From: Candidatus Nitrosocosmicus oleophilus
GTDB taxonomy: Archaea; Thermoproteota; Nitrososphaeria; Nitrososphaerales; Nitrososphaeraceae
Length of the DNA: 64,000 nt
Reading direction: 5' to 3'
Assembly (NCBI RefSeq): GCF_000802205.1
Contig: NZ_CP012850.1
Span: 2,480,001 to 2,544,000, forward strand
In this document: positions 1 to 64,000 of the stretch, piece after piece
How the letters are laid out: each line of letters opens with the position of its first letter
Numbering within the stretch: position 1 is the stretch's first letter
Program-made: the position numbers and the translations under genes
Notes under the pieces: generated by a model
What the model saw: only the letters and a program-made list of their open reading frames with translations
Databases searched by the model: none
What the model was told of the DNA's origin: nothing

Positions 1-1
1 A

Positions 2-559
2 CTATGGTTTCTGACAGCCAATTGGAAAATCGGGCATGCCCGATGTATGTGTTGCAAGATCCTCCAGTGTTATCTTGTGACCATTAAACGATGGGACTGT
101 CACCCTGTCAGCCGGAAGATATTTTTCAACAGGATCGTCTAGCTTGACCAATCCCTGATTTACCATATCTGCCAAAATGATAGCCACAGATGTTTTTGAT
201 ATGGATGCTATATCAAATACAGTATTTCCATCAACTGTTGATGGGTTGAAATTTGATATGTTACCATATCCGGAAACTTGTGTTCCATTTGGAGTTACAA
301 CACCAACAATAATTGGTACTGAAATATTAGAAGTATCTCCAGATAAGCTGTGATCAAATACTATTTCTTTAAACTGTTCCAAAAGTGCATTTGATACGTC
401 ATTTCTTTGAGAATATTGAGAATTATTCGATAGTACGTCTTGCCCATGCTGACTATACGCCAACTGGAAATGATTTTGAAAAACATATGAGAAAATAAGA
501 AATGATATGAAGACCATAGCCATCATGAATGAATATACAAATAGTTTTCTGTAAGGCAA
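2..559 (-). pseudogene. Truncated class C beta-lactamase-type serine hydrolase
   Basis: N-terminal 185 residues of a secreted or membrane-anchored serine hydrolase of the beta-lactamase/DD-peptidase family. A hydrophobic segment covers about residues 8-27. The catalytic SxxK motif is S119-I-S-K122 in the context FDIASISK, followed by the usual helix and the HTSGMPDFP motif near the end. Family members run to about 400 residues with a YxN motif and a C-terminal HxG, but here the frame stops at a TAG at 2-4. In the +1 frame the bases just before the stop read A-V-R-N-H-S, which looks like a natural continuation, so a one-base frameshift is likely. The rest lies outside the window. Family assignment is firm; the pseudogene call is an inference. 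Confidence 0.7.
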
Positions 560-782
560 ATATATTTACCATTTCCTTGGATACATATAAAAATTCATAA
601 TCTCGTAATTTCTTATGAACCTTCTTCATATAGAGAAATTATGGATTTGTCTAAATGCATTGGGACCTCGCTATCGCAAGTACCTATTGCTTTGCGGCAA
701 AGTCATCTAGAAACAAGAATATTTAGACATAAGATATATAGTAAAAATATACCATTTTCGATCATCAATTGACACCTATTCC

Positions 783-905
783 CTATTTTTCCTTTAGAAG
801 TATTATAGTGGGATCTATCTCACTAAATTTTTCGGCCATGTCGTTAATCAAGACGTATACTGATGAACCGTTATCTGTATCCAACAATGTAGATCTGATT
901 ACTCA
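783..905 (-). pseudogene. Possible C-terminal gene remnant
   Basis: Between two stops the minus frame reads about 38 protein-like residues (ending DPTIILLKEK before TAG at 783-785) with an amphipathic pattern and few of the I/N/F runs typical of random AT-rich DNA. Just upstream, about 905-975, other frames also read protein-like (for example FDIVYFSINHE), as expected for a gene broken by several frameshifts. No family is recognised. It may be chance. Confidence 0.25.
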
Positions 906-1091
906 TGGTTTATTGAAAAATAGACTATATCAAAATTGATGAAATAGGACAATAGTAACCTTTGGATCCATATGAGTGAATACTTAAGAAAGATACTAAT
1001 CCTTTGACAATGGAGCAGGTTCAATATTGTATCAGACCTTCATAGACCAAGGCTATGGATTATTAAAGCATTGACAAGAACATGATCATTT

Positions 1092-1398
1092 TTAGATTGA
1101 AACCCACACCTGAATTGCATAGATTAGAATCCAACTCTTGTTGCCTTCAGAAAAATAATCAATTTCAAGAATAATTTCATCTTTAACAAGACTGTCTTTA
1201 ACATCATAAGATAATGACTAATAGAAATACTAAAGGCGCTAGTATCAGTTTTTTCTTTCCATCTGGTTAATACAAACACAGGTAGAAAGTTAATTCCCTC
1301 ATCATTTTTGAATGTCCAGATCATACCTCGAAGGTCTGAATGACTTTCTAACAACAAATAGTTTAAAACCAGTTCGGAAATAAAAGGGATTTCTGAGG
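1092..1398 (-). pseudogene. Possible frameshifted small gene
   Basis: A minus-strand frame runs from about 1398 through SHSDLRGMIWTFK and ends in SHYLMMLK near 1200; the next frame continues DSLVKDEIILEIDYFSEG and stops at TAA 1092-1094. The join reads as one protein with alternating beta-strand-like hydrophobicity if one base were inserted near 1196-1201. There is no ATG at the front. No family is recognised, and AT-rich DNA makes chance frames of this length fairly common. Confidence 0.25.
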
Positions 1399-1684
1399 AT
1401 TAATGTAATTGAAGATTTTAATCAGACGGTTAAGTAGGAGACAATATCTTACTTAGTGCGGATCTAATCAAAGCAATTGCACAATGTAACTGATTAGATC
1501 CAAACTAGTAACTCAAATTTGGTTATAATCAGATATTAGAGTGAATTTAGTATATAATCTGATTGTTGAAAAGTGGAGTACAATATATGTAAGAAAGTTT
1601 CTTTCTCTTTAGTAATAATCCTGTTAAGGGGAACAGATTAATTATCTAAATAAGTTATTCTCCTAACATTATCTATATTTCTTT

Positions 1685-2068
1685 TTATTTTGGTCTTTCT
1701 GAACAATTAAAATTGGGAACAAACTTATCAAAGTTAGGCATGTTAGTATATTCTTCTTTTATTCTAGAGGCATTCGATAGAAAATTATCTCTAATGAGGT
1801 CTAACTGATGCATCATTGATTTCTTTGATTCCTCATTCAGAGCTAAAAAATGTGATTCCACTTTTTCAATATTGCTTACTATCTCGCTATTACCAAACAT
1901 GTTAGAATAGTTTTTCATTATAGATGCATTTGTTTCGATCATTTGTTTCTGCTGAAGGTATGCATTTTCAATTATATTTTTAAATTGAGTATAATTTAGT
2001 TCGATCATTTGTTTCTGCTGAAGGTATGCATTTTCAATCATATTTTTAATTTTCTCATTGTCAGTCAT
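1685..2068 (-). CDS. Coiled-coil protein with internal 22-residue duplication
   Basis: Hypothetical protein of 127 residues, taking the ATG at 2068 (MTDNEKIKNM); the longer frame to 2137 adds a poor, isoleucine-rich leader. It is hydrophilic and almost entirely helical, with no signal peptide or membrane segment. Residues about 8-51 hold two copies of IENAYLQQKQMIE spaced 22 residues apart, encoded by a 66-nt tandem DNA duplication. Size, helicity and glutamine/methionine content resemble phasin-like granule proteins, but no polyhydroxyalkanoate genes lie nearby and no homology is claimed. Function unknown. Confidence 0.6.
   Translation of the reverse strand: MTDNEKIKNMIENAYLQQKQMIELNYTQFKNIIENAYLQQKQMIETNASIMKNYSNMFGNSEIVSNIEKVESHFLALNEESKKSMMHQLDLIRDNFLSNASRIKEEYTNMPNFDKFVPNFNCSERPK
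1934..2038. repeat. 66-nt tandem duplication inside a coding region
   Basis: A 39-nt block at 1934-1972 recurs without mismatch at 2000-2038, a period of 66 nt, so the duplication keeps the reading frame of the coiled-coil gene. The near-perfect identity implies a recent event. Confidence 0.85.
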
Positions 2069-2137
2069 TATATTTAGCCTGATTTTGGTTTTGAAAATAA
2101 TTATATAAATATTGTTATTTCTTAAGGTATTAATCAA

Positions 2138-2645
2138 TTCATTGTCAAAATTCTATAGAAATTTGATATAATTGTTTCATCAATTATAAGAAATGCACCG
2201 AAATTATACTACTAATCATAACATATTTTGAAATACACTACTAGGTAAGGACAGAGGATGATTGATAAATGCTAGATTCTAATAACCGAATTACCTCAAT
2301 GGACGATATCGTGCCACTTGAGACAAATGAGCTCTTAATTGAGTTCATGAAATGCGTGTAAAAAAATGGTAGAAATCAAATTTGAATAAATAGTAACAAT
2401 AAGAATGAAATCCCCCCCAGTCGTTGAGTTTATTGCAATTAAATTGCTATTTTCTTGCCAATAACGATAGAGTTTTGTGACATGACATGGGTATATGGTA
2501 AGACGATAGAAGAAGAGTGTAAAATACAAAATAGTTGTTGATAAGCCAAAAGTAGAGGAAGTACACAGGCCTTTAATCGCATATTAAAATTCAATAAAGT
2601 CCGCCTAAAGATTAATAGAAAAGAGATAACAGAGACCATAATACA
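2138..2645. other. Gene-poor stretch
   Basis: No intact gene. From about 2475 the plus strand carries short protein-like pieces in changing frames that lead into the haem-binding-like remnant at 2646-2840 and probably belong to the same decayed gene. Confidence 0.4.
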
Positions 2646-2840
2646 AATTATTTTAAAAGTATAAAGATATATAGTGAAGTAGCAGGTATACGAATCGGCT
2701 AGAAAATGGTGTCCTCTGAATTGCGACCACCCAAAAATCACTTAGATTATAGATTACTATAGGAGGAGAAACAAGAACATCCTTCGAAAATCTGGGTAGA
2801 AGATGAAGTACCACTAGAAAGTTACAAACCAATGCATTAA
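2646..2840 (+). pseudogene. Remnant resembling a haem-binding domain C-terminus
   Basis: One frame stays protein-like from about 2646 to the TAA at 2838-2840 but is cut by two in-frame amber codons, TAG 2700-2702 and TAG 2760-2762. The translated pieces include KNHLDYRLL, EEKQEHPSK and DEVPLESYKPMH. The spacing H-L-(N/D)-(F/Y), then K-x-x-H, then E-(M/V)-P-L-x-S-Y-x-x-x-H matches the end of the haem-binding domain family (PF14376 type) as I remember it; the CxxCH part is not seen. Upstream pieces in other frames (for example about 2580-2660) suggest frameshifts as well. It ends on the convergent CARF gene. Confidence 0.4.
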
Positions 2841-3508
2841 TCATCATGGTTGAAACTATTAGAAGTAACCATTAATTTACCTAAAGTAGTAATGTTAATT
2901 ATTGTTTTACCTCTTTCACCTTTATCTACGTCGACTAAACCTAAATCTGCTAATCCTTTATTTTCTTTTCCACCCTGCACATGATAGCTTAAAAGTGGTT
3001 TTCCGTAGCCTGAAATTTGTTCCAACTCTTCCAAGCTACTTACCATCCCGCCTATGCGATCAATACTTTTTAATATGTTTAATTTGGTGTCTGATATGAT
3101 TTCGCTGTAGCTGAAATTGAGAACTGGCCACATTAGAAGCATGGTGTTACCATGATCCATAGTAAAAGCCTTTATTCCATTAATAAATGCTGATGAGAGT
3201 GCTGCACAAATAATTAATTTATCGCCGGAACTTGCATTCATTAGTATATCATGATATTCCGTACTTTTCCTTGATAATATCTCATTAACTTTTTCAATGG
3301 TATCCTTTACAACATTTTCCTTCTCAACAAGAATTATTTCTGAGCCAATCCCTATTATTGATTCAATCTTTTTGGAATATTTGATGGCTTTGGATTCATC
3401 AATTGAATAACATAATAGTATCAGTCGGTGAATCGGAAAATTTTGAATCCCCAATGCTATCCCATCCTTATCCTCGTCGCCAAAGGTAGCAATCTGTAGG
3501 GTCTTCAT
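2837..3508 (-). CDS. CARF-wHTH transcriptional regulator (HFX_2341/DUF6293-like)
   Basis: Protein of 223 residues from ATG 3508; a GTG at 3532 would add eight residues. The N-terminal 130 residues look like a CARF-type Rossmann domain: a first strand TLQIATFGDE, and an NASSGDKL loop equivalent to the ligand loop of CARF proteins. The C-terminal 70 residues form a winged helix (SGYGKPLLSYHV, then a basic wing ending KTIINITTLGKLM). Family members are thought to sense cyclic oligonucleotides or related nucleotides and control transcription. No CRISPR array or cas gene is in this window, so it is an orphan regulator here. The domain architecture is fairly clear; the ligand is unknown. Confidence 0.7.
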   Translation of the reverse strand: MKTLQIATFGDEDKDGIALGIQNFPIHRLILLCYSIDESKAIKYSKKIESIIGIGSEIILVEKENVVKDTIEKVNEILSRKSTEYHDILMNASSGDKLIICAALSSAFINGIKAFTMDHGNTMLLMWPVLNFSYSEIISDTKLNILKSIDRIGGMVSSLEELEQISGYGKPLLSYHVQGGKENKGLADLGLVDVDKGERGKTIINITTLGKLMVTSNSFNHDD

Positions 3509-3532
3509 TCTATGTTTTCTAATAAAACTCAC

Positions 3533-4112
3533 TCTGTTAAAAAATGTTCGTATTCTTTCTAATTGAATTTGAATTTACTAAACTTCTTTTAACTTAAATT
3601 AAGCAAATTGTACCAATTTTGGGCGAGGTCAATAGCCTACCCTTAAAGGTTATCATTAATTTTATGGTTTATTTTTCACAAAAAAAAACTTCTTCCTACC
3701 TAAATATTGGCTCACTAGTCTACACCTGGCAAAATGCCGGATCAAGCCTACAGATTAATATTTTGATGGACAGGGATACTAACATAAATGCTCTCATCGA
3801 TATAACATTATGTAGCTATTTTAGATCAATCTCTAAGAAACATGTTTCCATTCTAGGGGCTTTATAAAGTTATTTTCAATTAAGATTGGTTGAATTATCA
3901 AGACTTTTGACGTGGACTATTTTTCAATGCCAAATATCTCTTCTGATTTTTATCATTTTAGATTTTTATTGCATAAATTTTGAGAAAAGATTGGTATGGG
4001 ATTTCGTAAACTCTGATTTTTTTAAAAAATATCACAACAAACTATAAAAATCGTTTTTGAAGTAGGCAGGACTGAATATGTAGCTTCATAAATTATCAAA
4101 TATCGCTCACAT
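3533..4112. other. Intergenic stretch, nothing recognised
   Basis: Divergent spacer between the CARF regulator and the 4113 gene. An open frame at 3619-3867 has no family likeness, start signal or codon pattern to support it. AT-rich stretches near 4010-4060 could hold the promoter of the downstream pair. Confidence 0.4.
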
Positions 4113-4346
4113 ATGAACGACGTATGCATTACTTCTTGTAATAGCGATCATTTTGGGTCAAGTGAAAGTTTACTGAAAGAATGGAAAAACTATATCTTCA
4201 TAAGTAAATTTTCCAACAAAGCCCTGCGGGACTTATTTTGCTCAGAGGGAGGTAGCCAAAAAGACGATACTGAAGGACAGCTGTTTGCTGATAGCAATAA
4301 TACAACCTTGATACATGATTTTATACCCTCTGATTGGACAATATGA
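4113..4346 (+). CDS. Small protein coupled to DUF4256 gene
   Basis: Open frame of 77 residues, unrecognised, soluble and slightly acidic, with four cysteines (C5, C9 and two more around the middle). Its TGA overlaps the ATG of the following DUF4256 gene in an ATGA junction (4343-4346), the usual sign of translational coupling, which is the best evidence that it is real. It could be a partner of the DUF4256 protein or a leader that sets its translation. Confidence 0.5.
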   Translation: MNDVCITSCNSDHFGSSESLLKEWKNYIFISKFSNKALRDLFCSEGGSQKDDTEGQLFADSNNTTLIHDFIPSDWTI

Positions 4347-4945
4347 ATATTAACAAGATAGATCAAAAAGGATCTATTTCAGACGTAGATATGAATAAAG
4401 GGTTGTCACGAGAGTTTCGTGAACTACTCGACACATTAAAGGCTCGATTTGATAAAAACATGGAACGTCATTTGGGTATGGAGTGGCCAAAAGTACAAGG
4501 AAAGTTGGAAGGGAATAATGAAAAACTATCGTCACTCAAGAAAATGGAGAGTACCGGCGGTGAACCGGATGTTGTTGGTTATGACAAGAAGACTATTGAA
4601 TACATTTTTTATGATTGTTCACCCGAGAGTCCAGTTGGCCGTAGGAATGTTTGTTACGACCGTGGAGGTCAGGAGGCAAGGAAAGCATTCAAGTCAAAAA
4701 ATAACGCCATTGACATGGCAGCTGCCTTGGGAATTGAACTATTAACTGAAGAACAGTATCGAGAATTACAGAAGCTTGGAAATTTTGATACTAAGACATC
4801 AAGTTGGGTAAAAACACCTTCTGATATTAGAAAACTCGGCGGCGCCCTCTTTGCTGATCGTCGCTACGACAAAGTCTTTGTGTATCACAACAGTGCACCT
4901 TCCTACTATAGCGTAAGGGGTTTCCGGGGCTCGATAAGGGTCTAA
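4343..4945 (+). CDS. DUF4256 family protein
   Basis: Protein of 200 residues from ATG 4343; a TTG at 4334 is also in frame. It matches the DUF4256 family (about 190 residues, mostly bacterial): FxELLxTLKxRFxKNMxRH near residue 25-43, the invariant STGGEPDVV near residue 71, YDCSPESPVGRR near 92, and the C-terminal AFFxYHNSAxSYYxxRGFRG type motif. Function of the family is not established. Its clean match to a bacterial family suggests past transfer. Confidence 0.85.
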   Translation: MNINKIDQKGSISDVDMNKGLSREFRELLDTLKARFDKNMERHLGMEWPKVQGKLEGNNEKLSSLKKMESTGGEPDVVGYDKKTIEYIFYDCSPESPVGRRNVCYDRGGQEARKAFKSKNNAIDMAAALGIELLTEEQYRELQKLGNFDTKTSSWVKTPSDIRKLGGALFADRRYDKVFVYHNSAPSYYSVRGFRGSIRV

Positions 4946-4995
4946 GTTTGAATTTTGATTATTATTTTTGCTCTCCACTATATGAGGAGGATCGC

Positions 4996-5034
4996 ATGAA
5001 TAATGGTTTGGTTTATGAAAAGTTACAAGTATGA
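4996..5034 (+). CDS. Possible 12-residue leader peptide
   Basis: ATG preceded by a near-perfect Shine-Dalgarno at ideal spacing; peptide MNNGLVYEKLQV then TGA. Too short for a protein; it could be a leader peptide, or the front of a gene that shifts frame into the overlapping 5031 frame. Confidence 0.3.
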   Translation: MNNGLVYEKLQV

Positions 5035-5147
5035 TTGATTTTTCTTCGCAAAAGCAAATCCTTTGCTACATTAGATTATCATTATGCAGAACAATGAATG
5101 ATTTTTTGGATTTCATTCCTAATAAAAAACGGTTATCTATATCGTAA
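5031..5147 (+). CDS. Possible 38-residue ORF overlapping the leader
   Basis: Starts in an ATGA overlap with the 12-codon frame and encodes 38 residues (begins MIDFSSQKQILCY). No family recognised. The strong upstream Shine-Dalgarno and the coupling geometry are the only support. Confidence 0.25.
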   Translation: MIDFSSQKQILCYIRLSLCRTMNDFLDFIPNKKRLSIS

Positions 5148-5249
5148 TATTACCTAGTTGTTGGTTCGTGCAGGATCTCATAGCAATAAATCAAGTACTC
5201 AAATCAAGAGTTTCATGAATATATGATTTGGCACTTTCAAATAATGAGA

Positions 5250-5495
5250 TCAGCAGAGGGTACTTAATATATCGATCTCTTTCTCAACTATAAGCAATTC
5301 AATTTTATCCGTTGTATATTTTAGTAAATTCCTGCATGCTTGAATTTGTGATAATAGCAACTGTTTCCTATCAATACACAAGCTATGGACTGGTTCAGAA
5401 AAGACATATACCACCCTTTTATTATCAATACAACCACAAATTTTTGCCTCGCATATTAATTGATAATCAGTAATAGAAATATTCATATTCATCAC
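5250..5495 (-). CDS. Hypothetical small cysteine-containing protein
   Basis: About 80 residues; the ATG at 5492 is preceded by GGTGGAG at suitable spacing, so it is preferred over the GTG at 5495. Contains five cysteines, among them CEAKICGC near residues 15-22, and an amphipathic C-terminal helix. It lies 32 nt after the 5528-5887 gene on the same strand, so the two probably share a transcript. No family recognised. Confidence 0.45.
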   Translation of the reverse strand: MMNMNISITDYQLICEAKICGCIDNKRVVYVFSEPVHSLCIDRKQLLLSQIQACRNLLKYTTDKIELLIVEKEIDILSTLC

Positions 5496-5527
5496 TCCAC
5501 CTATCGATGCACCTGATTGGGTTAGTT

Positions 5528-5887
5528 CTATGTACCACCGTGGTAATAGTATGGTAGATTAGAATCATTACTATTCAAAAGTTTCAATTTTTGCTCAAGT
5601 AATTTTTGTATTAGTACTTCAGCATAATTCTCTATAAGCAATGGCTTACTAATATTAATTGCATCTTTTTGCACTGACTTATCCTGTTTCGCATCCTCAG
5701 AACTCAATTCATCTGATTCCGTTGATCTTTTACGTTCGTTACTACTATCTAACGTATTTAATCTATCATGATTTAGATCATTTTGTAACGATAAGAGGTC
5801 CTCGTTCGAATTTTTAGTCAATTCATAATTATATGCTTTATTTTGTCGAGTTTTTAGTTTTGGAATTCTTGTTATTATTTTGTCCAT
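5528..5887 (-). CDS. Hypothetical charged protein
   Basis: 119 residues from ATG 5887. Strongly hydrophilic, with a Ser/Asp/Glu/Lys-rich low-complexity middle (about 25-80) and a helical segment ENYAEVLIQKLLEQKLKLL near 86-104; ends in a YYYHGGT tail. A TATA-like TTTATATC lies about 25 nt upstream of the ATG, so the message is probably leaderless. First gene of a likely two-gene unit with 5250-5495. Function unknown. Confidence 0.55.
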   Translation of the reverse strand: MDKIITRIPKLKTRQNKAYNYELTKNSNEDLLSLQNDLNHDRLNTLDSSNERKRSTESDELSSEDAKQDKSVQKDAINISKPLLIENYAEVLIQKLLEQKLKLLNSNDSNLPYYYHGGT

Positions 5888-6292
5888 GGATAAAATTTAT
5901 AGCAAAGATATAAAAAAGGTAAAGGAATGTAGTTGAGAGACCATGTAACATTATTACTGCTTCTAATAACTAAACTCATGAAATCTCTAATCGTACTCGT
6001 AACTGTTGTAATCGAGGACAAAGATATTAACTATCACTTTGACTTTATTACCAAAACTCACAAAGTAAGCAGTAAAGACTTTTTTTGTACCAACCAATAT
6101 TATGAAAGTGCAGAGATTTATTTTTTCATATGTTATTCAAACCATTAATTAGCTACAGGTTGAGATTATGAATGGGATATGAAGAATAGTTACCTCGACA
6201 GGAGATATCGATAACTGAGTTAATTGATATTAGAACTATATTGCCTTATTACTTTTATACATAACTAACGAAATAATATTTGTAAAAAATAA

Positions 6293-6841
6293 TTGAAATC
6301 TTTTGATTCATTAAAACGGGGAAGTCACGTGTTTGTAATATGTTACTCTAGGGAAATTGAATTGTGTGATTTTCAATCCTTCATTAAGAAAGGTATAGAC
6401 CATAATGAATTGGTAATTGTTTTTTTGGAAGACTGCTCAAAAGATAAAACCTATGATACGGTGAAACGGTCAGCAAAATTCCTAAATGATGAGATTCTTA
6501 AGAAGAAAGGTAGTATAATTTTCAAACCAACGGAAGAATGGTATCATCCAGATAAGTGCCTTAATGCGGAGATATTCCTTAAAAAATGGGAGATTCTGAT
6601 TGCTAATGCTATAAAGAATGGTAAAGAAGGCATTAGGATCTTCGTAGAAACAAATAAATTTTTGAGGGAAAGACTTGATAACGCCTTAATTAACTATGAC
6701 AAAATACTAGAGGATCTGTTTGATTTTCCCATAACTTCAATGTATGTTTACAAAAATAAAGACTTAGAAACGATGACCCCCCAACAAATTGCAATTTTGA
6801 ACTCAAATCGCGGATACCATCTAAATGAGTTAGTGGTCTGA
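6293..6841 (+). CDS. MEDS-domain (DcmR-type sensory) protein
   Basis: 182 residues starting at TTG 6293. It matches the MEDS domain (methanogen/methylotroph DcmR sensory domain): a GSHVFVICYS strand near residue 10, GIDHNELVIVFLED near 32-46, and the central YxxDKxxNAxxFLKKWExLI-type helix. Most MEDS proteins carry an added DNA-binding or kinase domain; this one is the sensory domain alone. It may bind a small ligand or partner protein in the cytoplasm. The nearest possible partner is the wHTH protein at 7066. Confidence 0.7.
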   Translation: MKSFDSLKRGSHVFVICYSREIELCDFQSFIKKGIDHNELVIVFLEDCSKDKTYDTVKRSAKFLNDEILKKKGSIIFKPTEEWYHPDKCLNAEIFLKKWEILIANAIKNGKEGIRIFVETNKFLRERLDNALINYDKILEDLFDFPITSMYVYKNKDLETMTPQQIAILNSNRGYHLNELVV

Positions 6842-7065
6842 CATCAATTCAGTCAGTAGTCATTCGGAGTTATCCAAATAATGACTAATCGTTATTAATT
6901 ACAAAAGAAATAACATAGCCAACTATGTTTGGCTTTTGAGTCAATTTTGATACTAGTAATTAAGGATTACTAAACTGAGTAATTATATAGGATATGTAAA
7001 AACAGTAATATTAATACCAAATCAACTATACTACTTAATCAACAAGGACTTTAATGGGATAGAGA

Positions 7066-7389
7066 ATGGGTATAAAAAGAAAGAAAAGATTATCTCCAGA
7101 GTATACTATATTATCCATTCTAGAATACCTTTGTATATCCTCAAGGGATACACCCATATCAAAGTACCACATTATTAATAAATTACCCGGAATTAAGCAG
7201 CAGAGATCAGATAGAATTAACGATCTAATGGAAGAGTTAGAAAATAATGGATTCATTCAATCTATTAAAACACCCAATTCAACATTCTACAAGATAACGG
7301 AAAAGGGTGTAGAAGCCTATGATAAATGGATAAAATCATTTCTAGATTTTTCCAGGTCAGTAAATAAATTGAATTCGGATCTTGATTAA
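7066..7389 (+). CDS. Winged-helix (PadR/MarR-like) regulator
   Basis: 107-residue single-domain DNA-binding protein. A first helix YTILSILEYLCI, a recognition region around SKYHIINKLPGIKQQRSDRINDLM, a wing NNGFIQ...STFYKITEKG, and a C-terminal dimerisation helix. Typical of archaeal wHTH regulators. It lies 224 nt after the MEDS protein on the same strand and 28 nt from the convergent membrane-protein gene. Confidence 0.75.
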   Translation: MGIKRKKRLSPEYTILSILEYLCISSRDTPISKYHIINKLPGIKQQRSDRINDLMEELENNGFIQSIKTPNSTFYKITEKGVEAYDKWIKSFLDFSRSVNKLNSDLD

Positions 7390-7417
7390 GTTTAGTTCAT
7401 GTGCTAACAGAATATCA

Positions 7418-8242
7418 TCATACTGAATTCATGATACCAGGTTTCTCGATTATGATTAGGTAGCCTATCGATTTGTTTGAATAATTTTTAGCATAATCCA
7501 TTGCTTCACTTGTAATATCATTTCCGACTAATAATGCCAGTCCAACATATTTACTTGTAGCCTTAGAATATTCCAATACTGATCTTACGAATAACTTGAT
7601 CTCATTAGTATCAATTGTATCGGGGTTGGTAACTATCTTTCCGACAACCGTACCATATTCATTGAGTTTATTAACGACAAAGTCGTTATCGTCACCGCCA
7701 TCTTTGGACATAATCTTATCACCATCGATTAAAACATCAAACATGATATCTTTAGAAATCCCCTGGTCAAAGAAAGAGTCAATATTATCTTTATTTTTGG
7801 AGATATACTTTTTAATGGGTTCTCCAATTTCACCAATATTCTCAATAATGGAAAAGAAGAGAGTTTTTTTATCTAGATTTGAGAGACCGATACTAATTAA
7901 TGATCCAATAGAGTTTTTTTCAAAAACATAGGCCCAATTATCTAATTTCTTTCGAGTATTTAGAATTATTCTTAACAGGAATACGATAATTCCTATGGCT
8001 ATAAACGCTATTAAAGAGAGAACAATATCATATTCATCTTCAGGTAAAAACTTGATATATCCTTTAACAGCTGCGGTATCTATAAAAACTAATAATGCAA
8101 AGGCCACTAACACTGACAATAGTACATAAAGAATACGTTCTATGGAGTGAATTGAATATACAGCTTTTTGTGAATATGTTGTTATGAGTGTAGGAGAAAA
8201 AGTATTCAGATCTGAATTGTCCTGGTTGTCGAAAATTTTCAT
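7418..8242 (-). CDS. Two-helix membrane protein with cytosolic C-terminal domain
   Basis: 274 residues. Two transmembrane helices (about 38-55 and 73-92) close together near the N-terminus, then a soluble domain of about 180 residues. The last 90 residues contain alternating strands and helices (YGTVVGKIVTN, YVGLALLVGND, AMDYAKNYS, IGYLIIIEK) in an order that recalls the restriction-endonuclease-like (Mrr/PD-(D/E)XK) fold, but no clear catalytic D-ExK set is visible. Function unknown; the nuclease-fold idea is tentative. Confidence 0.65.
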   Translation of the reverse strand: MKIFDNQDNSDLNTFSPTLITTYSQKAVYSIHSIERILYVLLSVLVAFALLVFIDTAAVKGYIKFLPEDEYDIVLSLIAFIAIGIIVFLLRIILNTRKKLDNWAYVFEKNSIGSLISIGLSNLDKKTLFFSIIENIGEIGEPIKKYISKNKDNIDSFFDQGISKDIMFDVLIDGDKIMSKDGGDDNDFVVNKLNEYGTVVGKIVTNPDTIDTNEIKLFVRSVLEYSKATSKYVGLALLVGNDITSEAMDYAKNYSNKSIGYLIIIEKPGIMNSV

Positions 8243-9438
8243 TAACTAGGACATTAGTTGTTTAAAGAAAGTATATAAATTAAATAGTAACTAAATTACG
8301 GTAGTGAGATTATTATCAAAACTTCAGTAATCTTGGGCTTGGTACTTCAAAATTAGTTTTAGCATTTGAACATAGTATTCTTGCTCGTAATATGTCAATT
8401 AAGTCTTTGATTATTCATGAATATTGCCTTCAAATAGATATTAATTTAATTCAAACTGAGGAAGGTTAGTAGTAACCATACAAGATACATTCTATGAGAA
8501 TACCACCTATTATTTATAATTTATTGTCAGTGCTTATTATACTGACTTTGACAGTGTTAGAATATTGAAAAAACAGGCAAGAAGATTGACACCTAAATAC
8601 TTCAATCAAGATATTTCGGATTCTCAAATGAGTAAACCAAATCTACGGATAAGATTTTTCTGAGAATATAGATCCTTTTTAATTATTGACGAAAACAGAA
8701 TCGGTTGATACCGCGATAGATTTGATGGACTAAATTAGAATACATAAACTTAATGACAGATTTTATGAACATCCAAGAAAATCACGTCCTTAATTTGTCT
8801 TAATTATGAAAGACAATCTTCTATAAAGAGAAAATCAAGGCAAATAATTCCTATATAGTAATTAATTTAATGTTGGTTCACATATAATAATATACTTTTA
8901 TAAAAGCGTGTAGGCTTTGGCGCAAGCCAATAAAGGTCTTCAGATAGCATAACAGATCTCAATACCAAGACCCAATACCTACAAATGCAAATTGTGTTTG
9001 CAGTTGTATTTTAATAATAGCGATTTTATTAATTTTCAGAGTACTTGTGATTTTTTCATGAAGGAAAAAAATACACAAAGTTGATCTTGAACCATATTTG
9101 CACTCATGTATAATGCATCCAATATCAAATCATGATCCCTATAGGAATCTATTTTTATGCCAGATAGCACTTATTGTGTATATTAATGCTTATGTGAGTG
9201 AAATGGCTTTTGAATTGTGAAGTGTGAATTTTGTTCCGATTCCGTTTGATTATGCATTTAGACAAATTGATGGATCAAAGAACCATGTTGTGTGTCTAGC
9301 AGAATTCATTCGAGAGATCTTCAGAATGACTATTGATATTATATGATTTCAAAAAAAATGAAAATGGAGTAGTTGATTTATTCGTTAGGATAAGCAATCT
9401 CCATAGGTTTTAAAAAGGGGTAGGTGTTCACATCCAAT
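8243..9438. other. Long gene-poor stretch
   Basis: About 1.2 kb without a supported gene. A small hairpin TTGGC-GCAA-GCCAA with a GNRA-type loop lies at 8917-8930. Weak protein-like pieces occur near 8660-8800 and 9220-9345 (plus) but match no family. Confidence 0.4.
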
Positions 9439-9801
9439 CTAGGGACCAGTAATTCCTTTGTATAATTTAAATTCTATTGGTCTAGACACCAAATCTTGTA
9501 TCTTAGCTCTCAAAGCTATTGATTCCTGACTGTTGTAATGTTTATCATAAGATTCTTTGCTATCCCAAACTTCATCAAACAACAATTCATTTGGATTTTC
9601 CATTGATGAATTAAATGTATAGACTACATTGCCTTCTCTTTTTCTTGGTGGATCAACAAGGGGAATAAAAAGGTCTAATAACTCTTGCTTCTTCCCTTCC
9701 TTTGCATTAATCAATACTATTACTCTTATTTGAGAACTCTCGGTGTTTGAGTGCATTTGCATAAAATATTTCATATCATGTATTAAACTTTTCCATAACA
9801 T
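9439..9801 (-). CDS. Antibiotic biosynthesis monooxygenase (ABM) domain protein
   Basis: Up to 120 residues; the start may be ATG 9774 (MKYFMQ), since the first nine residues look unconserved. Single ABM/dimeric alpha-beta barrel domain: IRVIVLINAKEGKKQELLDLF, then PPRKREGNVVYTF, LLFDEVWDSKESYDKHY and a C-terminal strand. Such proteins are cofactor-free oxygenases, haem-degradation-like enzymes or quinol oxidases of the YgiN type; the substrate cannot be told. Standalone gene flanked by long gene-poor DNA. Confidence 0.75.
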   Translation of the reverse strand: MLWKSLIHDMKYFMQMHSNTESSQIRVIVLINAKEGKKQELLDLFIPLVDPPRKREGNVVYTFNSSMENPNELLFDEVWDSKESYDKHYNSQESIALRAKIQDLVSRPIEFKLYKGITGP

Positions 9802-10391
9802 CCGGATATAATATAAAAAAATGTTCGTCCATTTCCGTGATTCACAAAAATAAAGACTAAAAGATAAATCAATTCGCTTAGGAGAGGATGTTATACCTGC
9901 TCATCTAAAATTAGAATAAACCCGCTAGTGCATATCCTTTATTTCAAATCTTGTTGTGAAAAATGGTCATCTGTGATAATAATATAGGACGTAGAGAATA
10001 ACAAATTTGATTAGCATCCATTTAGAATGCTTTGAATCAGATAAACCCTGCTAAAAGATTTTTTAGTTATCTGAAGATACCTAATATTTTTTAAAAATTT
10101 TTATCTTAATACATGATCAATAGATACTTCGTAATATCCGCATATTCTTATTATTAATATGTTACTAAATATAAATACATGTCCAGAATGTTGCAAATTA
10201 CCTTATTTGGTATTTAAAAACTTATTAGAGTAGGGGTCAAATTGTAAAGTATCACGACCCTTACCATCGTTAAGACCAACTATTTCATGGTCTACGAAAA
10301 AGAACAGGTCGATTTACCGATTTGCTGATATATGCCCGAGAGCTGAAGTTTGATTTTACTCCGTTTGGCCTTGTGCCGTAGAGGTACGGTA

Positions 10392-10547
10392 CTATCCCTT
10401 AGCTTTACATGCAGTAACCTTGTTGATCATACAATCCCTATTAGGTTGATCAAATAGATAACATTTGTTTTGCGCAAACATATCAATAATAGTAATTGTT
10501 CTAATCGCTCCCGTGACAGTAACAACAACCGCGCTTATAATAATCAT
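10392..10547 (-). CDS. Possible small membrane protein
   Basis: 51-codon frame with an ATG just after an in-frame TAG. Residues 2-22 are a hydrophobic Ile/Val/Thr-rich helix, followed by a polar tail with three cysteines (CYLFDQPNRDC and a later Cys). Composition differs from random AT-rich frames. No family or ribosome-binding site recognised. Confidence 0.3.
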   Translation of the reverse strand: MIIISAVVVTVTGAIRTITIIDMFAQNKCYLFDQPNRDCMINKVTACKAKG

Positions 10548-11096
10548 AATATTCTATTTATCATTTAACTGATCGAAAATATCATTATTTTGTGCATGGG
10601 TTATTTTATTGAAACTTATCAGTTTAATTGGACAGCTATAACCAGTTAAAAGAAGGATAATAAATTATTATCCAGAGAATTAACTAACATCCCAAAACAA
10701 ATGACTACCACACACCGAAAACAAGAAGATCGCAGAAATAAATTTTAAAGCACTGGCAAGTATTATTGAAGTATAGTTCCATTTAATACATGGGATCAAT
10801 CTTTGGTGTGGCTTTTTTATCATTTCAGACTTAATGAATTGATTAGGAGAATAGAATGTAGTAAGATTAGTATGTTGTTAACAGGAACTAAAAGCCAGAA
10901 GAAATCCACAAAATACTATTAATCGAGTATTCTGGATGTCAGGTATTGACCTATATGACCATCCATTCTTCTATATCCTCAATGTAAGGTCGGGTAAATA
11001 ATTCAGATATTCAAGATGATTAAACCTGAAATAGAATATCAAAATGTTTTTTAACATGTTCAAAGTATATTTGATTACCATAGCCGAAACACTTCC

Positions 11097-11134
11097 ATTA
11101 GGGTCTTACACTTTCTCGGGTGTAAGACCTTAGT
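11097..11134. other. Strong hairpin (about 15 bp stem, 8-nt loop)
   Basis: GGTCTTACAC at 11102-11111 pairs perfectly with GTGTAAGACC at 11120-11129 across the loop TTTCTCGG. Five more outer pairs (two of them G-U) extend it to 11097 and 11134. It lies far from any gene, followed by a T-rich tail, so it could be a terminator of an unseen RNA or part of one. Confidence 0.6.
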
Positions 11135-11625
11135 AGAATTTCATTTTTCAAATAATTGTCCTTGGCAAGAGGTTTGAAGCCGATTTCTCACAGCATTGGG
11201 TTTTAAGAAATTTTTTGAATAGCATGACCAATATGTTTGAAATTTGTCTTGGGTAAGAAATATTGCTTGATAATGATATTATAGTGAGATATAATTATTG
11301 TATTAGGTCTCTCTTTGTTCTAGTCCTCCTTTAAATTTCTCCTTGAAATAATATTTACTCGAAAACATTTTCATGGTTACTGGAATTCTATTCAAAGCAT
11401 TTATCAACATCTACCATATTGACTAGACTTATTCGAAGGTTATTTCTTATTTTGATAATCTGATGATCAATTGATGACTTTTGACATGACTCAATTAAGT
11501 AGTTTCTTAGATGAAATAGATTAAGTGGTATTATTGACTCTTGTTGCCTAAATGCTAAACCGGGGAATCTCAAAATGTGGATAGTGGAGGTAAAGATATA
11601 GTTATTGTTATAGTTATTACTAATC

Positions 11626-12150
11626 TTATGAAATCATTAACTTTTTCTTGCGCCGACGATTAACTATTATTTCGTTGCTATTTTCATTTTGGTTTTCCTG
11701 ATTTTGTTCTTCACCTACTATTGTGATACCTTCATTATTTTTTTGTCTCTTTTTTATCATAGGATTGGTAGCAATATCAATTGATTTTTCTGAATGTTGT
11801 TGTTCAGAAACTTCCTTTAAAGTATCATTTGAATAAACTGATGAAGGAGAATTGATCACATAGTGTCTATGTCTTTTTTCTACATCTTTATTGTCCCCTT
11901 TAAGGACCTTTTCTATTTCTTTTGCCAAAATCTTTTTGACTAATTCTTTGAGTTTATCTGTATCAGGACCAGGTGGATATGTGGCCAGTAAATATTCAAA
12001 TATTTTCATGTACTCGGCTACTTTGTTGCGATACTCCTCCTCAGATGGTTTGTGATTTCTTGTTATCTTAAACCATGTAGTTGCACATTGAGCAGGATAA
12101 GCTTTTGCAAGTTCTTCTATTACGCGCTCCATTTCAAAGAAGTCTAGCAT
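11626..12150 (-). CDS. Hypothetical protein with charged C-terminal tail
   Basis: 174 residues; ATG 12150 preceded by AGGAGA at good spacing, which fixes the start. Residues 1-90 are helical and conserved-looking (CATTWFKITRNHKPSEEEY, YPPGPDTDKLKELVKKIL); residues 95-174 are low-complexity, rich in Asn/Glu/Gln, and end in the basic RRRKKK cluster, which could bind nucleic acid. No family recognised. Not in an operon. Confidence 0.65.
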   Translation of the reverse strand: MLDFFEMERVIEELAKAYPAQCATTWFKITRNHKPSEEEYRNKVAEYMKIFEYLLATYPPGPDTDKLKELVKKILAKEIEKVLKGDNKDVEKRHRHYVINSPSSVYSNDTLKEVSEQQHSEKSIDIATNPMIKKRQKNNEGITIVGEEQNQENQNENSNEIIVNRRRKKKLMIS

Positions 12151-12370
12151 AAAGATAATCTCCTATAGAAAAGAAAAATTGGAATATCTTCCTTTCTTCT
12201 CAATTTACATATTATGTGTTATTGTACTATTTATCCTCTCATGTTGGGCTTGGTATAGAAACAATACAATCCAATTGAAGTTGAAGCCAAAAGTAATCTC
12301 ATCACATAGAGCTGTAAACCAAATGTTTTATGTGTAAAAAGTAATATGCGTTATTTGGATCCAGATCTTG

Positions 12371-12544
12371 ATGCAAGATAGAATATATGAAAAGAAAAAA
12401 CAGACAATTCTGAGATTTATCAAAAAACATAGAAAAGTGGACCATTCATTTATTCTAAATGAAGTCAATATCGATTATGACACTTTAATGAAGATAATTT
12501 CTGAGTTACATAGTGAAGGACTATTGGACCCTAAATTAAGTTAG
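12371..12544 (+). CDS. Small helix-turn-helix protein
   Basis: 57-residue gene below usual length cut-offs. The protein starts MQDRIYEKKKQTILRF and has three predicted helices with the pattern LNEVNIDYDTLMKIISELHSEGLL, the second and third helices of a winged-helix DNA-binding domain; it ends DPKLS. Codon use and composition resemble the neighbouring real genes. Divergent from the 11626-12150 gene, with about 220 nt between the two starts. Probably a transcription regulator; target unknown. Confidence 0.6.
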   Translation: MQDRIYEKKKQTILRFIKKHRKVDHSFILNEVNIDYDTLMKIISELHSEGLLDPKLS

Positions 12545-13219
12545 GTTTAGGATGTAACCCTTAGGTGTACCTTAGAAAGTAGGTCACTAAGAAGATTTTA
12601 CCAGCTTTGAAGGACTGATAGTGAGATAAACCTCTATCCAAATTACCAAACCATCAGATCCAAACTTTACAGGATTCCACTATTTCTAATGGTTGCTTTT
12701 TGTATACTATTTGTCTAATCTCTCATTAACCGTATTTTTCTCAGCCTTTACCAATAGAATCTCCATGATAGAATTGATATAGATGAGGAAACCCTTTGAT
12801 CATCTCTCTCGTTTTGTAGCTCCTAAAAAAATGGGTAAAAATAGGATGATTTGTAGACCTGTATTCACAAAATACCTGCGAAATCCCTTACCACCTTATG
12901 TTTGATAATTGCATTTCGAATCGTAACTTCTGTATTTCCGACATTGGATTAAATTCCACTCTCACGTAATTTCGCAGAGAATCTGATGTTATGGTTTGAT
13001 ATTTGTATGAATATTTCTTATATCTAGGATTGTCAGTCATCATCGACCAAATTACATGGGTTATGTCCTTCTAGTTCTCAAAAAATAAAATTGGTTATAG
13101 AGAATATACTGATATTATAAGCAGAGGTTTCCAGGTTGAACAGTAAAAAATCAATACTAATTACATCACCATAAAAGGATAGACATCTGAATTAGCCATT
13201 CTCAAGTGTATTCGCCTAG
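12545..13219. other. Gene-poor stretch
   Basis: Contains a 40-codon plus-strand frame at 12783-12905 whose product is basic and proline-rich (starts MRKPFDHLSRFV, ends NPLPPYV), unlike random AT-rich frames, but without a family or clear ribosome-binding site. Nothing else recognised. Confidence 0.35.
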
Positions 13220-13597
13220 TTAGTCTGTTCCCCAAGGATTATCTATGACAAACTTCCAGGATCCATCGGATTGTTGACGTAACACATCTGTGGATTTGGA
13301 ATACATATCGACAGGGTTCCCATCAGGTCCAGTTCCACTACAAGACCATTCGGTAGTAACCAATGCAAGATCGCTTGCTTGAAGTACCCTCTTTACTTTT
13401 AAATCCAGCTTACCCTTTAGGTCGATAAAATTACGCAGGCATTGACGTATGGATTCAGAATTATTTACGAGTTGGCCAGGCTGTGGCGCAAAACATGCAT
13501 CAGCCTCATAGAGTGTCATGAGGGAATCCAAGTCTCCCGAGGTTATGCCTTCAACCACCGAATTTAATACATCTCTGGGTGTCATTTTTTTAGACAT
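13220..13597 (-). CDS. SnoaL-like / DUF4440 family protein
   Basis: 125 residues from ATG 13597 (MSKKMTPRDVL); the upstream extension to 13684 is not protein-like for this family. NTF2-like alpha+beta cone: a first helix VLNSVVEGITSGDLDSLMTLYEADACF, then QPGQLVNNSESIRQCLRNF, and strands LALVTTEWSCSGTGPDG and SWKFVIDNPWGTD at the end. These are YybH/SgcJ-type proteins, often ketosteroid-isomerase-like; substrate unknown. Next upstream is the sugar dehydrogenase gene on the same strand, 204 nt away. Confidence 0.8.
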   Translation of the reverse strand: MSKKMTPRDVLNSVVEGITSGDLDSLMTLYEADACFAPQPGQLVNNSESIRQCLRNFIDLKGKLDLKVKRVLQASDLALVTTEWSCSGTGPDGNPVDMYSKSTDVLRQQSDGSWKFVIDNPWGTD

Positions 13598-13801
13598 CAA
13601 GTTTTTTTTGTAATAGTTGGTTTTAAGTTTATCAGAAAAGAATAACCAGGAGTCAACTAAAAGACAATTGCAGATGAGAGTCATATTCTTTTGTTTTTTC
13701 CACTAGGTACGGAAAGCAATTCTTCATTATTGTCCATGTAACATCTTATAATTTCACATAAAAACAATTTAAGATTCAACCATTTCATATCAGTATTCCT
13801 A

Positions 13802-15178
13802 TCATGCACCTGAAGCAATATTCTCTGATACGCTATATAGAGCTCCTTGGCCTCCATCTGCCCTACTATAAGTTAGTATATACAAATTGCCATCGGGCCC
13901 TGTTTCGATATCTGTTATTCCTTTGAATCCACTGCCCAAAGTTATGGAAGAAATCTCATCTTCATCTGATGCAATTAAGTCATTTGCGATATTTGGATTA
14001 TCAAAGTGTAAGCCAGTTCTATTCTCATTTACTTTAAAGAAAAACAAACTGCCTTCAGTTATATCACCCACGAATATGTTGTTTTCATATTTTTTGCCCA
14101 AATTATCTGACTTAAAAAATTCTATGTCGGTAACTCCTCTTGATTGTTCCCAACTCAAAAGGGGATCATTATAATGTGATCCCTGATAGTTAACCAGATC
14201 ATTTTCTGTTACCCCTGCTGAATTTGAGATTGGTCCCATTAATTGTTTCCAACCGCTGTTAAATCCTGCTACGACCAAGTTTAATTCATCATAGAGATCT
14301 TGACCATTTTCTGCATCCCACAACTTTGCAGTGATTGGATCAAAATCAAACCCAAAACTGTTTCTTATTCCATATGCATAATACTTTGCCAAAGGATTAC
14401 TACCGCTGTCATTTAGACCTATGAAAGGATTATTAACTGAGGGTGAGCCATCATTCGGATTTATTCGGAAGATAACTCCGCTATCATCAGGTTCAGGTCC
14501 CCCTTTAATATTCTGTAATTGTCCCTCTCTCTGAAGTTCACCGATAATTGCATAAAGTTGGTTATCAGGACCCATCTTAATTTTTCCTCCTTGGTGGTTT
14601 GTTCCCGGTCCTGCTGGCAAGTCCAAAATAATACTTGGATTTGAAAGAGATTGCCCATCAAATGTATACTTATAAACTCTATTTCTTAACTCATTAGTGT
14701 CCACTGACTCTTGAATATTTTGGTCTATTTGGGTACCAGATTCAGTAACATAAAGGAATACACTATTCCCTGCAGTACCATTATTTCCTCTCCTAGAGTC
14801 ATCAAGAATATGGTTGTCAATCGTCAAACCCAAAAGCCCCCTTTCATTCTTGCTGTTAACATTGCTTAGTTCCAATAAGGGTTCTAAAGTGGTTGGGTTA
14901 TTGAGATTCAATTTTGATACAATCCCCTCCTTTTGTGCTATTATTATTGTATCGTCTGTTAGAAATACCATGCTTGTTGGAGATTGTAATCCATCAATCA
15001 CAAGATCCACCTTTAATGATTGATCACTGATCGATGGTAAACCTTGCGAAAAAGCATAAAAATCATCCCTACTAACATAAACCATTATCATAAATATTAA
15101 GACAAGAACAAAATATCTTGATGATAAACAATCTTCTAGAGGTTTATAAGAGCATTTACACATAAGATTCATCAACAT
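13802..15178 (-). CDS. PQQ-dependent sugar (glucose/sorbosone) dehydrogenase, membrane-anchored
   Basis: 458 residues. A signal or anchor helix (about 22-40) places the enzyme outside the membrane. The rest is a GSDH-type six-bladed beta-propeller: LTDDTIIIAQKEG, NERGLLGLTID, PGTNHQGGKIKMGPD, YGIRNSFGFDFDP, LWDAENGQDLYDELN, NSGWKQLMGP, and GFKGITDIETGPDGNLY. Family members oxidise sugars or aldose alcohols with pyrroloquinoline quinone and Ca2+; archaeal homologues of soluble glucose dehydrogenase are known. A close paralogue lies at 16955-18235 on the other strand. No PQQ synthesis gene is in the window. Confidence 0.85.
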   Translation of the reverse strand: MLMNLMCKCSYKPLEDCLSSRYFVLVLIFMIMVYVSRDDFYAFSQGLPSISDQSLKVDLVIDGLQSPTSMVFLTDDTIIIAQKEGIVSKLNLNNPTTLEPLLELSNVNSKNERGLLGLTIDNHILDDSRRGNNGTAGNSVFLYVTESGTQIDQNIQESVDTNELRNRVYKYTFDGQSLSNPSIILDLPAGPGTNHQGGKIKMGPDNQLYAIIGELQREGQLQNIKGGPEPDDSGVIFRINPNDGSPSVNNPFIGLNDSGSNPLAKYYAYGIRNSFGFDFDPITAKLWDAENGQDLYDELNLVVAGFNSGWKQLMGPISNSAGVTENDLVNYQGSHYNDPLLSWEQSRGVTDIEFFKSDNLGKKYENNIFVGDITEGSLFFFKVNENRTGLHFDNPNIANDLIASDEDEISSITLGSGFKGITDIETGPDGNLYILTYSRADGGQGALYSVSENIASGA

Positions 15179-15408
15179 TCATTTAATATAACATTGTAAA
15201 CATCTTATATTCCTTTTAACAACAAGTAAAATTAAAATCAATGGTAATTGATTGATTTCTGTAAATTAGTATCCCTCTTATGAAGATAATGGTACAAAAA
15301 TATTCTTAAAACCTGTATATATTGTTTAAAAAGGATAATATCTTGGTTGGTTAACAGAATTTTCCTAGGAAAGATTGGTTAGTGGTTGTTTATAGATTCC
15401 TAAGGTGG

Positions 15409-15480
15409 CCCAGGGATGTATACAACATTTTCATAACCCTGGGATAAGCGGATTTAGGCACAATACCTAGATTAGGTATT
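15409..15480. other. Two adjacent hairpins
   Basis: CCCAGGG (15409-15415) pairs with CCCTGGG (15437-15443) over a 21-nt loop, a GC-rich stem in AT-rich DNA. Twenty bases on, AATACCTA (15462-15469) pairs with TAGGTATT (15473-15480) over the loop GAT. Together they could form part of a structured RNA or a terminator for transcripts entering from either side. Confidence 0.45.
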
Positions 15481-16034
15481 ATTAAGAAATATTATGTTCA
15501 TGAAGTTTCAAATGATATGATATCCTGATTACAGATATATCTTTTAATCGATAACATACTAGTCCGAGCACTGGTAACTGGTGAATTCATTTTAGATTTT
15601 CAAGAAGTGGTAAAAATGCTGACTAGACAATGGTAAAATATTAACCGTGTAGAATGACAGGTTGAATAACTGTACGTGCTGGTTTGGGATTGGTTCATAA
15701 AACGGGTCCTAAGGCTACTGATGCGCTAGTCGATTGTAAACAACCATGCTAATCACAGTTTGCTGATGACGTATAATATGATCCAGTTTTCCACTATGAA
15801 TTCAGTTAATCAAACATCATGAAATTTAATGATGAAATAGGAAATCCACTGTTTACTAATATTTAATAACAGCTATGATACTATCAAATCGAAAGATATA
15901 CGCTATGGTTTAAAAACAATGTTAGGAAAGAAGGTGATTCTAGCCAGTTATTCTTTATTGGTTGTTTTATGTATTGAGCAAATAATATTTCATGAATAAA
16001 AGTTTGATGAACAAACCATTTTACTATTCTTAAA

Positions 16035-16130
16035 ATGCTAGTTGATGTTAACCTACCTGGGTCGTTTATTGCTGGTACAGAACTTATCACAAGAGGACTT
16101 CCAATACAGTTCCTGTCTGGGTTCAGGTAA
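16035..16130 (+). pseudogene. Possible response-regulator receiver fragment
   Basis: A 31-codon open piece reads KMLVDVNLPGS...GLPIQFLSGFR then TAA. The DVNLPG and LPIxFLSGF motifs are those around the phospho-acceptor Asp and the following strand of receiver domains, at about the right spacing. Neither an N-terminal acidic pair nor the later Lys is seen. Weak evidence; could be chance. Confidence 0.25.
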
Positions 16131-16276
16131 GTATGATATAGATAGACGTAGTTAGATAAACAAATGATCAGCGAGTTCCAAACCTTTTTTTGATTGCGAT
16201 CGTATCCTCCACCTCAGTATAAAAGGTAAAAAATATAGGCTAAACCTCCTTCCATATCTATTCTTTCTATAAACAG

Positions 16277-16798
16277 TTAATTAGTGAATGAATTTACATT
16301 TTCTATAGGCACTTCCAAAAAGATCTCTTCGGGTACTTTTGAAGGGCTATTGGTACCTAATACGCACTTGAAATCAAAATTGTTTGAAGTTTCAACACAT
16401 GCATTGAAGTTTTCGTTTACATCAATAATGCCAGAATCAAACTCAAATGTCAATTCATTTTCTTGTCCGACCGATTCAACCGGATCTGAATTAATCTTTG
16501 CTATGGCACATTCTCCATTCGATGTGATAATGAAAATTGTAAGTGGACCAACGTTATCTGTATTTTGATTAGACAAATGGACGTTGATCTTTAGACCCTT
16601 AGGGCCATCTCCCCCATTAGAATTATCATTCTCATTGTTTGAATTACCGGTTACAGAGACGTTAGGAAAACTCAAGCATTGTGTTTGAAGTGGAGATTGG
16701 GACGTAGATGCAATTGAGTTCGGAGCTGAAGTTGACAGAAATAAGAGCGTAAAGCAACTAATGATCAGAAAAATAGAGTAGTTGTTATTCAAAACCAT
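16277..16798 (-). CDS. Secreted hypothetical protein
   Basis: 173 residues with a clear signal peptide (hydrophobic 9-23, then STSAPNSIAS). The mature part is acidic and Asn/Ser-rich, with four cysteines: one near residue 42 (QTQCLSF), one in SNGECAIAKI, one in NFNACVETS and one in FDFKCVLGT, likely two disulfides. Predicted mostly beta. Lies with its start 157 nt from the start of the divergent sugar dehydrogenase at 16955, so it may share regulation. No family recognised. Confidence 0.65.
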   Translation of the reverse strand: MVLNNNYSIFLIISCFTLLFLSTSAPNSIASTSQSPLQTQCLSFPNVSVTGNSNNENDNSNGGDGPKGLKINVHLSNQNTDNVGPLTIFIITSNGECAIAKINSDPVESVGQENELTFEFDSGIIDVNENFNACVETSNNFDFKCVLGTNSPSKVPEEIFLEVPIENVNSFTN

Positions 16799-16954
16799 GT
16801 TATTTTATATATCATAAATTATATATTCTTTCATATCTTTTCCTGTAGCTGGTGGGTTAAGATTTCCTACAACGACATTTTGACCACGGCTGAAACATTA
16901 CAATAGCTGATGTGAATACCTTAAAAAGTAAAATAAATATCTCCATAGACGTTT

Positions 16955-18235
16955 GTGATGGTTATATTGAGGAAAAAACCAAATTGTCATAAAATGCTAA
17001 ATAGTTTCGGGTTGATCATTTTATTTTGCGGTTTATCAACTTTTATTACACAGTTCATAAACGCGGCACCTACAGTTGAGGACCCATTAATAAAAGTACA
17101 ACAGGTAGTAGAAGGTTTATCATCTCCAACCAGTATGGCTTTTGTTGATGCTCAAAACATACTAGTATTGGAAAAAAATAGTGGGCTAGTCAGATTGGTC
17201 TCAAATGGTGAGTTAAAGGATGAGCCAATTTTGAAACTAGATGTGGATTCCACCACTCTTACCTGTTGTAGAGGGCTACTTGGAATTGATGTTGATTATC
17301 TTAATGCTACTAGAAGTAAAGATGTATTTCTTTATTTTACTGCAGCAGGTGAGGCCAACACCCTGGTAGTAAATAAGATAGTCAAGTATACCTGGGATGG
17401 AAGAACCCTCGTAAACCCTCAAAGTATTTTGGAATTGCCTGCCACACCTGGACCAAATCACCCGGGTGGTAAATTGACCCTTGATAATAAAGGTAATTTA
17501 TATTCAGTAATTGGAGACCTCAATAATGAGGGCATCCTTCAAAATATTGAAGATAATAAAGAGTTAACAGACAGCTCTGTTATTCTGAAAGTCAAAAAGA
17601 TTGATGGGTCGGCACCATTTGATAATCCTTTTTCTAGTATTAAAAAAGAATTTTCCACAGGTCAGGTGGAAAAATACTATGGTTATGGAATAAGAAATAG
17701 TTTTGGATTGGCAATAGATCCTGTAACTGGAACTTTATGGGATACAGAAAATGGAGATAAAGATTTTGACGAAATAAATTTGATATATCCTGGTTTTAAC
17801 AGCGGTTGGAAACAATTAATGGGACCCATTTCTAATAATGGTGTTACAGAAAACGACTTGGTGAAATTACCAGGCTCATATTATGGTGATCCAATTTTTA
17901 GCTGGGAACCATCCTTGGGAGTTACCGACATAGAATTTTTTAATTCCAAAAATCTAGGAGACGACTATGAAAACAATGTTTTTGTAGGTGATATTAATAA
18001 TGGGAATTTATATTATTTCAAAGTAAACGACAGTAGGACGGGCTTTGAATTTGAAAGTCCTGAAATTGAAGTGGATCGGATAGCAAATGAAGACGAAAAG
18101 GATTTACTGGTATGGGGTACGGGGTTTGACGGAATCACTGATTTAGAAACAGGTCCTGATGGAGACCTTTATGTTTTGTCATTCGATGAATCGAGTAATG
18201 GCGATGGTAAGATATATAGAATCTCGAGCAAATGA
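16955..18235 (+). CDS. PQQ-dependent sugar (glucose/sorbosone) dehydrogenase, second copy
   Basis: 426 residues with a signal or anchor helix (about 17-36). Same GSDH propeller as the 13802-15178 protein and close to it in sequence: shared RNSFG.(AI/FD)DP, LWD(T/A)ENG, NSGWKQLMGPISN, GVTENDLV, GVTDIEFF and GITD(I/L)ETGPDG blocks. PNHPGGKL replaces TNHQGGKI at the blade that carries the catalytic His in soluble glucose dehydrogenases; the His is kept in both. A CC pair near residue 107 (TLTCCRG) is special to this copy. Likely an extracellular sugar oxidase feeding electrons to the membrane; true substrate unknown. Confidence 0.85.
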   Translation: MMVILRKKPNCHKMLNSFGLIILFCGLSTFITQFINAAPTVEDPLIKVQQVVEGLSSPTSMAFVDAQNILVLEKNSGLVRLVSNGELKDEPILKLDVDSTTLTCCRGLLGIDVDYLNATRSKDVFLYFTAAGEANTLVVNKIVKYTWDGRTLVNPQSILELPATPGPNHPGGKLTLDNKGNLYSVIGDLNNEGILQNIEDNKELTDSSVILKVKKIDGSAPFDNPFSSIKKEFSTGQVEKYYGYGIRNSFGLAIDPVTGTLWDTENGDKDFDEINLIYPGFNSGWKQLMGPISNNGVTENDLVKLPGSYYGDPIFSWEPSLGVTDIEFFNSKNLGDDYENNVFVGDINNGNLYYFKVNDSRTGFEFESPEIEVDRIANEDEKDLLVWGTGFDGITDLETGPDGDLYVLSFDESSNGDGKIYRISSK

Positions 18236-19417
18236 CAAGACTTATTCTTTTTGAAAAAATTCTTAACTTCTACCCTTCCCTCCCTACCACCATCCCTCCA
18301 GTAACACTACTCTCTCAGAATTGTTATGTACCTTAGGTTTCAGAATGATATTACGATCTGCACTAATATACAAAGCATTTGAATAACTGTAATAGATTGT
18401 AAACGCTCCCCATTACAATATATGAAACATGTGATTAAATAAGATGGAAATTTCCAAATTCAAAGTCATGTTTTAAACCATTCTCTAAAAAATTTTTCTT
18501 GTTATGAAAGTAGCTTATCTTGTTTAGGTGTCCGATCAATATTACGTGCAGTCAAATATACCCCACAACAATCCAACGACAATCAGATGCCTCCCCTTGC
18601 TATTCAAGCAAATACACACATCGATTTGATAAAAAGACTGATGATAAGATGCTTTTTAATCGCTCTGATCAAGAATGAGAATCGAATGGTTCCTATAGTA
18701 ATCCTAATTTCAAAATACAGGATTAACCTGATTACGGGTTTACTATATTTCTGGTCAGGCGTTCTAATATCTTTTGATCGATTGTTTTCTTTTGGATCTT
18801 CTCATACCAAAGCCTTCAGGCGATCCTTTTCCTTATCTATAGTTACAATCAAAACAATAAAATGCTACCCCTTCTATGAAAATTTCACTATAATCAGATC
18901 ATTTCAATACTTATTTATCTCTACATGGTAAAGTATGATTTCTTTTTGGCTTTAATCATTAATATATCTATTTGCAACTCATGGTTTAAAAATATAGTTC
19001 CCTTAATTAAGGAAACAAATTTTTCCCTAACTAAGAGAAATAATATACGAGAAACTGAGGGGACTGGATGTAATGTCAATAACGACTATTATTTATATAT
19101 AGTAACTGTCTAAACACCCGCGCTCACAAGAAGAACTGCTATTAGACTTTTAAGCAGGAACCTTTTGGAAGACACCAAAAATTTGATAATTATTAAAGGC
19201 AATTGACTCTAATTGCAAGCAAGTTCAAAAAATGGAGTATAAGATTTTTGCAATAATGTTTTCACAAAGCTGATAAATTCCTTGAAATAATTATACCCTC
19301 CAAGGTTCTTCTAAATCATGCTCGATTCTTATTATAGAATTAGATTATAGATTCTTATTATAGAATAATAGATTAAAAACCTCATATAAATAATCAGGCA
19401 ATATAGTTCTGATCAAA
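18236..19417. other. Long gene-poor stretch
   Basis: About 1.2 kb without a supported gene. Frames at 18587-18931 and 18925-19113 (plus) are rich in Ile/Phe/Leu/Arg and look like random AT-rich translation. Two tandem palindromes lie near the end (19325-19366). Confidence 0.4.
19325..19366. promoter_or_regulatory. Tandem palindrome, possible operator
   Basis: The 16-nt sequence ATTCTTATTATAGAAT (inverted repeat ATTCT/AGAAT with a 6-nt spacer) occurs at 19325-19340 and again at 19351-19366, a 26-nt period, about 50 nt upstream of the secreted-protein gene at 19418. Dimeric regulators bind such repeats; the role is inferred. Confidence 0.35.
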
Positions 19418-19771
19418 ATGATAGTAAATTTTTCAAGGTTTCAAATACTGAGAATGGTCGTGATCGCAGGTTTGATCCCTGTTAGCGCAATTCAAGGGAC
19501 CAGTTTGATAAGTAGCGTGTTTGCAGACAATCTTTGTTTAGGACCGCTAGCATGCAGCGCTGTAGGCGGGAGTGGTGGTCACGGTGGGAATACTGGCGAT
19601 GCCATAGGCGGAGATATAGGTCCTGGTGGGTCTTGTTTTGCAAAGAATCATGTAACTATAGGAGATGAGTGTGGTGGAAGCACCGGCAGTAGTGAACCCA
19701 GAAGTGGAAGCGGCGATCATAGTATGAACGGAGGCAGAGGTGGAGAGGCACACAATACAGTTCGTAGTTGA
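19418..19771 (+). CDS. Small secreted glycine-rich protein
   Basis: 117 residues. Signal peptide of about 36 residues ending VFADN, then a Gly/Ser-rich, low-complexity mature part with GGHGGNTG, GGDIGPGG and GGRGGEAH stretches and four cysteines (C41, C46, C73, C84 approximately). Such proteins are common at the surface of Nitrososphaerales cells, with unknown function. Coding potential is supported by the sharp rise in GC at 19540-19760 relative to the flanks. Confidence 0.55.
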   Translation: MIVNFSRFQILRMVVIAGLIPVSAIQGTSLISSVFADNLCLGPLACSAVGGSGGHGGNTGDAIGGDIGPGGSCFAKNHVTIGDECGGSTGSSEPRSGSGDHSMNGGRGGEAHNTVRS

Positions 19772-20204
19772 ACCATCTTGGTAACCAAATATCAAGATAT
19801 GCAAGAGGACTTTTCTTGTGAATAATAATCATAAATTTTTTTTGATTGTTACTCATGATACTCGGACTTTAGTTTCTCAGGGAAATGATTTTTAGTATTT
19901 CTATAGTTAAAATAGCATGTATTGCAAATTAACGTAAAGAAATTCTTAATGCTCCAATCAAAAGGACAAAGTTGGTGTAGCTAAACCAATGAAATATTAC
20001 GTTACTACAAGGATTCGAGAACGGTGTTATCAAAAACACAGGGCTTGAGAGGTTATAACATATACAGATCCCATCTCATATTCCCTCTTCTCAAGTTTTC
20101 AAATCGGAACAAGCTATGAAAAGTGAGTTTTTAAACAATATAAGGTCTAGTAACATATGTCGACACTCATCTAATCTTGAAAATTCATGTTTGATCTATC
20201 GGTA
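19772..20204. other. Intergenic stretch
   Basis: Nothing recognised apart from possible lost 5' sequence of the cupredoxin pseudogene that follows. Confidence 0.4.
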
Positions 20205-20495
20205 TGTCCATCTACTCATACAGAAACCAATAACAAGGTATCAATAGCCTCAAATTCATGAGAATTAGCTGATGGACCCTTCTACCCAAACCCCGTGTAA
20301 ATAAACCAAGGGTATATTGTGACCTGGTTAAGTAGGTACTTTGGAATTCATGCCTTAGTAGAGAACCAGGAATTATATAGCTCAAAAGATTGGAGACCAG
20401 ACAATTCATTTGAATTTACAATTTATTTAAGAGGTACATATGAATATCATTGCAAATTACATCCACTTATGACTGGAAAAGTAAATTTAAGATGA
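20205..20495 (+). pseudogene. Cupredoxin (plastocyanin-like) pseudogene
   Basis: One continuous plus-strand frame reads a blue-copper domain: NNKVSIASNS, then a TGA (20259-20261), ELADGPFYPNPV, then a TAA (20298-20300), INQGYIVTW, GIHALVENQELYSSKDW, SFEFTIYLRGTYEYHCKLH, PLMTGKVNLR and TGA at 20493-20495. It aligns well with the intact cupredoxin at 63187-63642 (VSIVPG, PNPI, GxTVxW, YYCILHPGMVGKV). All type-1 copper ligands remain (His in GIHAL, Cys and His in YHCKLH, Met in PLMTG), and the frame is kept, so the two nonsense changes are recent. The signal peptide is not identifiable. Confidence 0.8.
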
Positions 20496-20616
20496 TTCAA
20501 TTGGGTTGTCCAAATTCACATTCTAAAGTTATTTGACCATATTCTCTTGCAATTTTGTTTAAGATGGCCATCATCTATCGCTGCTGGTTAAAGTAGTATG
20601 TATGGTATTAATAAGA

Positions 20617-21096
20617 TCAGCTTAATGCTCCATCGTTGGAAATTAATGATAATCTATTAAAATATTGTTGAAGTGTATCTATGCCTAACAACATTGTGAA
20701 CAATGAATCAAAAAATTTATCTTTAGTTAATCCATCAAAATAAATAAGTTTCTCCATGATAAATTTTTCTATTTTGTCCTTTGATGAATTGCTGTGACGA
20801 GCCAACAAGCCTAATTGGTATAATGCCATTAGTAAGTCGGGTATAAATCGATTCTTTTCCTTTGATGGTAAAAGAGATAAAGAATTTTTCTGTTGTTTTG
20901 AGAAATTCATTGACGTAATTAATGTTACCTTATCATGTAGATCATCTACAATAATATTGACATTCCTATTATTAGATTTAGCCACTAGATTCATAACAAC
21001 CGAAGGGTCTTCGATTTCATCAAATCTCCAAATATCACTTTCTTCTACAAGCCATCGCTTTATTCTCAGCGATATTTCGTGTTGAGACAATGACAT
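20617..21096 (-). CDS. DUF2299-like hypothetical protein
   Basis: 159 residues, soluble, no signal peptide. Begins with an amphipathic helix RIKRWLVEESDIW and then strands (VVMNLVAKS, NVNIIVDDL, KVTLITSMNFS) followed by three helices. This order, a short helix, a sheet and a helical C-terminal half, resembles archaeal DUF2299 proteins, which have a secretion-chaperone-like fold. The similarity is by overall pattern only. A second protein with a comparable pattern is at 44683. Confidence 0.55.
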   Translation of the reverse strand: MSLSQHEISLRIKRWLVEESDIWRFDEIEDPSVVMNLVAKSNNRNVNIIVDDLHDKVTLITSMNFSKQQKNSLSLLPSKEKNRFIPDLLMALYQLGLLARHSNSSKDKIEKFIMEKLIYFDGLTKDKFFDSLFTMLLGIDTLQQYFNRLSLISNDGALS

Positions 21097-21939
21097 CTTA
21101 ATTAATTTAAAATTGCCTCTATATAATCATATAATGGTAAAAATATATGAGAATAAAGACATCACTCCCAAAAGCACCATGAAAATTAAGATGTTATTTT
21201 ATAATAAACAGGTCAACTACTAGACCTAACTCGCCTATACATGTGTTGGTGATGAAAGTTTGTCGTTAGGTATTAACCCAAAAATTAGATTGACATGTGG
21301 ATATATTTTAACCTGGGGTTTGATGAAGTATTCAATAGAACTGGGCACTGGATCCAACTTCAATCAACCAATGTAAGGGCTCTTCTGTTGCTAGTACTCG
21401 TCTCAAGGGCCCAGATGTATTTTTTGTTCATGGTATCGGGCATCACTGGATACCAAAGGAAGGGGTCTCTTTTTAAGATGAAAATACCAATACAGAATAT
21501 CTAAATGTCCAAATTTACCCGAAATCAAAATTCAAAGTTAAGAGAATCAAACTTGATGGCTTTACAAATACTCTGACTCTACGTAGAGATATTCTTGAAA
21601 TCAAATTGTCATAGACTGATACACCCTTCATATCCATGGATAAAGTTCTTTCCAAGGGCCGCTATGGATGAACATTCACAAATCCAACCTGTACATAATC
21701 AAATCACCGTTAGTCTATGAATCGGGTTAGTATGGTGAGATAATAAATCTGTAGTGAGATTTAATAAGACATGAAATTCTCTAGCTGGTCTCGAATTAAA
21801 CCGTACGTATGACAACATTTGAGCATTCAACCTTTTCCAAATGATATAACCATAAATGAATCACTCGAGTAAGAAAAAAATGGATCTAAAAAATGATGAT
21901 AAACAGTCTAGTTGATTGTTAGATAATTATTGCTATTTC
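21097..21939. other. Gene-poor stretch
   Basis: No supported gene. Around 21340-21475 (plus) a frame ending KGPDVFFVHGIGHHWIPKE looks protein-like but has no identified family; the frame at 21295-21504 overlaps it in another phase. Confidence 0.35.
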
Positions 21940-22428
21940 CTATTTTTTGACAAAACAAAATTTCAACAGATCTAAAATTTTTTCCTTAACAAGTTCTGTA
22001 GTAATTTCATCTAAAGTGAATGTTCCTTCACGACCTGCTGTACCCTCTTCTTGCATCATCTTTTGCATGTAGAGAGTTACCTTATTTGGCTCTTCAATAA
22101 AGAATGTTAAAGAAGGATGTCTGTCTTGAGCTGACGAAATATCCTTATAAGGATATATATCTAGTTTCATTTCGGTCACGAATCTTCCTTGTATTTTGTC
22201 TATTATGTCACACCTGATATCGTGCAAAATGAGCTTATTCTTAATTTCCTTAAAGACGGGAAAGATAACTGTATGAACTTTTTTGGAAAATCCTTCAGTA
22301 AATTCATCAAGATTTTCTCTAGATGGGTCATCTGAATCTTGGTTTTCTCTAGTTGAAGCGACATAACTATCAATAACCTTGTCAATTTCATCGTCAATGT
22401 TCATTTTTATTGGATATTCTCTTTGCAT
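21940..22428 (-). CDS. Hypothetical acidic protein
   Basis: 162 residues; ATG 22428 or 22404 (MNIDDEIDKV) could be the start. Mixed alpha/beta: helix FTEGFSKKVHTVIFPVFKEIKNKL, then strands with CDIIDKIQGRFVTEMKLDIYP and PSLTFFIEEPNKVTLYMQ, an EEGTAGREGTFTLDEI segment and a final helix LVKEKILDLLKFC. The strand-loop-strand order suggests a small cytosolic binding domain. No family recognised. Confidence 0.6.
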   Translation of the reverse strand: MQREYPIKMNIDDEIDKVIDSYVASTRENQDSDDPSRENLDEFTEGFSKKVHTVIFPVFKEIKNKLILHDIRCDIIDKIQGRFVTEMKLDIYPYKDISSAQDRHPSLTFFIEEPNKVTLYMQKMMQEEGTAGREGTFTLDEITTELVKEKILDLLKFCFVKK

Positions 22429-23451
22429 ATGAGTAACACCATATATAAATTTGAAACAAAATTATGGCAAATGCATAAAGAAACGTTAACCCAATGATGC
22501 TTCAAATATATATTAAGCTCAACTATGGGCACAAAATAGCCTAATATCCATACCCACAATATGCATTGGCCCAGTTGGCTAGGATCATGCTAATATTCAT
22601 TAGGCTACTTCATTATTGGCCTGAATGAAGAAGGAATAACCCCGGGATTTATTGTCGATGTAGACAATAATACAGTAAAAGGACAGGTGATTTTAAAGTA
22701 TGTTTAGGAGGCTCTCATGGTTAATTATTTAACAATCCGCGTTATTCCATTCAGAGAGTTTAAGAGCATAATAGTCATTTATCATTTTTGCTCTAAGGGC
22801 AGTTAGCTACTGATTTAACTTTGAAACTAACTTAAATAATTCAAAGCTTTCGATAACTATTGAGTCAAAGTAAAAAAAATTTCAATTCACTTCCAAACGC
22901 AGTCATCGTTTAGGATTGAAACTAAAATTAGACTTGTTAGTCGACAATCAAATATCTTTCAATAGTTTCTAATGATATTCAGATTGTATGGGTCTGAAAC
23001 AGGCCATAAAAAGAGAAAGTTGTATGTGATTTTAACTTCTCGAATCAACGAGAAGTAACTGTTGAAAATAGCAATCAGGCAATTTGATTTCTAAGGCCTT
23101 ACTAGAAACTTTATTTTAACTTTTGCTGTTATTACATCATGTTTTTGTCAAAATTTGGATTTTAACTATTTGCTCATTTCCAAATATTTCTGTACTTGAA
23201 ATTTATTTCTAGATTTAGTATCTAATATGACAAGATAGTAACTATTTCCATTGTTTCTTTAATCTACCGGCTCATCCGAGTTTCTGATAAAATGACGAAA
23301 TTGCTAGTTAGGCCATACAGTCAATATCATGGACTATTAACGTAATGGGTTGTCTACACTTTTAGATATTGATAAGTAATCCTTGTCTGAAGCATTTCTT
23401 TTAATTTGCCACAGCAGATTTAAGGTTTTCGAAAGAATCTTGCCGTTAAAT
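22429..23451. other. Long gene-poor stretch
   Basis: About 1 kb. Contains one protein-like fragment at 22594-22707 (plus). Nothing else recognised. Confidence 0.4.
22594..22707 (+). pseudogene. Possible C-terminal gene fragment
   Basis: A 37-codon stretch between a TAA and a TAG reads GYFIIGLNEEGITPGFI followed by VDVDNNTVKGQVILKYV. Alternating hydrophobicity and Gly/Pro/Asp content look like the end of a beta-rich secreted protein. There is no start codon and no matching upstream frame. Could be chance. Confidence 0.25.
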
Positions 23452-23697
23452 TCATTCGTTTTCTACGTTTTCTGTCACGATCATAGACAAAACAGAGCGA
23501 ATTTTATCCAAATTTTTGATTTTCCAAGCAATAATTTCCTTTATAGTTTCCTTATCGTTGGTAGAAAATTTTACGATAATATCATAAACTCCAAATACTC
23601 TATATACTTCAACAACTTCTGGAATTTTCCTAATTTTCTCGATCACTTCATTCTCCGATCCTAGCTCGCAGTTTATCAGTACATAGGCTAATGGCAC
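23452..23697 (-). CDS. Lrp/AsnC ligand-binding (RAM) domain protein
   Basis: 81 residues, a stand-alone RAM/Lrp effector domain: AYVLINCELGSENEVIEKI, PEVVEVYRVFGVYDIIVKF and a C-terminal beta-strand KIRSVLSMIV. The DNA-binding half of Lrp proteins is absent. Such proteins oligomerise and sense amino acids or modulate full-length Lrp regulators; they are frequent in Thaumarchaeota. Standalone gene. Confidence 0.85.
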   Translation of the reverse strand: MPLAYVLINCELGSENEVIEKIRKIPEVVEVYRVFGVYDIIVKFSTNDKETIKEIIAWKIKNLDKIRSVLSMIVTENVENE

Positions 23698-24676
23698 ACT
23701 ATAATAAAACCATACAAAAATAAAAAAATGTTTCTGCCTAGTTAACTATTAAATTCATTCTGAAATTTGAACAGAAAAATGAACCAAGTAAGCAATTTTA
23801 GAATTTTAAGATTCGATTCATGATAGTCATAATTCAGTGTAAGAAAGGGTGGACAATTTAAGAAACAGAGGATGACATATGATAACGAGTAAAATATTAA
23901 AAATTGTGGAAGGTAATTGCAATCATAGTCTAGCAATGTCACGGTAATTATAGATCGAGCTATGATATTTCTCCAGCTAAACTTTTGGCGAATAATTATC
24001 ATACAATTCATTTTAGTGTTTAACTAACACAAACTGTGTACGGTCAAGTTTAATCAATTCAGAAGAATTGAGCCAAGATTTGATCTTTTGTATTTCCAAG
24101 TTAGTTCCCACTAGATAAATTGCATGTTAGATAATTACATGGGGTCTACAATCTAATACTAGAAATATACCGCCCCCAAGATAAACAAGTAAGGCAATCG
24201 CAAAAGTCATTGAACACTCCCCCTCCTATGTCAAGATTTTCGTTTATCCATTGCTACGTTTGACTCCTTGTCTGAATTATTTCACCAATACCTATCAAGA
24301 CTCATGTTTAACCTTAGTTTGGAAAGATAGGAACGATTCAGAAGACTGGAGCCAAGCCATCAAGCTGAAAAATGATTGTATAATTGATACTATTAAGGGG
24401 TAATACATCTAGATGATAGGCTTCGGTGAGTCCTCTGCAAATTTCAGATTGTTTCACTAGTATCACTATCTGCTTCATTCGATCATAATTCAGAAATATC
24501 AAAAAGGACATGCAATATCTCAAATCCGATTAATTTTTTAATGGTTCATGGATGGTAGCAGCAGATCCAAAATATATGATATAGGTGGGAAATTAAATCT
24601 GATTGTTGTTTTTACCAAAAATAACTTAATTCATCTCCAAGAAATTCTTTTATAGGACAATAAACACTAATTGACG
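23698..24676. other. Long gene-poor stretch
   Basis: About 1 kb; frames at 23742-24011 and 24338-24523 (minus) have no supporting likeness. AT-rich sequence in the last 100 bases may hold the promoter of the 24677 gene. Confidence 0.4.
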
Positions 24677-25264
24677 ATGAAACAAACTTTCACCTATAAT
24701 AAGTCGATTTTTGCTATAGTAGTTGCACTGAGCGCTATTGTTACTCTGTTGTCGTCCGGAGTAGCTCAGGGTCAAGATAGTAATTTATCTCAGAATGAAC
24801 CATTAAAATCAACCGATAATTCTACAAACGGAGGGAACGATATCACTTTCATTAGTATTCCTGTTGAAAAAGGCTATGTCAATGGAAATTTATCATATTT
24901 CATAAGTACGGATGCATCTGAGGAAAGGATTGTATCCTCAGTTACCAATACGACCAAATTTGACGTTAACTATGCTCCGACTCTCAGTAATACATCGGAA
25001 ATTGCTCGTCAACAGGGTTTTGTATTTACAAATGGAATATTAGGGAACGGTACATTTGACCATCAACTTCCAGTCGCATCAGCAACTTCCGGAGATGAAG
25101 GGTATAGTCCTTTATTCGAAATTAATTATGTGAAATGGAATAATGAATCTCAAGCAAGAATCTTAAAATCTGCAGCTGACATAATGGATGCACAAGCAAA
25201 GGGTGAACTATCTATAGAAAAATCAAATGTAATAATAAATAGTCCGGCTGTGAAGATAAAATAA
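24677..25264 (+). CDS. Secreted protein of the DUF7482 type
   Basis: 195 residues from ATG 24677. Signal peptide about 1-33 ending GVAQG, then an Asn/Ser-rich linker and one compact beta-rich domain: ITFISIPVEKGYVNGN, YFISTDASEE, TKFDVNYAPTLSNT, RQQGFVFTNGILGNG, QLPVASATSGDEGYSPL and INYVKWN. The pattern matches secreted archaeal proteins annotated DUF7482 as far as I recall. Extracellular; function unknown. Followed 312 nt later by the membrane-binding protein fusion, possibly separately transcribed. Confidence 0.7.
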   Translation: MKQTFTYNKSIFAIVVALSAIVTLLSSGVAQGQDSNLSQNEPLKSTDNSTNGGNDITFISIPVEKGYVNGNLSYFISTDASEERIVSSVTNTTKFDVNYAPTLSNTSEIARQQGFVFTNGILGNGTFDHQLPVASATSGDEGYSPLFEINYVKWNNESQARILKSAADIMDAQAKGELSIEKSNVIINSPAVKIK

Positions 25265-25576
25265 TTCCATTATTTTTTATTTGGGGAAACAGCCTGGAAT
25301 TTTAACTTTTGTAACAAAAAGGCATGTTCTCATCTATACAATTTCCGGTTAAATAATTTTTCCGAATATTAATACTTGTTTAATAGTCCACTAGGAATAT
25401 GAAGGTTTGAAGGTTTTAAAAAACTATAGTCGATAAATGATCCCAATCTAAATCAAGCATTAGATGGATAAGAATTTAAGATTTGATTGCTAAATTAGGT
25501 GATCTCTCTGCGATGAAATGAAAATTCATTTAAAAGTTTAATAGGCCTTTTAACCATCCAAAGAAAAAGAGAATCA
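25265..25576. other. Intergenic stretch, nothing recognised
   Basis: 312 nt spacer; no structure or ORF stands out. Confidence 0.4.
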
Positions 25577-27742
25577 TTGCGGCCTTTGTATTTTTTTGTG
25601 GCTTTGTTATCTGCAATAGCAATTGCAAACCTTGTAATCATCCTTGCAGATTCAGACAGCAGAATGATTTATTCGAGTTGGATGTTGATTATTAATTCAT
25701 CTATCGCTGCAGGATTATCCTTGATAGCCCTAGTAAAGGATAGATCCAACATAAAAAGGGACAGGACGGCGATACATCTTACCGTCGGTCTTGTATTCTG
25801 GTTTATCGCAAACATAATTTGGGGGTACTATGAAATAGTCCTTGATATAGTATCTCCGGTACCCTCATTAGCTGATTTGTTCTTGTTGTCTGCTTATGGT
25901 TTTTTAATATACAGGTTACTGGTAACTTACAAGAAACTCGGAGAAATAACGAACAAAAAAATAATATATATCGTATCAATTGGAACAGGCTTTTTCCTTA
26001 TTTACATTCTAAATTTGATGCTTAGCCTTACGGAAATTTCTAACTTCAGAGGGCTGATGTTGTTTTTAGTTACGATAGCTTACCCAATTTTGAACTCTAT
26101 CCTTACAGTTCTAGCACTAACTATTCTTCTCAATATCAAAAATGAAAAACACCATTTTATTCCATGGATATGCGAGCTAATTGGCCTATTGGCTATTGTT
26201 ATTGGAGATAGCTGGTTTGCCATTATAGTATTAACGGCTTTTGTGGAACAAATTTGGATTTCAGCGATATTGCTCTCGGCCCACTATTTACTGATTGCAG
26301 GAGGCTTGGTATGGTATCTACGCCACTATAGTAATTGGGAACTTAGGATATCAGACAACTCAATAACAAAAAACGTTAGAAAAATATTTTCTACTAAAGT
26401 AGTATTTTTATTCATCATTCCAACAGCTTTTGTTGTTATTATTATTTTGTATCTGCCAATAAATTTTGCAACGTTAGCAAATCAAGTAGGAGTACCATGG
26501 ATTTATCCAGCATATCATGAACCACTTCAATCAAATAGTATCTATCAAGAGTACATAGTTGGTGCAATCGTCCCGCAATCTGGTTCGTTGTCCTCAATAG
26601 GAAAACCTGTTCTTGCTTCACTAGAAAAGGCCGAAAACGACGTTAATGGATATTTTGAATCACATAATATATCATCTAGAGTCAAATTATTAGTATCAGA
26701 CTCAAAAACTAGTCCAGAGGAATCACTTGCGGCAATTAAGAAGTTATATTCGTCTGGAGCTAGGGTGGTTGTGGGTCCTGCTACGAGCACGGCTGTTTCT
26801 GCTGTCCTTGATTTCGCAAATGAAAATAATATTACCTTATTAAGCTATGCTAGCACTTCCCCAAAGCTGTCTATAGCTGGTGATAATCTTTTCAGATTGG
26901 TACCAGACGATAAAAGCCAAGGTAAAGTTATTGCTAAAAAGATGATGGAAGATGGAATTAAAGTTGTAGTTCCTTTTTGGAGATCCGATATCTATGGCAA
27001 CGAGTTGGCCAACGCTACCAAACATTATTTTGAAAAACTGGGAGGCAGGGTAGAGGAAGGAGTAAGTTACAAGCCACATACTGGAAAATTTGCTACCAGT
27101 CTTCACAGGATTAATTTTATCATGTGGAATCAAGAACTCAAAAAGATGAACACTATGGTATCTGATGCCATAACAAAGTACGGTAAGGAATCAGTAGGTG
27201 TTTACGTGATCTCTTACGATGAGATCACACCGATATTGATCCAAGCCCAATTGTTTGATAATCTTGGCAAGGTAAGGTGGTATGGTAGTGATAGTGTAGC
27301 TGAGAACCACCATCTCACCAAAAATATCGATTCAGCGGACTTTGCTATCCAGACTGGATTCATAAACCCATTATTTTCTGTTGAAAACGATAACCAAACA
27401 GCACATGAGATAGAGAATGATTCAGGCGGCGATGGTGTCGGAGCACATGATAGTTCCATGACCTATGCAGCTACTGCATACGACTCATTCTGGATTGCTT
27501 CAAAAAGTTTGGAAAAAAATTTTACCATGGAGATAAATAATAAAGAAATGAACAGGAACGACTTTAATGATATTTTAGCAGAAACTGCCGAATCATATGA
27601 TGGGACTACTGGTAAAATAGATTTAAACTTGGCTGGGGATCGAATAAGCGAAAACTATGACTTTTGGTACGTTGTCAAAGACAATTCTACTGGTGGGTTC
27701 AAGTGGGAGACAGCATCCAAAACCCTTGAACCTCATCACTAA
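25577..27742 (+). CDS. Multi-helix membrane domain fused to LivK-type binding protein
   Basis: 721 residues from TTG 25577. Residues 1-300 contain about nine hydrophobic helices with short polar turns. After the last helix (about 275-293) the protein is extracellular: residues 315-710 are a type I periplasmic binding protein like LivK/LivJ (YIVGAIVPQSGSLSSIGK, VKLLVSDSKTSPEESLAAIKKL, GARVVVGPATSTAV, LLSYASTSPKLS, LFRLVPDDKSQGKVIA, VPFWRSDIYGNEL, VRWYGSDS, YDSFWIASKSLE). No ABC permease or ATPase is adjacent, and no kinase domain is present. It could be a receptor or part of a larger sensing complex rather than a transporter. The fusion is unusual. Confidence 0.75.
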   Translation: MRPLYFFVALLSAIAIANLVIILADSDSRMIYSSWMLIINSSIAAGLSLIALVKDRSNIKRDRTAIHLTVGLVFWFIANIIWGYYEIVLDIVSPVPSLADLFLLSAYGFLIYRLLVTYKKLGEITNKKIIYIVSIGTGFFLIYILNLMLSLTEISNFRGLMLFLVTIAYPILNSILTVLALTILLNIKNEKHHFIPWICELIGLLAIVIGDSWFAIIVLTAFVEQIWISAILLSAHYLLIAGGLVWYLRHYSNWELRISDNSITKNVRKIFSTKVVFLFIIPTAFVVIIILYLPINFATLANQVGVPWIYPAYHEPLQSNSIYQEYIVGAIVPQSGSLSSIGKPVLASLEKAENDVNGYFESHNISSRVKLLVSDSKTSPEESLAAIKKLYSSGARVVVGPATSTAVSAVLDFANENNITLLSYASTSPKLSIAGDNLFRLVPDDKSQGKVIAKKMMEDGIKVVVPFWRSDIYGNELANATKHYFEKLGGRVEEGVSYKPHTGKFATSLHRINFIMWNQELKKMNTMVSDAITKYGKESVGVYVISYDEITPILIQAQLFDNLGKVRWYGSDSVAENHHLTKNIDSADFAIQTGFINPLFSVENDNQTAHEIENDSGGDGVGAHDSSMTYAATAYDSFWIASKSLEKNFTMEINNKEMNRNDFNDILAETAESYDGTTGKIDLNLAGDRISENYDFWYVVKDNSTGGFKWETASKTLEPHH

Positions 27743-27856
27743 ACAGACCACTAGAATTCAATTTGGCTTAAGTCACGTAATTATAGAAGTAGGTTTCCCC
27801 GAACAGGGTCGATGCCCCAGTGTTCTTATATATCTGAATCTTGTATATATCCAGTT

Positions 27857-28030
27857 ATGATGTCAAATATTATGAAATGTAAATGCGGTACAAGAGACAT
27901 TATAAAAGCAAAAAACAATGAATCGGTGGAACATTTCATGCTAAGCAAGAGATGTCCAAGATGTGGGACTGTAGGTGCCTGGAAACAACTGTCTCAAGAT
28001 GAATATATGTGGGAAAAAGCCAAGAGTTAA
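27857..28030 (+). CDS. Small zinc-ribbon protein
   Basis: 57 residues from ATG 27857 (MMSNIMKCKCGTRD); a longer frame from 27812 adds 15 unlikely residues. Cysteine pairs CKCG and CPRCG are about 30 residues apart, a likely zinc ribbon, followed by WKQL...YMWEK. TATA-like TTATATAT and TGTATATATCC lie just upstream. Role unknown; small archaeal zinc ribbons often bind RNA polymerase, RNA or the ribosome. Confidence 0.65.
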   Translation: MMSNIMKCKCGTRDIIKAKNNESVEHFMLSKRCPRCGTVGAWKQLSQDEYMWEKAKS

Positions 28031-28156
28031 ACAGATTTATCTACAGCTGCAACCGTTATTACAACGTTATAGAATTTATTAATTATATGATTAGTATATA
28101 GCCAGATATATTTTGGCATTAAACTTTTAAAAAAAGAGAATACCAAATGGGTATAT

Positions 28157-28357
28157 TTATTTTTTATAAGAGTGATTTTTTCGTATGTGATCCTTAAGTT
28201 TATCCATATCGGAAAATTTGTCTCCGCAGTTAGAACAGTCATAAGATTGATTGTTAGAATGAAACAAAAGTTGGTGATGCATTGCATCTTCGACTTTTCG
28301 AAATCTCCTTCCACAGATATCACACCTGTGCTTTTTAAACAAAGCCGAAAAATCCAT
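28157..28357 (-). CDS. Two-finger C2H2 zinc-finger protein
   Basis: 66 residues with two C2H2 fingers: CDICGRRF...HHQLLFH and CSNCGDKF...HIRKNH, with 12-residue cores. The protein is basic overall and probably binds nucleic acid. C2H2 proteins of this size are typical of archaea of this group. A 98-residue frame on the same strand (28027-28323) overlaps it in another phase and is rejected. Confidence 0.8.
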   Translation of the reverse strand: MDFSALFKKHRCDICGRRFRKVEDAMHHQLLFHSNNQSYDCSNCGDKFSDMDKLKDHIRKNHSYKK

Positions 28358-28622
28358 GTTATCTAGTATCCAACTAGCTAATTATGTAATAATTATTTTA
28401 CCTTTGCTTTTAAGATATATATTTCTGAGTATTATCTGCATTTTTCAGTGGGAAGACAAAAAATAATGAATATGTTTTTTGTTTGTGCGAGAACAAACAG
28501 GTTCAGTTAGGTCTCTAATTCTAATGAGTTCAATGACTACAAATCTTTCTGCATACTAATAGAAATATTGTATTATAAAAAATTGGATTTATTGGTTATA
28601 GCTGATAATTCCAAATGTTAAT

Positions 28623-28763
28623 TCAGTTCTTATTCAATGATAAGATAATATGCTCAACGGCCTGACTTGAGTTTAACATTCCATTTTTCTTGGCGTAATC
28701 TTCAAGTAATTTTATTTGTCCAGGTGTAAAGCATATTGGCATCGAACGCCTTTCGTTATCCAT
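28623..28763 (-). CDS. Small ribbon-helix-helix-like protein
   Basis: 46 residues, below usual length cut-offs. Starts MDNERRSMPICFTPGQ; a beta-strand RRSMPICFT is followed by helices PGQIKLLEDYAKKNG and NSSQAVEHIILSLN, the order of an RHH/CopG DNA-binding protein. I recall closely similar small proteins in other ammonia-oxidising archaea. Probably a dimeric transcription regulator. Confidence 0.7.
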   Translation of the reverse strand: MDNERRSMPICFTPGQIKLLEDYAKKNGMLNSSQAVEHIILSLNKN

Positions 28764-28867
28764 TTATTTTATTGTTAATCACCCTGATATTAAAATTTTG
28801 TTGCAAAATCAAATCATTCCGTATCTGCAACCTTTCATGTTTTCATATCAATCCAGATGACAATATC

Positions 28868-29194
28868 CTACCTTTTGAGTATATTAATTATTAATGACTC
28901 ACCCACTTGAGGCCTTCCATATGTCTCGTAATTTCGTTTGGGCATCGTAATTATGATGCTGGTTTGAGGGTAAGATTGTATCAAGGTCTGTGGTTGTGCT
29001 CTCAACATGGCTTCCATTATTGGTTGCAGTTGATCTTTCATCTCTTTATCTGGGATTGCTCTATTTATGGCTTCTAGCATCATCTGTTGCTGTGAAACCG
29101 GCTCAAGTTCGATATCCTCCACTAGTGTGAGAGTAACAGAAACTCCATTATCACTCAAATTCTTAATTTTATAAACATTCTCACGAATTTCCAT
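28868..29194 (-). CDS. Conserved hypothetical protein
   Basis: 108 residues, soluble. Begins with strands MEIRENVYKIKNLSDNG and VSVTLTLVEDIEL, then a helix PVSQQQMMLEAINRAI, and ends with a strand STSIIITMPKRNYETYG-like segment. Methionine/glutamine-rich helices and a beta ending suggest a compact domain. Lies 99 nt from the epimerase gene on the same strand. No family recognised. Confidence 0.6.
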   Translation of the reverse strand: MEIRENVYKIKNLSDNGVSVTLTLVEDIELEPVSQQQMMLEAINRAIPDKEMKDQLQPIMEAMLRAQPQTLIQSYPQTSIIITMPKRNYETYGRPQVGESLIINILKR

Positions 29195-29293
29195 TTAAGA
29201 TCAATAATTCACCTTTTTATTTAATCTTAATTATAAGGGAATTTCAAAGTTGATACCTAGATAGAACAAGGATGATATAGAATCTGTCTTTAC

Positions 29294-29692
29294 CTAACGA
29301 GGAGGGGCTTGACAAAATTCTACAAGGACGCCATTAAGAGATTTCGGATGGATGAAAGTAATTTTGCGTCCATACGATCCAGTTCTCAATTCGCCCAAGA
29401 ATCGCATACCATTCTCTTTGGCATGATTAACATCATTCTCTATCTCATCAGCAGTAATCGCTATATGATGAATACCCTCACCTCTTTCCTTTAGGAATTT
29501 ACTGATCGGGCTGGAATCTTCTAAAGGTTCAATCAATTCGAGCCGAGTGTCTTCTAAATTCAACATTACTACTTTTACCTTCTCATTTGGAACTTCTTCT
29601 ACATCAATATTATCAATTTTCAAGATTTTTTTGTAATTCTCAAGAGCTTTATTTGCATCATTAACAGCTATAGCAATGTGATCCACACGCAT
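29294..29692 (-). CDS. mce: Methylmalonyl-CoA epimerase
   Basis: 132 residues, VOC fold. RVDHIAIAVND gives the first metal His (H5), LELIEPL the acidic/Gln ligand region, GEGIHHIAI the second His, and GVLVEFCQ the final Glu: the four-ligand set of methylmalonyl-CoA epimerases. It interconverts (S)- and (R)-methylmalonyl-CoA, a step of the 3-hydroxypropionate/4-hydroxybutyrate carbon-fixation cycle of ammonia-oxidising archaea. The mutase genes are not in the window. Family assignment is sound; other VOC enzymes are less likely given the spacing of motifs. Confidence 0.88.
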   Translation of the reverse strand: MRVDHIAIAVNDANKALENYKKILKIDNIDVEEVPNEKVKVVMLNLEDTRLELIEPLEDSSPISKFLKERGEGIHHIAITADEIENDVNHAKENGMRFLGELRTGSYGRKITFIHPKSLNGVLVEFCQAPPR

Positions 29693-30279
29693 ATGAAGAC
29701 ATAATAAAAAAAGTAGTATATATTATAACCAGTATATTTTATTAATTGATCATCCAGAATGGTTAATTGCTTGAAAATGCGGTTTAGAAATAACAAATAG
29801 TGGCTTTTATTCGATTAGGCCACTTTGCCTTACTTTGAAGAAATTTAGTTTGAAGATTCCAATTTAAAGACTATTCTGGATTAATCGCATTTTACTTTTG
29901 AAACTGTGGATTAAGAAAAAGTAATCAATATTATTAAATAAAAAATCCAAATGGGCAGAGCAAAGACAGCGTGTTTTGTAATTATAAAAATGGAATAATT
30001 GCAATTTTTTGAATTAATTCATAGTAAAACCTAATGAATTTGATAATAAAAATTCCATTTAAGTATTCTTTGGGCTTCTAGCGTTTCAGATTATCGGACA
30101 AAAGATAGTCTGGAAGTTACAAGCATGGTGTAAATTCAATTTACATTTTGGATAACAAAAAAAATCTAGATTAGACATGGGAAAAGAGAGAACTGTTGCT
30201 TTAAACAACCAACTAGCTATCCACAACATCCGTTTTGGGAAAAAACAAATTTATCTAATAATGAAGAGTAGCTAGTGAT
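29693..30279. other. Intergenic stretch, nothing recognised
   Basis: 587 nt between divergent genes with no ORF or structure I can support; presumably holds both promoters. Confidence 0.4.
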
Positions 30280-31005
30280 ATGAACAGCGGAGCGATGCAT
30301 TTCCTTGTATTTACGTTTTTTGCTTCAATTTTAATGACCTTGTCTGTAGCTCAGACTAGTCACTCCTTAGGTAACATCTCTAAACCTTTTCTGGCAAATT
30401 CAACGATTCTTCCAGGATACATCAACTGTCTGATAGAATATACAACGAAACAGTGTAGTGATTGTCCACCTAACTGTATTACATATAAGACTAGTAATTT
30501 TATCATTGATAACAAAGATTTGGCTTCCAATGTGGACAATATTTTTGAAAAATCATTAAGACAAATATCAATTATTAAGTCAGCAGACATTAATACCAAT
30601 CACACAAAAACCGCTATCATTTACTTGCAAAGTCTTTTACTAAAAAACAATATCAAACCCTCCGAATTAACTCTAATTACTGACATATTCAATAGTATTA
30701 ATCAGACAAATTCGACTACAACACTAGGAAAAACTCTTCATGATAAAATTAAAGAATTGGCAGCAATAAAAGATTCTAGTCCGATCGCTATTTCCATCGT
30801 AAATCTAACTTCAAAAAGTGTCGATTTGTTAGTAAATTCAGATAGTATCGTACACAGAATTCAAGGATATCCTGACCTTCCGTATGACATTAATGAGCAA
30901 AAAGAATGGATTAATGGTATTCTCTCCGGTACTATCGTAGGATGTGAGATCTCTGGTGTGTTAGGTTGCCTAATGGCGTCTATATTAACTTCAGGAATAG
31001 TTTAG
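30280..31005 (+). CDS. Secreted hypothetical protein
   Basis: 241 residues. Signal peptide about 1-30 (ends AQTSHSLG). The mature part has a Cys-rich N-terminal piece (INCLIEY, TKQCSDCPPNC), a helical middle, and a hydrophobic C-terminal end (GILSGTIVGCEISGVLGCLMASILTSGIV) that may anchor the protein. Several NxT/NxS sites. No family recognised. Convergent with the flavoprotein gene, 11 nt apart. Confidence 0.6.
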   Translation: MNSGAMHFLVFTFFASILMTLSVAQTSHSLGNISKPFLANSTILPGYINCLIEYTTKQCSDCPPNCITYKTSNFIIDNKDLASNVDNIFEKSLRQISIIKSADINTNHTKTAIIYLQSLLLKNNIKPSELTLITDIFNSINQTNSTTTLGKTLHDKIKELAAIKDSSPIAISIVNLTSKSVDLLVNSDSIVHRIQGYPDLPYDINEQKEWINGILSGTIVGCEISGVLGCLMASILTSGIV

Positions 31006-31016
31006 TTAGGATCAAT

Positions 31017-31430
31017 TCATACGTATGTAGACAAAGGTATTGAAAAGTAAATGATTTTTTTTGGTCTAATCTTTAATATTACTCTTGTTTCGTCTGGTTT
31101 ACTTATCGGATACTTATCTAGATTCAAATATTTTTTTGATAATTTATTGAAATGATGGTCCGCCCCTTCGGTCGTCTTATCGATCACGTTCCCCATAATT
31201 GAAGCACTTTCGTAAGGGTTTGCCATGCTAAATACCGACAAACTTACCTTATCGTTAATAACTGTATTCTTATCCTTTGTCCTTCCCAAGGCTGTGTTTA
31301 CCAATAAATCATGATTATCATCATAATCTATCCAAATTGGAGTGACTTGAGGATAACCATTAGGCATTATAGTGGCAAAAGATGCAAAGTTTTTTCCATT
31401 CAAGAGGTTTAACACTTGATGACTAATCAT
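31017..31430 (-). CDS. PPOX-class F420/FMN-dependent flavoprotein
   Basis: 137 residues, split-beta-barrel flavin-binding fold: NFASFATIMPNGYPQVTPIWIDYD, LLVNTALGRTKDKNTVIND, VSLSVFSMANPYESASIMGNV and a C-terminal RVILKIRPKKIIYF strand. This is the TIGR-type PPOX F420-dependent group common in actinobacteria and archaea. It may use F420H2 or FMN to reduce an unknown substrate. Standalone cytosolic enzyme. Confidence 0.85.
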   Translation of the reverse strand: MISHQVLNLLNGKNFASFATIMPNGYPQVTPIWIDYDDNHDLLVNTALGRTKDKNTVINDKVSLSVFSMANPYESASIMGNVIDKTTEGADHHFNKLSKKYLNLDKYPISKPDETRVILKIRPKKIIYFSIPLSTYV

Positions 31431-31602
31431 AGTTTCTATCTAACAGATAAAAATATAACTTTTGCAATTAAGAGTTCGGACCAAATATACTATTTATAGT
31501 AATGAGAAGGAAATTAAATAACAATGAGATTAAACCGGGCACGAGAAATGTATAAATTTACATAAAAACTTTATAATTCTGAATTACATAATTAAGATAT
31601 AA

Positions 31603-31815
31603 TTGGGGATTATTTTAACTCTAATCCTGATAGCAATAATAGGGCTTGTAATTTTGGGTATAGGATGGACAAATTTTTTTTCTGCATTGTTGAAAGGCAC
31701 AGATAAAGTAACAGAAATTCCAGTGGTTAAAAACATAACTGATACTGCCCATGTTGAGTTGAAAAAGATTCTGAATAACGTTTCAAGCAACGTACTAAAC
31801 AATATTGGAAATTAG
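31603..31815 (+). CDS. Small single-helix membrane protein
   Basis: 70 residues from TTG 31603. One transmembrane helix (residues 3-22, rich in Ile/Leu/Gly), then GWTNFFSALLKGTDK and a charged amphipathic tail. The GxGWxxFFS(A/G)xxKG motif recurs in small proteins of other ammonia-oxidising archaea, as I recall. Function unknown. The start codon is uncertain. Confidence 0.6.
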   Translation: MGIILTLILIAIIGLVILGIGWTNFFSALLKGTDKVTEIPVVKNITDTAHVELKKILNNVSSNVLNNIGN

Positions 31816-31912
31816 AATTTCCTTATAGGTTTTCACTTTGAAATAGAAAATGTTTGACTATTAGACCTTTAAACTAATGTATTTTTATTAGTAATATATC
31901 TAAAAAAATTAT

Positions 31913-32066
31913 TTAATGGCTATGACCACATCCACAGCCTGCATGGCCACCACCGCTGGTATTCTGTTGTTGTTGCTCTACACAAGTAGGGCATTTAGAT
32001 TGTTGAGTTTCTGACATAAACGTAGTTCCACATGAAGAACATTTCATTTTTTGAATTCCTTCCATA
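31913..32066 (-). pseudogene. Frameshifted zinc-ribbon / His-rich small protein
   Basis: From ATG 32066 the frame begins MEGIQKMK. If one base of the CC at 32040-32041 is dropped, it continues CSSCGTTFMSETQQSKCP, TCVEQQQ and ends HAGCGCGHSH before TAA at 31913-31915: a CxxC...CxxC zinc ribbon with a metal-binding tail. As written, the two halves are in different frames. The surviving 3' frame could start at ATG 32017 (MSETQQ, 34 residues). A true frameshift or a sequence error are both possible. Confidence 0.55.
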
Positions 32067-32124
32067 ACAGAATTCGGTTCTCAAACTAATTAATAGTTAT
32101 CTATGAACAATTAGGTCTGGTTAT

Positions 32125-32132
32125 AAAAAAAA
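32125..32132 (-). terminator. Oligo-U terminator of the ATPase operon
   Basis: An uninterrupted run of eight T on the coding strand directly after the stop codon of subunit I, the form of archaeal intrinsic termination. A U-rich stretch of this kind at the end of a long operon is a good candidate. Confidence 0.5.
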
Positions 32133-34154
32133 TTATTTCTGTATTTGGGTGGAATATTGATTATGGGTATATCTACGTCTAAATCCAAAAGGCTTAAACG
32201 GCTTTCCATTTCCGTGATAGAATTTTGAGAAAAATTCCACATACAGCAACCTAGCTCCCTGAATGCCCGGTTCAAATACACCTAAAATAATATTGAACAG
32301 ATGTCCTACCATCAGGATTACGATTCCTATTATCAACCACATTATTCCATTATCAGAGACCCTGATGAATACATGATCTATTACGTCAGCCAAGATGATT
32401 GAAGCCATCATTATGCCTATAAGCCTAGTAAAAGACAGTATATGACTTATTATTGATGGTAATTCCATCATAGCTCTGCTTCCTTCGCCATAAAACATTA
32501 GCCCAATACCACCAAATATCAGTGCAAAATACACTGCTCCTTGTACACTGGCAGTAGGATTGATATTTTCATGGCCTATTAACGCTAAACCAATTAACGC
32601 AACACCCCATCCAAACATGAGCCAACCGACTTTCCCAATTGCATGTCTCTTATTTCCGTGATTAATGTTATTTATGATACCAAGAATGAATCCAAAAGAG
32701 ACCATACCCAGTCCTATGTATCCACTTAAAAGCAATAATTTGCGTAGTCCCCATGTTGATATAGGATCAAATATAGTGCCATCTTCTGGCAGGTGAAAAC
32801 CGCCAATACTATTAAGGAAATCAAATAAATATTGATTCAAATGGAAACCAAAATAAAGGTTAAAGCAGAAGCCTAGCACAATTGCTACTATACACCCGGG
32901 AGTAATAGCCTTGGCAATCTTGACCATTTGAACAGGTTTCAGTATTGTCAAACCGAATTTCCTAATAGGTTTAGGCATAATAGTAAAGCCTCTATGTCCT
33001 CCCTCAATTCGCCAGATTACCCATCTTGAAACGAATAGAATCACAATTGCGTAACCTACATCAGCAAACATCATCCCGTAAAATACTGGAAAGACAAGAG
33101 CAAACACAAGTGTAGGATCAAATTCATTGCCCGATGGCAGGGAGTAAAATCTTATGAATGATTCGTACACCCTTGTGCGCTTTGGGTTTTTCTGCAGAGT
33201 AGGCGGAACTTCATTTGTTTTTAATACAAACATAACGGTTCCTTTGCTGTGCTTCTCAATCGTAGCCTTCGTCTCGTCAATCAGGGATTGGGGAATCCAA
33301 CCTTCTAAAGTAAAAGTGTCATGGGTGACCCCAATATTATCGATTACTTCTAGTTTTTTATGTTCAATATCCAGTTGTTCCTCTAATCCTTTTAACAAAG
33401 AGTAATTTGTCTGCGAAATTGCCAATAATTGATTGTCTATTTCTCCTAATTTCTTTTCAAGTGCCTCAAGATCATGCTTTAGCTTTTCTATTACTTCATT
33501 GGGTTTACCCTTTAATGGTGGAACAGCCTCCATGTGAACGTTATAAAGATTAATAATTGATGCCAATGCATTTGATGGGTAATGGGGTAAAACAACCAAA
33601 ACAAATTCAGTAATTTTTTCACCCCCTTTTGAATAGAGTATTATATCTTGATTATTAGATTCAAGTTTTTTCTTAAATTCAGAATATTTTTCACTAGCAA
33701 TACGTCCAAAAAACGAACGGGCAGATTTGAGATGCAAGACATCTAAATCGGCTGGAAAAAATGAAAATTCTCCTACTAGCTTTATATTGTTTTGTGCATT
33801 TCTTATCTCAGTTAGTATATTTTCTTTATCTCTTTCAAGCGTAGCTACACTATTATCAATATCAAGACGTAGTAACGTATTTTCCATTTCATCTATAGAT
33901 AAAAATCTGATTTTTTCTCCCAAGGAAGTGGGAGGAAGAGTACTAAGCAATCCTCTTATTCTAATTAATTGATCAGCAATATGTCTATGAGATTCACTCT
34001 CTTTCTCAGGTCTCAAGTACGCCGATATTTCTTTAGAAATTTGTTCAATTTGAATAACGCTCATTTCTTGCAAAATTGATACAACTTGCTGTCTATATTT
34101 TTTCAAACCTAAGACAGCTATCTTTGACATAGCTTCTGGTCTTAATAAAGTCAA
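32133..34154 (-). CDS. atpI: A/V-type ATP synthase subunit I (a)
   Basis: 673 residues. A cytosolic N-terminal half (about 1-340) with long coiled-coil segments (peripheral-stalk contact), then a membrane half with seven to eight helices. The essential Arg lies in the helix SHILSFTRLIGIMMAS. SIGGFHLPEDGTIFDP links helices. It forms the stator half-channel that moves ions past the K ring. Last gene of the operon, 15 nt after subunit H and followed by an oligo-T run. In most euryarchaeal operons I sits at the front next to H; here both are at the end. Confidence 0.92.
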   Translation of the reverse strand: MTLLRPEAMSKIAVLGLKKYRQQVVSILQEMSVIQIEQISKEISAYLRPEKESESHRHIADQLIRIRGLLSTLPPTSLGEKIRFLSIDEMENTLLRLDIDNSVATLERDKENILTEIRNAQNNIKLVGEFSFFPADLDVLHLKSARSFFGRIASEKYSEFKKKLESNNQDIILYSKGGEKITEFVLVVLPHYPSNALASIINLYNVHMEAVPPLKGKPNEVIEKLKHDLEALEKKLGEIDNQLLAISQTNYSLLKGLEEQLDIEHKKLEVIDNIGVTHDTFTLEGWIPQSLIDETKATIEKHSKGTVMFVLKTNEVPPTLQKNPKRTRVYESFIRFYSLPSGNEFDPTLVFALVFPVFYGMMFADVGYAIVILFVSRWVIWRIEGGHRGFTIMPKPIRKFGLTILKPVQMVKIAKAITPGCIVAIVLGFCFNLYFGFHLNQYLFDFLNSIGGFHLPEDGTIFDPISTWGLRKLLLLSGYIGLGMVSFGFILGIINNINHGNKRHAIGKVGWLMFGWGVALIGLALIGHENINPTASVQGAVYFALIFGGIGLMFYGEGSRAMMELPSIISHILSFTRLIGIMMASIILADVIDHVFIRVSDNGIMWLIIGIVILMVGHLFNIILGVFEPGIQGARLLYVEFFSKFYHGNGKPFKPFGFRRRYTHNQYSTQIQK

Positions 34155-34169
34155 GGCAAGGGCTCCATA

Positions 34170-34505
34170 TTACTTAATTCCTGAAAGTAAAATTTCCATT
34201 ATTTCTTTCATCATTGTTTGATAGTAATGAAAAGAAATGTTCTTTGCCTTAGTTTCGGCCTCAGAAATAGTTTTTTGTGCTTCTTCGTTTGCTTTCATTC
34301 TGGCCTTTTCGATGCTAGATTCAACCAGTAATACTCCTTCATTTTCAGCATTTGCAATAGTATCTTCTAGATCTGCTTCAATGGCCTTGATTTGATTTTG
34401 CACTTCTTCTTTACGCTCATTGATTTCCTTTTGGACGGCTTCTTCAATTTGCTTGATTTGTTCTAATGACTTAATATATTGTTCCTGATCTTGAATATCA
34501 GACAC
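34170..34505 (-). CDS. atpH: A/V-type ATP synthase subunit H (peripheral stalk)
   Basis: 111 residues from GTG 34505. Almost one continuous coiled coil (YIKSLEQIKQIEEAVQKEI ... EEAQKTISEAETKAKNIS), as in subunit H (also called G) that pairs with E to form the peripheral stalk. Starts 3 nt after the small membrane protein and ends 15 nt before subunit I. Confidence 0.85.
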   Translation of the reverse strand: MSDIQDQEQYIKSLEQIKQIEEAVQKEINERKEEVQNQIKAIEADLEDTIANAENEGVLLVESSIEKARMKANEEAQKTISEAETKAKNISFHYYQTMMKEIMEILLSGIK

Positions 34506-34508
34506 TTT

Positions 34509-34664
34509 CTAGTTCACTCCAATTAAATATTGTATAATAAATATCAACAAAATAACTGTTGCAATAATATTTCCAATTTTTATTGCCCTAGTAATTCGAT
34601 AAAATTTTCTTTGCTTGTCATTTGAAAAGCCTCTAAAATCATTCCCATTCATATCTTTATACAT
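34509..34664 (-). CDS. Small membrane protein inside the ATPase operon (AhaG position)
   Basis: 51 residues, below the usual length cut-off. The ATG at 34664 overlaps the TAA of subunit D by eight bases; an inner ATG at 34652 is possible. A basic N-terminal half (FSNDKQRKFYRITRAIK) precedes one transmembrane helix (about 29-48), ending IGVN. The stop is 3 nt from the GTG of subunit H, so it is translated with the operon. In Methanosarcina a small gene, ahaG, sits after subunit D; this gene has the same place, but sequence homology is not shown. Confidence 0.7.
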   Translation of the reverse strand: MYKDMNGNDFRGFSNDKQRKFYRITRAIKIGNIIATVILLIFIIQYLIGVN

Positions 34665-35322
34665 TTAACTCTGGTTCGACCTCTCTTAATTCTTGCATCT
34701 CTCTTTCACCCATCTTTCTTTTTACTGTTTTTAACATTATAAATGTGTCACGCTCTATTTCTTCTAATCTAAATGTAATAAATCTAACAGCATCCACCAA
34801 TCTTGGAATAAAAACGTTCTCTATAGCATTTGATTTACGTTTTGTCCTCTCAATTTCATGCAGGAGTTTCCTTAATGCAGTTTCTTTTTCTGCAACATCC
34901 AATACAATCTTATGAATTCTATTGAAAGAACTAATAGCTTCGTTGATGGAAGCGGGCAACTCCAACAGATATTCCTCATATACCTTATTTTGGCCACCTT
35001 CAAGTTTAGGAATATGCACACCCATTATGCTTTTGGATTTCACATTAAGCTTGCCCATCATAGGTAACTTCATTGATTCATTTTCTAATCTCATTGACCC
35101 AGCTAATATTTCTGCCATCCTGATTGACTCGTATCCCTTTATAAGCTCGGTTTGTAAATTCTCCCTCAAAGCCGCAGCAGTTTTGCTTGTATTAAAAAAT
35201 TCCAATATAAGCGCCTGACGTTTTAGTTTTAACAATTTCAATCCTTTTCTTGCTATTAAAATCCTCTTTTTTGTGCGTATGTACTCTAATCTTGTGGGCC
35301 TAATATCGGAAATAGAGGGCAT
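34657..35322 (-). CDS. atpD: A/V-type ATP synthase subunit D (central rotor)
   Basis: 221 residues. Typical subunit D: N-terminal IRPTRLEYIRTKKRILIARKG and long N- and C-terminal helices that form the central coiled-coil shaft (ending VKRKMGEREMQELREVEPEL). Couples rotation of the K ring to the A3B3 head with subunit F. Six nt after subunit B. Confidence 0.92.
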   Translation of the reverse strand: MPSISDIRPTRLEYIRTKKRILIARKGLKLLKLKRQALILEFFNTSKTAAALRENLQTELIKGYESIRMAEILAGSMRLENESMKLPMMGKLNVKSKSIMGVHIPKLEGGQNKVYEEYLLELPASINEAISSFNRIHKIVLDVAEKETALRKLLHEIERTKRKSNAIENVFIPRLVDAVRFITFRLEEIERDTFIMLKTVKRKMGEREMQELREVEPELNV

Positions 35323-35328
35323 TTCTTT

Positions 35329-36738
35329 CTATTGCTCCTCTATTTCTTTATCTTCTAGGGTTATGGATTTTTTCCTATATTTTGCGATAAATTCTGGCTT
35401 AATACGTTTCATTTCTGATTCTGGAAGTTCCGACAAAAGTTCCCAACCGATAGAAAGGGTTTGTTCAATAGATCTATTTTCATCGATACCCTGATTAACG
35501 AACTTTCTCTCAAAATTATTTGCAATTGCCAGGAACTTTCTATCTATCTCGCTTAACGCCTCCTCTCCAACGATTGCAGTGAGGGCACGAGCATCTTTAC
35601 CTTGTGCATAAGCTGCATACAATTGGTCGGCCAGGTTCCTATGATCTTCTCGAGTTCTCCCGCTTCCAATCCCTTGATTCATTAACCTGGATAAGCTGGT
35701 AAGAACATCCACTGGAGGCTGTATATTTAATCTATGCAATTCCCTGCTCATGACTATTTGGCCCTCCGTGATGTATCCGGTCAGGTCAGGGATCGGATGA
35801 GTAATATCATCAGCAGGCATAGCCAAAATTGGAATTTGGGTTACTGAACCTTTTCTCCCCTTAATTTTTCCAGCCCTTTCATAGATTGAAGCAAGATCTG
35901 TATACATGTACCCTGGGTATCCTCTTCTACCGGGAACTTCTTCCCTGGCTGCAGATATTTCTCTTAATGCTTCGCAATAGTTAGTCATATCAGTCAAAAT
36001 TACAAGTACATGCATTTCCCTTTCGTATGCGAGAAATTCAGCGGTAGTCAATGCTAATCGAGGTGTGAGAATACGCTCCATAGATGGATCAGAAGACAAA
36101 TTAAGGAATAATACACTCCTTCCCAAAGCACCACTTTCCTCAAATTGCTTTATAAAGAAATTAGATTCTTCACTTGTGATTCCTATTGCAGCAAATACAA
36201 CAGAGAAGGATTCTGAAGAACCAAGGACTTTGGCTTGTCTAGCTATTTGAGAGGCCAGTAAATTATGAGGCAAGCCAGCACCTGAGAAAATTGGAAGTTT
36301 TTGACCTCGTACTAGAGTATTCATACCATCAATATTAGACATGCCGGTTTGGATGAATTCAGATGGTTCTTCTCTGGAATAAGGATTGATTCCTGATCCC
36401 ACAAGATCATATCTTTCTTTAGAAATAATTTTTGGACCACTATCTCTAGGATTACCTAACCCATCAAACGTCCTTCCTAGCATCTCATCAGAAACAGAAA
36501 TCATAGCAGTTTCGCCTGTAAATCTAGTCGACGTATTATCAGTTCCTAGTCCATAAGTTTGGCCAAATACTTGGACTACGGCAAGTCCTTCCCTCGTATC
36601 CAACACTTGTCCCAAACGTCTCTCTCCATTGGCTAATTTTATATCAACCATTTCACCATAAGCAGCATCTTTGACCCCCTCAATGAAGATTAAAGGACCA
36701 GCTATTTTTGAAAGATTCTTATAGGCTATTTTAGACAT
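35329..36738 (-). CDS. atpB: A/V-type ATP synthase subunit B (regulatory)
   Basis: 469 residues. Non-catalytic nucleotide-binding subunit: [18 protein letters not shown] takes the place of the P-loop, and the rest matches archaeal B ([60 protein letters not shown]). Forms the hexameric head with subunit A. Only 1 nt separates it from the A stop, so the two are translationally linked. Confidence 0.95.
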
Positions 36739-36739
36739 T

Positions 36740-38506
36740 TTAATGAGAGACCTCCATCACCAATTCTTTAAACTGGTTCTTCATATTTATCTTGATTTCC
36801 TCAACCTGTTGTTCAACTCCGTCTTCTTTTGTCCATTTTATCATAGACAGGTCTTTTCGTGTCCCGATTGAACTTATTTTCGTGGACGTTACACCTTTCT
36901 TTATAGCATCTGCCTCCAATCGGCCAAACTCCAATATGGTTGATAACATCAAGAACTGTTTCTTTATCGATGTATATGTGTCGACCTCGTCGTATGCACT
37001 TTGTTGCAAATAATCTTCTCTAATAGAACGGGCTGTATCTAAAATACCTTTTTCAGGTTCGGGCAGTGCATCATATCCTATTAATTGAACGATTTCCTGT
37101 AACTCGGATTCTCGCTGCAAAATACCTAGCGCCTCTTTCCTCAACGTAGTCCATAGCGGTGAAATATTATGTTTGTACCATTCATCCATATCGTCGGCGT
37201 ATAAAGAGTAACTTGTTAACCAATTTATGGACGGAAAGTGTCTTCTTGAAGCCAAATTAGCGTCTAATCCCCAAAACACACGTGTAACTCTTAGAGTATT
37301 TTGGGAAACAGGTTCAGAAAAATCTCCACCAGGTGGGGAAACTGCACCAACTAAGGTCAAAGATCCCACTCTTTTTTCTGGGGAAATAACAACGGCCTTT
37401 CCACCTCTCTCATAAAATTCAGCCAGACGCCTACCGAGATAAGCTGGATATCCCTCCTCGCCGGGCATTTCCTCAAGTCTACCTGAAATCTCTCTCAATG
37501 CTTCAGCCCATCTTGATGTACTGTCGGCCATTAGAGCAACATCGTACCCCATATCTCGGTAATATTCCCCCATGGTTATACCCGTGTAGATACTAGCCTC
37601 TCGTGCAGCCACTGGCATGTTCGAAGTATTAGCAACCAAAATCGTCCTCTCCATTAAAGGCCTTTTTGATTTTGGATCTTCGAGTTCAGGGAAAGTAGTA
37701 AGAATTTCCGTCATTTCATTTCCTCTTTCTCCGCAACCAATGTAAACAATAACGCTGCTATCAGCCCATTTGGCTAGTTGCTGCTGGGTGACTGTTTTTC
37801 CACTACCGAATGGACCTGGTATTGCAGCAGTTCCACCCTTAGCAACAGGGAAGAATGTATCTAATACTCTTTGTCCTGTAAGTAACGGTGATTCGGGGGG
37901 CAACTTTCTAAAAACCGGTCTTGGAGTTCTAACCATCCACCAGCTAGATAAGCCCACAACTGATTTCCCGTTCGTTGTTTTTATTTCAGCTACATTCTCA
38001 TTTACAGTATATTTACCCTCACTTATTTCAGATATTTTACCATTAACTCCAAACGGCACCATTATTTTATGATTAATTAATGGTGTTTCCTGGACCTCAC
38101 CTATTATTTCTCCCTCTTGGACTTCATCATTTTTGTTTTTCTTTGGAATAAATTCCCATTTAATATGTTGATCTAATGCTGGGATTGTGACACCCCTCCC
38201 TATGAAATCTCCACTCTTTTCCCTCAAAATATCTAGAGGACGTTGAATCCCATCATAAATAGATTTTAGCAATCCTGGTCCTAACTGCATAGACAAAGCT
38301 CTTTTAGTATTGATTACTTTTTCACCTGGCCTAATTCCTGTAGTATCTTCATAAACCTGGATAGTAGCCTTATTTCCTTCCAGACGAATAATCTCCCCTA
38401 ATAATCCTAACTCTCCAATGCGTACAACATGATACATCTCTGCATCCTCTACATCAGTAGCCACAACTACTGACCCTGAAATACGTGACACAATTGAATT
38501 TGACAT
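36740..38506 (-). CDS. atpA: A/V-type ATP synthase subunit A (catalytic)
   Basis: 588 residues, normal length with no intein. Walker A GPFGSGKT lies at about residue 232, and the A-specific bulge region ([21 protein letters not shown]) is present. Other marks are [37 protein letters not shown] and [18 protein letters not shown]. It makes or hydrolyses ATP at the A/B interface. Lies between F (18 nt) and B (1 nt). Confidence 0.96.
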
Positions 38507-38524
38507 GTTTCCCTACTTTCCCTT

Positions 38525-38869
38525 TTATTTTCCCGTTTTAATACTTATCCCAAGTACTCGTTTTGCCAGAGCCGCAATAGATTCCTCATGAATAGTACCC
38601 TGCAAAGCAGGCATAAAAATAACCAGTGGATCTATCGATGATTCAATTTTTGATCTAGTCAATTGGGAAAGTGATTCCTGTACGAATTGGCTTGCTATTA
38701 TTAGATTGTATTTGTGAGAGGCAAAAAGATTTTCCATTTTTTTTGCGGCCTCATTTTTGTCATTAACTGTAATTGTATCTTCAACACCCAACAACCTATA
38801 CCCCATAACGATTTCTCTTTCGCCTATTACTGCAATAGATTTAATATTTTCTTTTTTCTTGCTTGACAT
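38525..38869 (-). CDS. atpF: A/V-type ATP synthase subunit F
   Basis: 114 residues, Rossmann-like subunit F: SIAVIGEREIVMGYRLLGV at the N-terminus, the NLIIASQFVQESL helix and PLVIFMPALQG strand. Part of the central rotor with D; can modulate ATP hydrolysis. Eight nt after C and 18 nt before A. Confidence 0.9.
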   Translation of the reverse strand: MSSKKKENIKSIAVIGEREIVMGYRLLGVEDTITVNDKNEAAKKMENLFASHKYNLIIASQFVQESLSQLTRSKIESSIDPLVIFMPALQGTIHEESIAALAKRVLGISIKTGK

Positions 38870-38877
38870 CTTTTGTT

Positions 38878-39945
38878 TTACTCCAAAACCAATAAAGTAT
38901 TGATGCGCTCGGGTGTCAAATTATACCGCTTACCATATGCTATCCTTTTAATATTGTCCCATTCAAATTCAGCAGTTATGATAAAGTAAAAAATTGTGCC
39001 AATCGACAATGCAATATTCTTTAATTTTCTTACATAATGTTTGTTTATGTATTTATCCATTGCAACTTCAAAATCAATAAGGTTATGTGATTTCAAATAA
39101 TTATCCAAAAGTTCATCAAATTTTATATGTTCATTAATCCTGTTTGCAAAATCTTCAATGCTATTCGATGAAAAAATTTCCAATAATTTTTCAATCGGAA
39201 CTTTTCCCGCTTCGATAAGGTGTTTTTTAACAATATCTCTATCTAAATTCGAATCTTTCCCCTTTAGGAGGGTCAATATATTTTTCTTATCTATTTGAGT
39301 ACGAAACAGATCTCTTGTTAATCCCTCATCACCTTGGAAAAATTTGATACTTTCCAGCAGGTTTATGTAATAAAATGACAAAAGTTCAGTCATCATAGGG
39401 CTTATATCAGATGTCTTTTGGTATGTATCCAGATTTTGAATCAATATAGTCCCATACTTGTACTTTACCAGTTGATTAACAACGCCTTCTACCGTTGGCT
39501 GTGATAATATGATTTTCATCTCGTCATGTGGGATATTACCTGCAGTGATTCCGGCTGGAAAATTACGACTGGATACTAAGAATGGTTCTGTTTCTGTGAT
39601 TGTGCGCCCAATGACTTTGGATGACAAAATGAGTTCAATGTTATGTATATCCCACTTTGAGAAATAGGCCCGAATAGCTTGCTTCCCACTAAAAGGAGTA
39701 GATTCAAGCGCGATTTTATTTACTTCCACTAAATGTCGATTAATTGCGACTTCTAACAATTCTGGTGGGGAGTAAAGAGCAGCAGCCCTATCAATTTCAG
39801 GTCCATACCATGTTGATTCTAGCATCCTTGCAACCTCTGCAACATCCTCTGCCTTTACTAGACTCTGAATAAAATCGGATGACAGGAAATTGGTTGAAAT
39901 TGCCTGCAACCTTCCAAAAGAAGAAGAGTACGGTGATGTAGTCAT
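38878..39945 (-). CDS. atpC: A/V-type ATP synthase subunit C (d-like rotor cap)
   Basis: 355 residues, AC39/subunit d family: an all-helical protein with three repeated bundles that sits on the K ring and holds the D/F shaft. Marks include LVKAEDVAEVARMLEST near the N-terminus, WDIHNIELILSSKVIG, and the end EWDNIKRIAYGKRYNLTPERI. Four nt after subunit E. Confidence 0.92.
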   Translation of the reverse strand: MTTSPYSSSFGRLQAISTNFLSSDFIQSLVKAEDVAEVARMLESTWYGPEIDRAAALYSPPELLEVAINRHLVEVNKIALESTPFSGKQAIRAYFSKWDIHNIELILSSKVIGRTITETEPFLVSSRNFPAGITAGNIPHDEMKIILSQPTVEGVVNQLVKYKYGTILIQNLDTYQKTSDISPMMTELLSFYYINLLESIKFFQGDEGLTRDLFRTQIDKKNILTLLKGKDSNLDRDIVKKHLIEAGKVPIEKLLEIFSSNSIEDFANRINEHIKFDELLDNYLKSHNLIDFEVAMDKYINKHYVRKLKNIALSIGTIFYFIITAEFEWDNIKRIAYGKRYNLTPERINTLLVLE

Positions 39946-39949
39946 TTTA

Positions 39950-40510
39950 TCAAATCATTTTTTCATAAAGAAAGTTCTTAATTTCGTCTTCATGATTTTC
40001 CAGTAGCTCTTCAAAAGTAAGATCTATTTCCCTACTCTGTGATTTGTCTACCGCTATAAACCCTCCCATAGTAGATATGCTAGATCCTATAGTAACCTTC
40101 TTCTCCTTCAAATAAGGAACGTCAGATTCCTTACAACTTACAATAATGTCATCACCAAGGTATTTTTTTGCATAGAGTACCATGTCCTCCAATGTTTTTT
40201 TGTAATCGGCCTTTTTGGTATTATTCTTTAACTCCACTTTGATGGAGTCCAATGCAGTACTCATTGTCGAATTAATCGCATCAAATAGAATTTTTTTCGC
40301 ATCCAATCGTGCACTTTCTGTGATTCTCGCAAATTCTCTCTTAGCTTTGTTATCAGATTCACTATCATATTTTTCTTTTATTTCTGTTAGTCTTTCGTTT
40401 TTTATTTGGGCTACTCTATCTTTTTTTTCATCCAATAAAGAATTAAGGATAGCTAATTCTTTCCTTTTTCTATCCTGTATTTCTTCTTCAAATGTATTAA
40501 GGGCAGACAT
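39950..40510 (-). CDS. atpE: A/V-type ATP synthase subunit E (peripheral stalk)
   Basis: 186 residues. Long N-terminal coiled coil (about 1-110), then a globular C-terminal head with VSCKESDVPYLKE and TMGGFIAVDKSQSREIDLTFEELLE. Pairs with H to form the peripheral stalks. Fifteen nt after subunit K and 4 nt before C. Confidence 0.9.
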   Translation of the reverse strand: MSALNTFEEEIQDRKRKELAILNSLLDEKKDRVAQIKNERLTEIKEKYDSESDNKAKREFARITESARLDAKKILFDAINSTMSTALDSIKVELKNNTKKADYKKTLEDMVLYAKKYLGDDIIVSCKESDVPYLKEKKVTIGSSISTMGGFIAVDKSQSREIDLTFEELLENHEDEIKNFLYEKMI

Positions 40511-40525
40511 TTGATTTTTCTTAAC

Positions 40526-40867
40526 CTATAGTATTCCTAGTAACAGGATAATACCAAGGACGAAACCAATGATCCATAGAGTTTCAGGGATTACGAAGAA
40601 GAATAGAACCTGGCCAAATTTTTCAGGTTTTTCTGCAATTATGCCCATACCTGCTGCTCCGATACCTTGTTGGGCATTTCCAGTTCCTATTAATCCTCCT
40701 GCTATAGCTATTGCAGCAGCGATGGCCACTAAGGACTTATTTAAACCGGCATCTCCAGTCGTGTTTTCTTGTGCAAAAGCTTGAGGTGTCAAGAGCGTAA
40801 AAGCCAACAATGCAGCGCCTGCAATTACAGGTATCATAAACAACTTTGAATAACGAGATTGTTTCAT
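40526..40867 (-). CDS. atpK: A/V-type ATP synthase subunit K (c-ring proteolipid)
   Basis: 113 residues, first gene of the operon. A signal-like N-terminal helix (about 8-32, ending AFAQE) is followed by one two-helix hairpin (about 44-77 and 87-112). Glycine-rich GGLIGTGNAQQGIGAAGMG packs the ring; the ion-carrying residue is E95 in IPETLWI. The cleavable-looking leader is a known feature of some thaumarchaeal and methanogen proteolipids. Whether H+ or Na+ is carried cannot be decided from this alone. Confidence 0.92.
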   Translation of the reverse strand: MKQSRYSKLFMIPVIAGAALLAFTLLTPQAFAQENTTGDAGLNKSLVAIAAAIAIAGGLIGTGNAQQGIGAAGMGIIAEKPEKFGQVLFFFVIPETLWIIGFVLGIILLLGIL

Positions 40868-41396
40868 TAATAATTAAAGACCTGCGGTGGCATATTAATA
40901 GGTTTTTTTAAAATAATCCAAAATTCTCTGAGTTTTGTTAGATTATGTAATTATACATACAAAATTTCTGAAATTTATGAATTTAATGGTCCTAACATTT
41001 GGCAAGGGTTGAGATCAGAATGAAAGGAAAAGCATAATTAGATTAAATTGATCTCAATTGCCAGAAAATACCAATATTCTTATGAAAGTGTTTTAACAGA
41101 GTAAATCCTGACATGAATATCAGCTTGTAATTAGAATGGTAATCCCACTAGTATATTTGCGCCGTAGGTCTCAAATCTATTAATTTGAAAAAGTGCATAT
41201 CGAGATTATCAGGTATTAAAATAAAGGTTACAATAAGTCGTCTCTATTTAAGCCAGACGTAGTCAAAAATAACTAATCTTGGCTTGAAACAAATCATCCC
41301 TGGGTTTTAGACTCAGACTAAATATTAATAAATAAATTAAATTATACAAAATAATCTTTTATTAAAGAACTTGAATTTATAGTCCATAGAACGATC
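40868..41396. other. Divergent intergenic stretch
   Basis: 529 nt between the ATPase operon and the methyltransferase gene; contains the presumed ATPase promoter near 40900 and nothing else I can support. Confidence 0.4.
40900..40915 (-). promoter_or_regulatory. Probable TATA box of the ATPase operon
   Basis: On the minus strand TATTTTAAAAAAACC lies about 40 nt upstream of the subunit K start; archaeal TATA elements sit about 25 nt before the transcription start, which would give a short leader. A second AT box TATTAATA is closer to the gene. Confidence 0.3.
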
Positions 41397-42314
41397 TTGT
41401 TACGAAGTATCCTAGGGCTAATCATCCTATCAATTCTTAGACGGAATGAACATGACGTTGTAAATGTATATGATACGTTCTCAAATCTGATGAGAATAGC
41501 TACTGGAGGGAAGCTACTAAATTTTGGATACTGGACGAAGGATATTATGAACCCCCTCCAGGCACAGATACAACTTACAAAATTATTTGGAACTTACGGA
41601 TCCTTTGAGAAGGCTCAAACAATATTAGATGTAGGAAGTGGTTTCTCCATTCCAGCGCTACATTGGATTCATAGTTATTCTAATCTCAAAATTTATTGCT
41701 TAAACATTAGTTTGAAACAATTAAAAAGTGCAAATTCTGATATAGGAGAAATTCAACATCCAGAAGATGACAAGTTAAATCTATCACCGACTAAAAATAT
41801 TGACAATAGAATATTTCACATTAATTCAACTTCAACATCGATGCCGATTAGAAATGAGAGTGTAGATAGGATAGCTGCTTTTGAATCAGCGCAGCATTTT
41901 AAACCCATCGCCCAATTTATACATGAATCAAAACGCATCCTGAAGAATTCAGGGCAGCTTATAATGGCCATGCCGATCATAACCAATAATTCGGATCTAA
42001 TACCATTTTCCAAAAGTTATAACCTCGGAATACTTGCAGTAACTTGGGCCTCTGAACATTATAACGTTAGCTTGTTGGAATCTTTGTTGCGTAAGGATGA
42101 CTTTGAATTATCAGAAGTAGAATATATTGGAGGAAAAATCTATGGACCTTTGGCCGATTATTATATTCAAAATCGTGATAGATTAAAGTCTGAAATAACC
42201 AAGGAATACCCCAAATTTCTTGAAATAATTCTTTATAAATCCATGATAAAGATGAAGATAGAGTCTGATAGAAATTTTATTAATTATGTTTTAATAAAGG
42301 CCACAAAGAAATAA
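41397..42314 (+). CDS. Class I SAM-dependent methyltransferase
   Basis: 305 residues from TTG 41397. A hydrophobic start (LRSILGLIILSIL) is followed by a Rossmann-type methyltransferase core: ILDVGSGFSIPALHW (motif I, SAM binding) near residue 79, IYCLNISLKQL (motif II), SMPIRNESVDRIAAFESAQHF (post II) and RILKNSGQLIMAMP (motif III). The layout resembles tocopherol or sterol/small-molecule methyltransferases that act on lipids or quinones. Substrate unknown; could act on a membrane lipid given the N-terminal helix. Standalone. Confidence 0.8.
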   Translation: MLRSILGLIILSILRRNEHDVVNVYDTFSNLMRIATGGKLLNFGYWTKDIMNPLQAQIQLTKLFGTYGSFEKAQTILDVGSGFSIPALHWIHSYSNLKIYCLNISLKQLKSANSDIGEIQHPEDDKLNLSPTKNIDNRIFHINSTSTSMPIRNESVDRIAAFESAQHFKPIAQFIHESKRILKNSGQLIMAMPIITNNSDLIPFSKSYNLGILAVTWASEHYNVSLLESLLRKDDFELSEVEYIGGKIYGPLADYYIQNRDRLKSEITKEYPKFLEIILYKSMIKMKIESDRNFINYVLIKATKK

Positions 42315-42610
42315 AGAATTTCAAAATGATACTATTGTAATTAGCATAATTAACATTTGATTAGGGCAAAATTGCATTGAAAATACAAAATTATCTTTCT
42401 AGAATTGATCATAAAAGCCAGTAGCTTGCAAATACCCATGAAACACAAGCGCTAGACAAAGGGAAGACTAGCTAGGACAAACCTAAAATATCAAATTGAT
42501 ATCACTTTCCGACCCTAATAGGTAGTAATAATAAAACAGACGTTTATTCTAAATTCTTAAAAAGTATAACTACAAATAAACTTGAAAGTACTATCAAATA
42601 GAAGTTAATT

Positions 42611-43555
42611 TTGACTCATTTACGATCTGATTCATGTATCTCTGTTACACAGTTAAAAAAAAAATACGGTGAAAAGACAGCGCTAGATGAGGTATCTTTT
42701 GAGGTTAATTACGGGAAGGTCTTTGGATTCCTGGGCCCTAATGGTGCAGGTAAAAGTACAACCATAAACATCCTCACAACCCTGCTATTACCCTCATCTG
42801 GAAATGTAAAGATTTTCGGTCTAGATGTTAACAAAGCTTCCTCAGCAATCAGGAAGAGAATAGGAGTTGTATCCCAACAGCCAAGCTCAGAGGCAAACCT
42901 AACCGTGGAGAGGGCAATGGACTTGTATGGATTAATGTGGGGGATAGAAAGGACCAAGAGGAAAGAAAAAATCACTGAAATAATAAATTCATTTGATTTA
43001 CAAGAAATTAGAAATGTTAAAAATGACGAATTATCTATCGGCCAAAAAAGAAGAGTACAAGTTGCTAGAGAATTCATTCATGAAATGGACCTCTTGTTTC
43101 TCGACGAACCTACGGTTGGGCTGGACCCTACGGCTCGTCGAGTGTTACTAGATTACATAAAAAGCCAAGTGAAATCAGGACTTACTGTATTTTTTACAAC
43201 TCACATTATGGAGGAGGCAGAATATTTGTGCGACGATATTGCTATCATTAATAGAGGCAAAATAATCGCCTTTGATACCCCCCTAGGTTTGAAAAAAAAA
43301 TATGGGAAAGAAAACATAATCCAAATCCAGATAAAGGAAAAGATTTCTGAATTGATTTTGAAATTGGCGTCAAATGTTTCACCCGATTCTCAAATTATTA
43401 AGGATGGGGAAAACAGCTTGAAAATAACTTCAATAGATCCCCAAAACACCTTGACAAAATTAATTGAAAACTTTACACTAAAAGGAATAAAAATAATTAA
43501 TGTATCAATTAGTTCACCCTCTTTGGAAGATGTGTTTTTGACTATGGTGAAATAA
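42611..43555 (+). CDS. ABC transporter ATP-binding protein (DrrA/CcmA type)
   Basis: 314 residues. Walker A GPNGAGKS at 42-49, Q-loop VVSQQPSSEANLTV at 87-99, signature LSIGQKRR from 141 (Ile in place of the usual Gly), Walker B LLFLDEP at 161-167, switch His in TTHIMEEAE. Residues 230-314 form the extra C-terminal domain of DrrA-like drug or lipid exporters. It lies tail to tail, 15 nt apart, with an ABC-2 permease, which is most likely its partner. TTG start at 42611. Confidence 0.9.
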   Translation: MTHLRSDSCISVTQLKKKYGEKTALDEVSFEVNYGKVFGFLGPNGAGKSTTINILTTLLLPSSGNVKIFGLDVNKASSAIRKRIGVVSQQPSSEANLTVERAMDLYGLMWGIERTKRKEKITEIINSFDLQEIRNVKNDELSIGQKRRVQVAREFIHEMDLLFLDEPTVGLDPTARRVLLDYIKSQVKSGLTVFFTTHIMEEAEYLCDDIAIINRGKIIAFDTPLGLKKKYGKENIIQIQIKEKISELILKLASNVSPDSQIIKDGENSLKITSIDPQNTLTKLIENFTLKGIKIINVSISSPSLEDVFLTMVK

Positions 43556-43570
43556 ATTAAAAGATTTTGG

Positions 43571-44365
43571 CTAGACCTTGATTCTCAACATGGAAACTGC
43601 AGCAATAGAGAACGCAACTAATGCTAGAATAGTAATTATGATTACTTCAAGGTTAACAAAGTCTGAAACTTGAGCGTAGACTCCGGCACGTGTTATGTCG
43701 ACTATGTAGGTCAGTGGATTCATGTAAAAAGCTGTTTTCAGAGGTTCGGGAATGCCTTCAGCCGGGTAAAAGGTAGTACTCGCGAAAGCGAAAAATAAGA
43801 AAATTCCGTTGCTAATTACATTGAATCCTTCACTACTCTTCAACCTTGTTGAAATTATGACAGTAAATGATCCAAAGAAAATTGACCCAATGATAATGGC
43901 ATACAGAGTGTAAGGGATGCTCCATAGAGTGGGTTGGGCACTCCCTAGTATTGTAGGAAGTCCAATTATCAAGATTAACAAGGCACTTGTCAACCCCATC
44001 AGCATGATCGTTACCAAATTACTAAATATGTATTGTTCCTTGGTAAAGGGCATTACCAATATTTGTTGAAACATGCCATTCCGCTTATCGGTCCAAATAA
44101 TACTACCGGCCACTGTACTGCTATTCATGACATTGAATCCAATCATCCCGACGGCTAAAAATGATGGATAGCTTACTAATATTTCTCCCAATCGTATTCC
44201 CTGATTTCCCAATAACGCAGAATAAGCATATCCCGATATGAAAATATAAAAAATTGGAAAAATAATTTGCCAGATTAGGAAGACTTTATCGATAGATGCG
44301 ATCAAGTTCCTATAGGTCAAGACAAGTATTTCAGTAATCATTATCCATAAACCTGGGTGATTCAT
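43571..44365 (-). CDS. ABC-2 type transporter permease
   Basis: 264 residues with six hydrophobic helices, ABC-2/DrrB type. EILVLTYRNLIASIDKVFLIWQIIFPIFYIF gives the first helix, RNGMFQQILVMPFTKEQY the intracellular loop, SSEGFNVISNGIFLFFAFASTTFYPAEGIPEPL the conserved Y/F-P-x-x-x-x-P region, NPLTYIVDITR the C-terminal mark. Works with the adjacent ATPase to export a drug, lipid or polysaccharide. Convergent rather than co-directional with that ATPase. Confidence 0.88.
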   Translation of the reverse strand: MNHPGLWIMITEILVLTYRNLIASIDKVFLIWQIIFPIFYIFISGYAYSALLGNQGIRLGEILVSYPSFLAVGMIGFNVMNSSTVAGSIIWTDKRNGMFQQILVMPFTKEQYIFSNLVTIMLMGLTSALLILIIGLPTILGSAQPTLWSIPYTLYAIIIGSIFFGSFTVIISTRLKSSEGFNVISNGIFLFFAFASTTFYPAEGIPEPLKTAFYMNPLTYIVDITRAGVYAQVSDFVNLEVIIITILALVAFSIAAVSMLRIKV

Positions 44366-44682
44366 TTATAATCTTAAGTCATGATTAAAAAACCGGGTAG
44401 ATTTCCGAAATGTTTTCGACAATTCACAGTTTTATTCTCTTTGGCAAGCCTTGATGTTTGAAGATTTTTATGTTTTCTAGCACCAAAAGCCACAAATAAC
44501 CTCAAAGTTCTAGACAAGATAGCTGTAATTATCTTTATAAGAAAAATAAACAGATTCTTTTAGAGGGTGGATAAATGGTTTGTAAAATAAATTATGTGTA
44601 ACATATTCCCTAATATATGGATTGAATTTCATAATTGAGAGCAAAATCATTATTTAAATAATGTCTAATTTTAATTTAGAAT
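44366..44682. other. Divergent intergenic stretch, nothing recognised
   Basis: 317 nt between divergent starts; AT-rich TATA-like sequence shortly before the 44683 gene. Confidence 0.4.
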
Positions 44683-45339
44683 ATGTCTACATCAACACCG
44701 AATGAGTCATCGAAAGATTTCGTAACTTCTGAAAACGCAAATGAGCAAATACAACTAACGAATTTAAAACAATCTAAATTTACAGAATTAACAAGTTGGC
44801 TTCAAAGTTGGGGGTATAAAGTGGTAGACAAATCTAATGATGTTAACATCACAGGCATAGAATTACAAGCAGAGATAACACCACAGGTCCCATATTCCTC
44901 AGGATTAAGCACGCCTTTTTACTTGGAATTTCAAGATGATTTAAGCGATGGATTCGTATTAAGAACAACATTTGAATTAGACAAAAATATAGAAATACAT
45001 TTGAACACCCAATCAAGGGCAAGAGAAATTGAACTAACCTATATCCAAATAAATCAAATGATACTACCGTTAAGAATTTCTATCATAAGGGACCACCCAT
45101 TTATTAAACTATACAAAGTGGTTTTTACCAATGGGCTAAACAAACAATATTTTTTGGATTGTATAACTGATTTGATGAATTCAATGTCGTTAATAATTGG
45201 TAAGTGGGATGAAAAGTATTACAGTGTTCCCCCTAAGGAAACCCCTAAGGAAACCCCTAAGGAAACCCCTAAGGAAACTAAAGGGAAACAGGGGAAAAAA
45301 ATTGATGACTTAGAATTAGAGGAAATACTTAATGGTTAA
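44683..45339 (+). CDS. DUF2299-like protein with PKET repeat tail
   Basis: 218 residues. A polar N-terminus (1-33), then a compact domain: helix TELTSWLQSWGYKVVDKS, strands IELQAEITPQVPYS, FYLEFQDDL, FVLRTTFELDKNIEIHLN, an amphipathic helix and a closing helix FLDCITDLMNSMSLIIGKW. The pattern resembles archaeal DUF2299, a secretion-chaperone-like fold. The C-terminal tail holds PKET four times, then a charged end with LELEEILNG. No direct functional clue; possibly a cytosolic chaperone or adaptor. Confidence 0.6.
   Translation: MSTSTPNESSKDFVTSENANEQIQLTNLKQSKFTELTSWLQSWGYKVVDKSNDVNITGIELQAEITPQVPYSSGLSTPFYLEFQDDLSDGFVLRTTFELDKNIEIHLNTQSRAREIELTYIQINQMILPLRISIIRDHPFIKLYKVVFTNGLNKQYFLDCITDLMNSMSLIIGKWDEKYYSVPPKETPKETPKETPKETKGKQGKKIDDLELEEILNG
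45232..45279 (+). repeat. Four 12-nt tandem repeats encoding PKET
   Basis: CCTAAGGAAACC repeated four times in frame (last copy ends ACT), a slippage-type microsatellite in a linker-like tail; copy number probably varies between strains. Confidence 0.9.
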
Positions 45340-45626
45340 GAAGTTAACAAGTTCAATCACCACTTCATTCAGATAAATCCAAATTTAGAGGTCATATTTT
45401 GCCAAGTAGTTTTCCTATGTGGTTCTCTCCAAGAAATAATTAGACAGAATCGATAGTTCACTATCCCTGAAAATCCGGGCATCGCGTAGATATCTATTTC
45501 TCTATATAACCCATCTATTAGCATTAGGAGAATTAGTTAGAATTTATTTACAAACTATCATGAAATTAAATAACAAGTTTAATAAATAATGATACAGAAA
45601 TAATTCTAATAAGCTGATTTGAAGAG

Positions 45627-46031
45627 ATGGATCATTATGAAATATTAGGGATTGCTAGTAACGCTTCGTCGAGAGAAATAACATTTGCTTATAGAAAGTT
45701 AGCATTGCAATACCATCCAGATCGGAATAAAACTCCACTCGCAAATGATATGATGTTAAGGATTAACACTTCATATAACATACTTTCCGACCCAAATAAA
45801 AGAAGGGAATACGATGCATCTAGAAATAAAACCGAAATTCAATACTCAAAGTACGATACTAAAGATAAAAAGGATATTTTCAACGAAACAGCTGCTAAGA
45901 AGGGAAAAAGGGAGCAGAGTAGCTCGGTTGGAAGGAATTACGTCAAATATGTGCTTATCGTCCTGTTAACCCTAAAATTTGTAATACTAGAAATTAGAAA
46001 ATTGATACGACGACTATTCTATAGTTTATGA
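45627..46031 (+). CDS. Membrane-anchored J-domain protein
   Basis: 134 residues. N-terminal J domain of about 65 residues with HPD at 30-32 (MDHYEILGI, AYRKLALQYHPDRN, INTSYNILSDPNKRREYD), a charged linker, and one C-terminal transmembrane helix near 107-125. A J-domain protein of this layout stimulates DnaK-type Hsp70 at the membrane. No dnaK is in the window. Not an ordinary DnaJ, as the Gly/Phe region and zinc domain are missing. Confidence 0.85.
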   Translation: MDHYEILGIASNASSREITFAYRKLALQYHPDRNKTPLANDMMLRINTSYNILSDPNKRREYDASRNKTEIQYSKYDTKDKKDIFNETAAKKGKREQSSSVGRNYVKYVLIVLLTLKFVILEIRKLIRRLFYSL

Positions 46032-46441
46032 CATTATATCAGAAGTTGAAGCTTGGGCCTATGATAAGATAGTTGAGAATTGGTATATTTGAGCATGATT
46101 ACATAATTAGATTTTAAAATAATTATGGTTCTGACTTGTTAATAATATAGTTTGCAATCTTCCTATGTATTAATGTGAATCCATGCTAGTTGTCGAACCC
46201 ATTTACTGACAAGATCTCGACAAGTATGTATCTATGAACACCTGATACATACCAGTTTTGAACACTATCTCATTGGTCGGTATAAAGTATCGCTATTTCA
46301 AGGTTAGAATCGTAATGTAAATCAAATTCATTTAATAGAAAATTATATTTAGATTTTAAAAAAATAAAATGCGCGTCTTTATTTATTTTTATTCCTTTTT
46401 TCCAATCCCAAGTGTTGTTTGTAAATCAATAAAAAAATGGT
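46032..46441. other. Intergenic stretch, nothing recognised
   Basis: 410 nt spacer between convergent genes; no ORF or hairpin supported. Confidence 0.4.
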
Positions 46442-48145
46442 CTATTGTTTAGTTATTGTGGGTAAAATATTGGTTGCAATATCCTCCAAGTACATTTGTA
46501 TATGAGGCTCTATATTCCAGATTTTCTCACTTTCAAATAAATGCCCGTAGCGTTGAGAACTCCCCATGAGCTCCCTTTTACCTAATTTATCTAGATAGCT
46601 ACTCTTGACACTGGTTTCGCTGAATCCATTCTTTCTAGCTAGAGAATCTAAAAGATTATGGATCCCTGAGCCATGCTGGGCTGCCTCCTTAATCCTATAA
46701 GCAATTTCCTTGGGAATACCCAATTTTTCAGCTAATCTACGATGAACTCTTTTTCCTAAATTGTCATATATATCAGTACCCCCATTTTGGATATTTAATC
46801 GCGGATCGATTCTCAATACAGTATCAATTAAGTGTGGATCGAGAAATGGTTCTCGCAATTCTACGCTCTGCGACATGGTTATCTTATCTTCCCTTTCAAG
46901 TGTTTCCTTGTATAATAACTTTACATCCTTAATCATGTACTCCAGTATCTTGTCGTACCCATATTTCTGTACAATTTTAGAATACCATGAATAGCCACCA
47001 AATATTTCATCGGCGCCCTGACCTGTAAGCATGACCCTAATCCCTTGTTCCCGTGCCAGTTTTACTGCCGCATAAATTGGTATTGCAACCTCAACTTGAC
47101 CCATATTATCATCTTCAATCACATTTATGATCTCTGGTATCATTTTTTCAACTTCATTTTCGGACAACTGATTAATCTCCAAATGAAGATCCAGTTTTTC
47201 TGCTATCTCTATAGAATTTGTAATATCGTTTGAATCCTTAATTCCAGATGTATAGCAAATGACATCAGGAACCATCTGTTTGGCTAAGTATGCAACAATG
47301 ACACTATCAATCCCGCCAGAAAAGACAATACCAATTCGACTGAAATCCCTTACCCGTTTTTCAACAGACTGGATCAAAGCATCGTTGTAGGCATCCAAAG
47401 CAGAATCAATATCTTTATAGGTTATGGGATATTTCGTACGAATTGACTTACTTGTATTGACCGTTATAGGATACAACGTTGTATTGTAAGCATGTTCGTT
47501 TCCTGTTCTAGAGATAGTCAAAGCATATCCGGGTAATAGCCTCTCGATCTTGTTAAACATTTTGATATTCCATAATGCTTTCTTTTCTGACCCGAACGCA
47601 ATAAATCGGTCATTTTCACCATAATAAATTTGCCTTACCCCAATACCATCTCTCACGAGTATGATATTGCCAGTTGATTGTTCTCGGATAGCCAAAACAT
47701 AGATTCCGTCAAGTTGAAAAACTGTCCTTTTTACAGCCTCTAACAAATTACCCTTTGTTTTTTCATAATGATCTTCTATCAAGTGTATGATAACTTCACT
47801 ATCAGTAGATGTCGTAAATTTATGACGGGCTTCTAAACTTTTCCTCAATTCTCTATGATTATAAATCTCTCCGTTGTGCTCCAAAACCAGTTTGTTGTCA
47901 CAGCTAATAAAAGGCTGTGAACCACATGATCCACCGACTATGGCTAATCGAGAGTGCCCTAGTACGTTGTATGCATTAGCCTGTGCAAAAAATAATTTAT
48001 CAAATGTTTTTGAGTATACTATTTCATCTTCTGTAGCCAATCCAACTCCGTCAGGTCCTCTGTTTTTCATGCATGTTAACATTTTTTCAATTAACGGTGC
48101 TACGTTCTCTCCTTTCTTACTTAATATTCCTACAATTCCACACAT
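46442..48145 (-). CDS. asnB: Asparagine synthetase (glutamine-hydrolysing)
   Basis: 567 residues. The N-terminal class II glutaminase domain starts with the nucleophile Cys2 (MCGIVGILS) and carries NRGPDG, GHSRLAIV and HNGEIYNH. The C-terminal synthetase domain has the PP-loop FSGGIDSV near residue 274 and LTGQGADEIFGGY. It converts aspartate, glutamine and ATP to asparagine. The C-terminal helices RVHRRLAEKLGIPKEIAYRIKEAAQHGSG match archaeal AsnB-type enzymes, some of which may instead amidate other substrates. Transcribed next to the HAD phosphatase, 86 nt away. Confidence 0.92.
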   Translation of the reverse strand: MCGIVGILSKKGENVAPLIEKMLTCMKNRGPDGVGLATEDEIVYSKTFDKLFFAQANAYNVLGHSRLAIVGGSCGSQPFISCDNKLVLEHNGEIYNHRELRKSLEARHKFTTSTDSEVIIHLIEDHYEKTKGNLLEAVKRTVFQLDGIYVLAIREQSTGNIILVRDGIGVRQIYYGENDRFIAFGSEKKALWNIKMFNKIERLLPGYALTISRTGNEHAYNTTLYPITVNTSKSIRTKYPITYKDIDSALDAYNDALIQSVEKRVRDFSRIGIVFSGGIDSVIVAYLAKQMVPDVICYTSGIKDSNDITNSIEIAEKLDLHLEINQLSENEVEKMIPEIINVIEDDNMGQVEVAIPIYAAVKLAREQGIRVMLTGQGADEIFGGYSWYSKIVQKYGYDKILEYMIKDVKLLYKETLEREDKITMSQSVELREPFLDPHLIDTVLRIDPRLNIQNGGTDIYDNLGKRVHRRLAEKLGIPKEIAYRIKEAAQHGSGIHNLLDSLARKNGFSETSVKSSYLDKLGKRELMGSSQRYGHLFESEKIWNIEPHIQMYLEDIATNILPTITKQ

Positions 48146-48231
48146 TTTAAAAAATTCCTAAACAATTACTATTGTATAACAAGATATAATAATAACCTCA
48201 TTACTCAAATTTAAGTATTACACTTTATATA

Positions 48232-48885
48232 CTACATATAATTTAGCACTTCAATAAGATCTGGATTGTGAATTATGTTTTTGCTTTGTCTAATGATGTC
48301 TTGATCTTTTGGCATAAATGCAATACCCAGACCCGCTTGCTTTATCATGCAAATATCTCCTCTCGTATCCCCTATGGCAATTGTGTCTTTAATATGAACA
48401 CCATACTTTTTCGCATAATGAGTCAAGTGAAATCTTTTACAAATGGAAATGTTACAGAGACATCCAATTTTCTCCCATCCTAGCGGCATTTCGATTTCAC
48501 CAGTGACCGATCCGTCTTTAATAATTAGCTCATTGGCTGAACAAAAGTCTAAATCAAGTTTTTTTGCAACCACTTGAGCTGCTATGCTGTAGCTATCGGT
48601 TATAATACCAGTTTTGTACCCATTTTTCCTAAACCATGACACAATTTTATCTGCATTATGCATTATTGGGATAGAATCAATAGAATCGACTATCTCCTTC
48701 TCTTTGATACCCTTAAGAACGGAAGCTATTAATCGGGTTTTCTGATATCCAAGAAGAGATGGGTCAGATTGAATCAAACTTACTTTATCGGTTAAGTTGA
48801 ACTTTCTAGAAATCACTTCTATTAATCTTCCCTGGATCAAAGTGCCATCCATGTCGAATGCTACAAGTTTTGTTTTCACAGTCAT
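48232..48885 (-). CDS. HAD phosphatase (SerB-like), possible mannosyl-3-phosphoglycerate phosphatase
   Basis: 217 residues from ATG 48885 (MTVKTKLVAFDMDG); the longer frame overlaps the divergent mpgS gene. HAD motifs: DMDGTL (nucleophile Asp), TGIITDSYS (motif II), and GDTRGDICMIKQAGLGIAF (motif IV), with a helical cap resembling SerB. Usual mannosyl-3-phosphoglycerate phosphatases are HAD type IIB and about 270 residues; this is a different subtype. But its place next to mpgS, head to head, makes it the best candidate for that missing step. Phosphoserine phosphatase is the alternative. Confidence 0.75.
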   Translation of the reverse strand: MTVKTKLVAFDMDGTLIQGRLIEVISRKFNLTDKVSLIQSDPSLLGYQKTRLIASVLKGIKEKEIVDSIDSIPIMHNADKIVSWFRKNGYKTGIITDSYSIAAQVVAKKLDLDFCSANELIIKDGSVTGEIEMPLGWEKIGCLCNISICKRFHLTHYAKKYGVHIKDTIAIGDTRGDICMIKQAGLGIAFMPKDQDIIRQSKNIIHNPDLIEVLNYM

Positions 48886-48913
48886 AGTCGATATTAAATA
48901 ATATATCGGGATG

Positions 48914-48967
48914 GGTATTATTATGTGCTCACCCATAAGTTTTGTGGAATAGGTATTATTATGAGCT
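48914..48967. promoter_or_regulatory. Direct repeat in the HAD/mpgS divergent promoter
   Basis: GGTATTATTATGTGCT (48914-48929) recurs as GGTATTATTATGAGCT (48952-48967), one mismatch in 16 nt and a 38-nt period, in the 97-nt spacer between the two divergent genes. A likely site for a regulator shared by both; the regulator is unknown. Confidence 0.4.
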
Positions 48968-48982
48968 AAATTATAATGAGGT

Positions 48983-50185
48983 ATGAAACTTGATTTCCCC
49001 CCTAGATTTTCGGAGAGGATAGGAGCCATTAGTCTCCATGCCGTCCAGAAGATTTATGAATTGGATTCAGGAAAGTCTCCCGAGTTTCACGGTGGACATA
49101 GGACGATCCGAGCGTTTGATCATGATGAGCTTTCAAGCATCTTTAGGGATCTCGCAATTGTCATACCTATAAAAAATGAAAGATTAAGGTTAATAGAAGG
49201 GGTTTTAAGTGGAATTCCTAACGAGTGTATGGTTGTTATTGTTTCCAATAGCCAGATTTCCCCTGTAAATCGATTCTCAATGGAAGTTGAAATGATCAAG
49301 CAATACTCCCAATTTGCAGATAAGAAAATTATAATCATTCATCAAGGCGACCCGGATCTTGCAAAGATATTTGAAGAAGTAAAATATACATCGATTTTAG
49401 ACTCAAAAAAACAGATCCGCGATGGAAAAGCTGAAGGCATGATAATAGGCATTCTAATGGCTAAAATGCATAATAAAAAGTATATTGGGTTCATAGATAG
49501 TGATAATTATTTCCCAGGAGCAGTAAACGAATACTGTAAGATATATGCAGTCGGATTTGGCATGGCATCTACACCTTACAGCAATATCAGGATTTCCTGG
49601 CTTTATAAACCAAAAATAAGGAATAACATCTTGAAATTCCCTAAATGGGGGCGAACATCAGAGGTAACTAACAAGTATTTGAACGCATTGCTTTCATACA
49701 TTACCGGATTTGAAACAGATATTATAAAGACCGGGAATTCTGGGGAGCATGCCCTTTCGATGTCACTAGCAGAAAATTTGAATTACTCAAGTGGGTACTC
49801 TATCGAACCATATGAATTTATTAATATTTTAGAAAAGTTCGGTGGATTGCTCCCTACAGATTCACCAGATATCGTTGAAAAAGGAGTAGAGATATTTCAG
49901 ATCGAAACTAGGAATCCTCATTTTCATGAAGAGAAAGGAAAGGATCACCTGACAGAAATGCTTCAAGCATCGCTACTAGCAATTAGCAATAGTAAAGTTT
50001 GCAACATGGAACTCGCAAAAGAAATAAAAGAACACTTACTCAGATTAGAAACTTTATATAAAAAAGATAAGAGCGGAAAAATAGAATCGAAAAAGTATTT
50101 CATCATGGATCCAATAAAAACAATTCCTATTGATAAATTTGGTGAATTGGTAAAAAAGAATGTAAAAACGTTCCACAAGATTTAG
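48983..50185 (+). CDS. mpgS: Mannosyl-3-phosphoglycerate synthase
   Basis: 400 residues, GT55 family. LDFPPRFSERIGAISLHAVQKIYELD opens the protein; a GT-A fold carries VIPIKNERLRLIEGVLSGIP, QIRDGKAEGMIIG and the divalent-metal motif in GFIDSDNYFPGAV. YKPKIRNNILKFPKWGRTSEVTNK and the ISNSxxC region are family marks. It joins GDP-mannose and 3-phosphoglycerate to make mannosyl-3-phosphoglycerate, precursor of the osmolyte mannosylglycerate. GAGGT touches the ATG. Paired head to head with the HAD phosphatase. Confidence 0.92.
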   Translation: MKLDFPPRFSERIGAISLHAVQKIYELDSGKSPEFHGGHRTIRAFDHDELSSIFRDLAIVIPIKNERLRLIEGVLSGIPNECMVVIVSNSQISPVNRFSMEVEMIKQYSQFADKKIIIIHQGDPDLAKIFEEVKYTSILDSKKQIRDGKAEGMIIGILMAKMHNKKYIGFIDSDNYFPGAVNEYCKIYAVGFGMASTPYSNIRISWLYKPKIRNNILKFPKWGRTSEVTNKYLNALLSYITGFETDIIKTGNSGEHALSMSLAENLNYSSGYSIEPYEFINILEKFGGLLPTDSPDIVEKGVEIFQIETRNPHFHEEKGKDHLTEMLQASLLAISNSKVCNMELAKEIKEHLLRLETLYKKDKSGKIESKKYFIMDPIKTIPIDKFGELVKKNVKTFHKI

Positions 50186-50734
50186 GAGTGAATTTTAGAT
50201 CACATATTGCTGCCTCGTTCATATCAAGAAAGCCAAATGATTCGATGGTAAAATTTCTTAATTTAATATTTTTGTTAAAAAAGACTAAAAGCTAGTTAGT
50301 GTGACTATCGAATCTAGTGTAACATATGCTAACCATTGCGTAATTTAATGGGTACATTGATCATGTATTTACATTGAGAAAAGACTAGTAGACTCTTCAT
50401 TTTAAAAAAAATTGTTCCCTCAAGGATTGCTTTCTGCATGTACTGGCATCGCCTCCTGGAATATGAGCAAAATTAAGATAAAATATCTGTATGAGTTATT
50501 GATAACTCATGAGTTATAGTTTGATTTTTTGACTAGTTAGAAATTCTGATTGGTTCATTTTTATTAAGAATAATGGGGTTACACAACGTTACACTTAGGT
50601 TCAAAATGATTTTAGTTAAAGCTATATATCTCTAACTCTGACCAATGACTTTTTCTTTACTTCATTTACTTTGAAATTAATTATCTCCATAACGATACAT
50701 GGAGATCTGGATACGAGGTTAAGGTAAGATTATT
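50186..50734. other. Intergenic stretch with a palindrome
   Basis: 549 nt; contains the palindrome 50491-50517 listed separately. No ORF supported. Confidence 0.4.
50491..50517. promoter_or_regulatory. Palindrome with a third half-site
   Basis: ATGAGTTAT-TG-ATAACTCAT at 50491-50510 is a perfect 9+9 inverted repeat, and a third ATGAGTTAT copy overlaps its end at 50509-50517. Such clustered half-sites suit a dimeric regulator. It sits about 220 nt upstream of the 50735 gene; a role in termination of mpgS is less likely given the distance. Confidence 0.4.
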
Positions 50735-51382
50735 TTGGTATTCTGGTTATCACCTTTAGGAGTAGGGAAGAGTCTGAGAAATTTACAATTTATCATTGTG
50801 CCTGGAATAGTAATAGGCATAATTGGTGGTATTCTGCTTTTTTTTGCAGCATATAATTATTACCCTCAAAAGAATGTGAATATCAATTTAAACGGCAAAT
50901 GCTATGAGTTTTTAGATGAAGCCTACCAAAAATACCAATATTTAGTATCCCTAAGAGAAAAGGAATTATTAAAGTTGCAGATAGACTCCCTAGGGGAGTC
51001 AAATACATTTGTCCCTATTACATTTAGTGGGTCTAGTGATGAAGTAGATAACATAATAGAAAAATTTGACGTCAACGTCACAGAAATACAGACAATAGGC
51101 GACCAGAAAACACAAGTCGATAAGAAGATAGTAAGAGGTGTTGCCAGCAGTACAATTCTTGAACAAATATTGAATAACATTTCTGATAGTGGTGCTGATA
51201 ACACTACGAATCCGATTCCTAAGATTGGCATCTTACCTAATAGTGGCATTTCAGCGTCAGAGAGTGCAAAAATTAGTGATAATATTGATCAATTCATGAT
51301 CAGCGGGCTAAAGAAAATCATAGGTGAAAAAAACGGAGTAAAGGCAACAGAATGCAGGAGCACAATCATATATAATGATTGA
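50735..51382 (+). CDS. Membrane-anchored hypothetical protein
   Basis: 215 residues from TTG 50735. One transmembrane helix (about 18-41, FIIVPGIVIGIIGGILLFFAA), then an extracellular part with two Cys near 59 and 207. Around 60-75 is a Tyr-rich helix, and the remaining segment is Ser/Asp/Asn-rich. No family recognised. Unit of one gene between two long spacers. Confidence 0.55.
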   Translation: MVFWLSPLGVGKSLRNLQFIIVPGIVIGIIGGILLFFAAYNYYPQKNVNINLNGKCYEFLDEAYQKYQYLVSLREKELLKLQIDSLGESNTFVPITFSGSSDEVDNIIEKFDVNVTEIQTIGDQKTQVDKKIVRGVASSTILEQILNNISDSGADNTTNPIPKIGILPNSGISASESAKISDNIDQFMISGLKKIIGEKNGVKATECRSTIIYND

Positions 51383-51658
51383 TGAACTCCAAAATGTAAA
51401 TGGTTACGTTTATTACTTTAGTCATAAGAAAAGTCAAACTCAGTCCAATTCGGTAGGGCAGATGTGAATACTGGATCTGTCACCTTCATGGAAATCCAGA
51501 TGCTGAACTCTTAATTTTTTTATCTAATGTGAAAATGTTGTCTGCTTAAAAGCCCAATAGTCAGATTCTACAAGAGATCTATTTGACCACTTTATTTATT
51601 CATAAAAAATTTGATGCAACAAATCTTGAATTCATTCAAAGATGGAGAAAAAGAGGTT

Positions 51659-52672
51659 TTATGAATCATTTCTAGTTACTAAAACTACATACCAGTTAGA
51701 ATCTTTGACATTAATAGACTTCCAAAACATCCACACCTGATCTTTTACATTAAATTTGTCATAAGTAGTTCCAGTTTCATTTCCTGTGTCTTTTACTAGA
51801 TCAAAATAATCAAAAGTCTCAAGCATTTTTTGCTTGGTCAAATTACCAGATGAGCTCAAAGATGAATCATTTTCATGACTACTAGAATAAGCTGGTCCAA
51901 TTTTTAATTTCTTGTTATCTAAAAACTCTGTACCGTTATGATCGATCAAAATAAATTGATCTTGATTAATTAGAGATAGACTCTTGAACAAGTCTTCTAA
52001 GGATTTTAAATTTATTATTCCCACCCAGTACCCACTTAGAGAGCTTGAACCAACTTGACTTTCCAAATCACCAGTAGGAGAGTAGACTGGGACAGCTATA
52101 GCTATTGCAGGGGCATTTATAGAAGCAGACATGAAAATCGAACTAATATAGGTTTGATTATTTTTAACAACTCCTTTATACCATTCTCTATCTGCAAAAT
52201 TAATTCTTGGAAGTTGTTCTTGATCCATATATGGTTCTCCCAAATAGATATCTCCATTTGGTAATACAAAGAAAATACTTGCAATATCAGTATTTCGTTG
52301 GAGGATATCTTTTGCTAGATTTCTTTTGTCCAAATCTAAGGTAGAATGGATGCCGTTATAATTACTGCTAACATTCTTTAGAAATTGTACCTCCTTAAGG
52401 GTTTCGTCTCTGCTTGATATTTCAAGGTCATCTACTGCTCTAGATATTTTGCTGTCTAACAAGTTTGCAAAGAGGTTAAGTATGGTAAACTTATCAGTAC
52501 TGTTTAATGGTAGTTTATTAAGATAATCTGATGTTTGGCTTCTGTTATCAAAATCCAGGGCGGTACTATCTTTGGTCATTATGGGGTAAAGGCACAAGGC
52601 AACTGCAGACATCGTAATGATAAGAATTAGTTTTCGAATAGTTAGAGTTTGAAGAAGAATTTGTTTGGTCAT
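51659..52672 (-). CDS. Extracellular dCache-domain protein without signalling domain
   Basis: 337 residues. N-terminal anchor helix (about 13-32), then an extracellular double-Cache sensor: ILQRNTDIASIFFVLPNGDIYLG, INFADREWYKGVVKN, TYISSIFMSASINAPAIAIAVPVYSPTGD, GIINLKSLEDLF and DQFILIDHNGTEF. These are the ligand-pocket marks of dCache_1 domains (amino acids, amines, organic acids). The second membrane helix and the kinase or methyl-accepting part are absent, so it must act as a binding or co-receptor protein, or pass a signal through a partner. Confidence 0.75.
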   Translation of the reverse strand: MTKQILLQTLTIRKLILIITMSAVALCLYPIMTKDSTALDFDNRSQTSDYLNKLPLNSTDKFTILNLFANLLDSKISRAVDDLEISSRDETLKEVQFLKNVSSNYNGIHSTLDLDKRNLAKDILQRNTDIASIFFVLPNGDIYLGEPYMDQEQLPRINFADREWYKGVVKNNQTYISSIFMSASINAPAIAIAVPVYSPTGDLESQVGSSSLSGYWVGIINLKSLEDLFKSLSLINQDQFILIDHNGTEFLDNKKLKIGPAYSSSHENDSSLSSSGNLTKQKMLETFDYFDLVKDTGNETGTTYDKFNVKDQVWMFWKSINVKDSNWYVVLVTRNDS

Positions 52673-52946
52673 ATCATGTAATCACTGAGGACACTTGCAA
52701 AGTTGATAATATTTGTCTTGTGTTTAAACTTAAGTAACTTATATCTATGTGACTAAGTTCTTATGATCTTTCATCAAAGTGTGACTGAGACCTTTTCGGA
52801 TGATTCCTGGGTTTGTCAAATAATTCTAACTAAACACTGACATAATAAAACTAAATCTGTAGTTTTTTCTTTTTTCTTCAGGGTTAGTTACAAATGAAAC
52901 GAGAATTTTAGTAAAGATGGAAACGGATTTTAACCAAGAAAAAAAA

Positions 52947-54032
52947 TTATTGTGGATTTGACTCTAAATAGGTAGTTGACTCGTCTAACACCTTGTTGAT
53001 ATCAGCGATATTTTGCTTGATCTCATCTATAGATGCATTTCCATCGATCTGTTCACGGAGTTTTTCCCTCAGTAGAGCCTCACCTTTATCAGATAGGGCT
53101 TTACCAATTGGAGCTTCAATGTACTCAAAGTTGTCCAAGTAAGCAGCTGTGGCTAATTCTTTGGCTTTAATTTTATCGTTTGATTCGTATGCAGAGACAA
53201 CATCATTTAGTAATCCTCTAATTTTGGCAATATAGTCTTGGGATGTTGGATTGGTACTGGCATCTGAGGCAGTGGAGGAACCATTTGTGCTCAAACCATT
53301 GGTTATCTTCTGAATTATTTGTTCAACAACAGCCTGGTCTCTTAGATTCTGGAAGGAGTCTGTCAGATTTGCAAAATTCGACAACAATGTCGTAATTACA
53401 CTGGTATCATTTGAAATGTTTTTGGTATTATTGAACATTGTATTTGCTCTATCTAAGAATGCAGAGCCATCCTGATACTCCAAGTCCAATGTAATATTAC
53501 CCCCTGCAACTCCCTCTTTGTACTCAGAAGCGGCAGTTTTTAGTAGATCTTTTATGACACTAATATTGTGTTCAGCAGTATTTAGGACAGCTGATGGTAT
53601 GACTGTTGTTATTACATTATTGGACAAATCTATCGAGGACTTTCCTTTGTCTTCAAATTCTTCTAATGTAGTATTATTATTAGCGGCTAAGCCGGCCAAT
53701 TGATTCAAATCATTGAAATAGGTATCATTTAGATTACTATCGGCTGTAGATAATGGGATAGTGACGAGTGAAAGTACTTCGTCGATTGGATGAAGTGTGT
53801 GACCTAAGGTTAATTCAGTATTATTGTGGAATTTATTGTACTCAGCCTTTTCAATGTGGCCTATGATCTGTTCAATATTTGAATGAAACCCGGTATAATC
53901 TGTCTGGTTTTGTTGTTCAGTACCATTGTTCTGACCCATTACCTGATTTGGTAAGGCAAAACCAAATATCGCGAGTGTAACTACTGCAGTCATTAATCCA
54001 GTGATCAAATTATTGCTTTTATGTATATGCAC
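52947..54032 (-). CDS. Secreted FTR1 N-terminal-domain-like protein
   Basis: 361 residues with a signal peptide (about 10-33). Mostly helical and Asn/Ser/Thr-rich. The C-terminal region VVSAYESNDKIKAKELATAAYLDNFEYIEAPIGKAL matches the helical extracytoplasmic domain that precedes FTR1-type iron permeases (the AYLDxFExxEAPL pattern). The N-terminal FHSNIEQIIGHIEKAEYNKFHNN has spaced His and Glu that could bind a metal. A permease is not encoded nearby. May be an extracellular metal-binding or stalk protein. Confidence 0.6.
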   Translation of the reverse strand: MHIHKSNNLITGLMTAVVTLAIFGFALPNQVMGQNNGTEQQNQTDYTGFHSNIEQIIGHIEKAEYNKFHNNTELTLGHTLHPIDEVLSLVTIPLSTADSNLNDTYFNDLNQLAGLAANNNTTLEEFEDKGKSSIDLSNNVITTVIPSAVLNTAEHNISVIKDLLKTAASEYKEGVAGGNITLDLEYQDGSAFLDRANTMFNNTKNISNDTSVITTLLSNFANLTDSFQNLRDQAVVEQIIQKITNGLSTNGSSTASDASTNPTSQDYIAKIRGLLNDVVSAYESNDKIKAKELATAAYLDNFEYIEAPIGKALSDKGEALLREKLREQIDGNASIDEIKQNIADINKVLDESTTYLESNPQ

Positions 54033-54421
54033 AATGAGAACCTTCCTTATAATATATTTATATTATTATTCAATTCTCCGGACTGAGAATGAAGAGGTGG
54101 GTTTGTTTCTTCTTTGATTATTGTATAGATATCACCCCATAAACAATGCTTAGTATTTAGATTAATTTTTCGGTTACCTACGGAATTGGAGAATATTTTC
54201 ACCCCGAATTAGCTTGAATCAGACCTGAACGGCAAACCCGCCAGGTTAACTAACCTGCATCTTTAACGACCAAACTCTTTCTCTGTTTTTCTTGACTTTA
54301 TTGTGTCAAGCCATTTTGTCGCAAAGCACGTCCGATATAGATAAAAGTTCAAATTACACACAAACAACAATTTAAAATTTCTTATAAGCAAATATCAAAC
54401 CTTTTTAGAATTATAATTCTA
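54033..54421. other. Divergent intergenic stretch with palindrome
   Basis: 389 nt between divergent genes; holds the palindrome at 54242-54257 and AT-rich promoter-like DNA before both starts. Confidence 0.4.
54242..54257. promoter_or_regulatory. Perfect palindrome in divergent promoter
   Basis: CAGGTTA-AC-TAACCTG, a 7+7 inverted repeat with a 2-nt spacer, near the middle of the spacer between the FTR1-N-like gene and the patatin-like gene. Could be an operator for either or both. Confidence 0.4.
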
Positions 54422-55654
54422 TTGTACTTAGATTTGTCCGGAGAAAAAATAGCAAATATTGAGAACGTGCTGGTACTTCAAGGTGGTGGGTCACTTGGTG
54501 CTTTTGGGTGTGGAGTGTACAAGGCATTGGTAAAACATCATCTGGATTTGGATTTAATTGCTGGGACTTCAATTGGTGGGATTAATGCTGCCATTATCGT
54601 AGGCAGCCGAAATAAAGATAGGCCTGATGAATTATTAGAGGAGTTCTGGCTCGAGCTTTCTGAAAATTTTGTTAATAATGATAAATTTTTCGATTTTTCT
54701 AGACCAAACCTAATGAAACAATTCTATGAAAATTTTGTCTATCCACTTCATAATAATGATATGATCGCAAATTATGTAGAAATGAAGAAGGGTCAACAGA
54801 TCAAAATCAAACAGCTAGAATCATTCTTCAGCTCTGCCGCATTTGGAAATGAAAAGTTTTTCAAACCTAGGTGGTTTTCTGAATATGCGGCTTCTGATCC
54901 CGAATACTTTACACCAATGAAATGGACTTACCTTTATGACCATAAACCTTTGATTAAGACATTGGATAGATACATTGATTATGACAAGTTAAGACCGGGT
55001 GTAAATAGTAACCCACGTCTTATTTTGACCGCGGTGAATGTGCTGGATTCTAAAGCTTTAATATTTGATAGTTTCAAGCAGCAAATAGAGTCAAAGCACA
55101 TATTAGCTACCTCTGCTTACCCACTTTACAATTTTCCATGGATAGAAGTTGAAAAAGGTGTTTTTGCCTGGGATGGTGGCCTTTTAAGTAACACTCCACT
55201 TAGAGAAGTGTTAGACGCATCGCCAGTCATTGATAAGAATATATTTCTAGTAGAAAATTATCCGAAGGCGGTTGACGCGTTGCCCGGTAATATAGCTGAA
55301 GTGCATCATAGGGCCAGAGACATTATTTTTTCAGACAAAACTGAGCACAATATCAAAATGTCCAGGGTAATTACACGTTATTTAGACTTTATTGAAGAAC
55401 TTTATCAAATTTTTGAGAATAATGCTGACAAATTACAATTAGACAAGAATACCTTAAGTAAAATTCGTCGAAAATATAAGAAATATCATGAGGATCATGG
55501 AGCAGAGATAAAAGAAATATACTATATTTCACGCGATGAAATGTACCCTCATATCTTTGAAAATGCAGATTTCTCTCCGGATACTATCAAGGAATTAATA
55601 AAATCGGGAGAGGACAAAGCCAATAAGGTCATACAGGCTCATAAGCATGAGTAA
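54422..55654 (+). CDS. Patatin-like phospholipase
   Basis: 410 residues from TTG 54422. Oxyanion hole GGGSLGAFGCG near 21-31, nucleophile elbow GTSIGG at 48-53 (Ser50), and catalytic Asp in WDGGLLSNTPL near 255-265. C-terminal part has a helical segment of the DUF3734 type. Cytosolic lipid acyl hydrolase; archaeal membranes lack ester lipids, so the natural substrate may be an acyl-CoA, stored lipid or a foreign lipid. Palindrome at 54242 lies upstream. Confidence 0.85.
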   Translation: MYLDLSGEKIANIENVLVLQGGGSLGAFGCGVYKALVKHHLDLDLIAGTSIGGINAAIIVGSRNKDRPDELLEEFWLELSENFVNNDKFFDFSRPNLMKQFYENFVYPLHNNDMIANYVEMKKGQQIKIKQLESFFSSAAFGNEKFFKPRWFSEYAASDPEYFTPMKWTYLYDHKPLIKTLDRYIDYDKLRPGVNSNPRLILTAVNVLDSKALIFDSFKQQIESKHILATSAYPLYNFPWIEVEKGVFAWDGGLLSNTPLREVLDASPVIDKNIFLVENYPKAVDALPGNIAEVHHRARDIIFSDKTEHNIKMSRVITRYLDFIEELYQIFENNADKLQLDKNTLSKIRRKYKKYHEDHGAEIKEIYYISRDEMYPHIFENADFSPDTIKELIKSGEDKANKVIQAHKHE

Positions 55655-56056
55655 TTGCTTTGAGTTCAACATGGTTTGAAGAGGTTAATGTTTCACTCAA
55701 AAAAAGCAGTATGATGATTATATGACCACATTCGTCTGGCGATATGTAACATGTCATCCCAAGACAATATCTTTGTATTTGAACTTCCACCTGGTCGCTC
55801 TAAATAGAATCCAATCACCAAACTTTGAGAACAAATAAGTTGTTCTAGTTGGTATCTAGAACCAATTACTAACCCGAAATATTAGTATAAGATTTAAGTT
55901 GTTATTAGACATACCAAGGCGAATCCAATTCACCATTGGGGTTGTCCATAAATTCTCTGTATTTTTTCGATCTATCTAGTCTATAGTGGAAATAGCATTC
56001 TTACAAATAGCTTCGCTATTTTACTAAGATCTAATACATGTGTCAACAATATATAA
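55655..56056. other. Intergenic stretch
   Basis: 402 nt; one short inverted repeat GTTCTAG (55842-55848) with CTAGAAC (55856-55862). No ORF supported. Confidence 0.4.
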
Positions 56057-56338
56057 TTATGAGATTGATTTATCAAAGCATTTGACCGCTTCCTTGAATT
56101 CGTTCAGCTGATATAAGGAATTTCCTTTCATATACCAAGTATTGAAGCCCTTCGATGAAGATAGTTCCAGAGACCTATCAAAGCATTTGACCGCTTCCTC
56201 ATACAGCTTCCTCCTATACAATAATAATCCTTCTAAATACCAATGATCTACTAAACCTAAACTTCCCGACATAACCAATAATATATTTAAGATAGTTTCT
56301 AATAAAGCTTTTGTTGTTATTTGATTAATATTTGCCAT
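56057..56338 (-). CDS. Small TPR protein
   Basis: 93 residues. After a hydrophobic helix (about 8-28) come two tetratricopeptide repeats (DHWYLEGLLLYRRKLYEEAVKCFDRSLEL and the following NTWYMKGNSLYQLNEFKEAVKCFDKSI), 35 residues apart. The two copies share a 24-nt identical DNA block. Probably a protein-protein interaction adaptor. The reading frame ends right after the second repeat, so it could be the shortened remainder of a longer TPR protein. Confidence 0.7.
   Translation of the reverse strand: MANINQITTKALLETILNILLVMSGSLGLVDHWYLEGLLLYRRKLYEEAVKCFDRSLELSSSKGFNTWYMKGNSLYQLNEFKEAVKCFDKSIS
56071..56199. repeat. 24-nt direct repeat within TPR gene
   Basis: TATCAAAGCATTTGACCGCT plus TCCT occurs at 56071-56094 and 56176-56199, 105 nt apart, encoding the AVKCFD part of both TPR units; recent repeat duplication or gene conversion. 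Confidence 0.85.
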
Positions 56339-56773
56339 TCTTGCATGGAGATGGCAAAAACTTGTTATTTTTACTTATAATACCTTTAGGATGAATTAAT
56401 AATTGTCAATGTTTGATAAAACTAATATCAAGAGAATGACAACATGATAGGATTAATACAATTGCTGCGCTAAATGAGTTTCAAAATTTGTTTGTAATGC
56501 TATATAATATAATAAGTGATGGTATTCTTTTAGATTTTTGTCACTCATGACAATAGCACCCAATTAGCTTGCATTGAACCATACAAACAAAATATATATA
56601 CTAAAGTTACTGAGACGGTAACTCACTAATACGCTGTGTATTTTTTGTCTATCGATTTTTCAAAAAAATTCATTTTGGTACAGTCACTAATTCTTTAGAA
56701 ACTCCAGAATACTGTAACAAAGTCAATGGTCTTGAAATTTATGAATGAATTAAGAAGAGTCATTGTCTTTTTA
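56339..56773. other. Intergenic stretch, nothing recognised
   Basis: 435 nt between same-strand genes; no ORF or strong structure. Confidence 0.4.
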
Positions 56774-58303
56774 TTAGCAAACAATGTCATAAGCATCAGT
56801 AACTATCCTTTGATAGATTGAATTGTTCAGATCAATCCTGTAATAATCTAATTTATCAGGATCGTACTTTTGTACGATTTCAATGATTTCGCTTTTCTTT
56901 TTTCTCTGAGATATCACATCCCGATGAGCATAACCGGTGACATAACTATAATCATTTTTAATAGCTTCGCCCAAAAATTTTATCCTTAAGTAGTGACCAC
57001 CGGTGCCTCCCCAATAACCCTCCAGGATGCTGACACCTTCCAAATACACAGTGTTCATCGATCCCTTGTTCACATCTACCGTACCCGGGCGCAATTCATA
57101 ATTTTCTAAAGGACCACCTTTTGCATAACCTATAATATCACCGGTTCTGTTGTTCATCCTAAGTGTTACCAAGATAGAAGATTTATCTGCGATTGTTTTT
57201 CTGAAGTAATCTTCACTTTGCCGCATCAATGTGGAAACTCGACTATTAATATCTAGAAGGATCTTTACCGTATTCTCATCAACTTTCCCATTTTGGCCTT
57301 CTGTAACAAAAATTAATCTGGTACCTCTTTTGGAATCTTTTAATCCTAATTCTTTATTCCATGATTCCTTGAAGTACGCTACGTTATCATAAAAATTTTT
57401 CCTAAATTCAGTAGGTACATTTGACATAATATAATCAAACATCTCCTTTTCTTCTACCATAAGGTTATCAAAAAATTTCACAGAATTTTTATTAATCACG
57501 GAAGGATGCCATCCCAACGCATGGGCGTTACGTCTAGCGATATCTCTAGCGTGTTCATAATTTCCCAACGCGTATCCAGCTATTCGCTCCGACACTGAAA
57601 GAAACCATCCTAAACTTCGAAAACGTTCTCTTGTCTTGAGATCACTAGTGGAAATTCCAGCTTCAACGAATAATTCATCAATCTTCTGATTCGCATATTG
57701 CTCAATTTCTCCTTTGAATGGATAAGCCGTCCTATGAATCAGGATCATTACTAAGTCTATATTTAGATTTGCCTTTGCGATAAATTCTCTAATTTTAGGA
57801 TCATGTCTAATGAAAAATTCAACTGAATCCTCATTAGGTTTATCAAATTCCTTAAGTGGATCATAGTCATGAAATAACGCAGCTACAAATAAATAAGTAG
57901 TTTCTTCCTGAGATATTTTGAAATTTTCTATTTTGTTAATCCCAGAAATCGATAATAGCGTAAAGTAAACAGCTTCTAGTTCGTGTTGAATATTATGATA
58001 ACCATAATAATCGGTGCCCAAGCCCTTTTTTGAAAATTCAGAAATGGTGTGACGCAGGATATCTTTTATCCATCTATCCTCAAAGCCCAAGGATTTGCCC
58101 AAGTCTATAATATTATTCTTGAGGTTTGATTCGGCCGTTTGTCCTTTGTGAAATTGTAGCCACCAAGGAAATAATTTTATTCTATTATAGAATTCAAACC
58201 CAATTAGGGTTAACCTACCAGGCAACCTATCTGTCGTCAACCCATTATTATTGTTTAGATCATCCTTTTCACTATCAGACGTATATTTCGATGATCTAAC
58301 CAC
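56774..58303 (-). CDS. HD-domain / GNAT acetyltransferase fusion protein
   Basis: 509 residues. N-terminal 30-300: an HD phosphohydrolase-like domain with H103 and H107 in GYHNIQHELEA, H145-D146 in AALFHDYDP, and H190 in ILIHRTAYPF, the order of HD metal ligands. C-terminal 330-509 resembles a GNAT fold: SSILVTLRMNNRTGDIIGYAKGG, MNTVYLEGVSILEGYWGGTGG (acetyl-CoA loop region) and a following helix, FLGEAIKNDYSYVTGYAHRD. HD domains hydrolyse nucleotides or phosphoesters; GNATs acylate amines. A protein combining both is uncommon. A stand-alone gene. Confidence 0.65.
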   Translation of the reverse strand: MVRSSKYTSDSEKDDLNNNNGLTTDRLPGRLTLIGFEFYNRIKLFPWWLQFHKGQTAESNLKNNIIDLGKSLGFEDRWIKDILRHTISEFSKKGLGTDYYGYHNIQHELEAVYFTLLSISGINKIENFKISQEETTYLFVAALFHDYDPLKEFDKPNEDSVEFFIRHDPKIREFIAKANLNIDLVMILIHRTAYPFKGEIEQYANQKIDELFVEAGISTSDLKTRERFRSLGWFLSVSERIAGYALGNYEHARDIARRNAHALGWHPSVINKNSVKFFDNLMVEEKEMFDYIMSNVPTEFRKNFYDNVAYFKESWNKELGLKDSKRGTRLIFVTEGQNGKVDENTVKILLDINSRVSTLMRQSEDYFRKTIADKSSILVTLRMNNRTGDIIGYAKGGPLENYELRPGTVDVNKGSMNTVYLEGVSILEGYWGGTGGHYLRIKFLGEAIKNDYSYVTGYAHRDVISQRKKKSEIIEIVQKYDPDKLDYYRIDLNNSIYQRIVTDAYDIVC

Positions 58304-58824
58304 ATTTCTAGAATTAGAAATCCGCGATATAAAATTTGCTTTTATGAGTACTGATCTTTATAATTAATCAAATAAATCATGGTTTTAGGCTCAAAGTATG
58401 AAATATTTTATTCGTAAGCGCAAAAATTAATATCTATCATATGGCCACCCCCAAGTATTTTATCACCGGAGATATAGAGTCTTAGGTGTATCGATATAAC
58501 AGAAAAATAAACTCGATTTGACTGGTAGCTTTATTATCAGAATATTCTTCCCTACGACCAATCAATCATAGCGGATTTGTTGAGAAGATGATCAATAATA
58601 CGAGAAAGTAAATTATATGTATGTAAAGTAATCAAATCCGGGATTTTCGCCTAAAGGATTCACCTTCGTGTGCTATGCTTATTCTTATATTATGTTTTCT
58701 CCCAATCAAAACACCCAACAAGAACAGCTTAGATATTTACCTATCCTTAATATCAGTAAAGATCTTGAATAATCAGACAAGGCGGAGGGATCTTAGCTCC
58801 AATAATCTATAATCACAAAATTTT
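58304..58824. other. Intergenic stretch, nothing recognised
   Basis: 521 nt with no ORF I can support. Confidence 0.4.
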
Positions 58825-59214
58825 TTAAATATTGGAATTAAATGTTGCAACTAGCCAAGTAATTCCAAACGGGTCCAATATTTTAGCCACTTTATCCACC
58901 TCGTATTTGTGTGTTGGTGTTTGAATTGATTTGCAACCTGCTTTCAATGCTTTATCATAAGTAACGTCAACATCTTTAACATAGATCCACAAGGAAAGTA
59001 AACTAGGGTGACTACTCTTCCGATTTTCCTCCAACATAATACAAGTATCACCGATTTTAACTTCCGCATAAAATCCTTTTTCTTCTTCAATTCGTTTAAC
59101 AACAACTGCATTAAAGACCAATTCTGAAAATTTGATAAATTCCGATATATCTCCAATTACTAGATATGGATTTATCGTATGGTAACCCGGAGGGAATGGG
59201 TCTAATTCTCTCAT
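58825..59214 (-). CDS. VOC / PhnB-like glyoxalase-fold protein
   Basis: 129 residues. Two beta-alpha-beta-beta-beta units: PPGYHTINPYLVIGDISEFIKFSELVFN, AEVKIGDTCIMLEE, LWIYVKDVDVTYDKALKAG, and a final KILDPFGITWLVATF. This is the PhnB-like group of the VOC superfamily, in which the DPFGxxW motif is typical. The metal site is incomplete, so it may bind rather than convert a ligand. Divergent from the large histidine kinase gene. Confidence 0.82.
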   Translation of the reverse strand: MRELDPFPPGYHTINPYLVIGDISEFIKFSELVFNAVVVKRIEEEKGFYAEVKIGDTCIMLEENRKSSHPSLLSLWIYVKDVDVTYDKALKAGCKSIQTPTHKYEVDKVAKILDPFGITWLVATFNSNI

Positions 59215-59479
59215 GGTATTGTCATTAAATTGACCAAATATTTTAGTATATCGACTAGAACCATATTACCAATAATTTGAACATATCAATATTCTTACCT
59301 CAATTAACCAGATTACAGTAAATTGATGCTTTTTCCTATAGAATAATAATGCTGTTGCATGGTAAAAATTGGAAAAATCGTTACGTTTATTAGCATTTTT
59401 TACAACATTTCGGCATATACCAAATAATTAGAAAGTCAAAAGATAAAGGCCTAATACGATCTTCTTCTTAGCACGAATA

Positions 59480-62400
59480 TTGAACCTCAGGATAGCCAAT
59501 GTTATTAGTGAACCACTAGCTAATAGCAAGATTCCCATTGCAATGGGAATATCGATAATAGTGATTGTAATTATTTCGCTGTTGATGACTCGCCAATTAT
59601 TGGACTACAATCACATAACTGGGAATATCATGTTCATTACGACTATTGTCGTATGTTATGGAATCGGCTCTTTTGTTCTCCTGAGCTTCGCTCACAGGGT
59701 AAGCAAAGAATTGAGGAGTAAATCACGTCTAAGCAACATTATGCACTGGACAGTGATTATTGTACAATTCGGAATTTTGATAACTTTGGTATTCATGTTA
59801 GTTTTCGGTAATCCAGAATATGTTTTATCAAAGTCGATATTTGCAGCCACTTCAATACTTGCCACGGTGATCATGTTGGTAATAACTTTTAAATTTTTTT
59901 CATGGTACAGGGCCAGTAAGTACAAGAATCCCATAGTTTTGTTCTATGCTCTTGCTGCATTAACCCTTGCTTGTTCTATTTTTGAAGACGCCAGTACAAA
60001 ATTACTAATGGTCCAAATCATTTATGATGAATCTATACCAGATAATCAGATAATAGGATCATCATTTCAATACAAGGGGTCAGAGAAATATGATGGACAA
60101 GTCGTATTTGTCGAAACAAAGACGGATGAAACGGCCCTATTCATAATCCCTCAATCATATTTAGATTTATACAATTATCTTAACTCTATAATTCTGCCAG
60201 TGGGATTTATTTTCAGATGGATAGCCTCTACAATGCTATTACGGAATGTTTATAAGAAAATTGGCCCATTTCCAGTATATCTTTGGATTATAATATCTCT
60301 ACCCCTTGTGCTCTATTTGATTGGTAAGATGCCAGGCTTCTTTTCAGGTGAAAGTCTTGCCGGGATTGACGAGGCATATCGATACTATTTTCGAATATTA
60401 TTTAGAGTGGGAACGATAGCTGGGAACATATTATTTGGTTTAGCGTTCTTCATCGTTGCGAAGAAATTGAAATCGTCAAAGGTTAGAGATTATCTTATCT
60501 TAGCTGGTCTTGGTGATACAATAGTTGGGATTGCTCTATCTACTTCAGCAATAGAACCAACTTTCGGCGTTGCTGCACATTCATTAGTTCTTCTATCCAC
60601 ATATCTATTTACACTTGGTTTGTATGCTTCAGCTATTACGGTTTCCCAGGAAATGAAGTTACGACAATCAATAAGAGACTCGGCCATTGAAGAATCAAAA
60701 CTTTTATCTAGTATAGGATCTGCACAAATGCTACAAGAAATAGAAAAAAAAGTTTTTGCAGTCGTAGAAAAGGAAAAAGCAGAATTTACAAGACATACGG
60801 GATTACAACCGTCGTTTACTGACCTAGACACTAGAGAGTATTTGGATACAGTACTCAAAGAGATAAAAATAATTCAAAATATTGACGATATTATTTCAAA
60901 AAGCAAAAATATCCTATCTGATTCTAAGGAATTTATTCTGTGCACTAGACCTTCTGGTTTAAGATTAGCATTTAATAACTATTTTGAAATTTATCAGCAG
61001 ATCAGTGGAAATAGAAAAAACCACCCACACAATGGAATCAAGATCATAACATCAATTACAAATAGTAACGATATCGAAATAGTAAACAAGTTTTTGGATT
61101 TAGGAATAAGTATGAAACATGTAAAAAATCTACCCCCTATCAACTTTGCTGCATCAGAAAATGAAATGATTGCAACGATACAAAAAACAGAAGGGGGACA
61201 AATCCTTCAAAATCTGCTTACAACTAATGAACCAGCATATATTGAGCATTTTAATTCAATTTTTGATGAATTATGGGAAAATGGAATTGATATTAAAAAT
61301 AGGATTAATGATATCGAGACGGGAGTAGACAATGAAGGGATAGAAATAATTCAAAATCCCGAAACGTTTGAAAATTTATTCTACAGTCTAATCATATCCG
61401 CAAAGGAAGATATTGTTGGAATATTTTCAACACCAAATGCATTTAGACGTCAAAAGCATGCTGGGACCCTTGATTTGATAAGAGAAAGACTAGAAACAAA
61501 ATCCTTAAATGTAAGAATTCTGGTCCCTGAGGACAAATTGATTTATCAGACCATAAACGAATTTGAAGATCAAGGTATTTCAGACAGAATTAAAATTAGA
61601 CTAATGGAACCAAGCATGCAAACCAAAGTGTCAATAGTGGTAATTGATAAGAAATACTCACTTGCAGTAGAACTAAAAGATGACTCTAAGGATACCGTAG
61701 CTGAGGCTATTGGATTAGTAACATATTCTAATAGTAAATCAACGGTGTTATCTTATTATTCGATCTTTGAAAGCTTGTGGAAACAAACAGAACTATACAA
61801 ACAGTTGAAATTAAACGAGAGAATGCATAAGGAATTTATCAACACAGCTGCACATGAACTGAGGACACCAATTCAGCCAATCCTTGGGGCGGCAGATATT
61901 CTTAAAAATAACACACCTAGTTCCAGGGAAAAAGAGCTTGTAGAAATCGTAAGTCGTAATGCTAGAAGATTGAAAAAACTCGCTGAGGACATACTTGATG
62001 TAACCAAAATGGAAGGATACGCCTTAAACCTAAATATGGAAAAATTTAGAATTAGAGATATCATACTCGAAGATATTCACAATTGTGAAGCAAATTTTGA
62101 AAAAAGTAAGATAGAAATCAAGTATGATGAAATAGACGACTTACAGATTTTTGCAGACAAGGAGGGCATTAGTCGAGTTATCTCTAATTTGATTAACAAT
62201 TCAACAAAGTTCTTGCCCAGCACGGGAGGTATTATCTTAATCACGGTTAAACTGATAAAGTTCCAAAATGATGACAAATCCCTTGATATGGTGCAAATAA
62301 GCATAACTGACAACGGAAGTGGTATAGATAATGAAATGTTACCAAAGCTGTTCACAAAATTTGCAACTAAATCATTTCACGGAATTGGCCTTGGATTGTT

Positions 62401-62527
62401 TATTTCAAAGAGCATAATAGAGGCGCATGGCGGGAAGATATGGGCCGAGAATAATCAGAAAGGACAAGGGGCAACATTTTCATTTGTATTACCATTTGAC
62501 AATTCTGAACAGGGTAACAGCAAATAA
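59480..62527 (+). CDS. Membrane histidine kinase with PLD/TrmB-like sensor domain
   Basis: 1015 residues from TTG 59480. Residues 1-395 hold about eleven hydrophobic helices. About 400-560 is an alpha-helical linker with coiled coil, about 630-780 a domain resembling the phospholipase-D-like sensor of TrmB regulators (ETFENLFYSLIISAKEDIVG, VRILVPEDKL, TKVSIVVIDKKYSLAVELKDD). The kinase core is at 780-1015: His 791 in AAHELRTPIQP, N-box NLINNSTKF, G1 ITDNGSGID, and GIGLGLFISKSIIEAHGGKIWAEN. It is followed 19 nt later by its response regulator. Senses an unknown membrane or cytosolic signal. Confidence 0.88.
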   Translation: MNLRIANVISEPLANSKIPIAMGISIIVIVIISLLMTRQLLDYNHITGNIMFITTIVVCYGIGSFVLLSFAHRVSKELRSKSRLSNIMHWTVIIVQFGILITLVFMLVFGNPEYVLSKSIFAATSILATVIMLVITFKFFSWYRASKYKNPIVLFYALAALTLACSIFEDASTKLLMVQIIYDESIPDNQIIGSSFQYKGSEKYDGQVVFVETKTDETALFIIPQSYLDLYNYLNSIILPVGFIFRWIASTMLLRNVYKKIGPFPVYLWIIISLPLVLYLIGKMPGFFSGESLAGIDEAYRYYFRILFRVGTIAGNILFGLAFFIVAKKLKSSKVRDYLILAGLGDTIVGIALSTSAIEPTFGVAAHSLVLLSTYLFTLGLYASAITVSQEMKLRQSIRDSAIEESKLLSSIGSAQMLQEIEKKVFAVVEKEKAEFTRHTGLQPSFTDLDTREYLDTVLKEIKIIQNIDDIISKSKNILSDSKEFILCTRPSGLRLAFNNYFEIYQQISGNRKNHPHNGIKIITSITNSNDIEIVNKFLDLGISMKHVKNLPPINFAASENEMIATIQKTEGGQILQNLLTTNEPAYIEHFNSIFDELWENGIDIKNRINDIETGVDNEGIEIIQNPETFENLFYSLIISAKEDIVGIFSTPNAFRRQKHAGTLDLIRERLETKSLNVRILVPEDKLIYQTINEFEDQGISDRIKIRLMEPSMQTKVSIVVIDKKYSLAVELKDDSKDTVAEAIGLVTYSNSKSTVLSYYSIFESLWKQTELYKQLKLNERMHKEFINTAAHELRTPIQPILGAADILKNNTPSSREKELVEIVSRNARRLKKLAEDILDVTKMEGYALNLNMEKFRIRDIILEDIHNCEANFEKSKIEIKYDEIDDLQIFADKEGISRVISNLINNSTKFLPSTGGIILITVKLIKFQNDDKSLDMVQISITDNGSGIDNEMLPKLFTKFATKSFHGIGLGLFISKSIIEAHGGKIWAENNQKGQGATFSFVLPFDNSEQGNSK

Positions 62528-62546
62528 GCGTAGTTGGGTTTGCGTA

Positions 62547-62921
62547 TTGACCAAAAGAAAAATATTAATAGTTGATGACGAATTTGACATCACTTTTGTC
62601 TTTAAAATTATACTCGAAGAAAGAGGCTTTGCTACTGATATTTACAATGACCCAACCATTGCTTTATCGACGTATAAGCCATACTATTATGATTTAGTAA
62701 TGGTTGATCTAAAGTTACCTGGAATGACGGGTTTTGAGTTATATAATCAAATCAGGATGATTGATAATAAGACCAAAATATGCTTTTTGACTTCTAGTGA
62801 GCAGTTTCACCAGCAATATCGTAGCAATGAATTTCAAGATTTCGACCCAGATCTTTTCATTCAAAAGCCAGTTGAGAATGAAGTATTGATCAATAAAATC
62901 AACAGAATTATTGAAATGTGA
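62547..62921 (+). CDS. Single-domain response regulator
   Basis: 124 residues from TTG 62547 (LTKRKILIVDDEFD), 20 nt after the kinase stop; the longer frame from 62427 overlaps the kinase gene and is rejected. CheY-like receiver: acidic pair DDE near residue 10, phospho-acceptor Asp54 in VMVDLKLPGM, Thr/Ser and Lys in CFLTSS and IQKP. No output domain, so it acts through protein contacts. Likely cognate partner of the kinase. Confidence 0.92.
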   Translation: MTKRKILIVDDEFDITFVFKIILEERGFATDIYNDPTIALSTYKPYYYDLVMVDLKLPGMTGFELYNQIRMIDNKTKICFLTSSEQFHQQYRSNEFQDFDPDLFIQKPVENEVLINKINRIIEM

Positions 62922-63186
62922 TCTACTGAAAGGATATTCACTTAAATTCTACGATTAAGCCGCAATCTTTTATTCCTAATAATATGCATAGAATCAGACA
63001 TAATTCCTATATTTTGATAACTGTTTATCATTCCCCCAAGTCAGCAAGCAATGGTTGTATAGTATCGACTCTTACTGACTTGATTACTCCGCTATTTGGT
63101 TCTAACAAATACAATAGATTTTAACCAATGACACCCCTCAGGTAATGAAATTTTATGAAATACAGGATCTAAAGGGGTGATTATGT
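62922..63186. other. Intergenic stretch, nothing recognised
   Basis: Convergent spacer; no gene or clear terminator visible. Confidence 0.35.
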
Positions 63187-63642
63187 TTAAATAACAATCA
63201 CTTTTCCCACCATGCCCGGATGTAATATACAATAATATGGATATTCACCTGCTATTTCAAATTTGTATTCGTAACTTTTACCGGTACTAGATAGTGCTGT
63301 TGGACCTGCCAACCCGGAATCGAATATCTGAGATGCATCAGCGTTTCCCAAGCCCCCTGAAGTAACAGTATGAAATGAAAAATCGTCATTTGTCCACAGA
63401 ACAGTCTGGCCAACGTTTACCATTATAGGATTTGGATTATAAGCAGTGTCTGTTAGAAATGTCGCTCCAGGTACAATTGATACTAATGTTTTATCTGTAT
63501 TGGGTATTGTGACATTCCTGGGCACCGGGGATATCATATCACCTACTTTTTGAGCATTTACATATTGAAAATGTACTTGAAGGGAAACTAGAACTGCAGC
63601 CAGGGTTAACACAACCATAAAAGTAAGTGGGATTATTTTCAT
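63187..63642 (-). CDS. Cupredoxin (plastocyanin-like) blue-copper protein
   Basis: 151 residues. Signal or anchor peptide about 1-30 (ends YVNAQ). Type-1 copper site: H91 (FHTVTSGG), C138, H141 and M144 (YYCILHPGM). SIVPGATFLTDTAYNPNPIMVNVGQTVLWTNDD is the conserved first half. These small copper carriers replace cytochromes c in ammonia-oxidising archaea and pass electrons between ammonia oxidation and the respiratory chain. The decayed paralogue is at 20205-20495. Assignment is firm; redox partner unknown. Confidence 0.92.
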   Translation of the reverse strand: MKIIPLTFMVVLTLAAVLVSLQVHFQYVNAQKVGDMISPVPRNVTIPNTDKTLVSIVPGATFLTDTAYNPNPIMVNVGQTVLWTNDDFSFHTVTSGGLGNADASQIFDSGLAGPTALSSTGKSYEYKFEIAGEYPYYCILHPGMVGKVIVI

Positions 63643-64000
63643 CAGTGGATATAAGTAAATTGATCCTTAATATTTCATATTAAATCATATTTGAGTCAAG
63701 TGCATTTTCGTAACATTCACTCACAATGTTCAGATTATTTTGATTTAGGGATTCTCGGACTAATCGAGGCACTTGCGCTCATTATTTCTTCCATAAAATC
63801 AAGCATGATTCGCAGATCTTTAGGTACGAGGCTGATTGAATATCTGTTTCGGTTTATAATTATTATACAATTATTTAAATAAACATTTATTTCCTCACCT
63901 CTAGCTTTCAGTAAATATCAAAAGAAAATGAATTTGAATCACCAAACCAAAATATGGTTAATTTTGATTTCCCTTTGGGTAATTAATGGTTCCAGCTTCC
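63643..64000. other. Window end, nothing recognised
   Basis: The frame at 63691-63882 has no supporting likeness. A promoter for the cupredoxin is expected just above 63642. The last 100 bases are AT-rich without a visible gene. Confidence 0.35.

Follow-up and report, generated by a model that had tools for sequence, protein, structure and literature searches.

One gene of Candidatus Nitrosocosmicus oleophilus was found to join an eight-helix membrane module, a ninth transmembrane helix (TM9) and a C-terminal binding domain of the LIV type in a single chain. It lies in the 64,000-nucleotide stretch of DNA that we analysed (hereafter the window). The gene, its topology, the homologies of its domains, the lack of a PF02653 permease, its single origin and the selection acting on it are established computationally. 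We think it fairly likely that the protein is a single-chain surface receptor, which would bind an amino-acid-like ligand outside the cell and pass a signal via the eight-helix module to a partner.

Gene architecture and membrane topology

The gene is a single open reading frame of 721 codons without internal stop; its start codon, TTG at 25577, is kept in the aligned relatives (Table 1). The first-pass annotation had described a membrane domain of about nine helices fused to a C-terminal LivK-type binding domain. The fusion itself was borne out, as one reading frame that is intact in 26 of the 51 Nitrososphaeraceae genomes searched, complete ones included; a fragmented or misassembled gene is excluded by the identical fusion in complete and independent genomes. 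As for the helices, hydropathy analysis gave nine segments (residues 6–24, 35–53, 65–83, 98–116, 129–147, 167–185, 201–219, 226–244 and 275–293), but they form an eight-helix module plus a separate, sequence-divergent TM9. The AlphaFold2 model of residues 1–256 contains eight helices (mean pLDDT 92); that of the whole fusion shows a ninth helix at residues 273–300, followed by the binding fold (mean pLDDT 78, with the linker at low confidence).

In all 21 homologous fusions, loops 0, 2, 4, 6 and 8 hold 15–23 Lys/Arg residues, versus 1–4 in the other loops. Owing to these counts, the N-terminus and the TM8–TM9 loop are placed inside and the binding domain outside. HisKA and HATPase_c were absent from the fusion protein in the Pfam scan, and TM8 is followed by the short loop only, without any cytoplasmic signalling domain; the standalone module proteins likewise have none.

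Table 1. Features of the fusion gene, in window coordinates
Feature	Position	Strand	Evidence or remark
Whole gene, 721 aa: eight-helix module, TM9 and C-terminal binding domain	25577..27742	+	Stop codon 27740-27742; full-length homologous fusions
Eight-helix module, residues 1-250	25577..26326	+	Hydropathy; AlphaFold2 pLDDT 92; homologs alone or on kinases
PVPSLAD motif, residues 94-100, outer loop before TM4	25856..25876	+	Signature in most modules of the family
D211-S-W-F motif in TM7	26207..26218	+	Alignments
Cytoplasmic loop, residues 251-274, short, K/R-rich, without output domain	26327..26398	+	Hydropathy; charge counts
TM9, residues 275-293, takes the chain outside; sequence not conserved	26399..26455	+	Hydropathy; AlphaFold2; charge counts
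Extracellular binding domain, LIV/ANF (class C Venus flytrap) fold, residues 324-712	26546..27712	+	Pfam; structure comparison
12-residue insertion SLHRINFIMWNQ, residues 508-519, lobe 2	27098..27133	+	Alignments

The eight-helix module and its relatives

Residues 1–250 matched no Pfam or NCBIfam model and showed no significant similarity to solved structures. The Pfam models MASE1–7, HisKA_7TM, MHYT and 7TMR-DISM gave no match at E ≤ 1 for the fusion protein, and six further module proteins did not match them at E ≤ 10; identity with a named sensor domain was rejected, as nothing was found in Pfam or NCBIfam. The fusion shares all the traits of an unnamed module family, namely eight helices, PxPSxAD, a TM7 Asp and the N-terminal position; in the alignment, PxPSxAD before TM4 and the TM7 Asp are common to the fusion modules and their relatives. 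D211 is nearly invariant across the whole family, whereas the SWF of DSWF is restricted to the fusions, whose own module signature consists of DSWF and H236.

Searched alone, the membrane part has homologs that stand by themselves (∼260–290 aa) or sit on kinases and c-di-GMP enzymes. The host genome encodes four modules, the fusion and three further ones. Kinases from genomes that we assign, by inference from gene content, to Nitrosopumilaceae carry the module at the N-terminus, with module-profile E-values down to 1.8e-71; HisKA and HATPase follow it in nine of nine proteins (4.8e-11 and 4.7e-24, respectively, in L039). The membrane modules of these kinases (L039, L060–L074) are homologous to that of the fusion; they differ in carrying HisKA-HATPase inside, whereas the fusion has an external binding domain and lacks an output domain. 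In Deinococcus, the module is located at the N-terminus of GGDEF/EAL/HD-GYP proteins. Single sequences match these weakly (E 2e-3 to 1), but a comparison at profile level of the module with the GGDEF/EAL/HD proteins gave a probability of 99.3 and an E-value of 9e-21 over 230 columns; two polytopic controls, LivH permeases and an unrelated kinase membrane region, scored 0.3 and 0.8. PxPSxAD is present in Deinococcus and also in Haladaptatus, where it marks the N-terminus of a kinase. Alike in the module by profile comparison or motif, the Deinococcus and Haladaptatus proteins differ from the fusion in having c-di-GMP or kinase output and no binding domain. For the bacterial spread of the module, plasmid sequences were sampled.

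Nitrososphaeraceae also have proteins in which the module is followed by a C-terminal domain of ∼170 aa, which we call the FExxW domain. It gave 2–13 matches per genome in the five genomes searched (13 in the host) and occurs in further large open reading frames; by eye, the ends of several of these resemble HATPase domains. The same domain (∼61319–61783) is carried by a 1015-residue histidine kinase in the window (59480–62527, + strand; HisKA 3.9e-15, HATPase 1.3e-24). The statement of the first-pass annotation that no kinase is near is thus right locally, although this kinase lies 32 kb away. Because it is found in a HisKA-HATPase protein and in HATPase-like large reading frames, the FExxW domain is regarded as kinase-associated, and its presence behind the module supports a putative signalling role of the module in Nitrososphaeraceae too. 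One such module gene of the host (G000:C1:153709-155039; L003/L134) has an apparent frameshift, with the domain spread over two frames; a close relative of it (L040) is intact.

Since its relatives sit on kinases, on the kinase-associated domain and on c-di-GMP enzymes, the eight-helix module is probably a sensory membrane module. Kinase homology would thereby assign it to a sensory family; it is not proof that the fusion member signals. The same relatives argue against the second proposal of the first-pass annotation, a secondary transporter that carries its own binding domain. A secondary or channel-type transporter, in which the module moves the solute caught by the attached binding domain, could use the nearly invariant Asp in a module helix, and binding domains fused to polytopic domains recall the fused ABC importers. 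However, the module matches neither a transporter family nor, significantly, any solved transporter, so that a secondary transporter was rejected by family and by fold; the proposal gained no positive support, and we consider it scarcely probable.

Binding domain, importer genes and the receptor proposal

Residues 324–712 match ANF_receptor (3.1e-27) and Peripla_BP_6 (2e-19) in Pfam and belong to the PF13458/PF01094 family; in structure comparison, the fold resembles LivK-type proteins and the GABA-B/mGlu ectodomains. Ser, Thr, Asp and Tyr are kept at positions aligned with the amino-acid pocket of the LivJ family, residues that we take to be ligand contacts in LivJ. These aligned residues appear insufficient to fix the identity of the ligand, which is most likely a small molecule, an α-amino acid or a close analogue. 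The domain is thus like the LIV/HAAT-type binding proteins (LivJ, LivK; Peripla_BP_6, ANF_receptor) in fold, sequence family and aligned pocket positions; different from LivJ and LivK, it is C-terminal to an eight-helix module, has no permease partner that we could find and contains a 12-residue insertion in lobe 2. The insertion, SLHRINFIMWNQ, is common to all fusions; neither the transporter-associated binding proteins L027–L031 nor the orphan binding proteins L121 and L123 have it. The host genome contains no other binding protein of this kind that we found. L123 (1738–3030, + strand), from an ANME-1 single-cell record, is close to the fusion type; no permease was recognised by eye among the reading frames of its 9-kb locus. 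A Nitrosopumilaceae MAG encodes a 930-residue protein (L127, 1983–4775, + strand) with two tandem LIV-type binding domains and one C-terminal transmembrane helix.

No match to PF02653 (LivH/LivM permeases) was obtained in the complete host genome, nor in 14 further genomes of its genus, whereas 12 of the 14 control genomes and 17 of the 61 relatives scored in the same search. As the first-pass annotation had noted, no permease or ATPase gene lies beside the fusion, and this holds for the window locus and the congener neighbourhoods alike. Urea ABC importers of the urt type were likewise not detected in ammonia-oxidising archaea by a published survey of nitrifier genomes (PMC10753782). The standalone binding proteins L027, L028, L029, L030 and L031, which come from other families, each adjoin a gene like LivH and, in most cases, are flanked on the opposite side by an ATPase-like gene; PF02653 matches were found on those contigs. 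Module and binding protein as separate adjacent genes, an arrangement that the first-pass annotation had envisaged, were not seen in the relatives. Its other concern, that the N-terminal part might be a known ABC permease, was dispelled: no Pfam ABC permease model matched, hhalign against LivH permeases gave a probability of 0.3%, and with no PF02653 match in the 15 genomes of the genus, ABC permease identity is rejected.

Because the module is found elsewhere on signalling enzymes and a matching importer is missing from the genome, the fusion protein most likely reports external nutrients rather than importing them. Of the two proposals of the first-pass annotation, the surface receptor is therefore the better supported, the module being homologous to membrane domains of kinases and c-di-GMP enzymes. 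We infer the class of ligand, the direction of signalling and the partner as follows. The extracellular LIV-type domain would close on a small ligand; TM9 and the short cytoplasmic loop would relay the closure to the eight-helix module, which would hand the signal to a membrane or cytoplasmic partner. A partner is invoked because the fusion has no cytoplasmic output domain. Candidates are a second eight-helix protein with the kinase-associated C-terminal domain and a separate histidine kinase; alternatively, a homodimer might be read by a cytoplasmic protein.

A functional analogue of the proposed receptor is the GlnH-GlnX-PknG system of Corynebacterium and Mycobacterium, in which the signal of an amino-acid binding protein reaches a separate kinase in the cytoplasm by way of a membrane protein; its components are separate proteins, and GlnX has four predicted transmembrane helices and a CHASE3 match (PMC9769921). 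In the class C GPCRs (GABA-B, mGlu), an ectodomain Venus flytrap of the same fold is joined to a helical bundle, as in the fusion, in which however the order is inverted (flytrap C-terminal) and the helices number eight. Similarity of the bundle to 7TM receptors was not significant (E ≥ 0.2, best E 0.23; TM-score ≤ 0.48). It is doubtful, though conceivable, that such proteins form a separate prokaryotic receptor class with inverted class C order, signalling by contact with PxPSxAD-module proteins of the kinase or c-di-GMP type; the unnamed family would then be a mix-and-match signalling platform of archaea and bacteria. The searched text of an archaeal kinase survey describes other sensor domains and many thaumarchaeal kinases, and contains no passage that matches the eight-helix module (PMC5847659). 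Our literature search found no description of the fusion architecture. The "new type" of the first-pass annotation is thus apt for the architecture, but binding-protein-based receptors are already known and the module is already present in other signalling proteins.

The ammonia-oxidising archaea of soil are regarded as autotrophs, and the prediction of a "branched-chain amino acid binding protein" in their genomes could be taken as evidence for amino-acid import. In this genus such a reading has no support, as our search detected no LIV permease and the binding domain is part of a probable receptor. If the receptor proposal is true, these archaea would monitor organic nitrogen or the exudates of neighbours, not eat them. 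The work also defines an unnamed eight-helix module common to histidine kinases, c-di-GMP enzymes and the receptor, with conserved residues that can be tested.

Distribution, selection and neighbourhood

The named records with the fusion are mostly Nitrosocosmicus and Nitrososphaeraceae MAGs; the few under other organism names are probably mislabelled bins. Several species of the genus have no intact fusion gene: one congener retains a remnant with four stops (G009:C13:25333-25809), and no copy was found in three others (G001, G008 and G012). The gene is therefore dispensable. In the module tree, the fusion modules (100/99), the kinase-linked modules (100/100) and the type with the C-terminal domain (98/92) each make up a clade of their own; in the binding-domain tree, the fusions again group in a single clade (95/98), next to orphan binding proteins. 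By these phylogenies, a single origin is indicated for both halves of the fusion.

The dN/dS values are 0.03–0.10 for the module, 0.06–0.23 for the binding domain and 0.31–0.54 for the loop, TM9 and linker. Both module and binding domain are under purifying selection. The constraint is strongest on the module, beyond the need of a mere anchor. That the membrane part only anchors a binding domain, which scavenges or presents its ligand or serves another uptake system, we regard as unlikely. Archaeal binding proteins are usually membrane-anchored, the relatives L027, L028, L030 and L031 have one N-terminal hydrophobic segment, and the lack of an output domain would suit an anchor. However, within the genus the module has diverged less than the binding domain, and it keeps the motifs common to kinase-linked modules; the drifting part is TM9, although this helix would be enough for anchoring. 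Moreover, no LIV permease was found that could be supplied.

Within the genus, the chromosomal location of the fusion gene is conserved, with a DUF7482 gene on one side and a glyoxalase/V-ATPase-subunit region on the other, and no conserved kinase, regulator or other signalling gene lies beside it in the congeners. Only in L033 is a gene for a module with the C-terminal domain found divergent from the fusion, ∼500 bp away. It bears on another explanation, in which the module is the true sensor (of lipid, ion or redox state) and the binding domain an external co-sensor or a regulator of other modules, for instance by forming mixed oligomers with the versions that stand alone or carry the C-terminal domain. 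The three further modules of the host and the fusions' own signature (DSWF, H236) would agree with this, but the oligomers are conjectural and the neighbouring gene in L033 is one case; we hold it to be improbable.

The upstream DUF7482 protein (24671–25264, + strand), which has a signal-peptide-like N-terminus, is kept as neighbour in three congeners. Downstream, a 66-residue reading frame on the opposite strand (28157–28357) contains two C2H2 zinc-finger matches (zf-C2H2, 7.5e-8).
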